Part shown: positions 1 to 64,000 of the stretch, piece after piece
Position numbering within the stretch: the first letter of the stretch is position 1
Layout of the letters: every line of letters begins with the position of its first letter
Assembly (NCBI GenBank): GCA_022410635.1
Contig: JAJVDF010000029.1
Location: 1,441,773-1,505,772, forward strand
DNA from: Tretioscincus oriximinensis
Taxonomy: Eukaryota; Chordata; Lepidosauria; Squamata; Gymnophthalmidae
Reading direction: 5' to 3'
DNA length: 64,000 bases
Translations under genes and position numbers: made by a program
The notes under the pieces: model-generated
What the model was told of the DNA's origin: nothing
Seen by the model: only the letters and a program-made list of their open reading frames with translations
The model's database searches: none

Positions 1-289
1 TAACCCATTTAGCAATGCTGTGGTGTGCAGCATCACTTTTGACTCGGGTTTTTTGNGGCTTCTTAGCTTGGGCTTTGGTGNAGCTGCCAGGTATTTTGCA
101 TCAGTCCTTTTCTCAAAGGCTGCTCAAATTGTAATGCATAAAGAAAAGACAGGTGCTTGCTTTATGGTTTTTCCCCTAGGGACTTCTCTTTGACTTTCCA
201 CTAGAGGAGACGCATGCATGGATTGTTTGCTGCCCACCTATTTTCATTATGGAAATAGACTGAAAGGCCCTGGAATGAATAGTGCTGAG

Positions 290-476
290 ACCTTTAGACC
301 CATGGGAGAAATAATATTGNTAGAGAAAAAAACCCTGACCTTTGGCTGAACCAAAGTCCCCTTCTCTTTGAAGACACTGTTACTATTTTTAATTGTACTA
401 TTTTAACTGTTTCATGGTTTTNATTGTGATCNACCTTGAGAGCCTTGAATATAAGTTGGGATCATCGTATATNATA
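290..476 (+). mobile_element. Degraded L2-like LINE 3' end
   Basis: The stretch ends in a 'tttcatggttttnattgtgat' - like run followed by 'accttgagagccttgaat' and 'ataagttgggat', which is the typical L2 3' end in reptiles (a stretch encoding nothing, followed by 'ataaat' units). Four Ns fall inside. No coding part is left. Assignment is by remembered consensus only. Confidence 0.45.
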
Positions 477-579
477 AATTCTGAGATATAATGACCAACG
501 ACAGGGCTCGGAACCTTGGCAGACTCCAGAGTCCTGGGTTAGAAACTGGCTAAAAGTCAGAAAACAGAGGGAAAAGAAT

Positions 580-800
580 CAGTACTGGGATGGAAAAGAA
601 GGAAGGAAGGAAAGGAAGAACAAAGGAAGGAATGGATGAAAGATGGAAGGGAAGGAAAATAAAAAATAAAGAAGTAAAGGAAGAAGGAAGAAGGAAGCAA
701 AGGAAAATGAAAAGAAGGAACAAAGCAAAGAAGCAGCAAGTGAAAGGGGTGTGAGAGGAAGGGTGGAGGCATGGATTGGAACAAGGTGGAGGAGGGGCTA
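580..800. repeat. Imperfect GGAA/GAAG purine tract
   Basis: About 220 bases on the + strand are almost only A and G, built from degenerate 'ggaa', 'gaag' and 'ggaaggaa' units. Both strands are open in some frames only because the composition lacks stop codons, so the apparent Phe/Leu/Pro-rich minus-strand readings are not genes. Such tracts can form triplex DNA. Confidence 0.85.
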
Positions 801-3655
801 GAGCCCTTTGCATTACCATAACAAAATGGCTAATTACACTAGTATAAATAATAAATAAACAGTGTCTCATGGAAGATGCAAAGGATCTCCTCCTCCCGGT
901 GCGCTCAAAGCCCCAAATCAAGGACTTTTTAGCACCAATCAACAACAAAGCTGCTAAAGGTCCCATTTGGATGGGAACGTCCCATTTGCACCTTTCCCCA
1001 TCCTCCCCCCATTGTTCCAGTCCACTTAAAAGTCATGAGACTCATAGGCTGGTTCCTACTTTGCCTACCTCGTAATCCAGCACTGATCACCGCCTGCCAC
1101 CAGTTGATGGGAATGATTCCTAGCTGCTATTACAGCCTGGAAAATGTAAAATGTTCTATGTGGACTGCCTTTTCTAGGCTCAATTTGCATGGCCTCAGTA
1201 ATGCACCAGTAACAGTAAGTCTGTTACAACAAATCTTGATGAGTTCTAATAGATTCCCTAAAATGCACTACCGAGCTTGTGCAAACTGGACGTTAAATAA
1301 ACTCAAAAGTAAGAATAAGGCATATATTCCACTACAATAAAAAGAAATACATTCAGGTCTTCAGTTTGCCCCCTTTTAATTTAACTTTTCTATTAATGAC
1401 CAAGTATAGATAACAGAATCTACAAGGTTCCTCTCTACAATCATATCATGAAACCTGTATTCTAGTTTTTGCTGGTGATATGACATCAAATGTTTCTAAA
1501 ATTTCAAAAATAAGTCTCAGATGGCGGTTAGCTAATGTTGGGAAATACTGTAGGATGAAAATGTAGAAATCATGTTTCTTTATAATGCCCCTTCCACCAA
1601 GTGCGGTACAATAATAACAAACAAATACATATGTCTGCATTGTAATTCTAATAACTTCTAAGAACATCCTTCACCATGCCCATGGCAAATATCTCCAAGT
1701 CACATAAAATTGGTTTTAAAACATAATTTATTCTCCTAGAATTAAAAAGAAATTTTGGGGGGCCTTAACGAAACTGGAGCAGATTTTCACTTAGTCTACG
1801 TTCCAGTGGTAGAGCATTCCAGAACTGGAAGATACCTGGAACAAATACCTGGAAGCATTTATTCAACTATCTTTGAGATTGATAGCAGGTTTCATTCTGT
1901 GTCTACAGTGATGATGACTAAGACAAAGTAATAGTCCTAAAGATACCTCAGTTGTTACATGAAATATACATCTGAAGCCAGAGCAGAAGAAATACTGAAA
2001 GTGCATTTATTGGGGGTGCCCATTTTCAAGAGATTATCCAATCCACAGTGCATAAAAAGAAGCACCCAGCTAAAAACTTACCATGAAAAGTTGCATCTAC
2101 CTGATTGCACCTTCCCCTTTGTCAGTGGGGTGAAAGTTATTATTATGTCATCCAGAATAATTTTCTGAAAAGGATCCTGGGTCTACTTCAACGTAGTCTC
2201 TATTTGAAGGGCTGCCTTACACTCCTATTAGAGAGGACTTTGTTCTGTTGAGCTAGCTCGATTTTTTCAGCCACTTTCTTTACACAAGTTTAAATAAAAG
2301 AATAAGAAAGCGTTTTTATGAATTTAGTTTCAAACACTGTCACAAGAACAGCTATGACCCAGGAACAGAACTAGACAGAAGTCTCAGGTTCAATACAACT
2401 GACAAACAATGGCAAACTACTTGCCAAGAAAACAGTATTTATAGGGCCCCTGGGAACTCAACTTGACTTTGGAACATCTTTCCTTTTACATGCAATTAAT
2501 GAAATCCACTATGTAGCAGATGCTAATGCTACCGCCTGAATTAATGAAACTAATTGACAGAATGAGCAGCTGCAAAACCATGCACACCTTTTCTGGTATC
2601 TGCTGAAGCAGGCTGCAAAGTTATCATGTGCTGCTTTTTTTGTAGTCATCTGTTAATTCCTTTCCTTCACGGACTCATTCTGACACTTCTTTCCCATGCA
2701 AAATAATATCTCATCATCCATCTCCTCCCACCTCATCCTTCCTTGCTCCTCAGCATCTTACACAGGTCACAGAATAAACATTGCCTCAGCCTGTCTGGTG
2801 CTTACCATATGTTGACTTGCTCAGATATATATATATATTCCTCCTGATTTCTTTGATATATTCAACATCACTATCCCCATATGGTATTTTGTAGCTGCAG
2901 CTTTTGTGTATTCCAGAGGGATTTTTTTCTTTAGCTTTGTAAGGTTCTGCATGGAAACAATCTTTGCAGGATGGTGTTGTGTGCCTGGTTCATCTAATTA
3001 TACTCCCTCGTTAGAGATGCATCAGAGGCTTTGTCTTATATTGCTGAGGGTTTTAGAGTTGAATATCTGAGTAGGAAAAGCTGCATAAGCACCTAAGAAG
3101 AGGACAGAAGGTTTCTTGTATGGAAGAGACACACCAGTAAACCAGTTGTCACTTTCCCACCAATTATTCCTATCTCTGTCCAGGATTTTCTGCAAAGACT
3201 AAGGAACACTTCTTATCAGAAACAGTCCCAAAATGCACAGGCAAATGGTACAGCCCGCAGTAGCAAGAAACGTGGGAGCAATTTCCATGTGTTATATTAT
3301 TCACACAAAGAAGCTCATACATGTTCATGAGCAGATACAGTTTCTGGTTCCTGCCCTAGCAATCAATTTGGGTAGGAAAGTGTTATACTCCAGACAACAG
3401 AAAGGAAATGTTCATTACCCAGCAATATATTCTGTGATCTGATTTTTAAAATATTTACCAAACACATAAAATGAGTGCTACAAAAATTCTTTCCAAGACA
3501 GTGTTCTGCAAAGTTTAGGCAACTAAATTGTTGGATGGATTATGCACAAGGCTGGATTTAGTTTTGCTGGATTTAGTTTTGCTGGATTTATCATTAAATT
3601 GTATCATTTGTATCAGTTGCACCCATCACTAAGGCAGACTTTGGTTTAATTTCCA
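801..3655. other. Repeat-poor AT-rich DNA, no gene recognised
   Basis: I see no coding signature, no RNA gene and no clear repeat family. A short (TA)n run lies near 2826-2840. A tandem triplication of a 14-15 base unit 'gctggatttagttttgctg' sits near 3550-3590. Open frames are all under about 105 codons and have no recognisable domain. Confidence 0.5.
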
Positions 3656-3806
3656 GCTTCAGTCGCTTCAGTCCAATTCCCAGCTCAGTCGCTGAGGAAA
3701 CGGTCTCTCATCTGGGAGATGGGGTTTCGAAGCCCTGTGTCAGATGTGGGGAGGGGTGAGCACCTTCCACCAGCCTGTAGCTCTAGCCAACCCAGCTATT
3801 CGAAAG

Positions 3807-4056
3807 NNNNNNNNNNNNNNNNNNNNNNNNNNNNNNNNNNNNNNNNNNNNNNNNNNNNNNNNNNNNNNNNNNNNNNNNNNNNNNNNNNNNNNNNNNNNNN
3901 NNNNNNNNNNNNNNNNNNNNNNNNNNNNNNNNNNNNNNNNNNNNNNNNNNNNNNNNNNNNNNNNNNNNNNNNNNNNNNNNNNNNNNNNNNNNNNNNNNNN
4001 NNNNNNNNNNNNNNNNNNNNNNNNNNNNNNNNNNNNNNNNNNNNNNNNNNNNNNNN
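3807..4056. other. Assembly gap of exactly 250 N
   Basis: An uninterrupted run of N. It starts inside the SINE body and stops in its TTC tail, so the true content is probably the ~165 bp SINE body plus more TTC repeat. The round size suggests an estimated or placeholder gap. Confidence 0.98.
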
Positions 4057-4093
4057 TTCTTCTTCTTCTTCTTCTTCTTCTTCTTCTTCTTCC

Positions 4094-4131
<38 letters not shown>

Positions 4132-4200
4132 TTCTTCTTCCTCTTCTTCCTCTTCCTCTTCTTCTTCCTCTTCCTCTTCCTCTTCTTCTTCTTCTTCTTC
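4057..4200. repeat. (TTC)n microsatellite, SINE tail
   Basis: 144 bases of TTC interrupted by TCC and CTT variants, following the gap. It reads as poly-Ser/Leu or poly-Glu/Arg in various frames, none of them a gene. Confidence 0.95.
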
Positions 4201-5721
4201 TAACAACTGCCATTGTGAAGATGACTGCTAGTGCTTGTCCATCACTACTTTTTACTTTTCAACCATACCTCTGAACTAGTGTCACTCTCACAATCTCCAC
4301 CCACTCACAGTCACCACACAGCTTTGTTGTCCTAAAAAGCATTTTAGTAGCCATTTAATGGCCACTGGTGTCCAATGAAAAAACACCAGGGATTCTTATA
4401 ATTATAGTAAATGCTGCTATTAAAGTTTGTCTTATTTATTTATCTCCATTTTTGTTCTGCCTTATATCCTGAAGTCTCACTTAAAGCAGGATAACAATAG
4501 CATGCAATTGAAATTTGATTCAATAAAGTGATAAGCAATGGTTCATTATTTTTTTTTGCATCTGTTTTTATAATGGAAAATATGACTTTTTTGCTGCAAA
4601 ATCTTCCAAAGGGGAGTCTATCCAGGATCAAAACCAACCAAGAGCGCTGCTATGAGAGCATATAACCTCCTACTATTAATTCTGGTTGAGAAGAAAGCAA
4701 TAATGTCCGCAAACCCAGTTAAAGCTGATGCAGCAAAAGAGAATAACAGCCTATAATGTTTGCTGCTCTTGCTGGCCAGCAGCTTTAAGACAAAGATACC
4801 CACAGAAATATTCATCATCTAAAGAACTTCAGGATCTGAGTGGCGTATTGAATTATTGCAAAGCTTTGTCCTTGCTAGAGACTTTGTTAATGTTCAGTTA
4901 AACTGTGCTGTGAGTACCTTTGCCTGGTGACTGAATAGCATATTGCAACATAGCTTGTTCTGAAGCATGCCCAAATAACAACTGGTTTTGCACAAGGCTG
5001 TGTCGCTTCTGTTTATGCATAGTGTGCTATATTGGCTTTCACTAGAACATTGATCCTATCAAGTGACACTATGAGAAAGGTTACTTTGACATATTTAGAT
5101 CATAAGCTCATTATCACGGATAGTGTGACATTTAACATCAGAGATATTGCAACCTTTTTATTCCTTTTGCAATTTCTTATAGCATGCAATCAATGTAGAG
5201 CATCCCAGAAAATCCAGAAGCACTACAAGGGAATAATTTGATGGAATTGAATGAAAACAATGTATTATTATTGGAACCAATACAGTTTCATTTTAGTGTC
5301 ACCCACACAATCTTTCCACCAGAATTCAGAAGTAGGTTATCCATGCAGAAATAGAAGGAAACGCAACTTGGCTTCCTGCCAAAGCATATTTCTGAGAACT
5401 TTTTTTACTTTTACTTTTACATAGAGCACAGCAACAGAGTTCAGAACTGTACGGGGAAAAGGGTTGTTCAAAATCCCATTTCCAACTCTGACGGTATTGC
5501 TTCTCTGCAGCTGCAGGCAGTCTGGTTTGGAAGGAAAGGAGACAGAACCCGGACTGAGTTCCTTTTTTTAGCTCCCACGAACTAGGCTTTCTGGCCCCAC
5601 TCAAAACAGGAAAGTAGATTGTTTGGGGCAGTTGGTATGCTTCCCAGCAAACAGCCAGCTGGGGGTGTTTCCAAAGGCATGTGTTCATGCACGCAGCAAT
5701 GGCGCCTTGGTGATGGCACAT
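4201..5721. other. Mostly unique DNA; possible L2 tail at 4425-4500
   Basis: 'cttatttatttatctcc' followed by 'tgccttatatcctgaag' near 4430-4480 resembles an inverted L2/LINE 3' end. The rest shows no family I recognise. A 131-codon open frame on the minus strand (5326-5721) has no recognisable domain and no supporting context, so I do not call it a gene. Confidence 0.4.
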
Positions 5722-5735
5722 TTTATTAAATAGCT

Positions 5736-5952
5736 AATTTCAGAGAAATAGCCGTGTTAGTCTAGCAGAAAGTCCAGCAAAGGAGCTAGCAGCACTTTGA
5801 GACTAACTTGAGAAATGTGGTTGGCATAAGCTTTCGTAGATAGGTCTACTTCTTCAGATGCTTAGTCCCTCAGCATCTGAAGAAGTAGACCTATCTACGA
5901 AAGCTTATGCCAACCACATTTCTCAAGTTAGTCTCAAAGTGCTGCTAGCTCC
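5736..5952. mobile_element. Foldback retroelement with 14-bp duplications (Penelope-like?)
   Basis: The element opens with 'cagagaaatagccgtgttag', runs to 'cttcttcagatgc', then after a ~9 base loop returns as its own reverse complement, ending at 'gctgctagctcc'. It is flanked by the direct repeat 'tttattaaatagct' (5722-5735 and 5953-5966), a target-site duplication of the length made by LINE-type retrotransposition. The inverted half lacks the outer ~38 bases of the first half. A hammerhead-ribozyme-like core 'ctgaaga', 5-bp stem gtaga/tctac, 'gaaa' and 'gcttatgc' occurs on + in the second half and on - in the first half. Penelope-like elements are known to carry hammerheads; placing this repeat there is inference. 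Confidence 0.7.
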
Positions 5953-5966
5953 TTTATTAAATAGCT

Positions 5967-6339
5967 GTCAGTTCCAAGAATTCCAACTATGATGCTGTGG
6001 CTACCAAAATGATGATCAGTCATTTTCTCCCCACTGTTGGTTCTTGTGCAGTTACACTGCTTTGCAAATATCAATTACTGGGGGAGTGGAGGATCAAAGG
6101 GTTCAGAGTTCATTAGAAAATGGAGGAGACTTCACTTTCTGAGTGACCCCCCCTGCTTAACCTTTGAAAGAAAGCTGCAAAGGGCAGGGGTGGAGAACTA
6201 TATATTGAGGAAGAAACAGCCCTCTCTCCATTCACCCCAGCTTGTTACCGGCTGGGGGTAGAGGGCAGCTTTCCCTTTCTATACCCCAGAGGTGGTTATC
6301 TCTACCCAAAATGAATCTATTTTCCTTGCTCCAGGGGGG
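5967..6339. other. No feature recognised
   Basis: Unique-looking sequence between the foldback repeat and the BovB fragment. A 74-codon + strand frame here has no recognisable domain. Confidence 0.4.
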
Positions 6340-6818
6340 GCGGAAAGTCTAGTTAGATGAGAAGCAAAACTCATAGAGTTTTGTCAAGGTAACTCCCTGG
6401 TCATAACAAATGCTCATTTTCAGCAGCCCAAAAGGTGACTCTATGTAAAGATATTGCCAGATTGATTATATACTTTGCAGAGAAAGATGGAGGGACTCTA
6501 TAAAGTGAGCAAAAACAAAACCTGGAGCTGACTGTAGCTCTGATCATGAATGTCTTATTGCAAAATTTAGATTCAAATTAAAGAAGCTATGAAGAACCAT
6601 TAGATAATATAGATTTCAACTAAATAATATCCCTTATGAATATCAGTGGAAGTGAGAAATAGATTTACAGAATTAGATCAAGTCAACAGAGCAACTGAAG
6701 AATTATAGACAGAGGTTCATAAAATTGTACAGGAGAGAGAGCACCAAAAACACTAAAAAGGAAGACAAAAAAGAAAGCAAAATGGCTGTCTGATGAAGTT
6801 TTAAAAACATAAAAGGAG
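6340..6818 (+). mobile_element. BovB (RTE) LINE, upstream segment
   Basis: The + strand follows the BovB order 'actcatagagttttgtcaag', 'ggtcataacaaatgc', 'caaaaggtgactctatg', 'agattgattatatactttgc', 'ggagctgactgtagctc', 'gatcatgaatgtcttattgc', 'cagtggaagtgagaaatag' and 'aaaatggctgtctg'. This covers the end of the endonuclease and the linker before reverse transcriptase. It stops abruptly at the CR1 insertion and resumes at about 8549. Frames are broken by indels and stops, so it is a dead copy. BovB is abundant in squamates and was spread horizontally, which supports the organism call. Confidence 0.8.
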
Positions 6819-8548
6819 TTCTGTCTCACACAGAGGCCCACCAATTGCACCTGGGCAGTCTGGAACAGAAGTAAACAAAATCTTCAACTGTTCCAGGTGC
6901 CCTGCAAATGGTATTTCAGGAATACTGCTTGTTGCTCCATCTCAGAGGTAGCATCAAGACCTATAAGCTTTGTGTCCATACACTTCTCCAATCCTCTCTT
7001 AAAATTATCCAGGATGCTAGCTACCAACACCTCTTCTGGAAGTAAATTCCAAAAGCTGATGATCCTCTGGGTGAAAAAATGCTTTCCTTTGTCTGTCCTC
7101 ACTCTTCTGCCTATCAGTTTCAAGGAATGCCCCATGGTCCTAGTGTTGTGTGATAGAGAAAACAATTTTCCTCTATTCACTTTATTCACCCTATGCATGA
7201 TTTTATACACCTCAATCAGATCACCTCTCAAACACCATCTTTCAAGGTTGAAAAGGTCCAGATGTTGCAGCCTGACAACATAATGGAGGTGCTCCAGCGT
7301 CCTGATCATTCTTGTTGCCCTTTTCTGCACCTTCTCTAGTTCCACAATATCTTTTGAGATGTGGTGACCAGAATTGTATTCCAAATGGGGCCTCATCATA
7401 AACTTATGAAGAGGCAAAACAACACTTGCTGACTTGTTTTCGATTCCTTTCCTAATTATCCGTAACATTGAATTTACTTTTTATGCTGCTGCCGCACACT
7501 GGGACGACACCTTCATTAAATTGTCCATCAACACCCCAAGATCTTTTTCCTGCTCAGCCACAGAAAGCTTGGTTCCCATCAGTTGATAGGAATAACTGGG
7601 GTTCTTTGCCCAATGTGCACGACTTTGCATTTACTTAGGTTGAAATGCATTTGCCACTTTGTGGCCCATTCATTCAATTTCAATAGATCACTCTGAGATC
7701 ACTTTCAGTTTTCACTACCCTGAACAGTTAGTGTTGTCAGCGAACTTAGCTACTTCACTATTTACCTCAGCATGCAGATCGTTTATGAATATATTGAAAA
7801 CAGAGATCCCAGTACAAACCCATGGCGTACTCCACTTCTTATCTCTTTCCATTCATAGAATTGTCCATTTATTACTACCCTCTGTTTTCTATGTTTTAAT
7901 CAGTTTCCAATGCAGGACAAGGTCTATCCTCTTATTCCATGGCAGTAGAGCATTTTGGGGAGTCTTTGATGAAGGACTTTATCAAAAGTCTACTTAAAAC
8001 CTAGATAGACATTATCAACTGGATCCTCTTTATCCATGTGTTTATTAACACACTAAAAAAATTCTAACAAATTTGTAATGCATGATTTACTTTTGCAGAA
8101 ACCATGCTGAGTTTCAATGAGCAATGTGTGCTTCTCCATGTGTTTAGTAATTTTGTCCTTAATTATGGTTTCCAACACTTTACTTGGAACACATGTTAAA
8201 CTGATGGATGTATAATTTCCGAAAGCACCCCGAGGTCCTTTCTCGAAGATTGGTGTTACGTTAGCTACCCTCCAACCTACTGGCACAGGGCCTGATCTTA
8301 AGGAAAGATTAAATATTTTGGCTAGAAGTTCAGCAATTTCACATTTTAGTTTTTTAAGAATTCGTGGATGAATGCCATCTTGCTCTGGGAATTTATTAAT
8401 GTTTAGCCTGTTAAGGCCAGCAAGGACCTTTTCCCTTGTTATCTCTAACCAGTTTAATTCCTCTGATGCCCTGCCTGAAAAGACTAGTTTCGTTGCAGGT
8501 ATATACTCCCTGTCCTCTTCAGTTTCAAATAGCTGAGGAAAATAGGGA
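6819..8548 (-). mobile_element. CR1 LINE, 5'-truncated, inserted into BovB
   Basis: Read on the minus strand, the copy holds much of CR1 ORF2. An open stretch 8053-8613 includes the RT fingers region with 'FPEQDGIHPRILKKL' and 'PVPVGWRVANVTPIF'; after several breaks 6884-7468 encodes the C-terminal region with 'RPHLEY', 'ELEKVQKRATRMI' and 'FWNLLPEEV'. The RT catalytic box near 7738-7752 reads KFADN in place of FADD. The 3' untranslated part ends near 6819. Stops and frameshifts show an inactive copy. It lies between two collinear BovB segments, so it jumped into BovB. Confidence 0.88.
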
Positions 8549-10040
8549 CACAAAAGACAAGATAGAAAGGGAGAAATATACTTAACTGAATTTAGATTTC
8601 CAGAGAATAGCAAGGAGAGATAAGAAGGCCTTCTTAAATATGCAATGCAAAAAAAGAAAACAGCAGAATGGGAAAGGCAAGAGATTTAGTCAAGAAAACT
8701 GGAAATATTAAGGGCAAGTTTCATGCATAAATAAGCACAACAAAGGACTAAAAAGGTAAAGACCTAAAAGGAATAGAAGCAATTAAGATGAGATGGAAAG
8801 AATATACAGAACTATACAATATGTTGACATTACATAACTATGATAATGTTGTCACTGATCCAGAGTCAGACATCCTGGAAAGCAAAGTTAAATGGGTCTT
8901 AGGAAGCATGGCTAACAACAAAGGTAGCAGAGGTAATGGAACTCCAGCTGAACTCTTCAGTATTCTAAAAGATGATGCTGTTAAAGTGCTGCAGTCTATG
9001 TGCTAGAAATTTTGGAAACTTAGCAGTGGGCACCGGATTAGAAAAGGCCAGTTTATGTTGTAATCCCAAAGATAGCAATGCCAAAGAATGTTCAAACTGC
9101 CAAACAATTTTGTTCATCTCACACACTAGCAACATTACACTCAAGGTTTTGCAAGCTAGGCTTCAACAATAAATGAACCAAGAACTACCAAAAGTGCAAG
9201 CTGGTTTTCAAAGAGACAGAGGAAGTAGAAATCACGTCAACATTTGCTGGATTACGGAGAAAGCAAGGAAGTTCCAGAAAAACAGTTACTTCTGCTTCAT
9301 TGACTGTGCCAAGGCTTTTGACTACTTAGATCAGAACAAACTGTGGTGCATTCTTAAAGAGATAAGTATACCTGATCACTTTATCTGTCTCCTGAGTAGC
9401 CAAGGAGCAACAGTTGGATCTGAACATGGAACAACTGCTTGATTCAAGATTGCTGTTCAAGGTTGTATTCTGTCATCCTATTTATTTAACATATATATGT
9501 GGATTACATCATGTAAAAAGTCAGGCTAGAAGAATCAAAAGCTGGAATTAAAATTGCCGGGAGAAATATCAACAGCCACAGATATGCAGATGATAACACT
9601 CTTATGGCAAAAAGAGAAGAAGAACTAAGAAGTCTCTTGTTAAATCTGAAGAGAGAGAGCAAAAGTTGACTTGAAACTCAACATTAAAAAAACTCTAAGA
9701 TCATGGCAACTGGTCCCATCACTTCATAGCAAATAGAGGGGCAAGAAATGGTAGCAGTGCCAGATTTAATTTTCTTGGACTGAAATATCACTACAAATGG
9801 CAGCTGCAGTCATGAAATTAAAAGGCACTTGCTGCTTGGGAGAAACACTATGGCACATTTTTAGTGTACTAAAAAAGCTACGGCATCCCCTTGCTCATAC
9901 AGCTGCAATATGTTTTGCCCAGTAGTAATGCATGACTGTGAAATTTGCACTATAGGGAACTCTGAGTGTTGAAGAACTGATGCTTCTGAATTCTGTTGCT
10001 GGAGAAGAGTCTTGAGAATTCCTTGGACTGAAAAGAGAAC
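8549..10040 (+). mobile_element. BovB (RTE) LINE, downstream segment with RT domain
   Basis: The + strand resumes BovB with 'ccagagaatagcaagg' and 'gagataagaaggccttctt'. Open pieces 8788-9006 and 9173-9442 encode RT motifs: 'NKGSRGNGTPAELF', then 'AGFQRDRGSRNHVN' and 'YFCFIDCAKAFD' (RT block A). The catalytic YADD box is at 9583-9594, in a different frame from the preceding block, so the ORF is frameshifted. The 3' part 'gttgctggagaagagtcttg' and 'agaattccttggactg' (to about 10031) matches the BovB 3' region. The copy cannot encode an active enzyme. Together with 6340-6818 it makes about 2 kb of BovB. Confidence 0.85.
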
Positions 10041-10044
10041 AAAT

Positions 10045-10375
10045 CAGTCTTCCTGGCATAGATTTACAAATGAAGATTCATGAAGGGGGGAAGAGTAGTT
10101 TTCCACATCTGTAGCAGGCTCACTGGTGGTTAATGAAACCAGAAAAGCAGGTCCATCTGCACTGACTTCAGGGAAAGTTGTATCTGGATGTGGGGCAGTC
10201 ATTATGACTTGGTTATTGTGCTGTTGTTTTTTGTCCTCAAGGCTAGCCCTGTGTGCATTCTCAAAAGAGGAGACAGCTTTTTGTGGATGGCATGTCTCCA
10301 GCCTTATTGGTCGACAACTGGGGCAGGCCACTGACAGTGATCAATGTGACAGACATCAAAGGATTTCCTGAGTTA
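10045..10375 (-). mobile_element. 3' fragment of a LINE with zinc-finger-like tail, copy 1
   Basis: The same ~320 bp appears again at 12185-12440: shared blocks include 'catgaag' after 'gattc', 'tccacatctgtag', 'ccctgtgtgcattctcaaa', 'cactgacagt' + 'gatcaatgtgacagacatc' + 'aaaggattt'. Minus-strand reading includes 'SSFENAHRASLEDKK' and a degraded Cys/His segment. Copy 2 continues upstream into a typical LINE C-terminal domain, so this is the 3' end of such a LINE. Family not resolved. Confidence 0.55.
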
Positions 10376-11571
10376 AAAAAGACAGGTGTCACTGGAATAG
10401 ATCCTGGTGCTAGGGGAAGCAAAAGAAAGGGAACATTGAGGATGAAGTTGATATATAGTGTTATGGTGTCAACCAACACAGGTTTAACTAGACTTCATTT
10501 TGCGTTGGAGGATAGAGGGGCCTGGTGGGCAAAAGGTCATGAGAAATGAAAAATCAGACTGAACAATTGAACCACAACAACCCAACTCAGCAATACCAGC
10601 AAAAAAGAGAAGGAAAAAGTCTCTTTCCTAATTTGTAAAAGATTGCACCCATCTTTTACTTGGTTGTATCTGAAAATGATGTGCTTAGTTTTAGACTCAC
10701 CAAGAAATATCACAATGCCCGTAAAAAATGGAAGAAGGATGCCCCTAAGGATGAATAGATGAAAGTAGGAAAGAAATGGCTTTCTGGGGGATCCTTTGAT
10801 GTAACTCTGAACCCTTCAGGAAACACCTTGTTGCGCTAGGGACAGTAATCGCTGGAGAATCCAGTATCCAGGGAAGGTTTTTAGAGGCTTTTCCTCATAA
10901 GACTAAAATGAGTTTGGTTGCCTTTTTTCCTCCCACAGGCAAAGTTTTTCAATTACCAGGCAGTGAAAACAGCAAATGCTTACTTTGAAATTCTGTGGAA
11001 TAACTATGTGATATAAGATTTAGGTACGTGAAATAACGGCATCCCCTCTGTCCATAGTTGATCTTTAGTTCAAAAGAAATAAAAAATGTTTGTGAAATTT
11101 TTATCAAATGCAACACAAAAATCATTATATGTCTAGTTTTGAGATTCCCAGTATAACCATTGTAAAGATTTAATAACAGTCCTTTGTATGTCTTAGAATA
11201 GGAAGCAATGGGAAATCTTAGAATTGGAAGCATGGAGGCAGTAAAATGTGGTATGTGTGGTGTGTATGTACAGATACCTTTCCTTTTGCAGTGCCAGTCT
11301 TACTTATCATCATAACCACAGAACATAAGAAAAGGCCTCTTTTAACAATTGCAATACACTTTTATCGCACTGTGGCAGCACACTTAGGTAGCATGGGCTG
11401 GACATCCTTGTTCCTCCAAGGCATGGTTGGAGCTTTGACAGCTGTTCTTTCTGCTTTTCAAGAGAAAGAGGTCCAAGATGTGATCAGAAGTCATGAAATA
11501 AAAATGCTGTGAAAAGATGCTCAGGGTAAGCAACCAGGGAGTGAAATAAAGAAATTAAACCACAGGCCTAA
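10376..11571. other. No feature recognised
   Basis: Unique-looking sequence. Open frames of up to 98 codons overlap on both strands without recognisable domains. Confidence 0.4.
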
Positions 11572-11765
11572 CATAAGAGGAGCCCTGCTGAATTAGGCCA
11601 GAACCCAGTCTAATTCAGCATTCTGTCATACAGTGATCCACCAACTGCACAAGGGTAGTCTCAAGCAGAACAAGGCAAAATCTTCACCTGTTCTCGACCC
11701 CTTGTAAATGGTACTTCAGAAATACTGCTTGTTGCCAGAGCAGTATCAAGAGAGCCATCCTAGTA
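11572..11765 (-). mobile_element. CR1 LINE 3' end
   Basis: Starts with 'taacataagaggagccctgc' then 'tgaattaggccagaaccc', 'attcagcattctgtcata', 'caactgcacaagggtagtc', 'aaatggtacttcagaaatac' and 'tgcttgttgcc'. This is the inverted 3' untranslated end shared with the CR1 copies at 21.5, 46.3 and 56.4 kb. No coding part remains. Confidence 0.8.
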
Positions 11766-11911
11766 GCTATTTGCAGTATATCACAAAAGAGAGTACAGCC
11801 TAATGAAAATGCGTACATTGATTCTATAATTATGGTAAGGAAACCTTGTGTGCTTGCAGTTGTTGACAGTATTTCTTAGCCTTATTTTCACTCCCATTCC
11901 CAAATCTAGTC

Positions 11912-12120
11912 TCATAAGAACATGAGAAGTTCTGCAGGATGAGGCCATAGAGACCTACTCTCTCCTCCTTTATTAAATCACTTTTAGAGGTATCCTGCCT
12001 AGTTCCCTAACCTGGAGGCAATACTTAGGCTTCCAACTACCAGTCACTAATATCCTGTTCTCCAGACCAGGATCCATCTTGTTCTGTATTATTTAGCCTT
12101 GACCTTCTACATCTCAGAAC
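11912..12120 (-). mobile_element. Divergent CR1 3' end
   Basis: 'cataagaacatgagaagttc' and 'tgcaggatgaggccatag' resemble the inverted CR1 tail, but the following sequence ('gaggtatcctgcctagttcc', 'ccaactaccagtcactaat') differs from the other copies, so this is another CR1 subfamily or a chance composite. Confidence 0.5.
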
Positions 12121-12184
12121 CAGGGTGCCACTTAGGACTTGCAGTTGGTCCCTTCCACAGCACTTTTAAACTGTCTCTTGCATA

Positions 12185-12800
12185 GCTTCACAAACGAAGA
12201 TTTATGAAGGAGAAAATGATTGTCCACATCTGTAGCCACATTGACTACAGGGGGAGGTCTTATTTAAATGTGGTACAGCGATTATATCCTGGTTCTTGTA
12301 CCATTGCTTTTCTCCACAGTACTTGCCCTGTGTGCATTCTCAAATGAGACATCACTGTAGATGGTATTGTCTCAAGTCCCCATGATTGGCAGGACACTGA
12401 CAGTCATCAATATGACAGACATCAAGGGATTTTTTAGTGAGTTCTTGTGTTTCTTCTTTGGTGCCCTTCTATCATGATAGGCAGAGGTGAGTTCCCCATA
12501 AAGTGCAATCTTGGGTAGCAATGATCCTTCCTTCTGCAGATATGTCCTGCCAAGTGCAGCTGGTTCTTCACTAGGCTAGTCTCCATGCTGGTGATTTCTA
12601 CCAACTGAAGATCTGTAGTATTAGTCATGGTCATTCCAGTGGGTGTGCAGGGTAGTATAAAGACCACTGATGGAAGTGCTGTAAGAATTGTAGGTGCTGA
12701 TGGTAGGTAACTCATGTCTCAGATCCATACAGGAGAATGGACAATACAAATGCATTATACTTTTAAGCAGCACTCCATGATAAAATACATCTGGGTCATT
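12185..12800 (-). mobile_element. 3' fragment of a LINE with zinc-finger-like tail, copy 2
   Basis: Minus-strand reading gives 'YNAFVLSILLYGSET' (about 12715-12760), then 'MTNTTDLQLVEITSMETSLV' (about 12580-12630) and 'NQLHLAGHICRRKDHCYP', followed by 'GHQRRNTRTH' near 12434. The order LYGSE-T, a 'LRWxGHVxRM' box, a basic 'GxxKRxKDxLK' box and a terminal Cys/His segment is the C-terminal layout of a well-spread class of non-LTR retrotransposons. Here the boxes are partly mutated and interrupted by stops. The terminal segment, near 12215-12250, has the sequence SPCSQCGYRCGQ. It shares ~250 bp with copy 1 at 10.05 kb, in the same orientation. Confidence 0.65.
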
Positions 12801-13804
12801 CTCTGTGGTGTGATGACATGCAAGTGATTGTGAGATAAAATGCTGATGCAGAAAATGGTTCGAGTTCCATCATCCATCAAAGCTCAAGGTGCTTCAAGGG
12901 CAAAGGACTTTCCTATAATGTGTGTCTCTTGAATATCCTGAACATTGGCACTAATGCTCTGTCATGGTCGCAGCAAGCATCTTAGCAAGTCCAAGCCACA
13001 GGCGGCTACCACCACAAATCATCAGGTTGGCAGCAGTGTTGCAGAGTGCTCTTTACTGTAAATCCTAGAGGCTGCACCATAACCTCCGCTATATGATGCA
13101 GTAAATCAGACATGTCTCCAACAAAGATGCAACATCAGCCCCTTGCCTGTAGTCTGGATATTTATGGGGAGTATCCATCAGTGGCGGATTTGATCAATGT
13201 GTTTTCAGCTCTTGCTGCTTTCCTAAAAGACAAGATGCCATTGAAAGTACCATCATTTGACTTTTCCTAAGCACTGTTTGGGCAGCCACTTATGGCTCTA
13301 CTGATGAACCCCAGACAAAGTGACTTGAGAAAAGTCAGTATGAAAAATCCCCGGGAAGCTTTTGATTGCATTGTATCCACTGGATCATTTCATTACTTTC
13401 TTATTTAATCTTCAAGAAAACCTCTTATCTGGCTTCCTATCAAAGCCTTTGAATATATAGCATGCAGAAGATGAATGGCTTAAATACCAAGCTAGATTAG
13501 AGAGCTAAGATGAAGGCAGAACTGTAAAAGCTGAGACCAAATCAATATCCATTTCAGCAGTGCAAAAAAGGGAACTATTTAAAACTAGACATGCTGTGAA
13601 AAAAGGAAATGGAAGCTTCCTGCAAAGAGGACACACAAGACACCTGGCTCCGTGAAGAGAAACTGTTTGGAGTTGCATTCATTGGACCAGTCCTAGATGG
13701 AATTGCCATCCGAAAAAAACAGGACAGACAAAGAAGGGATTTCATTAGATGCTGCAGGCAATATAAGTTGTACCTACTAAAATTTGCTGTGTTACCTAGT
13801 AGCA
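12801..13804. other. No feature recognised
   Basis: Could hold the degraded RT part of the LINE just to the left, but I cannot recognise RT boxes. Nothing else supportable. Confidence 0.35.
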
Positions 13805-13920
13805 TTAAATCAACTTTTAGACGTTGCTGTTTTTTAATATGTTAGCATGTTTTAATATGTTACAGTAAACAGCATTGAGACCTTCGGGTATAGGGCGATA
13901 CAAAAATATAAATAAATAAA
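13805..13920 (+). mobile_element. L2-like LINE 3' end
   Basis: 'gttgctgttttttaatatg', repeated 'ttttaatatgtta', 'cattgagaccttcgggtat' and a terminal 'aaatataaataaataaa' are the usual 3' end of reptile L2 elements. Only the untranslated tail is present. Confidence 0.75.
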
Positions 13921-14409
13921 GCAGCATTGCTCTGAGCTGTTGTTGTTGTTTTAGGCAACCCGAAGACTCCTTAACAGCATCTTGGAGCAGAACCATCCGT
14001 GGGAGTGAAGGAGCCCTTTGGGAAATAGCTGTATAAGAATTTGCTGCCCACAATAGCAAAACAATTCTTTTTCATCTGGCTCAAAAACAGCTGTGCCTGT
14101 TTCACTGTTGCACGAATCAAATGTCTTTCATTTCAGAATTGCAATTTGGCTGGTACAGAGCAAATCAAACGGGATTTTCTGCTTTTTTAAGGCGCAAGAA
14201 TGGTTCAGATTCCGAGACCAGGAAAGTTCACAAAGCAAAGGATTTGAAGATTGTTCGCCTGATATGTCCCATCTTGGAAGAAGGCAAGGTGCAAACCACC
14301 TTTTTGTGATTGTCAAGGATAAATGTGCTTATTTAGTTACCACCAGCTGATCTCAGTCCAGTGGTTGTTTGGGTTTAATGTACTTTAATCATTAGTTACA
14401 TTCTAAATA

Positions 14410-14905
14410 AGCCACAGGAATTTACTTCTACATGCAGCAAGAAAACTGATTTTCTTTCCTGATATATTTGACTATTAAACTCATGAAGCTTTGGGAGCTT
14501 ACAGTTCCCAAGAAGTTGTTTCTCTTCTGCCATTGGCTGCTGCCTCCCTTGTTATTGGGCAAGCAAGTGAAGAAAATGCTCCGTTTAAAATGCTNTGTTG
14601 ATTTGAGGCTGCAAGGGGATTTTTAATTAAAACCGCTACACTTTCCTGCTAAGTTCAGCAAGGGCAAACAGCCCTGTCTTCAACAGTAGGTGCTGGAAGA
14701 TATTGCAGTTCTGTATTCAACCATGTCATGCTATGAAATCAGCATAAAATTGCTAGGAAGGGGCAAAAATGAAATATTGGATCTTCCTAATGCTGCTATT
14801 TTTGGAACCCTGCAATTATGTGAAATCTCCCATAATCACACCATAATAGCACGACGAAAACTTTATCCAGAAGCTCCTTCCCTCAGCCATACTGTATGTA
14901 GCAAA
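14410..14905 (+). repeat. Unnamed dispersed repeat, copy 1
   Basis: Matches 25340-25835 in the same orientation. Shared landmarks in order: 'gcagcaag-aaa', 'ttcctgatat-tttgact', 'ag-ctttg-agcttacag', 'ctcttctg-cattggctg', 'ctgcc', 'cctttgtta' variant, 'ttcagca-gg', 'ccctgtct', 'cttcctaa', 'cccataatca-cata' and 'agagcacga' variant. No recognisable coding part, no simple-sequence tail and no terminal inverted repeat seen. It could be an old transposon, a solo LTR or a small segmental duplication. Confidence 0.65.
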
Positions 14906-15150
14906 ATCTACTTATAATTCCATAGTAGGATATTCTGGAATAACGTTGTCCAGAAAGTGCTATATTCCAGTATGTTAAAATACAGTGGAATAGTTAAACA
15001 TAATCTGGATACAGCGTTTTCTCAACAGTACTGTTACTTTAAAAAAAATACCAGACAAAAATCAAATTGGCATCTGTCTTCCTAATGTAATTATAGATAA
15101 TGTAACTATAGTAAGGGTATTATAGTATTGTTATTGAAAGTCTGTATATA

Positions 15151-15315
15151 TAGGCTGACCAGATGATCCCTTTTGTGGGGGGTTGAAAACCCGGTTTTGG
15201 ACTGCCTCCCAGTTTTTTCTGGGGAAATTTTTTTCAAAAAAATATTTATTTTCAATTTNCCCCCCCCAAAATGGGTTTTCAACCCCCCACAAAAAAGGGT
15301 CTTTGGGTCAGCCTA
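15151..15315. mobile_element. Palindromic hAT-like MITE, family A
   Basis: Begins 'taggctgaccagatgatccc' and ends with the inverted 'gggtcagccta'. The interior is a near-perfect foldback: 'ttgaaaacccggttttgga' returns as 'aaaatgggttttcaacccc', around an AT-rich centre. One of seven copies in the window (also 31.9, 39.8, 44.9, 51.5, 54.9 and 62.1 kb). No coding capacity; movement would depend on a transposase supplied elsewhere. Confidence 0.85.
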
Positions 15316-16754
15316 GATATTGTGCACCAGAGGGGAGCGGAGGTTTGAGTGTGCATAATGGTATTTTTGTTGTTTTTGTTTATATGATATTTAAAGCAAT
15401 AAAATATTTTTAAAAATAGTACTGTTACTAATATCATAAATGATCAAAAGATTTTTGCAGGAAAACTTTATATTACTATTCAATTTTAGAACATGTATGA
15501 ATAACGATAATTTAAAAAAGTTATATTTGTCTGCTCCCAATAATTGAAAATAAAGATATAAATTACTTTATTGACATGCGCTATCCCTGAAAACTGTCTT
15601 TATCTCTTGGAGGCTGAGTAGAACTAGGGAGGAGGCTTCTCAAATCATTTTCCCCTCAGCAAGATATAGAAAATGTTTGAGAAAAGGCAGTGCAAAATCT
15701 CTAAAGAAGATCTGTGAATTATCAAGATGGAAGGTTTTGTTGATCCTGATACCTGCTTAAACCTAACAGACAATGGTACTTGGTTTCTTTGTCTGGCTAT
15801 TTTATCTCTCAGGAGGTAGAAACTGAGACGAGGCAGTCAGCTTCCTGAACTTAATGATGAGTGACAGTGGTTGACGGACTGGAAGTGATAGGTACCTTGG
15901 GAAAACGGACGAAGTCATGATAAGTAAGGGGGGAAGCTCAGTTAAGCACCCTAAATTTCAGGAAAACTTTAGAGAAAAAATGGATATGATTCTGTGGTTT
16001 GAAATTCAACATAACAAACATGGCTAAGGGGGAAAGGAGATCTTTAGAATACAGATATAATTTTTTTTATGAGAACTAAAATAGAGAAACTTAAAAAGGT
16101 CCATAGGGACCTGTAGAAATCTTGCTGGAAAAAAGAAGGAGGACCAAAAAGTCACAGATGAAAAAAGAAAAATGGAGACTGTATGATAAGCAAGGAGGAG
16201 AAAGAGTTGGTAGCTTGAGGTTATAGGGATGGAGTCAGGGAGGCCAAAGCTCAGGATGAGGTTACAGTAAATGCCCAAAAAAATTAGAGAACAAATTTTC
16301 AGAGGTGTCAAAAGCAAAACAAAGACTCTAAAAACACTACAAATCTGTTGCTCGGGAAAGATAGAAAGTTGTAATGGCAGATGGAAAGAAGGCAGATCTA
16401 CCTACTTTCTCTCACTTAAATCTGTCTTCTCTCAGAAGAGGGGGAAAAAAACTAGTAGCAGTAATAGTGTAGCAGTAGAGTTATAGCTCATGATGATAAA
16501 AATAGGATGCAGAGCAACTTGTCTGTGACTTTGAGTTTCCGCTAAGATGGGATGGATGGGCAAAGACCAAATAACTGTGGTTCCGGAGAAGCCCTGTGGA
16601 GACAACATATGGATGGAATGTCATTTGCATACTTCTCAGGCTAGGATGCTAACCAGGAATCAGAAGTGGGTTTGAAAGTCACATGATTGAAGACTTTGAT
16701 GCTGCCTCCAGACAACAACCAATAATAGCTCTATAAAGCAATAATCTGGAATAC
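15316..16754. other. No feature recognised
   Basis: AT-rich, unique-looking. Frames up to 97 codons without domains. Confidence 0.4.
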
Positions 16755-17152
16755 GGCTGCATCCACACACGGGAGTTATATCTGCATAGAACTGCCTTCC
16801 CAGTGGCTTCTGCAGATGTAATGGCGGGTTGTGAGTGACGTAGTCACACCAAACCTGTCCTGATGTGGGTTAAATGAGAGCTGATGAGTTCAGCTCTCAT
16901 GGCTGAGATCGCCGGTATCCTGCTTCTTTGCTGCTTCTGTCCAGCACAGCCAAGGCTGCACTTGTGCAACCCAACAATCAGCCCTGAGGGTAGGCAGAGG
17001 GAAGGCTGCGCTCGGCCATGAAAGGGATGAAGCTTCCTTCCTCCCTCCCACCTATTGTTGCTGGTGCGCAATGCGTGCAGATGGACAGGCATCTGTGTAA
17101 AACCTGGAACAGCTGGTAAGCCCGCTTTTTACCCCCTTGTGTGGATGCAGCC
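16755..17152. mobile_element. Element with inverted 'ggctgcatccacac' ends
   Basis: Starts 'ggctgcatccacaca' and ends 'tgtgtggatgcagcc', a ~15 bp terminal inverted repeat. The interior 'ggcttctgcagatgtaatgg' then 'cgggttgtgagtgacgtagt' and 'gttcagctctcatgg' matches the element at 57.95 kb. It is richer in GC and CpG than its surroundings. Outside it, 'aataatagctctataaa' (about 16720) and 'aataatagctctaaaaata' (about 17201) form a direct repeat that may be an older duplication. Confidence 0.65.
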
Positions 17153-17884
17153 CATGTTGGGATTGCTGCAAACACATATGGCAAACTGAACACAGTTCCA
17201 CAATAATAGCTCTAAAAATACCCTGTCTGAATGCAACCTGAGTTGGTTTCACAGAAGTATAATGGAAGCATTTTACCCCTAACTGTGATAAAATGGGTGT
17301 GACATGACTGGCAATGGCTTGTTTGTATTTATATTTTTNCTGCCACTGAATATATCTATCAAATGTTATAATAAATTATTTATACTGTGAGTCTGGTGTG
17401 GTTTATTAAAGTGTGGGTATCAGCTGTTCCCATGTCCCCTCTTGGACTTCGCTATAAGCAAATCCTTTCCTCCAGTTCCAGTGTATTCCTCAAATAAAAA
17501 ATAGCATGGTTATAAACAAAATGTCTGTCTTTGAAGAAGTGAGCTCACGTGAGGGCATAATGTATCAACCCCAAAGAATGCAATATGGCTGCCAGTTAAA
17601 CATAAGCTGGTATATTTATTTTAGTGATTTGTCTGTAATAGAGAGTCTCCCAGACGTTATACCCACACCCAGCCTTACTCTCTATTACTTCCCGCCATTC
17701 ACTCACTAATTTCTACACATCACTATTAACACTTCAGTGACATACAATCTGATTCTAACTCCACATGATCACACTTTATTTGATATTCAGTACTTTCACA
17801 CTCATTACTACAGACTCTTACCAGTAGCTCAGAGAGACATACAGACATCGACAGCCCTCAAGCTCAGACTAACCACAGCAACTC
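17153..17884. other. No feature recognised
   Basis: AT-rich with no recognisable gene or repeat family. A polyadenylation-like 'aataaa' near 17490 has no context. Confidence 0.35.
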
Positions 17885-18300
17885 AGATTCTGGAGTTGGC
17901 CTGGAAACCATGTCCTATGATGAACGGTTATAGGATCTGGGGATGTTTAGTCTGCAAAAGAGAGGAGACCTGATAGCTGTCTACAAATATTTGAAGGGCT
18001 GTCATAGAGCGGAGGGATCGGCATTGTTCTCATGGGCACATGGAAGGACTAGAAACAATGGGATGAAACTGAAGGGAGTAGATTTAGATTAAATACCAGA
18101 AAAAGCTTTCTAACAATCAGGGTGATAAACCAGTAGAACTGTTTGCCATAGGAGATGGTGAGTTTGCTTTTACTGGAAGACTTCAAACTGGACTGGACTG
18201 TCATCTGTCCAGGATGGTTTAATGAATCCTGCAGGGAACAGCGGATTGGATCCGATGGCCNTGGAGGTCCCTTCCAAGTCTATGATTCTGATTCTATGAT
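17885..18300 (+). mobile_element. CR1 LINE 3' end
   Basis: Reads 'catgtcctatgatgaacgg', 'tctggggatgtttagtctgc', 'agaggagacctgatagctg', 'ggactggactgtcatctgtc', 'ggatccgatggcc' and ends in 'ccaagtctatgattctgat' plus 'tctatgattct'. That terminal 'attctatg' repeat is the classical CR1 3' terminus. The upstream part is the end of ORF2 with stops. This differs from the 'cttatgtt'-tailed CR1 copies and so is a separate subfamily. Confidence 0.85.
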
Positions 18301-18895
18301 TCTCTCATCTCCCTCAGAATGCTCTTACATAAATGGCCCCTCCCTGCTATAGCAGGGGCAATATATAAATTTAAAGGGACCTCGTCCTGTTTACTGCCCA
18401 ATGCACTGCAATGTGGTGGCTTGAAATGATTCACTTGGCTCTTTAGCAACAGGAGCAGGAGATGAACACAACTGAAGCATAGTCATGTGGCTTCTTTGTC
18501 TTTTAGGCAAACTGTCTCCTGTGAATGCAGCCATCTTAAAATACAAACAGTTACCTTAAATAAAATACACGATCTTGGGCAGAGTTAAATTGACTGCAAT
18601 ATATGGTGTTACACTAGTTGTAGACGAGATCTTCAAATTCTCTTTATAGTTTTATAACTTAACAGTTGCTAAGCAGAGGATGAACCTGACTCTCTCCTGC
18701 TCCATCCAGGTGGGGTATCTTTAAAACCGTGGTAATTTAATGATGGTGCCACCATGCTGGGAATTGCCCCGTGATGCAGTGGCAATCCAACTGCAGAGGT
18801 GCAGTAAGTCTTGATATAGCGTTACAATCTATAGCATGAAAAAGAACTCCCAGAGTGCTTCCCCCCAATATAATGCAAGGAAGTGCTTGCTGCTT
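18301..18895. other. No feature recognised
   Basis: Unique-looking sequence between two repeats; no coding or RNA signal. Confidence 0.35.
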
Positions 18896-18904
18896 CAGGG
18901 CTCT

Positions 18905-18972
18905 CCAGAGGTGTAGCTACTATAGGGCAAACTGAGGCAGTGCTCCATGGCCCCCAGGGTCACACACCCCCA
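18905..18972 (+). mobile_element. hAT-like element 5' end
   Basis: 'cagaggtgtagctactatag' followed by 'ggcaaactgaggcagtgctc' and 'catggcccccagggtcac' resembles the left end of a common reptile hAT element with CAGAGGTG termini. It is cut at the start of the SINE tail at about 18973; the other end was not found. Confidence 0.5.
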
Positions 18973-19300
18973 ATGAAGAAGAAGGAGAAGGAGGAGGAGG
19001 AGAAGGAGAAGAAGGAGAAGAAGGAGAGGGTTCTTATACCCCACTTTTCTCACCTTTCAAAGGGACTCAAAATGGCTTACAAGGGTATTTTCGCCCAAAG
19101 GCTTACATCTTATTCTATCTTCCCCATCAGATTAATGATGGTACTCATNTATATAATTGAAATACAGATTACAAATTTGCATATCTCTTGAATAGGTGAG
19201 TTGGCTAGAGCTGCAGGGTAGTGGAAGGTGCTCACCCCTCCCCACGTCCAACACAGAGTTTCGAAACCCAATCTCCCAGATGAAAGACCATCTCCTTAGC
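18973..19300 (-). mobile_element. tRNA-headed SINE with (CTT)n tail
   Basis: Minus strand: head 'gattgggtttcgaaactc' with B-box-like core near 19258-19275, then the 'gtgagcaccttccac' unit, the body ending in 'gtgagaaaagtggggtataa', and an imperfect GAA/GGA tract on + (18973-19030) as the tail. Body contains 'ctcaaaatggcttacaa' and 'ttctatcttccccatcag' on +. The middle (19140-19190) is diverged or carries an insertion of about 40 bases relative to the 59.3 kb copy. Confidence 0.8.
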
Positions 19301-19639
19301 ATCATGTGTGGGGTCAAAAACTGGAGGCTGCGCATGAGTACACAACACTAACCATGCCTGCTGAATAGTGCCAGATGGAGGTGAGCATTTAACCTTATCC
19401 CACAAGAAAAACCACAGTCACCATACTGCTGCCTAAGTCAACACTGAACAACAAGTGATTATTACGTAATCTGTAATAGGTCTTTGTAGAATGATTTTTG
19501 GCTGCCTTGTGGATACAGTCATAGTTAAGATTTTCAAAGGAAGAGTAGTTATTTGTTGAGGATTACTTAGAAGATCCCTGTCCTGAACAGGATTATGCAT
19601 CTTCTATCCATGCAGGCACTATCATTTTTTTAGTCATTC

Positions 19640-19738
19640 AACTGTTTTTATAAATACTGCATTTTATTATGGCCCATGCTGCAACCTCGGGTATAGGTCT
19701 GGAAATAGATGTAAATATAAATAAATATATCTCCTACC
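19640..19738 (+). mobile_element. L2-like LINE 3' end
   Basis: 'aactgtttttataaatactg', 'cccatgctgcaacctcgggt' and a terminal 'taaatataaataaatata' form a diverged L2 3' tail. Confidence 0.6.
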
Positions 19739-21455
19739 ACATAAATGCAGAAAATTAAAGACATTCCAGAGATATCACTTTTCCTAATCAGAGATGTTGG
19801 CTTGTACTGCTGATAATATTGGGAACAATTTTCCCTTGTCAGGCAGAAAAAGGATGGTTTCAGACACAGTGCAAATAAAGATATTGTGAGAGAAAAATAG
19901 AAAGGGCAGTGAGGTTAATATTAAATTAAAAAGTGAAAGCCTACTATTTATGAGATTGTGGCCTNAATTGTCTCAGAGACTACGGTAATTATTAGTTAAC
20001 AGATGAAAATAAAGGAACCTAATTTGTGCCTTTTGTTGATTCATTGTGCCTGCTGTTGAGCTAGAGTGACAACAAGGTGCAAAGTCTTGTACCAGAATCT
20101 GTTTCATGACAGGGGGAATTACTGAGCAATCTTTTCCTGGTGTGCGCATAAGGCCCTATTATGAATTCAATTTTAAGGGAAGCCGCCAGTGTGTTCTCAG
20201 CCCCTGTCTGGCTCTGCATACAGAATCCTCCATAGTAACAACTTTGCTTAACAGCCTTTCCTCACTTGTACCTGAGGCAAAGAGATTATGATAGCTGCTT
20301 TTCAGAACTGGTATCTGTGGTTCAATTTCTATTCCTTTATAATGTCCCTTATAATAGGATTTGGGAATGGTGTAAGGGGCTTTACTAAGGAAACAAAGAA
20401 GACATTTAAGGTGAGGCAAAAGAGCTGAAGGTTATTCCACTCCCTCTCCCCTTACAGTAGCCTAAGTCTGCCTGCTGTAGTATTGAAGGAAATACACAGT
20501 ATAATAATTTAGATAGAATAAACAAAAGTATGTGCACAGAATAACGTAAAATTTTACTATATACTTCTGTGGAGACAGGAGGAATGGGGAAGGAAGGGCA
20601 AATGTTAGAAGAATAGAGGTAACAAACACCACCAAAACTAAAACAGAATGCATCTGGGATGTGCTCAGACACTAATAAAGAGCCACCTTCAGGGCAACAT
20701 TCATTCTTATCCACTAGACAGCAATTCTCAGTGATGGGTGGGATTTCTCAACTCTGGTGTCATCTCTTTTTCCATACCGCACTGAACTATTTGGTATGAA
20801 ACTTGCAAAATTCATTGGACAGGGTTTTTTTGAGATGAGAGGAGGATCACTTGGTCTTATTTGTGTATTAGAATATCCACATTTCCTTGCTTTTAAAAAT
20901 ATGGGAAAGCATATTCTCTTACGCTTCATTTGTGAGGAAGCAGTGAGAAAGAATGTGGTACATAAAAGTTGACCTGTGACAATGACCAGTGTTAAAATCN
21001 TGGCAATTAAGAAATAAGAGAATAACTGGAAAAATAAGAAGTCACATACTTACATATTTAATAATATTCTCATTTCCAGAATGCCAGACTTTCGAAATTC
21101 TGAGATTTAAGAAATGAAAAAATGGAGATAAATTTAAGGAACCGTAGATCAGAAATAGTTACTGGGGATGTTTTTCTAATGACAGAAATGTGAGGATAGG
21201 CAGACTAGTGACCAATCAATGGTTACTGCTGTTAAGAGAAGTTGCTCTGATGTGGAATTGGATGCATGCTGCAGTGTGACCAAATAAGATAGCTTCTCAG
21301 CGGCCTATGCATACAACTGCTCAAATGGCACTTTTATTGAATATATCTGAGAGCTGGCCACTTACCCCCTAAAGGATTTGCAAAAGAAGTACCCGATTAC
21401 GCTCTTCCATTGTTCAGTCTTAGTTTATTCCTTCAGATTGTTCTGTCTCCAACAT
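19739..21455. other. No feature recognised
   Basis: AT-rich unique-looking DNA. Frames of up to 102 codons at 20406-20714 (minus) show no domain. Three single Ns. Confidence 0.4.
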
Positions 21456-22235
21456 TAAGAACATAAGAACATAAGAAGAGCCATATTGGATCAGGCTAGA
21501 GCCTATCTAGTCCAGCATTCTGTGTCACACAGAGGCCCACCAGATGCACCTGGGCAGTCTGAACAGCGGAAAGCAAAATATGCACCTGTTCATGGCTCCC
21601 TGCAAATGGCATTTCAGGAGCACTACCTGTTGCTCCATACCAGAGGCAGCATCCAGACATTCATCCTAGTACCCATTTGTACCCTTCGTACCCATAAACC
21701 TGTCTAGTCCTGTCTTGAAGCTATCCAAGCTGTTAGTTACCACCACCTCTTCCGGAAGTAAATTCTACAGGCCAATGTCCCTCTAGGTGAAAAAATACTT
21801 TCCTTTGTCTGTTCTCACTTTTCTACCCATCAGTTTCAAGGAGGGCCCTCTGGTCCTAGTGTTGTGTGATAGAGAAAACATTTTTCTCTATTCACCCTGT
21901 CCATCCCATGCATGCTTTTGTACACTTCAATCAGATCACCTCTCAAATGTTGTCTTTCGGGGCTGAAGAGGCCCAGACTTTGCAGCCTGACTTCGTAAGG
22001 GAGGTGCTCCAGACCCTTGATCATTCTTGTTGCCCTTTTCTGCACCTTCTCTAGTTCCATAATATCCCTCTTGAGATGTGGTGACCAGAACTGAATACAG
22101 TATTCCAAATGTGGACTCACCACAGATTTATAAAGAGGCAAAATAACATTTGCTGACTTGTTTTCGATTCCTTTCCTAATTATCCCCCCAAATGGAATTT
22201 GCCTTTTTTTTGTTGCTGCTGCACACTGGGTTGAC
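21456..22235 (-). mobile_element. CR1 LINE 3' part with ORF2 C-terminus
   Basis: Plus-strand left end is 'aagaacataagaacataaga', the inverted 'cttatgtt' tail. The minus strand then encodes, at 21836-22237, the ORF2 C-terminal region with 'RKGIENKSANVILPLYKSVV', 'SPHLEY', 'ELEKVQKRATRMIKGLEHL', 'PYEVRLQSLGLFSPERQ' and 'LRGDLIEVYK'. The upstream RT domain is absent (5' truncation), as is usual for CR1. Confidence 0.9.
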
Positions 22236-22985
22236 ATGGAGTTTTATGTCTTAAATCTATAGCCTAAAGTGGTGGTTTCACCTTACTTTAAAATAGAGCT
22301 GCTTGGATTCTTCCTCTTCATCTCTTCTTCTTTTCCTCCTCCTCCTAAGTAGTCTGCTGCACATGGGAGAGGCCCAGTCTGCCCGAAGCCCTGTGCTGTT
22401 TGAATATTTAAAGTGGAAAAGGCATCTTTCATTTGTCTTTGGCATCCATTTTTTTACTCGCTTCTCTGCTAGCAAAAACATCATCAAATAAACTCATCGT
22501 GTAAGAAAAAGAAGTGATTAAAATTAATAAGCACTTGTTTTGTCATTTTTACATATTGCAAAGTAAGTGGGAGCATTATTTTCATTCCAGCAATGCTAAT
22601 AATTTTCCCTTAAAACACAAAAGGGAACTGAAGAGTTGTTAGGAACTCATACAGAGATAATAATAGAAGGACAGCAGAGACCTTCACTTCGGTTGTCCAT
22701 ACTAAGTCAAGAATTCTTCTCCAGGTGTGTGGATGTATCTGCAGGGCTTGGCTTCCTCTTTTTTCTCCTGTCATATCTTCTTGCTGAACAGTTATTAATT
22801 TATTATTGCTTTCCATAAAGCTTTATACCATTTTTCCACTGATAAATTTTGTGCGTATTTCCAGTAGCAAATTATCTGAGGCTATGCTGCATAGATTAAG
22901 TAGTTCAGTAGGTGCTTAAGATTGTTGTTTAGATTGATCCTTGATACAGCATAAACATTGGCTGTTTACAAAATTTTATTTATTT
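22236..22985. other. No gene; short TTC/CCT-rich patch at 22305-22350
   Basis: A low-complexity 'cttcctcttcatctc' / 'ttttcctcctcctcc' patch. Otherwise unique-looking. Confidence 0.4.
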
Positions 22986-23715
22986 CATAGAATCATAGAA
23001 TATAGAATTGGAAGGGACCTCCAGGGTAGGGCTGCCATATTTTGGCAGCCCNAAACCGGGACGGGGGTGGGGTGGGGTGGGTGTGCATGCGCGTGCACAC
23101 ACACATACGCGCATGCACTTACGGACGCTTGTCATGAGACAGGCAGAACCTCTCTTCTGCCTGTCTCACCACAAGCGTCCGTGTGTGCGCGCTTGCGTAA
23201 CTGCTCCAATGGTGGAGGTGGGGTTTTGCGCGCCTGCTAGCGCGCCAACTCGGCTCTAGCGGAGGAAAAATGCCTGGGTTTGTGACAGGAGAACAGAGCT
23301 ATTCTCCGGTCACAAACTCAGGTGTTTTTCCTTTGCTGGACGCGAGTTGGCGCGCTTTGCAAGCAGGTGCGTGAAACTCTGCCTCCAGCATTGGAGCAGC
23401 TACGGCACGCTCTGAGGTCCCTTCCAGGAACCCGGAAAGCATTGCCGGCCTGCAGCCGTCAGCTCTGCCAGCTGCTTTGCTTTTAAAATCTTGGATTTTT
23501 ACATTCCCTGATGCAGCATCGGGGAATGTAAAAAGCCAGGATTTTGTCTTAAAACCCGGAGGGGACTATATTTTAGTCCCCCAAACTGGGATTGTCCCGC
23601 TTTCCCGGGACGTATGTCAATCCTACTCCAGGGTCATTGGGTCCAATCCCCTGCTCAATGCATGATTCATTAAACCATCCCAGACAGATGAATTTTCTGT
23701 TGTATCTGTTTCCAA
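22986..23715 (-). mobile_element. CR1 LINE 3' end, split by another element
   Basis: Left part 22986-23026: 'catagaatcatagaa' then 'ttggaagggacctccaggg', the inverted CR1 terminus. Right part 23626-23715: 'ctccagggtcattgggtcc', 'aatcccctgctcaatgcatg', 'ttaaaccatcccagacag', the next CR1 sequence in order. The two parts are collinear, and 'ctccaggg' is duplicated at the break, so the 599 bp between them are an insertion. Confidence 0.88.
23027..23625. mobile_element. hAT-like GC-rich multi-hairpin element inside CR1
   Basis: Flanked by the 8-bp duplication 'ctccaggg' (23019-23026, 23626-23633). Ends are 'tagggctgccata' and the inverse of 'taggattgacata'. The interior is three separate foldbacks in series: one around 'cggacgcttgt...acaagcgtccg' (23123-23184), one around 'ggtttgtgacaggagaa' and 'ttctccggtcacaaactc' with 'gcgcgccaactcg' / 'cgagttggcgcgc' outer arms (about 23230-23360), one around 'ttttacattccctgat' / 'atcggggaatgtaaaa' (23496-23533). 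Very CpG-rich. No ORF of interest. 8-bp duplication fits hAT. Confidence 0.8.
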
Positions 23716-24926
23716 AACCTCTCACTGGGGTCATACACTTTTAATAATATTTGTTCCACAATTGTGGACAGGGAAACACAGCCAAAGGTATACTGAGTTC
23801 TATCCCGTGTGTCTGTAATAGCACTTTTAAGAGAAACAATAGGAGATAGAAGGAAAGTGTTGCAAGGGAACCCAAAATGCCTATGTGTAACTGTTCAATT
23901 AACAGGTGTTTGGCTTAGCTATAAATTTTGGAATATTTACAAGGAATATTTACGGAGGCTCCTTAAAACAAAGCAAAAGGTAATTTAATCTGTTTCATCA
24001 AGTAGGGTCAGCACTTTTAAAATCCTTTAATTTCAGAAGATATATCAATGCGATTAAATAAAGTCACAGGATATTCTCTTTTTGCCTAGCTCATACATAA
24101 TTCTTTTATTTGCAAACTTCCTCCCCACCTTTTCCTAGTGGCTTTTGTCTTGTTGGCGTAAATTTCTCAGCGTATCACTCCCAGACATCCATTTTTGCAT
24201 GCTTCATCTGCTGATAGCAGCATTTATATGTTTTAACAGCAAACATTTCTAGTTTCCAAGTCACCTTGGCTTTAAATGAGTCAAATAGAAAACTACTTGC
24301 CAAGACTGAAAGCCCACGTTGTTATTTCAGCTGTGACTCCAAGATAAGGCAGGTGGTAAACAGATCTCACTGGACAGCAGATTTGTTTAGAAAATATATG
24401 TGCTTGTTCTTTTGAAAATGTTCAAGGGAGCTTTCTTTGCCCTTTTGACAACCTTTACTCACATCAGTACTTCATTTTCCCTCTCCCTAGCCCTTCTCTG
24501 ACAGTCTTTTCCAAAGCCATGTGCAAGGCAGCAGTTCTAGCTTTTATTCCCATAACAAGGTTTAACCATGCGCTTTAACTTTTGGGCAAGACACAAATCA
24601 GTAGCAGGTGTCTTTGCAACCAGGTGTATTCTCTGGACAGGCAGAATAGACAAGTCTAAGGCTGTCAGATTAATGCTTGATAAACTGTTTTCAACAAACA
24701 ATTGATTCCTCAGCTGAACATGGAACTAGTAAGTGTTTCTGCAGACAGAACACAATTTCCATGAACAAGTAGCTTTTTTCAAAAACTGATTGTCTGAGTT
24801 TCAGCCAGGATACAAGAGCTAGAAGTACTGCATCTTTCAGTGTTTGCCGCAGTTGTGGATTTTGAGAGTCTGGGGTTTGCAGATGTTGCTGTGACACTGT
24901 AGTCAAATCATACAGATTAAGGTAGC
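23716..24926. other. No feature recognised
   Basis: Unique-looking, repeat-poor; no coding signal. Confidence 0.4.
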
Positions 24927-24934
24927 ATCCAGAC

Positions 24935-25292
24935 CACAGGTGGTTCCAGGGTGGGGCAACCGAGGTCCTGCCCCAGCCCCCCCCCCCCCAATGTCCAACC
25001 ATTACAAGGGCCTCCCTGCAATGCTGGGCCCTCCCACCTGCCCTGGTTCCTACCTTATGTTAAAAGCTTCAGCGATGCACAGTGAGTCTTCCACACTAAT
25101 TATGTCACACATGCGCCAACATGCAGTAATCAGTGATCATTTGGAACTGCTTCTGGCATGCAGGGGGTGTAATCAGTTGGAAGACTGACTGTGCATCACT
25201 GAAGACTTTAAAACGTATGGTAGGGAGCCGAGTGGGAGGGAGCCCCTTCAGTCTTCTGCCCTGGGGTCCTCGTGAACCTGGCCCTACTACTG
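24935..25292. mobile_element. hAT-like foldback element
   Basis: Flanked by the 8-bp direct repeat 'atccagac' (24927-24934, 25293-25300). Ends 'cacaggtggttccagg' and the inverse of 'cagtagtagggccagg'. Inner arms pair over ~80 bases: 'cagcgatgcacagtgag' + 'tcttccacactaatta' returns as 'ttggaagactgactgtgcat' and 'cactgaag'. The 8-bp duplication and CA..TG-type ends fit a non-autonomous hAT transposon. No ORF. Confidence 0.82.
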
Positions 25293-25339
25293 ATCCAGAC
25301 TATTGTGTTATGTAGCAAAATATTTAAAAATATTTTAAA

Positions 25340-25835
25340 GGACTTACTCTTTCTTCAACACACAGCAAGGAAATTCCTCCTCTTCCTGATATTTGACTAA
25401 AAATACCACGAGGCTTTGATAGCTTACAGCTACCAAGGACTGCTCTCTTCTGTCATTGGCTGCTGCCTTTTGTCCCCTTTGTTACCAGGTAGGTAAAGAA
25501 AAACCTCCATTTACAATAAAATGATCCAAGGTTTAAAGCGGCCAAGGTTTAAGGCTGCCTAAATTCAGCAGGGGAAATGGCTATTGCATGCCCTGTCTTG
25601 CTGAAGGCAGGGTTATAGGTCTCACAAGATACAGAAGTTCCGTTTATGCACCTCTGACAGGATGAGGATTTGAGAAGATCTGCATTAAAAGTACAAGGAA
25701 GAAAACATGGAAAATTGAACTTTCCTAACACCAAACCACTTAGAGCCTGGTATTGGTGAGGCAACTGACAAATCCCCATAATCATGCCATAAGAGCACGA
25801 GGGAAATCTCATCTGGAATACCCTATGATTATATA
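25340..25835 (+). repeat. Unnamed dispersed repeat, copy 2
   Basis: Second copy of the repeat at 14410-14905. Well preserved blocks: 'cctgatatttgact', 'gatagcttacagctacc', 'tcattggctgctgcc', 'cccctttgttacc', 'attcagcaggg', 'catgccctgtctt', 'ccccataatcatgcca' and 'aagagcacga'. Ends are not sharply defined by eye. It starts about 40 bases after the hAT-like element. Confidence 0.65.
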
Positions 25836-25934
25836 TTAGGAGCATTAGAATATATTGTTGAAAATTTCAATCAATATGTTTCTTGCCATNAGTGAGTGCA
25901 TCACCTTGTAACTGAAGTCACTATTCACTACCTT

Positions 25935-26117
25935 TGGCCTTGTCCACACGGAGCCTTATCCTGGGCTGTACCTCAGAATAGGAAGCTGCCATCTACAAGC
26001 TAGGGCAGACAATGGCAGGCACCAAATGGGGCCTGCCATNGTCTATACTGGCATCTGGATGGCCACACTCTGCCCCGTGATGTTACCCAGAATAAGGCTC
26101 CATGTGGACAGGGCCTT
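25935..26117. mobile_element. Foldback element, family H
   Basis: 'ggccttgtccacacggagcc' with 'ttatcctggg' returns as 'ccagaataaggctcc' and 'atgtggacagggcc'. A second inner foldback 'caatggcaggcaccaaatgg' / 'ggcctgccat' lies at the centre. Related copies are at about 37.66 and 54.78 kb. Confidence 0.7.
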
Positions 26118-26269
26118 TGCCCATTTATTGTCATTTCTATCTTCTCATTTGAAATCACAAAGTGATTCACAGTAGAAATGCACTCGTTAAACATAGAACA
26201 CATTATTAAAAACAGATAAAACAACAGATCTATATAGAACATCATTACCACCAGCAGGTGGAAGAATAA

Positions 26270-26560
26270 AAACATTTGCTTTGAGGAAACCTGGGGAAAA
26301 GAAATACCTTTAATAGGTTCTTAAAAGATGTAAATATAGGCAGCTCACAAATCTCAGAGGCAGAATATTCCAGAGGGAAGCTTCTATCAGAGAGAAGATA
26401 GATACAGAGAGTAGCGACTGTGAGGTAGGGGTTCTAGATCTGATGATTAAAGTGATCTTGTAGGTCTGTAATGCAAGAGACAATATGGTAATACTCTGGT
26501 AAGGTCCTTAAGGCCTCAAAAGCCAAANGGGTCTTATAATTAGAATCTCACACCCTTATC
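26270..26560 (-). mobile_element. Possible L2 3' untranslated fragment
   Basis: 'cagaggcagaatattccaga' and 'aggtccttaaggcctcaaaa' correspond in kind to the L2 3' untranslated part at 52.6-52.8 kb ('gagggttgcacaacctgggg', 'tttagggccttataagtca'). Diverged; low certainty. Confidence 0.4.
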
Positions 26561-26580
26561 TGGTATCTTCCCAGTTTAAT

Positions 26581-27650
26581 TCTGTGTTCCTCCATGAAAC
26601 TGGCTGGGTGACCTTGGGCTAGTTACACGACGACCGAAAAAGCGCTATAAATTTATATTCCGGAATATAGCAAATGCCTATCCCTTCACACCGCAAAGCT
26701 ATATTCTGTAATATACAATGGCGTGTCTGTTCACATGAATTCTNGTGATATGCTGCCAACCCAACAGAGCCGATCAGCCGGCTGCGTGTCATGAGAAGCC
26801 TTTTCTTTCACCTGCTTTTGGGGGCTTCTGCCTGGAGATCGGCTATGCAAAAGGAAGAGGAACAAAACCTCCTCCTCTCAGCTGACCTATTTGACAGCAG
26901 GCAGAGCCGATCTGCAGNGAATTCAGCTGAAGGAGGGGAGNCGGCTGTGTTCTGCTGGCCCCATCCATACGGAGCCTAGGTCTAGGTAACGTTTTGGGGC
27001 ATTTGGGGACATTTTGGCGTGTGGGTGACCAAGCTCTGTCCCAAAACGTTACCCAGACCGAGGCTCCGTATGGATGGGGCCAGCAGAACACAGACGTCTC
27101 CCCTCCTTCAGCTGAATTAACTGCAGATCGGCTCTGCCTGCTGTCAAATAGATCGGCTGAGGGGAGGAGGAGGTTTTGTTCCTCTTCCTTTTGTATAGCC
27201 GATCTCCAGGCAGAAGCCCCCGAAAGGAGGCGGAGGGCAGCCTGGGCTTAGGAAAAGGCAGGCAGATTTCCCCGCCGAAGGAGACGGCACTTCCTCCTGT
27301 CATATCTCCCCTCCTGTCTCTCGCACTAATATTGGTCACACGGGAGAGGAAGGAAATTGGCTACGAAGTGACAGAGGTTGGCTGTGAGGTTTTGGATGTT
27401 CTCCGTAATTACTCCTGATTATCTGAGCAATAGTTTATTGCGGAATAAATGGCCTTTATTGTGGAAGTTTTACTCATACACACTTAACACGTGTGACGTG
27501 ACCTTCAAAATGGTGCTATAACTGAGGCATAAAATAGTCATGTGAACGCACCCACAGTTTGGAGCTCTTTCAACCCCACCTACTTCACAAGGTGTCTGTT
27601 ATGAAGAGAAGAAGGACAAGCAAGCCAATATAACTATGCTGATAGGAAGC
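26581..27650 (+). mobile_element. MIR/CORE-like SINE split by a foldback element
   Basis: Left part 26581-26627 'catgaaactggctgggtgac' + 'cttgggctagttaca'. Right part from about 27553 'cacagtttggagctctttc' + 'aaccccacctacttcacaag' + 'gtgtctgtta'. Joined, they follow the usual reptile tRNA-headed SINE core. The 925 bases between them are foreign. Confidence 0.7.
26628..27552. mobile_element. Foldback element with ~180 bp arms
   Basis: Arms 26817-26998 and 27040-27222 pair almost throughout: 'ggcttctgcctggagatcgg' / 'ccgatctccaggcagaagcc', 'gaggaacaaaacctcctcct' / 'aggaggaggttttgttcctc', 'ggccccatccatacggagcc' / 'ggctccgtatggatggggcc', 'ggtaacgttttggg' / 'cccaaaacgttacc'. Loop of 41 bases. The unpaired shoulders (26628-26816, 27223-27552) are AT-rich on the left and mixed on the right. 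Clear terminal repeats were not found. Overlapping frames of up to 96 codons are read-through of the arms. Confidence 0.75.
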
Positions 27651-29366
27651 CACCCAGTAGTTGACAACTACATATTTCTCAAAATGATGAATGACCTAGG
27701 TAAGAGAAGGTGTATGGAAATAAAGATGTTACCTATTCTAGGACTACAAATAAATTATTTAAACATGCAACCTGTTTATATCCCCTCCATATGAAAAATT
27801 AATGCACTGCAGGCTCTTTTGTGTTTTCATGGTAAAATAAATCTATTTAGAAACTTTCTCCTTTTGAGGAACAAAGAAAAGGGCTTCCTACTGCCCGTGC
27901 CAGAATTTCAACTATCAATCGTCCCCCTCTGCGGAAAGGGGACAGCTCTATTAATGAGTAGCTAGGTATTAACATAACAGAGCAGCCCTATTAATCTCCT
28001 GAGCACTGTAAGGCCTGACAAAAATAAGCTGAAGCAAAGCTTTGTTGCTTTACTTTTTAATGGGCAAATGAAAAAGCAACTGGATCTCTTCCATTTTATG
28101 TCTGTGGAAGCTTGCTACAGGCCCACACTAACATGTCTGATGAAGTATGAGTGAAGGCCTGAACTCCAGGNTCTAAAATTAAATATCTACCTGCATCTTC
28201 AATTATTGTGCCCTTAGGCAAATATCTGCTTGTAATATACTCTATTGATTAACCATCGTGAATCATGAATTAGCTATTAATAAACACCTGACAGATGATG
28301 TTCTAGAATCTGCTCACTCAGTCGAGAATCAGAAGAAATGGCAGCATGAATGATGTCAGACAGTGAGAAGGTGATTTATGCACGTATGTGCATCACCAAA
28401 ACCCCATGCTCCCTATATGTCATTAAGTACATTTTGTGTGCAAATTCTTTTTGTGGCGCAATATAGTATAAGATATTTGGCAGCACATTCATCTATTTAA
28501 TGATTTGAGATTTATTTCTTTAATTTCATGTCACAAACAGGTGCCTTTGGACAATAATAAAGGAATAGCTTCATTATTTTCTGGTATCATAAATTCATCT
28601 GTGGTTCAGGTCCCTTCCCTACACTGTAGCTGTATGGACGTGAATGTGTGATTTATTGAGTTAAATCATATATTGCATTTGAAGAACTGATTGAAATCAG
28701 AGTTAAAGGAGAAACACCAAGTACCTTGAACCTGTCTATTGCTTGTAAACGTAATATTAGCCTAAGGTGCTTCCAGATGAATTTTCTTCACACCATTGTG
28801 GTGTGATTATGGAGGATCTGCCTCATGTTATCATGGGAATCCAGCAGCGGTAGTAGTAGAAAGGTCCAATAGTCCAGGTTTCCCCCCCAGTCTTTGTATT
28901 CTGATTCCTGAGTCAGGATCATGTCATATAGATAATAATATCTTCCATGAATTCTATCCTGCCTTCAGCCAGGCATTCATGCAAAATATACCTTCCCTAC
29001 ACAATTTAGGCAAGGAAATATATCAATTTTGATACAGGTTCTGGGATGAAGGAACAGGCAGTATTCCCAAAATATCATTTAATGGGAGTAAAAAATAGAT
29101 GAGGCGTTTGCCTTCTTCTGCTTCAGACTGCCTGAGTGCAGTTGGTAAACCAACTGTGTGAGACAGAATTCTGAGGTAAATGGGCTCAGCAGGGCTCCTC
29201 CTAAGTTTCTATCTTCAGATGATGATACCAGTGTTGGGATAGTGGCTGTCTTGCTACTGGTGGGCGGGTACACCCNGGCCAGCAGAGACAGTCATGTGTG
29301 TAAAAGGCTTAGCATGAGTGTTGTTCAGGCTTTGCANCCCTAGCTTTAGCATGCCTCTGGGAATAA
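27651..29366. other. Longest repeat-poor stretch; no gene recognised
   Basis: No repeat family recognised over ~1.7 kb. The part 27880-28420 has balanced, complex sequence (for example 'aaatatctgcttgtaata', 'gaattagctattaataaac') of the sort seen in conserved non-coding elements, but I cannot test conservation. Confidence 0.35.
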
Positions 29367-29380
29367 CTAAGGTTCAAGAT

Positions 29381-29583
29381 CAGAGAAATAGCCGTGTTAG
29401 TCTAGTAGAAAGTCCAGCAAGAGAGCTGGCAGCACTTTGAGACTAACTTGAGAAAAGTGGTTGGCATAAGCTTTCGTAGACACGTCTACTTCTTCAGATG
29501 CATTTGAAGAAGTAGACATGTCTACGAAAGCTTATGCCACCCACTTTTCTCAGGTTAGTCTCAAAGTGCTGCTAGCTCCTTTG
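29381..29583. mobile_element. Foldback retroelement with 14-bp duplications, copy 2
   Basis: Same architecture as 5736-5952: opens 'cagagaaatagccgtgttag', folds at 'cttcagatgcatttgaag', and ends in 'gctgctagctccttt'. Flanked by 'ctaaggttcaagat' (29367-29380, 29584-29597). The hammerhead-like core is intact (ctgaaga, gtaga/tctac stem, gaaa) on the minus strand of the first half; on + in the second half the leading C is a T. The second half is truncated at the same place as in the 5.7 kb copy. Confidence 0.75.
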
Positions 29584-29597
29584 CTAAGGTTCAAGAT

Positions 29598-30542
29598 GTT
29601 GGTATCATGTGCTGAGATAATTGGGAAAATGTTCCTTCTCGTTACCAGTTCTCTCTCCCAGTTTCCTCCCAAAAGGTTCTCCTGAGAACGGTGTTGAATT
29701 GGGGATGACCGCATAGACAAGAGTGCGCGTGCGTGTAACTGGGAAGATGTTAGATGATGATATAAGCAAGCCTTGTGTACAATAAAGCTACTCTTTCCTC
29801 TGCTGTTCACAACGTGTGTGTGATGTGTCTGCCTTTGGCATCCTCAACTCTTCATTCCAGACTTCGTTTGCAATGGAGAAACAACTTTCTCCTCCTGTGG
29901 AAATCTTAACTTGTGNCTGTCTGTCTCCCAAGACCCATTGCTCACCTCCTTTTTACTTATTTATTGAATTTAGAAACTTATTGAGCTGACTCTGCAGTTG
30001 CAGTTTTCATACACCTTGTCCTCTATGACACCTCATACATTTTAAGGACAATTTCATTCCTCTTCTTTCTTTCTTTTTAAATAAGGTATGTTAAATAATA
30101 CCCTGTCTGGCCTTGGAGCCAGATGGGGTAAGACAACGGAGAAATACTTACTTTCCTTTTTTTAATGGAGCTATTATGAATCACCAGATGCAAGCATAAA
30201 TTTGACATGAAGCAGACAAAAATAGAAGGGGTGGGGGAAGCTCCTTGAATTGGTTAACAAAGTTTTCTGATCTTTGCACCTCTACTGAGGTTAAAAGGGA
30301 GTGTGATGTTTGAGTCTGTCAGCATTAATTTAGTATCAGCACATAGTTATGTGTTATTAGCTTGTTCTGTGACCCTCATCAAGTACAGGAATGAAACCCA
30401 ATATAAACACGACACTAAGCTTCTACTATACAATGTGTTCATAACGCCTCTTGCTTGACCTGGGAGATAACATAGTAATCCAAACGCTATCCAAACAGAA
30501 TATCCAGTGCAATGAACATCAATGAATACCAAATCTAAAGCT
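29598..30542. other. No feature recognised
   Basis: Short TG-type patches at 29812-29830; otherwise unique-looking. Confidence 0.35.
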
Positions 30543-30716
30543 CTGCATCCACACACATGAGAAAGAGCAGTTCAGAAGTGCCGTGAAGGTAGTAGCGTGT
30601 GGACACAAGGATCTGTATCCCAACTCTTATCCAAATTAAGAGTTTTTTAAAAGGCATTTTATAGTATTTAATGTGTAATGTGTGGATACGTTTTTGCTGT
30701 GCCTGGATGTAGGCCA
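30543..30716. mobile_element. Small element with 'gcatccacaca' ends
   Basis: Starts 'ctgcatccacacacatgag' and ends 'gcctggatgtaggcc', with an inner 'gtgtggatac'. Looks like a shortened relative of the 16.75 kb element, with little interior in common. Confidence 0.45.
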
Positions 30717-31035
30717 ATGCTTGAAGTAAATAAAGAGGAAATGTTTCTCCATGTACGATGTTACTCTGGGCTTGTGAGCTTAGACAAGATTGGTAAGAAG
30801 AAACCTACATATTAGAAACAATTCAGCCCCCACATGGGAAAAGAACAAAGTTGGATGACAGCAGTGCTCCCTTCCTCCTTTTTGCTNTTCTGAAAATAGT
30901 TATGAATGAATGGTAAATCTCATAGCAATAGAGAATCCCAAAGAAAGAGAATGAGGGGATAACTGAGTGTTGGCAAAAAGCTAATTCATGCCGGAGTCAA
31001 ACAGCATTTAATAATCCTCACTCAAATGGACTCAC

Positions 31036-31608
31036 CAGCTTGGATGGAGATGTTATGCTGCTGCTCCCACCAGATCTGGGATAGGGGATAAGATGGATTG
31101 AGTGCAAGGGATGGCTTAGAGAAGAAGGGGAGCAACAGGAGGGAGGTGAAACCAATGCGGGAGGGGATTTAGCCACAGAAGCCCAGGCACATCTCATGCC
31201 CTCCCCTGCCCATCCTTGTCTCCCCATGGCCTGATCTTTCAATCTTCCCCCCTGNCAACCCTCTCACACCTGTTCACATGGCATCCTCTTGGAAAACTGT
31301 CTGACTTTCCACGTCCCCTCTGGCGCTCACTGTGGGGTTTCTTGGGAAGTAGTCATGTCACTGGGGGCCAGAGGGGAGAAGGTGAAACAGCAGGCTGAAA
31401 AATGAGGAGAGGATGTGAGATGCACACATGGGCTTCCATGGCTAAATGCCACCTCCCAGCCCCTCCCACAGGGATACAACCTCCCTCTATCAGCCCCCCC
31501 TTTCTCTCCCCTTACTCCCTCACACACCTTAACCCCTACCGCAGGTCTCTAATCACGGGTCAAAGGGGATGTAAAAGGAGGCGTGGCAGTAGCATCAGCA
31601 TGCCATGC
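31036..31608. mobile_element. Large imperfect foldback
   Basis: Arms of ~210 bases: 'gggaggggatttagccacag' + 'aagcccaggcacatctca' (about 31160-31200) returns inverted as 'tgagatgcacacatgggctt' + 'ccatggctaaatgcc' (31408-31450); outer parts 'gatgttatgctgctgctccc' pair more loosely with 'ggcagtagcatcagcatgcc'. Spacer 31246-31394 holds a second small foldback. C-rich on the right, G-rich on the left. No ORF recognised. Confidence 0.65.
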
Positions 31609-31864
31609 TCCTCCCAGCCCCAAACTGTTTTAAGATTAGGCTGTTTGAATATTATTAAATGTTTTCTGTCTCTGGCTTAGCTCTGGCTGCTAAAACGCTA
31701 AATGAACCACAGAACAGTATATGTTAAACATGCATTTTATCTACATGGAAACAGTGATTTTATTAATTTGAACCATGCAAGTCAGAGTTACAGTTCACAT
31801 CCTCCAAATACCTTCACAATGTTTGAGAAAGTAAGACAGGACCCACTTCATATGATTGTTGTGG
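31609..31864. other. No feature recognised
   Basis: Short unique-looking spacer. Confidence 0.3.
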
Positions 31865-32084
31865 TAGGCTGACCAGATGACCCCTTTTGCAGGGGGTTGA
31901 AAACCCATTTTTGGGGTGCCTCCCATTTTTTTCTGAGGAAAATAAATTAAAAAGCAAAAAAGAAATTTGAAAAAAAATGTTTTTTTGAAAAAAANTTCCT
32001 TAGAAAAAACTGGGAGGCACCCCAAAACCTGGTTTTCAACACACACATACACACACACCCCAAAGGGGTCATCTGGTCAGCTTA
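31865..32084. mobile_element. Palindromic hAT-like MITE, family A
   Basis: 'taggctgaccagatgacccc' to 'tcatctggtcagctta', with arms 'ttgaaaacccatttttgggg' and 'ccaaaacctggttttcaac'. The right arm contains an AC-rich replacement (32041-32060). Flanks show no clear 8-bp duplication. Confidence 0.85.
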
Positions 32085-32474
32085 GGTGAGGATAAAAGAG
32101 CATCAATAATGTATATATTTTACTTCAAGCTATTAAAAAAAGGTTGGCTAGAAATTCCACACAAAAATGTCAGTAAATAAAGGTGGAGCCTTTCAGTATC
32201 ATTCTTTGTTGTAACTCATGAAAGCACATTTAAAGGAGAAAAAAATACACCCAATTTGTTGAAAGTTTCTCTGCACTCAGGCATTGCTTACTCTTTCTAC
32301 TAGGACCTTCACAATAAAACACTTTCTGGACTTCTTCGTTCCAGGACATTCAACCGTAGAGGAATTAATGACATCTGGATGGAGCTTATATGACATTCTC
32401 TAGCTAACATTGCAGCAGCTTGCTAAGGAGGAGCAATTTACCGACAAAACAGCTGTTTACCTCTAATCTGACTG

Positions 32475-32985
32475 TACATTTTGTTACTATTCAGTTGCTC
32501 AGCTGTAGCCAACTCTTCATGACCCTATGGGCAAATCAGGCCAAGTGTACCTGTCCTCCATTGTGTTCCAAAACCTGANGTTATATTGACTGCCTCCTAT
32601 CTATGGCACCTGCCATTCCAAACAATTTTTGCTTTCACTCTTTTCCAATATCAGGACTTTTCAAGTGAATCTTGTCTTCTCATTATGTAGTATCTGAGTT
32701 TCTGCTTCAGTATTACTCCTTCTAGTCAGCTGTCAGGATTGATTTGNTTCCGTATTGACTGATTTGCTCTTTTTTCAGTCCAANAAACTGTTGTTTTCCC
32801 CAGCACCACCATTTGAAAGTGTTGATTCTTCAGCACGCACTCTTCCTTATGGTCCAACTCATCCAAAGATCATAACTTTGATTATAAGGGCTGCATTTTC
32901 CATTGCTTTTCTTCCAAGAAACCCATGTTCTTGAGTTTTGTTCCAGGAGTCACCATCTACAGTGATAATTGTGTCTAAGAAAGTA
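32475..32985 (-). mobile_element. BovB LINE 3' fragment
   Basis: On + the order is 'cagttgctcagctgtagcca', 'actcttcatgaccctatggg', 'ctttttccaatatcagg'-like text, 'tgagtttctgcttcagtatt', 'ttttcagtccaanaaactg', 'agcaccaccatttgaaagtg', 'ttgattcttcagcacgc', 'tccaactcatccaaagatca' and 'gtcaccatctacagtgataa'. This is the inverted BovB 3' untranslated end plus the last codons. It is a second, independent BovB copy on the opposite strand to the 6.3-10 kb one. Confidence 0.75.
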
Positions 32986-33399
32986 AACCTGCCTCACCCT
33001 TCAGTTATTACTTCAGCTAATAATTGAACATGATGAAACTTTAACTGCAGGTATCTCTGCTTGGGAATACTTGTATTCTCGTGGTTCATGGTTTCTTTTC
33101 TCTATTCCTTTCAAAGCCAGTCTACTTAAACTGTCTTCATTCTTAAAACTGTCCACAGAATTTCTCAGAATCTTCCTAACATGGCAAAGGATGAGATCTC
33201 TCTTCACTTCCATGACAGTGTCTTGCTGCACTATAGACTTTGTGTTTGTGGCACAAACACAAAATGGTGTTTCTTTTGGATTGTCTCTTTATGTCAATAT
33301 TAGAGAGAGAGCTATCTTGTCCCGCTTCTTCAGCTTTCAAATAACTTTGCCAAACTGAATTGGCTTCTTCATGGAAACAGTTATTATGTTACCATAATT

Positions 33400-33497
33400 G
33401 CCCAGGTACAATTGGTGGGCCACTGTGTGAGATAGAATGCTGGACTAGTTGGACTGTGGGCAAATTCAGCAGGGCTTCTCTTATGTTCTTATTTTCC
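33400..33497 (+). mobile_element. CR1 LINE 3' tail
   Basis: 'aattggtgggccactgtgtg', 'agatagaatgctggactag' and 'cagggcttctcttatgttct' plus 'tatttt' form the 3' terminus of the 'cttatgtt' CR1 type, ~95 bases. Confidence 0.8.
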
Positions 33498-34739
33498 CCT
33501 ACTAGCATGTAGCAATTCGACAAGCAACCAGTGGACTAGATAAGTAGCCATGTGGTATCCATATTATAGGAAATCCAATGTCATTGTTAGGTTTCTCAGT
33601 AGTTGATTTTCTGCAAAATCACTTCAACATCTCAGGACTTTACTGAGATTGCCATGCATATAGGTAGTCATCCCAATATTGTTCTTGGAGAATCTACTCA
33701 CATCAGGANACACCTTATGCCTTGGCTTTATATATATTTTAATACATTGATCCAACAGCCGTTTGATTTATTTTCACTCATGGAAAGATTATAAACAAAA
33801 GCTCTCTCCGCCACCCCTCCATATTTATTCAGGGTAAGAATGTTTATTCAGTTCCCCCATTTCATTTTGGATCTCATAGAATATTTCTGCAGATTCAATC
33901 AACAGTCATAGAAACAAGAGTGTTTTATGATTTGCAGCAACATAGCAAGATTTCATAAATTAAATCTGTTAGGAATATGATGAAATAAATGAGAAATGGG
34001 TCTAGGTATGATGGGAAAATCCTTACAGATGAAAAAATTATAGATAGCAGAGAGAGGAAGGCTCCTAAGTGTAAGTCAAGAAGTAAGACAGAAGGAATTC
34101 AATATGTGTAGCCAGGATGAATCCATGACTGACAGAAAAGGCTAACAGTTTTCAGGTAGAAAGTTGTCATAATGAAGATGTAAAATGACTGCGGCAAAGC
34201 AAAGGACACGAAGGAATTGATTTAAGTTGTGATGTGGTCGATTTAGATTAAATATTAAGGGTTGGGGTGATGGAATCTTATATACTGTCAGAAACTGTTG
34301 AGCTAGCTGTCTGGAGAAGTTGCAAAAAATAGATTTTGTACATAGGCAAAAGCTCCCCTTTATTTCTTAAAGAGATTTGGAATGAGTGGTTCAAGTCTCA
34401 TGAAAGTTAAGCCAAATTAAAATACAGATAATTATTGTAAGATTTATGGAAGCACTAGGCAGGGAGCCTATCGGAGTCTGGCTCTGTTTGCTGATAAACA
34501 TGAAACATGTGCTCACCTTCATGGCAAATTAATCGCTGCATCATCTAGGTCTATTCGGTTTTTTAATGGCAATGTTCAAAAAGGGGCTTAATGAAGTTTA
34601 TGAAATCATGCAGCATATGGAAAAAAGTGGATAAAGAAAAAATATTTTCTCTATTTCATAATACTAGAACCAGGGATTCACACAATAAAGGTGTTGGACA
34701 GAAATGTTAATCCTGATAAGGGTCGCTTACCAGGGCTTC
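33498..34739. other. No feature recognised
   Basis: AT-rich, unique-looking, no coding signal. Confidence 0.4.
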
Positions 34740-35345
34740 TCCCTCCCTCCCAATTTTCTTTCTATGTCATGGTGTGGGGTTCAGCGGTTCAGGCATCTTG
34801 GTACACAATGGGGGGTCTTAAAGGCCTTTGAGTAAGGTCTATCCCCATGACTACCCCATAGTCAGAGGGCCCCATTACAGGGGTTCTGTGGAGCCTGCCC
34901 TGGGGATAGGCGTGGCCGAACACAACGCAGGAGTCATTGGGGGGGCCATACACAGGACGGTTCCTTGATAGCCCATTACCCCTTTGATCCTCAAGTCTCT
35001 GCCTCAGGCTGTTGGCCTGAGCAGTTCCCACAGAAGGTAGGCTGGTGTTGGAATGCCAGGGGCCTGGGAAAGGGTGCCTACCATATGCCGGCTCCACCTG
35101 GCGAGTGGGTGGCTATGGTCCCACGCCAGTGGGGCGTGGGCAGAGAAGGCATGCCCAGATCCCGGGACAGCAAGTCTGAGGGGCTGGCCTAGCTCAAAGA
35201 ATTGGCAGNCAGCCAGTGGGCCTACGTCATGTGGGGCATGGCCCAGACAGCGGTCAGGCCGGGTGACTGACTGGAAGTATACCAAGATGCTGCGCCTGCC
35301 ACTTCCTACTTTGCCATGGCCTTAATTTCCTCCACTTTTGGGTTT
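34740..35345. other. GC-rich, CpG-containing block of unknown origin
   Basis: About 600 bases of markedly higher GC than both sides, with many CpG sites and open frames on both strands (minus 34789-35097 and 35004-35285; plus 34965-35325). The minus frames overlap each other in different phases, so they are not one gene. The next 200 bases are AT-rich and contain 'attaataaaatgg' with a polyadenylation-like signal (about 35470). A broken LTR element, a relic CpG island or a processed pseudogene are all possible; I recognise none. Confidence 0.4.
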
Positions 35346-36724
35346 ATGTTCACATAGTTTATATGTTTGTTGTTAAGTTAAATATCTAGGATATGTACCA
35401 ATCCTGAGTTGTGCACTTTAATTAGTCTGTATCGGGTATCGCGTATTGTTACGGTTTTGCGTTTAGGTTTATTAATAAAATGGTTAATCTTTTCATAAGT
35501 TTGTCTGATGCTCCTTCCTTTAGCCATCCACTGCAAAGGGAAATATTTCTTTACCCATTGCTCGGCGGAATTTGTTTGTTGAGGAGGTGATGGCTACTAA
35601 ACCAAATGGTTTTCAGGAAAAAAATCAGACAAATTCATGGATTCAATGGCTACTAGAATAGATGCCTAAACACTATTGAAAAAGAGGAAGCAGGACATCT
35701 TAACTGCAGTTAGGTAATTGGAAGCAAATGATGGTTTTGCCTTCATTTGTTTTGGTTGAGTGGGCCCAGAAGGATCTTGAATAGATGGGATGTTGGGATA
35801 GATGGGCCCTTCAGCCCACTTCTAAACTTTTTCTGATTCTACTATATCATTTCTGTACAGTATTCCAGATGGAATCATCTCATAACTTTATATGGGAATA
35901 TTGTAATATTGACACTTTTAGCATCAATAATCATTTTAGTATCCACAATAATCTTTCTTAGTCAATCACAACCAGGTTAAATGAAATTAATACTATAAGT
36001 GAACTTATAACTCACTCCTGTTCAATACACACAACTTCAGTCCACTTCATATTGAGCAGTATTTGACATTTTTACTTCCATTTTTCCAATCTGCAGAAAT
36101 CCTTTTGGAATTATTCCCAGACTCTTTTAGTTTTAGCAAACTGTTTATTTGGAAGAGGAACTTTTATTTTATTCCACGGAATCATTTTAGGAGCAGTCTA
36201 CCAAAATATTCTAAAAATTCAAAGTGACATTGACCACTTATCCCCCAAATGGCCTTAAAAATACCTTGAAGGGGCATCAAATTCTTCCCATCTCCACTGA
36301 ACTCCAAAGGATGTGAGGGTAAATGCAGGGACTTCAGTTTCAGTCAAAGGGGAGTTCAGTTCTGAAGCAGCTCACAAACTGCATTGCATAAATTGAGCTG
36401 GGCTATGGCAAACGATGTCATATTTGCTTGTCTATACATGAAGGGTTGGTGTAGGTATAGTGATTTGAAAGTAGCAGCCTCAATGGCAGTAACTGAGCTA
36501 TCAAACTTTTCTTCAAATCTCTGAGGAGCACAATCCAGCAGCAAAGCTAATATAGTGGAGACATACCCAATACAATGTTTGTTATGCAATGGTTTCCCAG
36601 GATGCAACAGGCATCATAAAGAAACCTTGTATAGGCTGAGCATAAGGAGTCTAGACAGGAAGTCCCAATCTGCATAAGTTTGTGCACAAGTTTGTATTTT
36701 GCCCATGGGCAGTAATTTACTTAC
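35346..36724. other. No feature recognised
   Basis: Unique-looking AT-rich DNA. Confidence 0.35.
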
Positions 36725-36785
36725 TAATCATTTATTTACTTTATTTATTTATTTTACTCCCTCTCTTCCCTCAGCTACTTTGGTT
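36725..36785 (-). mobile_element. Short L2-like tail
   Basis: 'actttatttatttattttac' followed by 'tccctctcttccctcag' looks like an inverted L2 terminus with little body left. Confidence 0.4.
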
Positions 36786-37649
36786 TTTTTAATAGTAAAA
36801 GTAATAAAAAAATCAATATTTTCTTAGTACTACCGGCGTCTATATTTTGCCCAGATATGGCCCTGCGCACATCAATGCATTTCGTTTTAATATCTGTTTT
36901 ACAGTATCTTTGCCATTTGAGCTGATAATGTAGACTGTCTTGAAACCCAAACAATGAACTTTCATTTTTTTAGAATTTGACGACAGAACTCTTTGCATTC
37001 AAGGAGATGTTTTGGGGTTTGCTGGTGCTGTGAAACTGTTAGAAAGAACCACGGTCACAGAAAACTTTAATGGAACTGGTTCTTGCTAACTGAAGGTTGA
37101 TGAAGTGCATATCTTTGGTGTTTAGTATGCTGCAGGCTTCTCTTTGGTGTTTCTCATTTCATTTTGAGTAATCAATTGGGCTGTTTCAGAGAGGCTGTTT
37201 ACGACCTGTAATTTGTATAATTTGATTTGACAGTAATTCCATTGTCGTTACATTTATTTACAAGGCGCGTTCTTACCCTGTGATTTGCTCGGTTCTTATC
37301 GGTGGTTATCTTTGCTTTTCCCATCATGGCTTTTCATAACAGTTGATCACTTTTTAATTTGACAAAACCCCAGTGGAATGACACAAGTAAGAAACCAGTT
37401 TAGTTCTTTTTTGTCCTTGTTAAACAGTTATGATTGTCAATACTTGCTTTAGTGCAAGGATAGTCAAAAGAAAANGTTGTTTAATTAATAAATTACTACT
37501 TTTTATTCAAATAAAGTTAAAAGCAATTGAAATACTAATATCAAAACTTTTAAAAAACCTGGTGGGATTGTAAAGTATTCACTCATAGTAGAAAGTTCTT
37601 GATAAACAGATGAAGTTCCAAGAGATGCCTTAAAGATTTAGGTGCCCAC

Positions 37650-37760
37650 AAATATGTGGGGCCTTCCATATTCTATACAAGCATGTGGATAGTAGGCCCT
37701 TATTCAAAGCTATATCCCATAATAAGGCCCAATACAGAAAGGGCACATGTTATAAAATCA
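37650..37760. mobile_element. Foldback element, family H, partial
   Basis: 'tggggccttccatattctat' + 'acaagcatgtggatag' + 'taggcccttattcaaag' follows the centre and right arm of the family H element at 25.93 kb ('ggggcctgccatngtctata', 'ctggcatctggatgg'). Confidence 0.5.
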
Positions 37761-37894
37761 TGTTATACAACAACAACTGTTTATTAGCCTGGTAAAATGG
37801 TAAAGTTTACAACATAGTTGACTGACACATGAAATCTGTTCTCTGCAGGCTCTTTGACTTACTGAACAGTGTGTCTAATATCACCATTGTATTC

Positions 37895-38095
37895 TTTTAG
37901 AAGATCTTTGAAGANGCACCTCTTTCACCTGGTCTTTGGTTGAAGAGAATGTTCACTTTTGTCCCCACTTTTAGATATTGTTTTTATACTGTTTTTAATT
38001 TGTAAATTTTGTATTGATATTTCATGGTTGGCCGCCCTGAGACCTTTGGGTATGGAGCAGGTTATAAATATAAATAAATAAATAATAAATACTGA
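37895..38095 (+). mobile_element. L2 LINE 3' end
   Basis: 'tttgaagangcacctctttc' + 'acctggtctttgg', then 'gatattgtttttatactg', 'ttggccgccctgagaccttt' and a terminal 'ataaatataaataaataaat'. Only the 3' untranslated end is present. Confidence 0.8.
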
Positions 38096-39797
38096 TACTT
38101 TGGAGCTCCCTGCTGCAGTACAACTGACTTACTTCTCTAACCCACCCAGATTACCAAAAATATTAAAAAAAATACCAGTTGCCGTGCAATTGTTATGATT
38201 AACTACTTTACCAGCAAGAATACACAAATCTTAAGGAATTAGGTTTCTGTTCTAACAAGCCTGTACTATTAGTCAAAGACTAATACACTATACAAGATTC
38301 CTTGCTTTTGATTTAAATAATGATCTTATATTCAATTATTTTTTCAGAAAAAGGTGATATGCTGTTATCTACTAAGAATTTTAAGCAGCAATTTAATGTA
38401 ATTAAGATAATTTAAAAAGGCTAGGTAAGATTCATTTATAGAACATTGATAAACAGCAGTGATAATGGAGTGAAAGGATTAAAAACAGATTTAAATACAT
38501 AATTTTCTTTTGATAAATAGTCTTTAATTATATGATCTGAAAATATTCCAAAATAAACCTCCAAACTCATGTAAACTAGTCTTATTATTAAGAACGTTAC
38601 ACAAAGAACCTTCCAAATTGTCACGAACTGGTAGTCTTGCAATATACAGAAAAAAGTTTGGAATAAAGTTAAGACTAATTAAAGACAAACATTTTAAATA
38701 AAAAAATAATAACTCCAGCTTTATTTTCTGTTACNTATTACTCAACATTGTTAATTTTTTATTGGTATCAGCAAAACAGATAATTTTTGAAAATATAAAA
38801 GCAAATTTATTCTTATCAAGTAGTATGATAATATATGAGAGATAATGATTAATGAGTTAATTACTTATCCACTTAGAATAATGAATGGACAGCAGCCAAC
38901 CACTTTATTTATGAAAATTTGGCAACATTTGACTATTACCAATAAATTAAACCAACAATTGGTTCAATTTCCTATAATATTAAATTTATTACAACGTAAA
39001 TAACTTTCTATGATTGAACCTTCTGCCTTATTAACTATAAACAGTAATTATTTTATCATTTGTATGCTTGATCTGGCAGTGTGGACAACAGTAATATTTC
39101 ATATTTTGTTGGTTATTTTTCAATTTTTTTGTTATTGAAGTGGAAACAATTTATTTTGTACGGATCTATAATAATAACATATTTAGTTTTGATTCATATA
39201 AATAGGAAACACCACTAATAAAATATTCTACATTCTTCCCCTTGAAATGCTGTAATGTCTGAAGTTTAAACATGATGCTCCTCAAATAAACATTTCATAT
39301 ACTGTTTTTAGTGCTCTATTAAATATACCTATTTTTCTGATCTCAAAAACCTGTCAATTTTGAGACCATTTGAAAATCTAGCCCTGGCATGCCTTACTGT
39401 ATATTTTATAAACACGTCAATCAAGAAATTGCTCCCAATTTACTGAATTATTTAATTGAATCTATTATGGTAGAGCATTTCTACATCCTGAGAAGAATGG
39501 TTTATAGTCACATTTTCAAAAAAATGAAAGACTTCAGACTCAATGCTAAATTACATATTGACCACATACTATAAAATGGCTTAAATGACTAGCCCTATAT
39601 CTTTCTTAACCAAAACCAGCTTGGTAAGCCTAATACTGGCCAAACCAAATGAATGTTATCATTTAAGACAATCCTCCAAAGAAGAGGAATTGTCTCAGTT
39701 ATAAGGTATATTTCCAAATACTTGACTTCTTCCCAACAAACCACAAACATGCTCTTTGATGAGGTTAAGAAATATCCCAGAAAGCAGATCTCTAAGG
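38096..39797. other. Very AT-rich unique DNA
   Basis: The most AT-rich part of the window, with long A and T runs and no repeat family or coding signal that I can recognise. Confidence 0.5.
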
Positions 39798-40445
39798 TAG
39801 ACTGACCAGATTGTCTGAGGCCCAAACCAGGGTCATTAATATGCATGTTAATTTGCATATTCATAAATATGCAAATCACCCACCAACATGCATTCCCCTC
39901 TGAAATTCCTGGCCAAGAAATCTGCGAGGCATGTGAGAATTTTTTTAAGTGCATGAGAATTTTTAAACTGTGCAAGAATTTTTGGAGTACATCAGAAATG
40001 TGCATTTTTAATTTTTTTTACTGCCTGGAGGATGCCTTCAGGAGCTGACCTCGGTTGCCTCAGCCCCCTAGTGGTGGTGCAGATATTTTTTTTNAAAAAA
40101 ATAAAAAACATTTTCCCCCAATTTTTTTTCAAAAATATCTTTTTTTGAAGTGTGTGAGAATTTTTTGAAGTGTGTGAGAATTCTTTTTATTTTTTTATTT
40201 TTTTTACTGAGGAGAGGGTGCCTTCAGGAGCTGGCCCCAGATGCCAGAGCCTCCTAGTGGTGGTGCAGAGATTTTTTTTAAAAAAAATCAAAAACATTTC
40301 CCCCCAATTTTTTTTTAAAAAAATGTATTTTTTTATCAGCAAAAACCGGGGAAATGGCGCCCCTGCCACCCTGTGAGAGGGCAGGATAGACACCCCAAAG
40401 CCAGATTCCCCCCCCCCCCAAAAAAGGGATAATCTGGTCAGCCTA
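39798..40445. mobile_element. Family A element, long form with internal duplication
   Basis: Begins 'tagactgaccagattgtc' and ends 'ataatctggtcagccta', flanked by 'tctaagg' on both sides (39791-39797, 40446-40452). Inside, a ~200 base unit is repeated in tandem: 'gccttcaggagctgacctcg' and 'ccctagtggtggtgcagat' (about 40033-40083) recur as 'gccttcaggagctggcccca' and 'tcctagtggtggtgcagag' (about 40220-40270). At 648 bp this is the longest copy of the family and may be closer to the parent element. Confidence 0.78.
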
Positions 40446-40469
40446 TCTAAGGCCAAACCAGCACCAAAA

Positions 40470-40625
40470 CCACACAACAACAACACCAATTTATTTATAA
40501 TACCCCTTTCAGCAAAGGCCAATTCACAGCAGGGCTGTAAGAGTTCTAAAGAACTGTGACTGGCCCAAAGTCACCCAGCTGGCTTCACGAAGGAAGCTAC
40601 CAGATAAGAGTTCAGACTGGGGAAT
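40470..40625 (-). mobile_element. MIR/CORE-like SINE fragment
   Basis: On +: 'ccaatttatttataatacc', 'gttctaaagaactgtgactg', 'gcccaaagtcacccagctgg', 'cttcac'. This is the inverted core of the reptile tRNA-headed SINE also seen at 59.8 kb. Confidence 0.65.
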
Positions 40626-42009
40626 GGTCTATTATCTTGAACACAGCAACTGCACAATGAATCACTTACCTGTTCTCCAATCATCCCAAAATCATAACTA
40701 AACTTACCATAAGCCTCCCTTTTGCATGAATTGTGTTTAATCAGTCTGCAGTCATTTCCTGCTCCTTGGAAACATTTCTTCAGGAAGTGCAAAGGCTATA
40801 TTCTAGCTTGTCCTTCATATTATTTGACAAGTGAGAGGGGCAGCAACCAGGCATGTAGAACACAGATTAGCTAGAATATAGTTTTCACCCTTCCTGAAGG
40901 AGTGTTTATGCTTTTGCCTGGGGAAGTGAGAAAGGCAGGAAATGTTAGTTTCCCAGTAAGAAATTTTGCAACGAGAGCCCAAAAATCTCAGGCATTGAGT
41001 CTTCTCAGCACGTGGAAAAAAATTGTGATGTCACTTCCCCAGGATGCTTTTTCCAGAAGCAAGAGAGGGTGTGACATCACAATGATGTCACTTCAGCCCC
41101 AGCATATTTCTCATACATTGCTGAGAATTCATGCTTCATATAAGACAATCTCACAAAACATATGAGATTCACATGTGATTCGCACCACTGACTTTTTCCC
41201 AGCTAGTAGCTGGAAGCTTTTCCTATCAACCATTCTCTGAAAATAAGTAAAAAATAGTGGGGGGGGGGGGGAGAGCTCCAGATCCCTTTATTATATCTTG
41301 AATGGGAATAATAATCTAAATGAGTGAAATTCAGGTGTTAACACTAATATTTTATTCAGGGGACAAAGAAATCTGATATAGATGGCAAATTGAGTAAAGA
41401 CACTGTGGACATGCTGATGGTGCGACTGTCTATTAGCATTGAAAGCCCAATAATATAAATCTCTTTGGACTTTAAAATATCTCCTCACACAGATGAGGAA
41501 ATTGCCAGTATTTTAAATGAATCTATAGTCTCTTTGGGTCTATGCATTTTTCTTACGTTCCCTGGATCCAATGCAGCAATGAAATATAAAAATCTTGTCA
41601 AATTTATGATTGCTGCTGAGCTATTAATAGCCTCAAACTCAAAGATCATGAAAATGCTTACATTTGCTAACTGAAGTTCTAGGGGCCTAGCCTCTGAGGA
41701 ATATATTACTGACTTATTAAGCCAAATGCAAAACTGCTCAAAGAACAGTTCTTTGTGCTTGGCACAGAAGCCTTTGAGCAAAGCAGTTCCATGACTGAAG
41801 GGAATTACATTACCTGGCAAAAACATACCACACCCCTGGCATATCAACATTCCTAATACACAAATAGGAGATAATTGCTCTGTCCAATGTGGGACTTGAA
41901 TGTTGATACCAGTCCACAGGCATTGTTAACATTCTTACTATATCTAGCAAGGGTGTGTGTCTGTCATTGCACTAGAGACCATCAAGGAAAATATGAGCTC
42001 ATTAGTGGT
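40626..42009. other. No gene; (G)13 run at 41259-41271
   Basis: Unique-looking sequence with one homopolymer G run. Frames up to 121 codons (minus 41485-41850) lack recognisable domains. Confidence 0.4.
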
Positions 42010-42900
42010 NACGAACACCAAGGGTTGGTCAAGATCCCCTGATCTTGACATACAAAAGACAAAGCTTTGTCGCCTTGCCTATGGGTTCCTATGGCAATGA
42101 TGATATTTCACCAACGTTACTGTGCTGAAACCTGTTTGGCCAGGGGATTGGTGGTGATCAATGGAGGTCTATCAACCCTGGATTGGACCTCACAAATGGC
42201 AGTTGTTACCTTACCACTCTCAAAGGCCAGTCCAGTAAAGGGGAGCAGAGGTGGCATGGATAACATTGTAGGCAATTATGCCATCCCTGCTGCCTCGCTG
42301 AGCTCAGAGGTCTGATGCCCCCTGTCAGGCATGGGAGAGGATGCTGCTATAGGTGTGGCCTCTGCCGATACCCAGAGGGTTTAATGTGGTAGAGGCCAAT
42401 AGCTACCATACTAAACCTGGACCCGGGCAGCCATGAAAGGCCTTGCCAGCCCAGGTCCTCCTTCCAATGTCGGAGTTCCACCAGCAGCAGTATCACCCCT
42501 TCTGATAGCAAATGAGCAGATGTCCTGGATGAAAATAAAAGTCCCTTTGCCCAGGGGTGGCCTGGCCATGGTTCCAGCTTGCCTGATGGGAAGCGGCTCC
42601 CCGATGAAGTGGGCTTTGCTTGCCAAGTGCGGGGCCCTGATAAAAAGGGTCCCACACGCCCATCCAAGGATTTACCTGTGTTTTGAACGTGCAAGTCTGT
42701 GACACTCATTGCCCACATGCAAGTAGCCTGGTAGCTCAGCTGTAATTCCTGTATGAGCTGGGTGGGGAATTGGCATGTGTTGGCATACGATGTGTTGGGG
42801 GCTGGCAATTGCCATGTACTCCTGTGTTGTTGCCCCCTGCTCCCTCTCTCTGCACTGCTATCCAATGGGTTTGCCCCTGCTGACTCCCAGTCCACCACTG
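42010..42900. other. GC-richer block of unknown origin
   Basis: Composition changes to moderate GC between a single N (42010) and a CR1 fragment. A 224-codon minus-strand frame (42347-43021) is the longest in this part, but it runs through the CR1 fragment at its start and its remaining sequence has no domain I recognise. Could be an LTR or unknown transposon remnant; function not claimed. Confidence 0.35.
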
Positions 42901-42904
42901 CCCT

Positions 42905-42990
42905 TGTCCAGCCAACTCTCTTGCCCATCAGCTTCACAGTATGCCCCCTTGTTCTATTGTTCTGCAACAGAGAGAGAGAGAAAATATGTT
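42905..42990 (-). mobile_element. CR1 LINE fragment
   Basis: 'ccaactctcttgcccatcag' + 'cttcacagtatgccccct' + 'tgttctattgttctgcaac' corresponds to the inverted ORF2 C-terminal stretch seen in the longer CR1 copies ('ctgcccatcagtttcaagg', 'tggtcctagtgttgtgtg'). Confidence 0.7.
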
Positions 42991-44100
42991 GGAATGAAAT
43001 AGAAATTATTCTTAGACACACTTACAAAATTTATATAAAAAAAATCTGCCCGCAGTGCTTTTTGTATTGCTCAGAATGAATGGCATAAATGAGAAGAGCT
43101 GCAAGGACAAACACAATCAGTGAGTAATAAATAGCCAAGAAGCTCTTGGTAACTGAAATGAACAAGGCAATTTTGTCTTTCATAATAGTGAAGAACCCAC
43201 ATATTAGTGATGAATACCAAAGAAATTGCTATGATAAATAACCTAATACAAATCCGTCACCTGACATTCTTGGGTGAGAAAGGAAATGAAAGGGCAGCTC
43301 AAAAATCTGTAGGTGGCGCTGGTGAGCCAAAATAGTTTGAATATCCCAAAGCTATCCTAAAAATAAGACAGATTTCCATTCAAGATTTCATAAAGATCTA
43401 TTTCAGTTAACTCCTGGAGCTTTTGTGCAGGAGAACTCTGATTCAGAATAGCTTTTTTGCGTATATTCTCATGCAATAAAAGAAGATTCAGATTTATATC
43501 CTCAAGCCATGTGTGCAAGGGTAGAAGGAAGCTTTTGCTAACCTGGAACTATTCCGTGCAAACATGAAGTGGATGTGTAAATGCACAGCTTTGCAGTAAG
43601 GTTCTCCGAGGGTCATACTCTGAATGGTACCGTTCTTTTCCCTTGCTGCCTTAACTCCACCTCAACTTGGAATTAAGAGATGCCACCAGGTAGAATTTGA
43701 ATTACTAGTTTGATATCCAGAATAATCTCTGTCTATTGGTGTCTGTTTTAAATAGGTTGTTTTAAATAGGTCTGGTTTCTCAAAATAAGAGCCCCAGGGA
43801 ACAAAAAACCTTGAATTACATCTAGGGCGTGTTCACACTTGACTGGGTTGGAATCATTGTTCTTTGGTAGGGAATGCTTTCCACCATTTGCACTTCTTGG
43901 CAGAAGAATTCCTGTTCCTAGCCAATGCCCCCTCTCACCATTATTCTGATGGTGGTGGGGATTCTGCACACACATAGCACGGGCAACAATTTTCTGCCCA
44001 GTCACAACAAGGGAGGTGTCAAGAATGTTTGAATAGCAAAGGCTTGGAATGCAGCATTGTTACTTCTTTGGAAATGTTTCACAGCACATGAAAGACTGTG
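42991..44100. other. No gene; weak inverted ends at 43828-44008
   Basis: 'gttcacacttgactgggttg' and the later 'gcccagtcacaacaag' form a short, imperfect inverted pair about 180 bp apart; possible small MITE. Otherwise unique-looking. Confidence 0.35.
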
Positions 44101-44101
44101 C

Positions 44102-44184
<83 letters not shown>
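44102..44184. repeat. (ATT)n microsatellite
   Basis: 83 bases of perfect ATT repeat. Confidence 0.98.
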
Positions 44185-44499
44185 GAACAAAGAAACTACA
44201 AAGGAAGATTTGAAAGAGAAGCAGCAGAACTTGAATACATTCACAAGTTCCAGGCCATCAGCAAAGGACTTAACAGAGACAATGGTTTCCTGGCCAACTA
44301 TACATTCTTATGAAACCTGTTAAGTACTTGATTGCTTCTCTACTAGACATTGCCCCTTGTTGCCCCAGGCACTTTTTCACACAAGGAGATTAGTTCCTGC
44401 TATTTACCTGTTTTTCTACCTGCAATTCAACACCTCTCTACAGTTGCATATGCTTTGTCTTCTCCCATACACATTTCCCTATAAATACCTGACCTTGGC

Positions 44500-44634
44500 A
44501 TTAGTCCCTCAGCATCTGAAGAAGTAGAAGTGTCTACGAAAGCTTATGCCAACCACTTTTCTCAAGTTAGTCTCAAAGTGCTGCTAGCTCCTTTGCTGGA
44601 CTTTCTGCTAGACTAACACGGCTATTTCTCTGAA

Positions 44635-44636
<2 letters not shown>
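44500..44636 (-). mobile_element. Single-arm copy of the hammerhead-like repeat
   Basis: On +: 'attagtccctcagcatctga', core 'ctgaaga' + 'gtaga/tctac' stem + 'gaaagcttatgc', then 'ttagtctcaaagtgctgcta', 'gctcctttgctggactttct' and 'agactaacacggctatttct', ending 'ctgaa' directly against an ATT tract. Unlike the 5.7 and 29.4 kb copies it holds one full arm, so it shows the complete unit (~137 bp). Confidence 0.75.
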
Positions 44637-44724
<88 letters not shown>

Positions 44725-44725
44725 G
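44637..44725. repeat. (ATT)n microsatellite abutting the retroelement
   Basis: About 89 bases of perfect ATT starting at the element's terminus, ~450 bp from another ATT tract. Confidence 0.98.
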
Positions 44726-44799
44726 CTGTAGCAAAATGGAAATAGAGTCTTGTATGAGTATAATCCAAATTCAATCCAATTTAAGAACAATTTTAACTG

Positions 44800-45009
44800 A
44801 ATAAATGCAACAGTAGAAAAAAAAATCTCACACACAAACAAGGTAAAAAGTCCTTCGCACCCATCCCACCGGATTGTTTTTTTAAAAAAATTTAAAATAA
44901 TTTTCCTCAGCAAAAAATGGGGAAATTGCCCACCTGCACCATGGTAGGGTGGGGTAAACACCCCCCAAACGGGGTTCCCCCAGGAAACCGGGGTCATCCA
45001 GTCAGCCTA
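44800..45009. mobile_element. Family A element, right half only
   Basis: 'cctcagcaaaaaatggggaa', 'attgcccacctgcaccatgg', 'gtaaacaccccccaaacggg' and end 'ggtcatccagtcagccta'. Resembles the right part of the long form at 39.8-40.4 kb. No left end found. Confidence 0.65.
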
Positions 45010-46327
45010 TTTCTTTTATTATTTCCATAACATACATGGGAAAAGGATACCATTTTTTTTGTTTCTTTCTCCTAAATTGCAAAACTGTATTATACAGAAC
45101 CAAATCAATACTCTTCCCTTTTTTAAAAAAACAACAACTCCAGGATGGGTTTGCACTTACCTGAATGGAATGATCTGCAGATTGTTCCAGGACTGTGAAT
45201 GTCTGGGCTACCAAGGGCTACTTGCATGTTGAACACAGCAGCAGTGAATGACCACATTCTAGATCTTGCATTCAGTCTTAGGCCCCTTTATGGATTTCAG
45301 TCAGTATTTATTGTTGCAATCATTGCTGTAACAAAACCTTTATGGATTTACTAAGCCAAATCTTTATTAGTATATCTGGGATAGCTTGATTCAGATTAGC
45401 TTTAGCAATCTGCACTTTCATTCAGCAGATTGGTTGGCAATGGAACCAAGACAACGTATGCTACACTGCAGATTCAATGCACGCCTCATGCTTATTCGGG
45501 TCTAGTATACATCTTGATGTACTACTGCTTAATCCAGAAAATACAGCGCTGGTACTAATGTCAATTTAGTCACAACTATCCAGGATTAGGAAGCTCAGTA
45601 CAGATCTGGTCCATTTTACCACCAATCTCATACAGAGACTGTGGATCACTGAAATTCTTAAACTGAATTATTAAGCATGTACATGAAAGGATATAGTTAC
45701 AGATGAGGGGACAGATGATAGCTTGAGGGCAGGGCAAGACTGGTTGGGCTATAATTCTGAAATGTGCTTATTCACACTGCTTTGGTACCATTCCTAGTGG
45801 TGGAAACAGTTTGTGGACACCTGTTAAGATGTTAACAGCAGGATGTCTCAGGAATGGATTGGGGGAAGGGGGGCTTCCAAGACTCCCAAAAATAGCATAG
45901 TATGAACAGAACACTCCCTTGATCCATCTGGAACATATACCCAGAGCCTTCAAATTCCTGTGGCATTGTATTTTGGCATCTGCAGATGTTTTCAGCTGGA
46001 AGTTGTATGAGTTACACTTGAGAGCTTGTTGGTTAAAAAGCCTCAGTGTGGTACAATAATTCTGGATTTATAGACCTATTGAAGGGAGAAACTCACGAGA
46101 CCTGGGAGGAGGCACAAGATGAAAGTTTGCCTGTGCCAACAGTAAATGGTCCTATCTTGCCTTGACGTGCCTTAATGTATCTTCCAGTTGTCAGTTGGTT
46201 TCTCTCACACTGTTCTTATTGTTTATTTTTGTTCTACTTCAGAGCACATGCTAGCAGTTTCAGTAGGGTAAAAGAACAAAAATAATAAACTTAGCAAAAA
46301 GCAAGTTCCCTGAATGTGATCCAACGG
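45010..46327. other. No feature recognised
   Basis: Unique-looking; no coding signal. Confidence 0.4.
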
Positions 46328-47560
46328 CATAAGAACATAAGAAGAGCCATACTGGATCGGGCCAGACTCCATCTAGTCCAGCATTCTGTGTCACACAGAG
46401 GCCCACCTGGAACAAAAAATGTTCTGCACCTGGGCAGTCCGAATAGAGGAAAACAAAATATGCACCTGTTCATCACTCCCTGCAAATGGCATTTCAGGAG
46501 CATTACTTGTTGCTCCATCCCAGAGGCAGCATCCAGACATCCATCCTAGTACCCATTTATACCTTTCGTATCCATAAACCTGTCTAGTCCTGTCTTGAAG
46601 CTATCCATGCTGTTAGCTACAACCATCTCTTCAGGAAGTAAATTCCACAGGCCAGTGACCCTCTGGGTGAAAAAATACTTTCCTTTGTCTGTTATCACTT
46701 TTCTGCCCATCAGTTTTAAGTAGTGCCCTCTGGTCCTAGTGCTGTGTGATAGAGAAAACATTTTTTCTCTATTCACCCTATCCATCCCATGCATGATTTT
46801 GTACACTTCAATTAGATCACTTCTCAAACATTGCCTTTCGAGGGTGAAGAGGCCCAGACGTTGCAGCCTGACTTCGTAAGAGAGGTGCTCCAGACCCTTG
46901 ATCATTTTTGTTGCCCTTTTCTGCACCTTCTCTAGTTCCATAATATTCCTCTTGAGATGTAGTGACCAGAACTGAACACAATATTCCAAATGTGGCCTCA
47001 CCACAGATTTATAAAAAGACAAAAGAACATTTGCTGACTTGTTTTCGATTCCTTTCCTAATTATCCCCAACATGGAATTTGCCTTTTTGCTGCTGCTGCA
47101 CAATGGGTTGATATTTTCATTGAATTGTCCACCGACACCCCAAGATCCTTTTCTTGCTTGGTCACAGAAAGTTTGGTTCCCATCAGTTGGTGGGAGTAAT
47201 TGGGGTTCTTTGCCCCAATATGCATGACCTTGCACTTGCTTAAGTTGAAGTGCATTTGCCACTTTGATGCCCACTCACCCAATTTCAATAGATCAGTCTG
47301 GAGTGCCTTACAATCATTTCAGTTTTCACTACCCTGAACAGTTTAGTGTCGTCAGCAAACTTGGCCACTTCACTATTTACCTCGGCATCCAGATCATTTA
47401 TAAATACTGTATTGAAAAGCAAAGGTCCCAGTATAGACCCCTGGGGTACCCCGCTTCTTATCTCTTTCCACTCAGAGAAAGTATTTATTACTACTATCTG
47501 TTTTCTATCTTTTAGCTCACTGATGAGCCAAGTTATTTCAAGACATTTTGTCCTCTTTCT
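46328..47560 (-). mobile_element. CR1 LINE with RT catalytic box and C-terminus
   Basis: The best-kept CR1 in the window. A minus-strand frame 46546-47274 encodes ~240 residues including 'MLGIIRKGIENKSANVLLSF', 'RPHLEYCVQFW', 'ELEKVQKRATKMIKGLEHL' and 'VTGLWNLLPEEMVV'. Just upstream, in another frame (47285-47520), are 'SGVPQGSILGPLLF' (RT block B) and the catalytic FADD (47348-47359). A frameshift near 47280 separates the two. The 3' tail on + is 'cataagaacataagaagagc'. The 5' end stops against a TTTC tract. RT here would copy CR1 RNA at the nick; this copy is dead. Confidence 0.92.
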
Positions 47561-47625
47561 TTTTTTCTTTCTTTTCTTTCTTTCTTTATTTCTTTCTTCT
47601 TCCTTCCCTCCCTCTGTGGCAAACA
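47556..47625. repeat. (TTTC)n tract
   Basis: Imperfect TTTC/TTCC repeat at the 5' truncation edge of the CR1 copy. It creates Lys/Glu/Arg-rich minus frames that are not genes. Confidence 0.9.
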
Positions 47626-49573
47626 CAACAGCGACAGGAAATGCCAAGATGAAACAACATATAATGTGAAAGAGAGGGAGAGCACAGAAGGGGGTTTGGG
47701 GAAAATGTTCTGGCAAAAACAACAACAATCAGACCTTCCTGTGGGCAAAAATAATTAAGATTTGCTCTTGTACGTGGCATTTTGTTATAAGCTGTTCTGA
47801 TCCCTGGACTATATATTCACTGAACAGTATGCCACTTCTGATTATTTTTTTGCTGTCTGAAGAAAGCTGCAATTCCATTAGATTAAAAATAGAACTGCAA
47901 ATGGGCCCAGTTTGATCCCTGTGGCATCTCTTGCAAAGCAACAAGAGTAATTCCAGCAATTAGATGTTAATTGATGTCTGAGCATATCTATTCCTAGAAA
48001 CAGCAAGGCCGTGTGTGGCATAACTAGCATCATTAAGCAACATCATAGGCCCTCTGGGCGTACCCTGAGCCTGAATAGGGGCAGCTCACCTACAGATGCC
48101 GAACCAAGGATGAAGCACACAGTAAGTGATGGGGGAGGAAATATATGGGGGCTGCGCCTTGGACTAGATTGGGCTATTCACACGTCCTTGTCTAACCAGA
48201 GATTGGATTTTGTTTTTCCTTTCAAGTAGAAACTTCCCTAATTATGCATCTCTTTATCAGTTCCATAAACCTTTCAGTTATGATTTAAATATTCTTGCTG
48301 TCTGCCTTCTTTGGCCCTTGGGGTGGGGGTTTGATAGATGTGGGGAAAAGAGATGTAATATAACTGGCTTGTGTATTTATAGCCCTGTTTTTCTGGAACC
48401 TGTATGTCAGAGAAATTAGCAGAAGTGATTTCTGGGGACACTGCCGCCTATGTATTTATCTTTGCAATAGGATTTCCAGGTTTCCTCCCACGATTCCCTT
48501 TGAAATGCCTGGAAGTGCCACGTCTCAGTGGCTGACGAGATATGGATCTGAAAATAGTTTTGAGAATGAAGTGAAGGAGTTAGATCACAGGTGCCTGCTG
48601 CAGACTAAATACGAAGAAAAAGAAAAATATGCACTTCTAACAGCAACACTGAGCGTCTTAAAGCAATTGGAACAGAGCCAGATTAGGGCTTAGACCCAGT
48701 TTGGATGTCACAAATCAAAATTAAGAATTTCAGTTGCATGAATATTTTGCTGTTGGAACTTATGCTGCTTTCCCATTCATTTATTCTCTTTTTGTCAGAC
48801 TGGAATTGACCCTTGTATTCACTTGCTAGCCCAGATGTATACACATTTTACAAACATACGCACATATAAAATAAGAGGCCTTTCTCCTTTTTATGAGCGA
48901 AGGAAGCCAGACGTCCAGATTTGGGTTTCTTGATGAGTCAAAGGCAGTTTCCGCATATCAAGGGACCAAATGCTACAAGTGTAGCACACTTCCCTTACCA
49001 AATTAAGAGAAGTAAACACATCTCTTTTAATTGGCTCTTTGCTTTCTGCATACTGCTGGATGGTCTAGGGAGCAATGGTTGCATTGCTATGAATTTGAAA
49101 CTAGAGTGTGCTGGATACCTGTTCCTCGACTTAGGCTACATCCAGATGTGAGTTTTTCATGCTCATGCTTTGGCACAAGCTTTGCTAATATTGTACTAGC
49201 TTGCTGGAAGGGTTGCCCTCTTATTCTCTTTTGCCCCTTACTCTGGTACAGGATACAGCAGGTAGGAGTGTACTAAACTAACCAAAATTTTCTCATTTGT
49301 CTGCCCATAGAGAATTTCTTTGTTGGCTTTCAGTGCATGTAAGAGCCCATTTTAAGAACTTACATACTAATACACTTGGTTTATTTGGCAGCTAAGTTGA
49401 TTTGGTATGTTCCCCCCTAGAAATTTAGTATCTTCCTGGAGGGGATTACTGGTAGTCGGTCTAACCCATATAGCAGTCTCAAGGGTTGCACGCATTCCAG
49501 GACTAAAGATAGATCTTTTATGCTTTTTGTAAGGGTTTGAACACTTTTTTATTCGAATCTCTGGAGTGACGAT
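47626..49573. other. No feature recognised
   Basis: Nearly 2 kb of unique-looking sequence without coding or repeat signal. Confidence 0.4.
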
Positions 49574-49712
49574 TTCAGAGAAATAGCCGTGTTAGTCTGT
49601 AGAAAGTCCAGCAAAGGAGCTAGTAGCACTTTGAGACTAACTAGAGAAAAGTGGGTGGCATAAACTTTCGTAGACAAGTCTACTTCTTCAGATGAGCATC
49701 TGAAGAGTTTAG
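49574..49712 (+). mobile_element. Hammerhead-like repeat, arm plus short return
   Basis: 'cagagaaatagccgtgttag' to 'cttcttcagatgagcatctg' + 'aaga'. The first arm is complete, the inverted arm stops after ~12 bases. The core is on the minus strand. Lies 80 bp left of the palindrome-array element. Confidence 0.75.
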
Positions 49713-49793
49713 GGTGTTTTTGACTTGAGAGGTCTTAGATTTTGGTGATGTTGTCAATAGAGGTGAGTCTCTATGGTTGTCTGTATTTTTGAT

Positions 49794-51435
49794 TACCGGT
49801 GTAACAGGCCAGTGTCTACCCGTCGCCCACGTATACCTGGAGTCAAAGTGGCTTAGGCTAAATTATATCCCGGCTATATTACAGCCTAAACCAATTTATA
49901 CCTGGGGTATAAACTGGTCTAGGCCAATTCATACCCTCTTTGGGCCAATTTATACCCCCTCACATCACTCATACCCCCATGATATCACTAGCGTTGTGTA
50001 AAATAGACAACTAGGGAAATAAGTACATTTATGGATTGGGATTGAATGAACTCTAACACTGCTACCCCCAAGGCCATCCCATCNCAAGCCACCCCACCCA
50101 CACATTGACTCAGGCCCATTAATCTCTTTTACCACCTCCCATCCTTTGTCTGGTTTGATCATATGGGGCCACCGCTTTCTGTGTGTGTATGTGTTTAGGT
50201 ATGTGAGTGTGTGTGTACTTCACTGCAGTTCGAAATGGGCTTCATCTGGTTCGGCTGCATGGTTGAGCCTTTTCATTTGTGTACGTGTGTGTGTACTTCA
50301 CTGTGACCTGAAATGGGCTTTTCTCAGTTCGACTGCAAGGTGCCGCCATTTTTTGAAATTTTTAATGCTGACCGTGTGTTGTTTGTAGCGCAAGCCAGTT
50401 CATGCAAACAGCTCAAAAGGGAAGGGGGAAGGAGGAGAAAGGGAGGGGATTGGGGAGTGGCGTTCAACAGCATGACGTGGCCTTTCGGCAGCCAAGGCTC
50501 TGCCAAAGGCAGGTGTGTGCCATCGAATGTCCAGCGGGGACTGGAGTGTCCTGACTTGGTGGCCGGGGAAGGGCTGGAGTAGGCCCGATTCTCAGGCTCC
50601 ATTATTGAGAGCACCCAAAGGTCTTTGGGTGTCTGCCAGTAATGGAGCCCAAGGATTTGGCCTACTCCAGGACAGAAGGGGGAGGTAGGGACAGGTGCCG
50701 GTGGGGGCAATTTGTCCCCAGGTTCCTGTATGTCTTGGTGACATCACTGCTTCCTGAATGGCATAGTGACATCATCACCTGTGGGCAATTATAATATAAT
50801 AGTGGAATAAGCCCATGTTTATGCAATGGATTCTTGCTTTATGTTTATGCAATGGATTCTAGCTGCATGAGGATAAGTTTGTTATTGTTTAGACCTGGCT
50901 TTTCAACCCAATATCTTTTCTATAGGGGTATAATCTGGCCTAGGTCAGTTTATCTCCCATGGCATCGATGGGCATAAGATACAAAGAGAGGGCAAAAACA
51001 CCAATGAAGTGGTAACAGAGGAAGCAACTTTGAAAACAAATCAGTAAATATCTTTTCTATAGGGATATAGTCTGGCCTAGGCCAGTTTATTCCCCATTAC
51101 ATTGATGGGCATAAGGTACGAAGAGAGGGCGAGAACACCAGCAAAGTGGTAACAGAGGAAGCAGCATTGAAAAACAACCACTAAATACCTTTTCTATAGG
51201 TTTAAAGTCTTGCCTAGGCTAATTTATTCCCAGGGTATAATCTAGCCTAGGCCACTTTAACCCCGGGTATAGTCTGGCCTGGAGGGGCATATTCAGGCCT
51301 GAGGGGTATAATCTGACCTGGAGGGATATAGTCTGGCCTTTAGGCCAGTTCATTCTTAGGGTACAATTTAGCCTAGGACACTTTAACCCCAGGTATAGTC
51401 TGGGCGGGGGTATACTCTGACCTCTTACACTGGTA
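49794..51435. mobile_element. Undescribed(?) element with long TIRs and palindromic repeat array
   Basis: Left end 'taccggtgtaacaggccag' and right end, inverted, 'taccagtgtaagaggtcag' start a ~77 bp terminal inverted repeat (49794-49871 against 51358-51435) that includes 'tatacctggagtcaaagtg' / 'tatacctggggttaaagtg' and 'taggctaaatt' on both sides. Inside, palindromic units with core TGGCCTAGGCCA framed by 'ggtata' and 'tttattccc' recur, mainly in the right third. Three 137-bp direct units start at 50911, 51048 and 51185. The middle contains a hairpin (50571-50669) and a ~80 bp duplication. No transposase seen. Possible target duplication TA or TTA/TAT; not certain. A non-autonomous DNA transposon is the likeliest reading. 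Confidence 0.65.
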
Positions 51436-51451
51436 TGCCCTTTGGTTAAAA

Positions 51452-51640
51452 TAGGCTGACCAGATGACCTCTTTTTTTGGGGGGGCTGAAAACCCATTTT
51501 TGGGGTGCCTCCCAGTTTTTTCTGAGAAAACGTTTTTCAAAAAAAGATTTTTTTCCGAATTTTTTTCCTCAGAAAAAACCGGGAGGCACCCCAAAAATGG
51601 GTTTTCAACCGCACAAAAAAGGGGTCATCTGGTAAGCCTA
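51452..51640. mobile_element. Palindromic hAT-like MITE, family A
   Basis: 'taggctgaccagatgacctc' to 'tcatctggtaagccta', arms 'gaaaacccatttttggggtg' + 'cctcccagttttttctgag' returning as 'ctcagaaaaaaccgggaggc' + 'accccaaaaatgggttttc'. One of the best foldbacks of the family. Confidence 0.88.
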
Positions 51641-51666
51641 GAAAAGGGCATTATAAATAGTTGCTT

Positions 51667-51668
<2 letters not shown>

Positions 51669-51707
<39 letters not shown>

Positions 51708-51755
51708 TAATAATAATAATAATAATAATTAATAATAATAATAATAATAATAAAA
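51669..51755. repeat. (AAT)n microsatellite
   Basis: 87 bases of AAT repeat with two 'aattaat' slips. Third long A/T triplet tract of the 44-52 kb part. Confidence 0.97.
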
Positions 51756-52200
51756 GGCCCATTTTTGTGTCTATAGTCATGTGCTTGAAAACAGAATTGA
51801 GCACATTCATGGCCAGTAGGCTACTGAGGGGTATTAGCAATGAGAAAGATGTAGCAAAGAGTCCTGATTCATGAGCTTTCAATTTAAGATTCACTAAAGA
51901 ATTAGCATTTTGGATTTGGAGAGAACCTTAGCTTCATGTGGGCAAAAACCAGAATCTAACAAGCTCATAATGTTCCTTATATAAACAGTAGTTGGGAAAA
52001 GCCATGTATCATCAGTGAGGTGGTACCTGCCCGTAATAGAGCTGAGGAGCAGCTGAAAAAAGCCACAAGATAAAAGATCTGGAAATTAAATGTGAGAATC
52101 TATGGCAAAGGAGAACTGATAGTTATTACTGTCCTTGATACAATTCAGATCAAAAGAAACACAAAGGACATTATGTTCAGGTGAAAATTTTGTCTCAAGC
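51756..52200. other. No feature recognised
   Basis: Unique-looking spacer. Confidence 0.3.
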
Positions 52201-52283
52201 AACTGGTGGGCTACTGTGTGAGACAGAATGCTGGACTAGATAGGCTCTGATCTGATTCACAGGGCTCTTCTTGTGTTCTTATT
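52201..52283 (+). mobile_element. CR1 LINE 3' tail
   Basis: 'aactggtgggctactgtgtg', 'agacagaatgctggactag' and 'agggctcttcttgtgttctt' form the + oriented CR1 terminus. It abuts the inverted L2 tail at 52284. Confidence 0.8.
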
Positions 52284-54100
52284 TTATTTATTTATTTATA
52301 CATAGTTATACCCTGCCCAATACCCAAAGGTCTTCTTAACACCTTGGCATTGTTAAAGTCACTATTCATCAGCTACAAAGGACAGTAATACCTGGAACAG
52401 TGTGTATATTCTGCCCTGTATCCAAGGTCTCAGGACAAAAAATGAAACAGAATAAATTAGAGCAATTTTAAATACATCTGTCTAAAAATACAACAGTGCC
52501 TCCAAGGAGCAGAGGATATTTGGCTCAGCCAAAGGTAAGGGTCACCAGGCATCTGAATGCATACAGTGAAGGTACCTGGTGCACCTCAGAGGGTTGCACA
52601 ACCTGGGGCTCTCACAGAGAAGACTTTCCCACACATCAAGGGAGTGGGACTATCAGGAGAGCCTCAACAGGTCTTAGGGTGTGGGCAAGTACCTATGAGA
52701 GGTGTCCCTTCAAATATTTGGGCCCAAGCTGTTTAGGGCCTTATAAGTCAGAGTTTAGTACCTTGAATTGGGCTCCTAGTGAATAGGCAGCCAGTGCAGT
52801 TTTTTCAGGACCGGTATAATGTGTGTCCAGCAAGCTGTACCAGTCAGCAGCGTCACTGCTGAGTTCCACACCAGCTGTATCTTCTGAACCATCTTCAGGG
52901 ATAGCCTCACGTAGAGCGCATTGCAATAGTCCAGTCTGGAAGTAACCAGAGCATGGAGTATGGTGGCCAGGTTGTTTCTGTCCCAAAAGGGTCTTAACTG
53001 GCGAACCAGATGTAGCTGAAAATAGGTGCTTCTGACCACTGCCTGTGCCTGAGCATCAAGTGTCAGTTTGAAGTCCAAGAGCAGGTTCGTAATCTGGGGA
53101 TGCGCAGATTACACACATTTTCTTTTCAGGCCAAAGAAACCCCATCAAGGACAGGATGTTTCCAATCTTCACGGATACAAGAACTTCTAACACACAGCAC
53201 CTCTGTCTGTTTCAGTTTCAATTTATTGGCCTTCTTCCAGCCCATTACTGCCTCCAAACATTTGTCAAACACTTCAAACACTGCCTCCCTTGATTCAGGT
53301 GGCATGGGGAGATAGAGCTGGGTGTCATCTGCATATAGGTGACACCTCACTCCAAAATGGCTTACAACTTCTCCTACTAGCTTCATATAGATATTAAATA
53401 GCATGGGAGATAAAATCAACCCCTAGGACTCTCCACCCCCCACCCCAAATGAGCTCCTAGGGAGTCGAGCTGCAATTTCCCACAACCACTGTCCGGTATT
53501 GGCCCTGGAGATAGGAGTAGGACCACTGCAGCACAGTGTTTCCAACTCCTAGACTCCATAGCCTCTCCAGAAGAATATCACGTTAATGGTATCGAAAGCC
53601 ATTGTGAGATCCAGGAGAACCAACAAACATTTCTCCCAGAGGAGGTCCTTCACAAGGGCAACCAACGCAGTTTCTGTGCCATGACCAGATCTGAAGTCAG
53701 ATTGAAATGGGTCCAGATAAACAGTACCCTCTAAACATGCTTGCAATTGGACAACCACCACCCTCTCCAGTACCTTGCCCAGGAAGGGATATATTGGCTA
53801 CTGGGTGATAGTTGTTTGGGTCATCTGGATCCAGGCAAGGCTTCTTGAGGAGGGGGTGCACCACTGACTCTTTAAGAGCTCTCAAGGAAGCAGTCACCAC
53901 TTTCTGGTCCCATCTCATCATACCACTTAGCTTTTATCAACCAAGAGGAGCAAGGATCCATTGAGCATGTGGTAGGTCAAATTCCAACAAGCAGCTGGTC
54001 CACATCCTTAGTCTACAGTATTTTAAACTGATCCAAGATGACTGGACCAGACAGTACTCTAGATGCTTCCTCACAGACTACTCATTGACACTTCTGATTA
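52284..54100 (-). mobile_element. L2 LINE with RT domain and 3' end
   Basis: Minus strand, from 5' to 3': 'VHPLLKKPCLDPDDPNNYHP' (about 53800-53880, RT block 1/2), 'FQSDFRSGHGTETALVALV' with 'LVLLDLTMAFDTIN' (53570-53720, block A), 'MILSPMLFNIYM' (53384-53419, block B), catalytic YADD (53324-53335), 'LVRQLRPFWDRNNLATILHA' and 'LVTSRLDYCNALYVRL' (about 52915-52975), then 'TLLTGTACWTHIIPVL' and 'KKLHWLPIH' (52776-52830). The 3' untranslated part runs to an inverted 'ataaataaataaaataa' at 52284. Several frameshifts. An RT-only, 5'-truncated, dead copy. Confidence 0.92.
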
Positions 54101-54775
54101 CTTCAGGTCTTTGTAAAGTCTCTGATTGTCAAAACTCAATACTTTTCCCAGGACTGTGTGCTGCTGCTGGTCATCAGCATCTTCATCATCCTGAGCCAGA
54201 AACAATTTAAAGAAAATAGTTTCTTAATTTCTATCATCCTTACTAGGCTATTTCAATCAACATCATTATTAGGTTGATTGATCTAGTAATGTAGCTTATA
54301 ACGGAACAATCAACACAGGAAGCAAATCTATTCTATGACTAGAAAGCTTCAGTTTTAATGCTAGAAATCCATCCTCATTGTCTTCAGTAGGAATACAGCC
54401 AAGTGGACAGGACAGTCAGATGAAACTCTGGGCACAATGGAACTGTCAGGCATTTGACAGGATATTTTGGGTTGTCAAAAACTGCAATCTGGCCAAGATG
54501 TATTAATGCTTTCAATCATGCCATTAAGAAGGCAAAGAAAATAGGATTTGATTGCAATTAACAAAAATCTATATTGTTAGTTCAAAATGCATTACTTTCA
54601 CTTCTGTGTGCTAAACTCAGCCCTCATGATTGATTTGGCTGGTGCTGTTTGACTCAGTGAACAGTTTATTGATCTTTAGGGAGGTGGGAAAAGAAGTATT
54701 GTGAAAGACAAAAATAGAAACTGATCAGGTAACAAGCACCTTTGTAATGGAGAAACACACGAATGCTTTCTGCAC
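54101..54775. other. No feature recognised
   Basis: Unique-looking, no coding signal. Confidence 0.35.
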
Positions 54776-55112
54776 TGAGCCTTATTCTGGATTATATCTT
54801 GCCGTAGAGGTCTGCCTTTGACCCCATTTGTGGCCTACTATAGTCTGCACTATATAGGCTGACCAGATGACCCCATTTGGGGGGTGGGTTGAAAACCCGT
54901 TTTTGGGGTGCCTCCCGTTTTTTTCTGAGGAAAAAAAAAATCAAAATCAAAATAAATTCTTTTTTTGAAAAAAAAATTCCTCAGAAAAAATTGGGAGGCA
55001 CCCCAAAACCGGATTTTCAACCCCACCCCCAAAAGGGGTCATCTGGTCAGCATAGAATGTGGATGTCAAAGCCTTATTCTGAGCTGTAGTCCAGAATGAG
55101 ACTCATTTGTAT
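54776..55112. mobile_element. Foldback family H, split by a family A MITE
   Basis: Left part 54776-54854 has 'ctgagccttattctggatta', 'ccccatttgtggcctacta', 'tagtctgcacta'; right part 55055-55112 has 'gaatgtggatgtcaaag', 'ccttattctgagctgtagtc', 'cagaatgagactc'. These follow the 25.93 kb element across its centre ('ggggcctgccat', 'gtctatactggcatctggat'). Confidence 0.6.
54855..55054. mobile_element. Palindromic hAT-like MITE, family A, nested
   Basis: 'taggctgaccagatgacccc' to 'tcatctggtcagcata', with arms 'tttttggggtgcctcccg' + 'tttttttctgagg' and 'cctcagaaaaaattgggagg' + 'caccccaaaacc'. Lies inside a family H element. Confidence 0.85.
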
Positions 55113-56417
55113 CTTCCCACATCCCATGGAAATGAAACATCTGTTGGCAGGCAGCTGAAGCTTTTAAATGCTCTGTTCTACTGGTAACATTGCACAGCCT
55201 TCAACATAAGGTTGCACAAATGCTCCCTATTTGCATAGTGTGACAGGGTGAGCCAGGCAAAGCTGAGAGCCACCACACAGGTTTTGAGGCCACCTGGCAA
55301 ACACCACTCAACTGTCCATCATCCAAGACCCAGACATGCCTCTCTGCTCCCTGGGACCTCCTGTTATCTCACTTTCTCTGTTACTGTCATTGGCTAACAT
55401 CAAGAAAGGGAGATTATGGGAAAAGTTATCTCTGTGAAAAGAACAAGTGCTACTTAACTAACAGCTGCCTTCTCTGAATAGTTTCGTTTTAAAGGAGAAA
55501 AGAATTCACCCATTGTATTGCCTGCCAGGCTATAAGCCTGAAATAGTTGATATAGTGACTCGTTGTCCAGATTCTTGTTTTTGAATTTTTGTCCAAGCTA
55601 AAGAGTTCTTAAACTCTGTAATTCCATTAATCATGAGAAACATATTACCTTGATTTGCTCTGCTAGAGAGAATTGTGGACTGCTGTTAAGCAGTTTAGTT
55701 ATATGAATGATGGCAGCATGATGGGGATCACCCACGAAGTTATATATCCTAGGCTCGGTGCAGGAATTAGTTCACAGAAAGACTTTTTTTAAAAAAAGGA
55801 AAACCCCTTTACACTGAACTTCAAGGAGTAGCTGTGTATGATCTTCACTGTACGGATAGCATCATCTTGGCCTCTCCACTCAATGCTAACCTGATATCCA
55901 GTTATGGAAACAGGGATCACTGCTGTGGGAAAGAAACAGACTGAAAAGAGTCCTGAAAAAAATCCTGTTTCCTGTTTTATGGTTTCAAATTATGTTTCTA
56001 TGCCATGTTTGTTGCAATGAGGAGGACTTATTATAAAAGCTTGGATGTGCAGCAGCTTCACAAAGCTGGCAGGTGCAGCTAGAGCAGCTCAAACGGGAGA
56101 AAGTGAGAGCTTTTGTTTTGCTCTCAGCAGGGTCTGCTGAGAAGGGTAGCCCAAGTAGTGGGCAGCCTCCTCTTTCCAGCCTGCAGGGCTCCCTGCGGAC
56201 TACAGCTCCCAGCCTGCACTGCAATTAGCCCTGGGAAGGAGGAAGCCCACAGGAAACATTTTTGCTGCTACTGGAAATTACCTGGGGGACCCCTATATAT
56301 CTTTCCTGGAGTTCCATGAAAACTTACAAATGGGCAGGCAAGATAAAGAGCTATGTACGTTTCTAAGGTACTGGGCAAAATGGAAGCAGTGTATCCTACT
56401 TCCAGAGGTGGCTTCCT
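55113..56417. other. No feature recognised
   Basis: Unique-looking; frames up to 79 codons without domains. Confidence 0.4.
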
Positions 56418-57400
56418 CATAAGAACATAAGAGGAGCCCTGCTGAATCAGGCCAGAGCCCATCTAGTCCAGCATTCCGTCCCACACAGTGGCCCACCTGA
56501 TGAAACCTGGGCAGTCTGAACACAAGGCAGCGAAATCTTTACCATTTCTTTGCAAACGGTATTTCAGGAATACTGCCTGTTGCTCCATCCTGGAGGCAGA
56601 GTCAAAGGATCTACGCTAGTTTCTATTTATACCCTTGGTATCCATGAACTTGTCTAATCCTGTCTTAAAGCTATCCAGGCTGCTAGCTGCCACCACCTCT
56701 TTTGGAAGTAAATTACAAAGGCCAATGACCCTCTGGGTGAAAAAATACTTTCCTTTGTCTGTTCTCACTCTGCTGCCCATCAGTTTCAAGGAATGCCTCC
56801 TGGTCCTAGTGTTCTATGATTGACAAAATAATTTTCTCTATTCATCTTATCCATGCTGTGCATTATTTTATACACTTCAATCAGATCACATCTTAAACGC
56901 CATCTTTCGGGGCTGAAGAGGCCCAGATGTTGCAGTCTGACTTCATAAGGGAGGTGCTGCAATCCCTTTATCATTCTTGTTGCCCTTTCTGCACCTTCTT
57001 TAGTTCCAGAATATCCTTTTTGAGATGTGATGACCAGAACTGGACACAGTATTCCAAATTTGGCCTCACCACAGATTTATAAAGAGACAAAACAACATTT
57101 ACTGATTTGTTTGGGATTCCTTTCCTAATTATCCCCAACATGGAATTTACTTTTTTTTGCTGCTGCTGCACACTAGGTTGACACCTTCATTGAGGGGTCC
57201 AACAACACCCCAAGATCCTTTTCCTGCTCTGTCACAGAAAGCTTGGTTCCCATCAGTTGCTAGGAGTAATTGTGGTTCTTTGCCCCAATGTGCATGATCT
57301 TGCACTTGCTTAAATTGAAGTGCATTTGCCACTTTGATGCCCACTCACCCAATTTCAGTCCATCACTCTGGACTTCCTTACAATCATTTTCACTTTTCAG
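56418..57400 (-). mobile_element. CR1 LINE 3' part
   Basis: Left end 'cataagaacataagaggagc'. Minus frames 56786-57171 carry 'MLGIIRKGIPNKSVNVVLSL', 'RPNLEYCVQFWSSHLKKDI' and 'HLGLFSPERWRLRCDLIEV'; 57147-57344 and 57260-57493 carry 'LGEWASKWQMHFNLSKCK' and 'MHIGAKNHNYS', the stretch just before. Four frames are needed, so it is heavily shifted. No RT catalytic box is included. Confidence 0.9.
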
Positions 57401-57715
57401 TATCCAAGGATTGAGAATCGGAATCAATGTGGGTATCCAGTTGCCAAACGTTACTTGACAAAATGAATGCTTGTGTAGAATAGGCTCTTTCAATCAATCC
57501 AATCTTCTAAATTACAGTAAGTAGATTGTTCCAGGAAGAGATGAAAATTTGAATTTGGAGAAGGGAGAAGTATTACCACATTGGTCCCCTGGAAGTTGGG
57601 ATGAGCAGATAGCCAATCAACTGTTATCCCAAGGCAAAGGAGCAGGTCTAAAACACAATATGAGCATCTGACTTCTCAAAATAAACATGGCAAGAGAGCT
57701 TTTGCAACAAATGCA

Positions 57716-57835
57716 TTTTATTTCATTTATTTGGCGATTTACATCCTGCCCTTCATCACTGGTCCCAGGATAGGTAACAAAATAACCAAGAAAAATAATA
57801 ATAATAATAATAAAAATACACATTAATAAAATGTT
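57716..57835 (-). mobile_element. L2-like tail with short (AAT)n
   Basis: 'ttttatttcatttatttggc' + 'gatttacatcctgcccttca' looks like an inverted L2/SINE terminus, followed by a 21-base AAT run at about 57796-57816. Confidence 0.5.
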
Positions 57836-57948
57836 TTAAAAGATCCATACCCTCCCTCCCTCTCTCCCTCCAACCCACTCACCCTCACTGGAAGGAAAGG
57901 ACACAGAAATAACTATTTAAGTGCTGAAACCCTGGGTAAAGAGATATG

Positions 57949-58462
57949 GGCTGCTTCCACACGCAGCAATGATGTCCTGGCAGCTCCTGCATACGTAATG
58001 GCGGTTTGTCAGTGATGCAGTCACTGCAAACCTACCTTGCAGCAAGTTTAATGAGATCTGATATTTTCAGCTCTCACGGCGCTGTGTGCCGAAAACTCGC
58101 TGCTTTTTTAATGCAGTATCCAGCGCTTCCTTCTTCCCACCCACTTATGGCGGCTGCTGAGTGAGCCGTGTAGATGGCCACCCACCCGCGAGGAAAGGTA
58201 GAAGTGCTTTTTAGATCCTTTCCGGAAGCACTGCAAAATGCTGCATCCTCCATTGTGCAGCTGCCTGCAGCCCTGGTGTACGATGTGCCGTCATGGGGAG
58301 CCAAATAGCGCGAGACAATGCCAGCCAGCAGACCTTCAGAATCGCGGATGGCTGACACATGCAATATCGTTTTCCTTCCGCCAGCTCTACGTGGATTCTA
58401 ACGTAGATTCCAGTGAAACCTGCAATCACTTTACGATGTCACTCATTGTGTGGAAGACTCCT
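57949..58462. mobile_element. Element with inverted 'ggctgcttccacac' ends
   Basis: Starts 'ggctgcttccacacgcag', ends 'gtgtggaagactcc'. Interior blocks 'gtaatggcggtttgtcagtg', 'atgcagtcactgcaaacct', 'tttcagctctcacgg' match the 16.75 kb element in order. CpG-rich relative to neighbours. Overlapping frames up to 96 codons without domains. Confidence 0.65.
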
Positions 58463-59314
58463 AAATCAAAATATCACTGTTTTAAGGAGAAGAAATAACA
58501 TTCAAAAGTAAAGGAGATAGGCTCATGAAAGTAAGCAAAAAAGAACTACATTTGCAAACATAAAGGGGAAAGCCAATCTATCTAGCAGTTTTTGTGACAG
58601 TATGGAGCTCACACAGCTAGAGTAGTATTAGAAACTTCGATGTACAAAGAATTAATGACATCCATTGGTGTTTTTATTTTTAAAGTGTTAGAGGGTGACA
58701 AACATCCCTTGTTCAATTCCTGTTAACACAGCAACATCGCAGGAGTCATTTGATAATGGAACTGAGAAGAATCTCATATAACTGAACTCAAGGGAATGAA
58801 ATGACCTGCCTATTTCAGTAAGAATACTATTTGTTTGGCCAGACACAAAGGATCCCACTCTTAAATATTTGTGGATACATTTTCCTCCCAAGTCCAGACA
58901 CAGCAAATTCAGTATGATTTTTCTATTGATTGGTCCAGTTGGTATAAAAGTGAAATTGATACCTTTTTTGGATTCCAGTTAAGTGGAAATTCTAGACACC
59001 TAAGGTTTTATGTGTGTGTGTATGAAATGGCCTTTTAACTTCTTACTGAGCATTAAGTCAAAGAATAGGATGCGGAGAAGATAGGTGATACTTCTGTCAA
59101 ATCTCATACGTAATCCTAGTTACTTTTCTGCAGACTGGAGAAATTACAAGAGGAAACTTGTAGGAGTGTAACCTATTGGACCCAAACCAAATAAAATTAA
59201 TTTATATTACACCCAAACTGTTGTGAAAACATGTTAAAACTGTATTTTCTTCTACTCAGCCCCCCTTGGTAGAAACCCCGCAGAGCAACAGCAAAGGTCT
59301 GCCTCCATCACTTC
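58463..59314. other. No feature recognised
   Basis: AT-rich, unique-looking. Confidence 0.35.
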
Positions 59315-59625
59315 TGAAGAAGAAGAAGAAGAAGAAGAACTTGGTTCTTATACCCCGCTTTTCTCACCTTTCAAAGGGACTCAAAGCAGCTTACAAGGAT
59401 ATATTTTGCCCGAAGGCTTCCATTCTATCTTCCCCACCAGGCTATGGTGGTTCCCATGTATCTACTTGCAGTCAGTTGCAATTTCTTGCAATTCATGCTT
59501 TCGAATAGCTGGGTTGGCTAGAGCTACAGGCTAGTGGAAGGTGCTCACCCCTCCCCACGTCCGACACAGGGCTTCGAAACCCGATCTCCCAGGTGAGAGA
59601 CAAATTCCTAAGCGAAGAAGCAGAC
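59315..59625 (-). mobile_element. tRNA-headed SINE, most complete copy
   Basis: On +: GAA tail (59315-59339), 'cttggttcttatacccc', 'acctttcaaagggactcaaa', 'gcagcttacaaggatatatt', 'ccattctatcttccccacca', 'gggttggctagagctacagg', 'ggaaggtgctcacccctccc', then the inverted tRNA-like head 'gggcttcgaaacccgatctc'. This copy supplies the body missing from the gapped copy at 3.66-4.2 kb. Confidence 0.85.
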
Positions 59626-59825
59626 TTAGTTTACAAAATCTGATGATGAAGCACATTTATAATGTAGGTGCTTGGTGAACTCCAGTGGGGGCTGTTCAGA
59701 GTTCTGGGGTTCATCACAGAGTACCCCTACATAGAGTATAGGNCACTGTCTAATCTGTTCAGCTGATAATTAAAAACAAACTTGGTGATAAAAAATGATG
59801 GTTAGAAGGTTAGATGGTAAGGTTG

Positions 59826-60080
59826 AGGGAAAAGAAAGAAGACAACTTTGTTTTTATACTTCGTTTTCTCAACCTGAAGGAAATAAAGTGGCTTACATAA
59901 CCTTCTACTCTTCTCTTCATGACAGACACCTTGTGAAGTAGGTGGGGTTGAGAGAGCTCTGAAGAACTGTGATTAGCCCAAACTCACCCAGCTGGCTCCA
60001 TGGAAGAGTGTTGGTTAGAACCAGGAGACTTCCAGCTAAGAGACTGTTACTCTAACCACAATACCAAACTGGCATTGGAT
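59826..60080 (-). mobile_element. MIR/CORE-like tRNA SINE
   Basis: Minus strand: head 'agtttggtattgtggttaga' (A box) and 'ctcctggttctaacc' (degraded B box), core 'gctgggtgagtttgggctaa', 'ctctcaaccccacctacttc', then 'gtaagccactttatttcc'. No CTT tail is left. Same type as the SINE pieces at 26.6/27.55 and 40.5 kb. Confidence 0.8.
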
Positions 60081-60818
60081 CAGGTGAATGAATGGCATCA
60101 AAAACACTAAATGAATAGCTTTGGAAGCAAGAATAACTATTAGAGGCAGGTTGCAATAGCAAACGTTATTCAGTCAGTCATCAGATGTTGACCTGGATTC
60201 AAGGGCATTGAACAAAATGAAATAATTTATGCATAATGATATGTGATGCTAATATGATGCCAGGAGGAGTTGGTATCTCTATCAAGGCCAGCTGCTGAGA
60301 GAAACACACTTTTGAATGGCTTAGTCCTGAAGAAAAGCCTGGTAAAGCCATTCTTCAAGGCAGAAAGTGATTTAAGGTGTGTCCAGAACCATATTGAAAT
60401 GATCTTATAGAACTCATCTGAATCCTGACACATTCCATAATATTTCAGGGTTTTCTGAAAACATCTATGACCTCTAGGGTCACACATCTGAATTATGTGA
60501 ATGGAGCTTCGTTTTCCAAAGTTCTTCAAATTTTAAACTCTTTTGTGAAATCTAAATTAAAAAGGCTGTTTTAAGGTCCCAGCGTTCTTCTACTGTGAAT
60601 AATTTCACATGTTGTATTTTTGAATTTTAGGGAATGAACTGGTTATTGAAATGCTTACAATATTCTGTTCAAAAATGGCAAAGTTACAGCTACAGTTTCA
60701 AACTATATTCACAGTATAAAGCATCTTTGGAATAAAGGTAAAGAAATCCCAGAGACACCAAGGGATTAGATGGACTTTGATTGCAATGCTATGTACTGTA
60801 TAGGAGACTGAATTGTTC
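60081..60818. other. No feature recognised
   Basis: Unique-looking; a 100-codon minus frame (60227-60529) has no domain. Confidence 0.35.
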
Positions 60819-60826
60819 CTCATAGG

Positions 60827-61014
60827 CAGACCTGGGCAAGGGGCAGCCCGAGGGCCACATGCGGCCCTCCTACTGTCTCTGACCGGCCTGCCCCTCTTAG
60901 CTCAGAGTTATATACAGTATTGGGTAGAATTGAGTTAACTATATTAATCCGGCCCTCTAAAACCACCCCAATTTCTCATGCGGCCCCTTGGGAAAAATTA
61001 ATTGCCCACCCCTG
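60827..61014. mobile_element. hAT MITE with perfect 8-bp duplication
   Basis: Ends 'cagacctgggcaa' and inverse of 'caggggtgggcaatt', flanked by 'ctcatagg' at 60819-60826 and 61015-61022. Interior 'gagggccacatgcggccctc' and 'ctcatgcggccccttggg' are typical of a common vertebrate hAT MITE. Length 188 bp, no ORF. Confidence 0.92.
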
Positions 61015-61049
61015 CTCATAGGTGTTTGGGTTTCTGGCTTAGAAAAAGG

Positions 61050-61293
61050 CTGCCAAGTGAAGAAGATGAAGAACTGCCCGAAGACTCACATTCTATCTTC
61101 CCCACCAGTTTTGGTGGTTCCCATGTATCTACTTGCATTCAGTTGCAATTTCTTGCAATTCATACTTTCGAATAGCTGGGTTGGCTAGAACTACAGGCTA
61201 GTGGAAGGGGCTCACCCCTCCTGTTCAACACAGGGCTTCGAAACCCGATCTCCCAAGATGAGAGACGCTTTAGTGACTGAGCTATGGTGCCTG
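61050..61293 (-). mobile_element. tRNA-headed SINE with internal deletion
   Basis: On +: short 'gaagaagatgaagaac' tail, then directly 'tgcccgaagactcacattct' (the 60 bp 'ggttcttatacc' part is missing), 'ttccccaccagttttggtgg', 'gggttggctagaactacagg', and inverted head ending 'agtgactgagctatggtgcc' with a clear A box. Confidence 0.8.
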
Positions 61294-62051
61294 TTATCAG
61301 AGATTTAAAAATAGCACAAGGGAAGTGGAAGATGTTATTCCATAAATGTACAGAATTCAGAATTCCTAACTTTTATATAAATGGTATTCAGTTACTCTTG
61401 TCAGCTATCCTGAGACTACGATACACTTTTAAGCTGATTTTTAAATACAAAAATAGAAATAATGATCCAACCCCAACAATTTTAAAGACTAATGATTATT
61501 TCTGCTTTTATATCCTAAGTAGAGCAGATAAAGTTTCAAATTGCTTGAACCTGATTGCCCTTTACCTTCGGGCAAATGCAAGTATTGTCAAGGGCTGGAT
61601 AAGTGCTTCCTTGGCTATTCCAAAAACAGTGAAATTCAGTAAGATGACTTTTTGACAAACTGCTGACTGGAATAAATGCTTTGTGGTGGAATTTGGACTT
61701 GCATCAAGCACACTGGGAGAATTTTCTGCTTCTATGGCTCAAAAGTGAAACATTGCAGATCAGGACTATCCATCAAGCTATCACAATTGGAAAAGTTTTA
61801 AAAGCGGAGAGTAAAAATGTTGAAGTCTAAAGGAGATTTTCTACAAATATAGGCTGCAACATTTGAATTTTAGTTTAGAAAAGGGAGAAGAGATTCAAGT
61901 TTATGAAGTCATACAATACTAGGAAGCAATTTTTATCCTTTTCAAAATACAGAACTAAGACAATTTATCTATTTATCTGGGGAGGGTGATGAAATACAAT
62001 GCACAATTAATGAGGTACAGGTAACTAATACAGGTGTATACTACTTCTGCA
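61294..62051. other. No feature recognised
   Basis: A 123-codon + frame (61284-61655) starts inside the SINE head and has no recognisable domain; not called. Confidence 0.35.
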
Positions 62052-62227
62052 TAGGCTGACCAGATGACCCCTTTCGGGGAGTGTTGAAAACCCGGTTTTG
62101 AGGTGCCTCCCAGTTTTTTATGAGGAACCTTTGTTTGTTTTTAATTATTTTTTCCTCAGAAAAAACTGGGGGGCACCCCCAAAATGGGTTTTCACCCCCC
62201 CAAAAAAGGGGGCATCTGGTCAGTCTA
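62052..62227. mobile_element. Family A MITE with 8-bp duplication
   Basis: 'taggctgaccagatgacccc' to 'gcatctggtcagtcta', flanked on both sides by 'cttctgca' (62044-62051 and 62228-62235). This copy gives the cleanest evidence that family A makes 8-bp duplications, as hAT transposases do. Confidence 0.9.
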
Positions 62228-62502
62228 CTTCTGCATGTAGTAAAAACTGATTAGGAGTCTGATCTTCTGGCTCTCATCCTGGCACATGCCATCTACAAAA
62301 GCTGGAGCATGATCCTAATCAAGAAGGGCCTTATTGAGATTTGCAAAAGGCATTGGACTGGACCATTACCATTACTGTACCAAGAGTCCTTGGTCCAGAA
62401 CATGCATGTGTGCAGAAGACATGCCTCCTATGTTTAAAACTACCCACTTGGCCACATGCCAAAGCTCACTGCTTTGAAGGACATTAGAAACTTAGAAACA
62501 TA

Positions 62503-62673
62503 GCAGTTGAAGTCCTGGTCACACATTTTATTTTTAAACTTTTTTCAGTCCTGAAGAATGAGTTAAACCATTGTTTTTTCCTGGTTTAATCCAGAAAAAA
62601 TCTTGAATTTAAACTCATTCTTCAGGACTGAAGAAAGTTTAAAAGTAAATGTGTGACTAGGACTTCAACTGCT
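62503..62673. mobile_element. Palindromic MITE-like element
   Basis: 'gcagttgaagtcctggtcac' + 'acattttatttttaaac' + 'cagtcctgaagaatgagttt'-type arm returns as 'aaactcattcttcaggactg' + 'gtttaaaagtaaatgtgtga' + 'ctaggacttcaactgc'. Arms ~68 bases, loop ~36. No clear duplication at the edges. Only one copy seen in this window. Confidence 0.8.
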
Positions 62674-63931
62674 GAAGTGGCAGGATATTTCTTAATCTCC
62701 TTCAGAATTAGTGTGTCTGCCAGATGGTTCAAATAGATTTGCATGAAACCAACTCTTACCAGCTATGGAACAAACCTGTTGGCGAATCAGCTGGTTTTTG
62801 ATTCAGCTCATTTGGTTCCACACATCTCCTCCTCGTCTTTAGCCTGCCCCATAGTTCTATTCTCTTGCCAGTCCATAACGGTGTGTTTTTCTCTCTTTCA
62901 TATAACCATGACACTAACCGTGGTGCCTCTGTCTTCTGCCCTACAACTGTCCCCAGAAGAGAGTTTAGCAAATAGCGATGAGGTTCTGCCAAGACCATTT
63001 AAAATTAGATGGCTCAGAACATCTATATTAGCCATCTCTATATTGTATTAACAAAGATACTTTTAAAAAATCTGTATGAGAAAATGTCAGGCTCTATGCT
63101 GAATGCCATTGTTCCATCTTCCATGCCAGGATACATTTTAAAAAGGCGCCTAAGTTGTTATGATCTATCGTCTGAAGCAACACTTAGTCTTATCTGCTAC
63201 AAACCCAGATCAGGTCTGAATAGACACTGTTCCTTAGTCCTTTAGAAGAGGTAGCTGAAAATATTTTCTGCTTGTAACTTCTGGCCACATTATAATGATA
63301 AACACATCTCCATTTGTAACAAGAAATGGTAACAGAAGAGCAATTTTAGGGGTGAATAGTAATGAAACAACACATTGCCACGGGAGGATAAAGGAATTGC
63401 AGATCAAGAGCATGAAAAAGACAGACGGGAGCAATGCGATTCCAGGGTAGGCTGGCTTCCACACAAGGTGTCAACAAGATGCTGGCTGATGTGTGCAAAT
63501 GTGCAAGCATAATGCAATTTCTGTTTGTTTGAATTCCAAACAGCATGGTAGTTCAGCTTCCCCCAAGCCTCTGATTTACAAGAAAACAAACATCTCTTTG
63601 CCTAACAAAGGCACAAAAGGAATTCCCCTTTGAAACAGTTTAATTTTACCAGCCCTGAAGCAATGTCAACAGAAAGCCAGAAGCAAAAAAGAAGCAAAAA
63701 GAATACAAACCATCCTGGAGTACATAAACAAGCTTTTTCATTTGTTTGAACATGGTTAAAAAGGGCAGAGTTCTAATTAGAACTTTCTCAATTAGCATTT
63801 CTTCTATCTCCAGTGATAATTTTTCCTCATACACATGTTTTATCACAAGTAACAAAACTGAAGTTACTCTAAAATATTCACTTAACTTGGTTTGTCTAGG
63901 TACAAAATCCTTGTCTACCAAGCCACTTTGT
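62674..63931. other. No feature recognised
   Basis: Unique-looking; frames of up to 102 codons overlap on both strands without domains. Confidence 0.35.
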
Positions 63932-64000
63932 GAAGAAGAAGAAGAAGAAGAAGAAGAAGAAGAAGAAGAAGAAGAAGAAGAAGAAGAAGAAGAAGAAGAA
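63932..64000. repeat. (GAA)n microsatellite, cut by window end
   Basis: 69 bases of perfect GAA running off the edge. Given the other copies, it is probably the tail of a minus-oriented SINE whose body lies beyond the window. Confidence 0.95.

Follow-up and report, generated by a model that had tools for sequence, protein, structure and literature searches.

The 1,630-bp repeat at positions 49800-51429 is most probably an internally deleted, non-autonomous Ginger1 transposon, with arrays of candidate transposase half-sites at its ends. It lies within the window, by which we mean the whole stretch of 64,000 nucleotides that was analyzed (C29:1441773-1505772; GC content 40.4%, CpG observed/expected ratio 0.22), in a host genome of 1.54 Gb and 2,455 contigs. 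The size of the genome, the depletion of CpG, and the presence of LINEs suggest a vertebrate host, probably a sauropsid. The element begins with TGTAACA and ends with TCTTACA, as delimited by comparison with the family copies. Reading of the sequence placed a target-site duplication, CCGG, on its left (49796-49799); the corresponding tetranucleotide on the right is CTGG (51430-51433), which we read as CCGG after CpG decay. The left terminal inverted repeat (49800-49872, plus strand) is strongly matched over about 72 bp in the family consensus, and its partner is located at 51358-51429 on the minus strand. A preliminary description of this DNA had reported inverted ends of about 77 bp. The 77 nucleotides at 49794-49870 and 51359-51435 are indeed 75% complementary, and the ends reach 79.5% by BLAST with gaps, but the true boundaries lie 6 bp inward on each side. 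The family, which had been left unrecognized, is Ginger1.

The left 151 bp of the element were used to search the genome, which gave at least 50 matches, with 40 of 104 candidates scored. Twenty of the matched places were fetched (L009-L028), and the 12 that possess both ends were analyzed with the window copy. These 13 copies range in length from 235 to 3,426 bp. The other eight (L009, L012, L014, L015, L019, L021, L022, and L025) were left out: in each, one end could not be located or had decayed below the motif threshold, although a candidate right end is present in L025. With a long copy designated C452, the both-ended copies number 14, all with TGT...ACA-type ends. Thirteen of them are additional to the window copy, so the possibility that no other genomic copy shares both ends falls away. 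The copies start with TGTAACAGG or a near variant and end with its complement. CCGG followed by 21 bp of the end was found at 187 places genome-wide at no more than 2 mismatches (21 exact), and the reversed pattern at 0; among the matches listed from these 187 places, at least 13 inward-facing pairs of ends are 0.5-5.7 kb apart. Derivatives such as L027 and L012 have the middle of the window copy in common with it. The window copy contains no transposase, and its BLAST comparison with C452 (>60 bits) gave a match over the right end only.

The 28 tetranucleotides flanking the 14 both-ended copies comprise CCGG (14), CCAG or CTGG (10), ACGG (2), TAGG (1), and CAGG (1). CCGG or its one-transition decay products account for 24 of the 28, and 26 are CCGG, CCAG/CTGG, or ACGG; CCGG makes up 0.08% of the 4-mers across the fetched DNA. 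L013 does not fit CCGG on either side, nor does L018 on one of its two sides. Some copies are inserted in repeats that are also found elsewhere in the window or the fetched loci, and their empty sites can therefore be read. In LINE copies, the empty sites have a single CCGG-like site. Of 16 alignments that span the L023 joint, 14 have no gap there, and the nine shown have CCGG (3), CCAG (2), CTGG (3), and CTGA (1). Three of the four alignments for L010 are gapless, with the sites CCGG, CCAG, CCAG, and CCNG. A gap is present in 11 of the 12 alignments for L016 (of a single base in seven of the nine shown), and six bases are missing in all four for L013; these gaps may be small deletions beside the left end. 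The target duplications read from the copies follow a CCGG pattern, which is backed by the empty sites. A duplication of TA or of 8 bp, an idea derived from an initial set of 14 copies, was dropped once this pattern emerged. Empty target sites for L016 and L023 are provided in the window by copies of a single repeat at about 6820-7355, 21460-22067, 46330-46946, and 56417-57021, which we take to be LINE-like.

Ginger1 elements, in the available text of their description (PMC2836005), have TGTNR tips, a 4-bp duplication of CCGG or CCGT/ACGG, inverted ends of 40-270 bp, and a length of 2.6-7 kb. They encode an integrase-like transposase with H2C2, YPYY, and GPY/F motifs and a C-terminal OTU or Ulp1 domain. 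The present family agrees with that text in its TGTAA tips, its CCGG duplication, and its inverted ends (about 72 bp strong and about 200 bp weaker). C452, at 4,326 bp, is inside the length range, and its integrase-like transposase has an H2C2 finger and a possible GPY-like motif followed by OTU. The integrase-type transposase with H2C2 and a DDE core was found in C452 only, and the C-terminal OTU domain in C452 and L016. Ginger2/Tdd was rejected because it needs an AT-rich RTATAY target, while the target here is CCGG. In comparison with Gypsy LTR retrotransposons, which carry a reverse transcriptase between direct long terminal repeats, the ends of the window copy are inverted, not direct, and the integrase pieces of C452 run into OTU.

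The 3.4-kb copy L016 contains a piece of an OTU protease (2e-7), which has 32 matches on 22 contigs. Nine of these contigs were examined (L016 and L029-L036, with the C452 copy as one of the nine). The right end and its array were located upstream of the OTU piece in eight of the nine loci and were not found in L030. The C452 element is complete and is flanked by CCGG at either end. From its right array toward its left end, the reading order is KYPQWIYDL, an H2C2 zinc finger (4.6e-10), an integrase core, LIGPYFVVEFL, and an OTU domain (7e-11) that begins with GDGNC. The integrase core, in X-joined pieces, matched Ty3 integrase (2e-14) and PFV integrase (4.5e-11), while Pfam rve gave only 0.062. 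KYPQWIYDL and LIGPYFVVEFL were spotted by eye in the frames, and the latter resembles the GPY/F motif. The coding region is interrupted by frameshifts and stops. The proposal of a non-autonomous transposon made in the preliminary description has thus held up: both ends are common to other copies, the CCGG duplication is present, and the longer copy that it proposed to look for, with a transposase between the same kind of ends, is C452, in which this gene is broken.

A 167-aa piece of the C452 integrase matched itself in the genome at 2.5e-111, and the next best matches were integrases about 41% identical, at 6.4e-8 or worse; the 150 candidates scored, of 582, thus included no further copy of it. 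In a search of the host genome with Integrase_H2C2, the 150 places listed of 957 candidates included many other integrases, and none of those listed was within 20 kb of the OTU places as judged by eye. When six-frame pieces of six long copies (132 pieces; 75 pieces of L029/L030) were compared with Pfam, OTU was the sole accepted match over the cut-off. The remaining matches, to entries with unrelated names, had E-values no better than 0.0024. Functional OTU-only elements were considered and rejected: the OTU pieces at L016:5704-6018, L029:6143-6496, and L030:5859-6224 lack the GDGNC start and are alike to C452 from TEDN. This points to products of internal deletion rather than of selection, and suggests one amplified internal deletion of a Ginger1 element.

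The 16-letter motif GGCCAGANTATACCCC is the half-site from which the arrays are built. The palindrome GGGGTATAATCTGGCCTAGGCCAGATTATACCCC consists of two copies of GGCCAGANTATACCCC placed head to head with TA between them, and such pairs create the CCTAGG cores. Eight cores had been claimed for the element. Five are exact, at 50939, 51076, 51213, 51246, and 51372, but the other three are variants, namely CTTAGG near 49850, TCTAGG near 49918, and CCTTTAGG near 51340. CCTAGG occurs 5 times in the 1,630 bp of the element versus 6 times in the remaining 62,370 bp. The three direct units of 137 bp described previously are two full units on the plus strand (50910-51046 and 51047-51183; 85% identical), each with one CCTAGG palindrome, and a partial third (51184-51238, plus strand), which is matched over about 44-55 bp at 79-80%. 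At a threshold of at least 11/15 matches to GGCCAGANTATACCCC, the left array (49807-49958) has half-sites at 49807+, 49856+, 49904-, 49922+, and 49943+. The right array (50925-51422) has them at 50925-, 50943+, 51062-, 51080+, 51199-, 51232-, 51264-, 51284-, 51303-, 51323-, 51358-, 51390-, and 51407-. These 18 half-sites compare with a mean of 0.56 and a maximum of 3 in 100 dinucleotide shuffles; at a threshold of at least 12/15, the count is 14 versus a mean of 0.08 and a maximum of 1, again in 100 shuffles. The rest of the window has 13 scattered matches at the lower threshold.

A consensus was built from 19 left ends and 19 right ends. Its left end has 10 half-sites, which cover 158 of 211 columns, and its right end has 11, which cover 176 of 260. 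The two consensus ends hardly differ over about 72 bp, and their resemblance extends to about 200 bp. The outermost half-site starts at base 8 of both ends, directly after the tip TGTAACA, and the half-sites, some in one orientation and some in the other, are separated by short spacers that vary in length. The suspicion that the ends are merely further units of the internal array proved partly justified. The same half-site builds the ends, but they also have the tip TGTAACA, and there the copies stop and CCGG starts. Half-sites recur in individual copies on the left (e.g. 8+, 26+, 58+, 73-, 106-, 124+, and 144+) and on the right (e.g. -22-, -39-, -71-, -105-, -125-, -144-, and -164-); no single copy has all recurring positions at the threshold used. 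C452 has 22 half-sites at no fewer than 11/15 matches. The left ends differ by 8-28% from the consensus. Thirteen of the 19 right ends differ by 3.5-12%, and the remaining six (L013, L018, L027, L028, L031, and L036) by 27-42%, which we ascribe to shifted repeat units and not to age.

We lean toward regarding the end arrays as putative transposase-binding arrays, because the motif is near the tip, is present at both ends, and is repeated in both orientations. By analogy with Ginger1 elements in general, a transposase of the integrase type, provided in trans, would cut at the TGTAA tips and join the ends to staggered CCGG cuts, which would generate the 4-bp duplication. The anatomy of the ends suggests that GGCCAGANTATACCCC, singly or as head-to-head pairs inward from base 8, would be the recognition half-site. 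As in Tn7-like elements, several transposase dimers might be loaded onto the arrays and would thereby bring the two ends together. The inner half-sites, on the gene-start side, may also regulate the transposase promoter or titrate the enzyme.

The same arrays could have arisen passively in a Ginger1 element, as its end was duplicated in tandem and in inverted orientation, with function at the outermost site alone. The palindromes of the 137-bp units are not conserved above their spacers (3/34 versus 11/103 differences; 0.866 versus 0.855 over 24 units), and at the ends, columns within half-sites do not consistently exceed the others in conservation either (right, 0.775 versus 0.82; left, 0.80 versus 0.745), as passive duplication would have it. 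The number of spacer pieces of the 137-bp unit varies: of 20 copies or fragments, 19 have between one and four, and L010 has none. In both-ended copies, these pieces are confined to the final 660 bp at the right end. L010, a copy of 235 bp with 5 half-sites, was inserted with CCGG on both sides; therefore, a full array is not strictly needed, unless this copy was shortened later. The two conservation results and L010 also tell against any particular function of the inner half-sites. However, half-sites are found at recurring positions even in copies that differ greatly in length, and both orientations with unequal short spacers are poorly explained by simple tandem duplication. We regard passive duplication as rather unlikely.

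It is also unlikely that the arrays of this Ginger1 element are sites for a host protein (an activator, insulator, or silencer) rather than for the transposase. The Su(Hw) sites of Drosophila gypsy form a comparable array, and the palindromic 137-bp units are at the right end, upstream in the reading direction of the transposase. Nevertheless, the outermost half-site is at base 8 of both ends, and an array is also present at the end opposite the gene start. Other DNA transposon superfamilies, such as EnSpm/CACTA and hAT, typically have subterminal repeat arrays, but membership in either is hardly credible given the CCGG duplication, the TGTAA tips, and the integrase and OTU gene between the same ends in the 4,326-bp copy C452, which already contradicts it.

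The preferred reading, transposase-binding arrays, has parallels in two other systems. At each end, Tn7-like elements have several repeated sites of about 20 bp for their transposase (TnsB), and the outermost site is close to the boundary, according to the part of PMC8649781 that was available. The present ends share this arrangement of repeated sites and outermost position. Unlike them, Tn7-like elements are bacterial and use other transposition proteins, and Tn7 itself has three and four sites in place of about ten per end; the resemblance concerns a working principle, not membership. In piggyBat, also a vertebrate DNA transposon, the available text of PMC11707139 describes extra subterminal transposase sites that are partly palindromic, as here, with an inner site that lowers activity. 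However, it belongs to another superfamily with another motif, and inner-site regulation is a mere possibility in our family. As a tentative overall picture, which we consider possible rather than probable, a mobile amniote Ginger1 with an integrase-OTU transposase may have ends that evolved into Tn7-like arrays of about ten 16-bp half-sites each, mostly head-to-head dimers around TA. If the Tn7-like array reading is true, Ginger transposases would act as dimers in DNA recognition, on repeated sites that extend far into the ends, and self-regulation would be provided by the inner sites next to the start of the gene.

The Ginger1 superfamily is already known, and the window family adds an elaborate end structure to it. 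The available text of PMC2836005 describes Ginger1 from invertebrates (hydra, sea slug, aphid, and lancelet) and regards it as the origin of two vertebrate genes, Gin-1 and Gin-2. The host here is probably a vertebrate, in contrast to those hosts. The 16-bp half-site arrays and the 137-bp palindrome units go unmentioned in the available part of that description; the string 'palindrom' occurs 0 times in its text. Ginger1 relics have been noted in alligator, turtle, coelacanth, and frog, according to the available part of PMC9004415. Our family shares with them the trace of Ginger1 in vertebrates, including amniotes, but those relics are protein fossils in that account, whereas ends, target duplications, and 14 both-ended copies are present here. 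In human, Ginger1 was not found as repeats, as far as the available part of PMC5753468 indicates. Our search of the literature by title and abstract found no amniote Ginger1 families with ends and no Ginger1 half-site arrays. The clear ends, the CCGG duplications, and one long copy point to Ginger1 movement in a presumably amniote-type genome, and the end arrays provide a concrete DNA motif with which to probe how an integrase-like eukaryotic transposase recognizes its ends.

No matches were obtained when the window was scanned with Rfam and for tRNAs. Several other repeats surround the element. Directly to its left, a short dispersed repeat (49594-49706), presumably SINE-like, has matches in L010, L018, L020, L022, and L027. 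Long (AAT)n microsatellites are located at 51662-51755 and at about 44097-44198 and 44634-44724. The broken frames at 52776-53921 (minus strand) resemble the reverse transcriptase of another LINE, with an ADDTQLYL stretch recognized by eye. A near-palindromic hairpin element (51452-51640) lies 19 bp to the right of the Ginger1 duplication, and its arm tips are 92% complementary. Its relatives were observed in the window at about 15150-15317, 31865-32085, 54854-55057, and 62051-62230, and also in L011, L012, L019, and L020.
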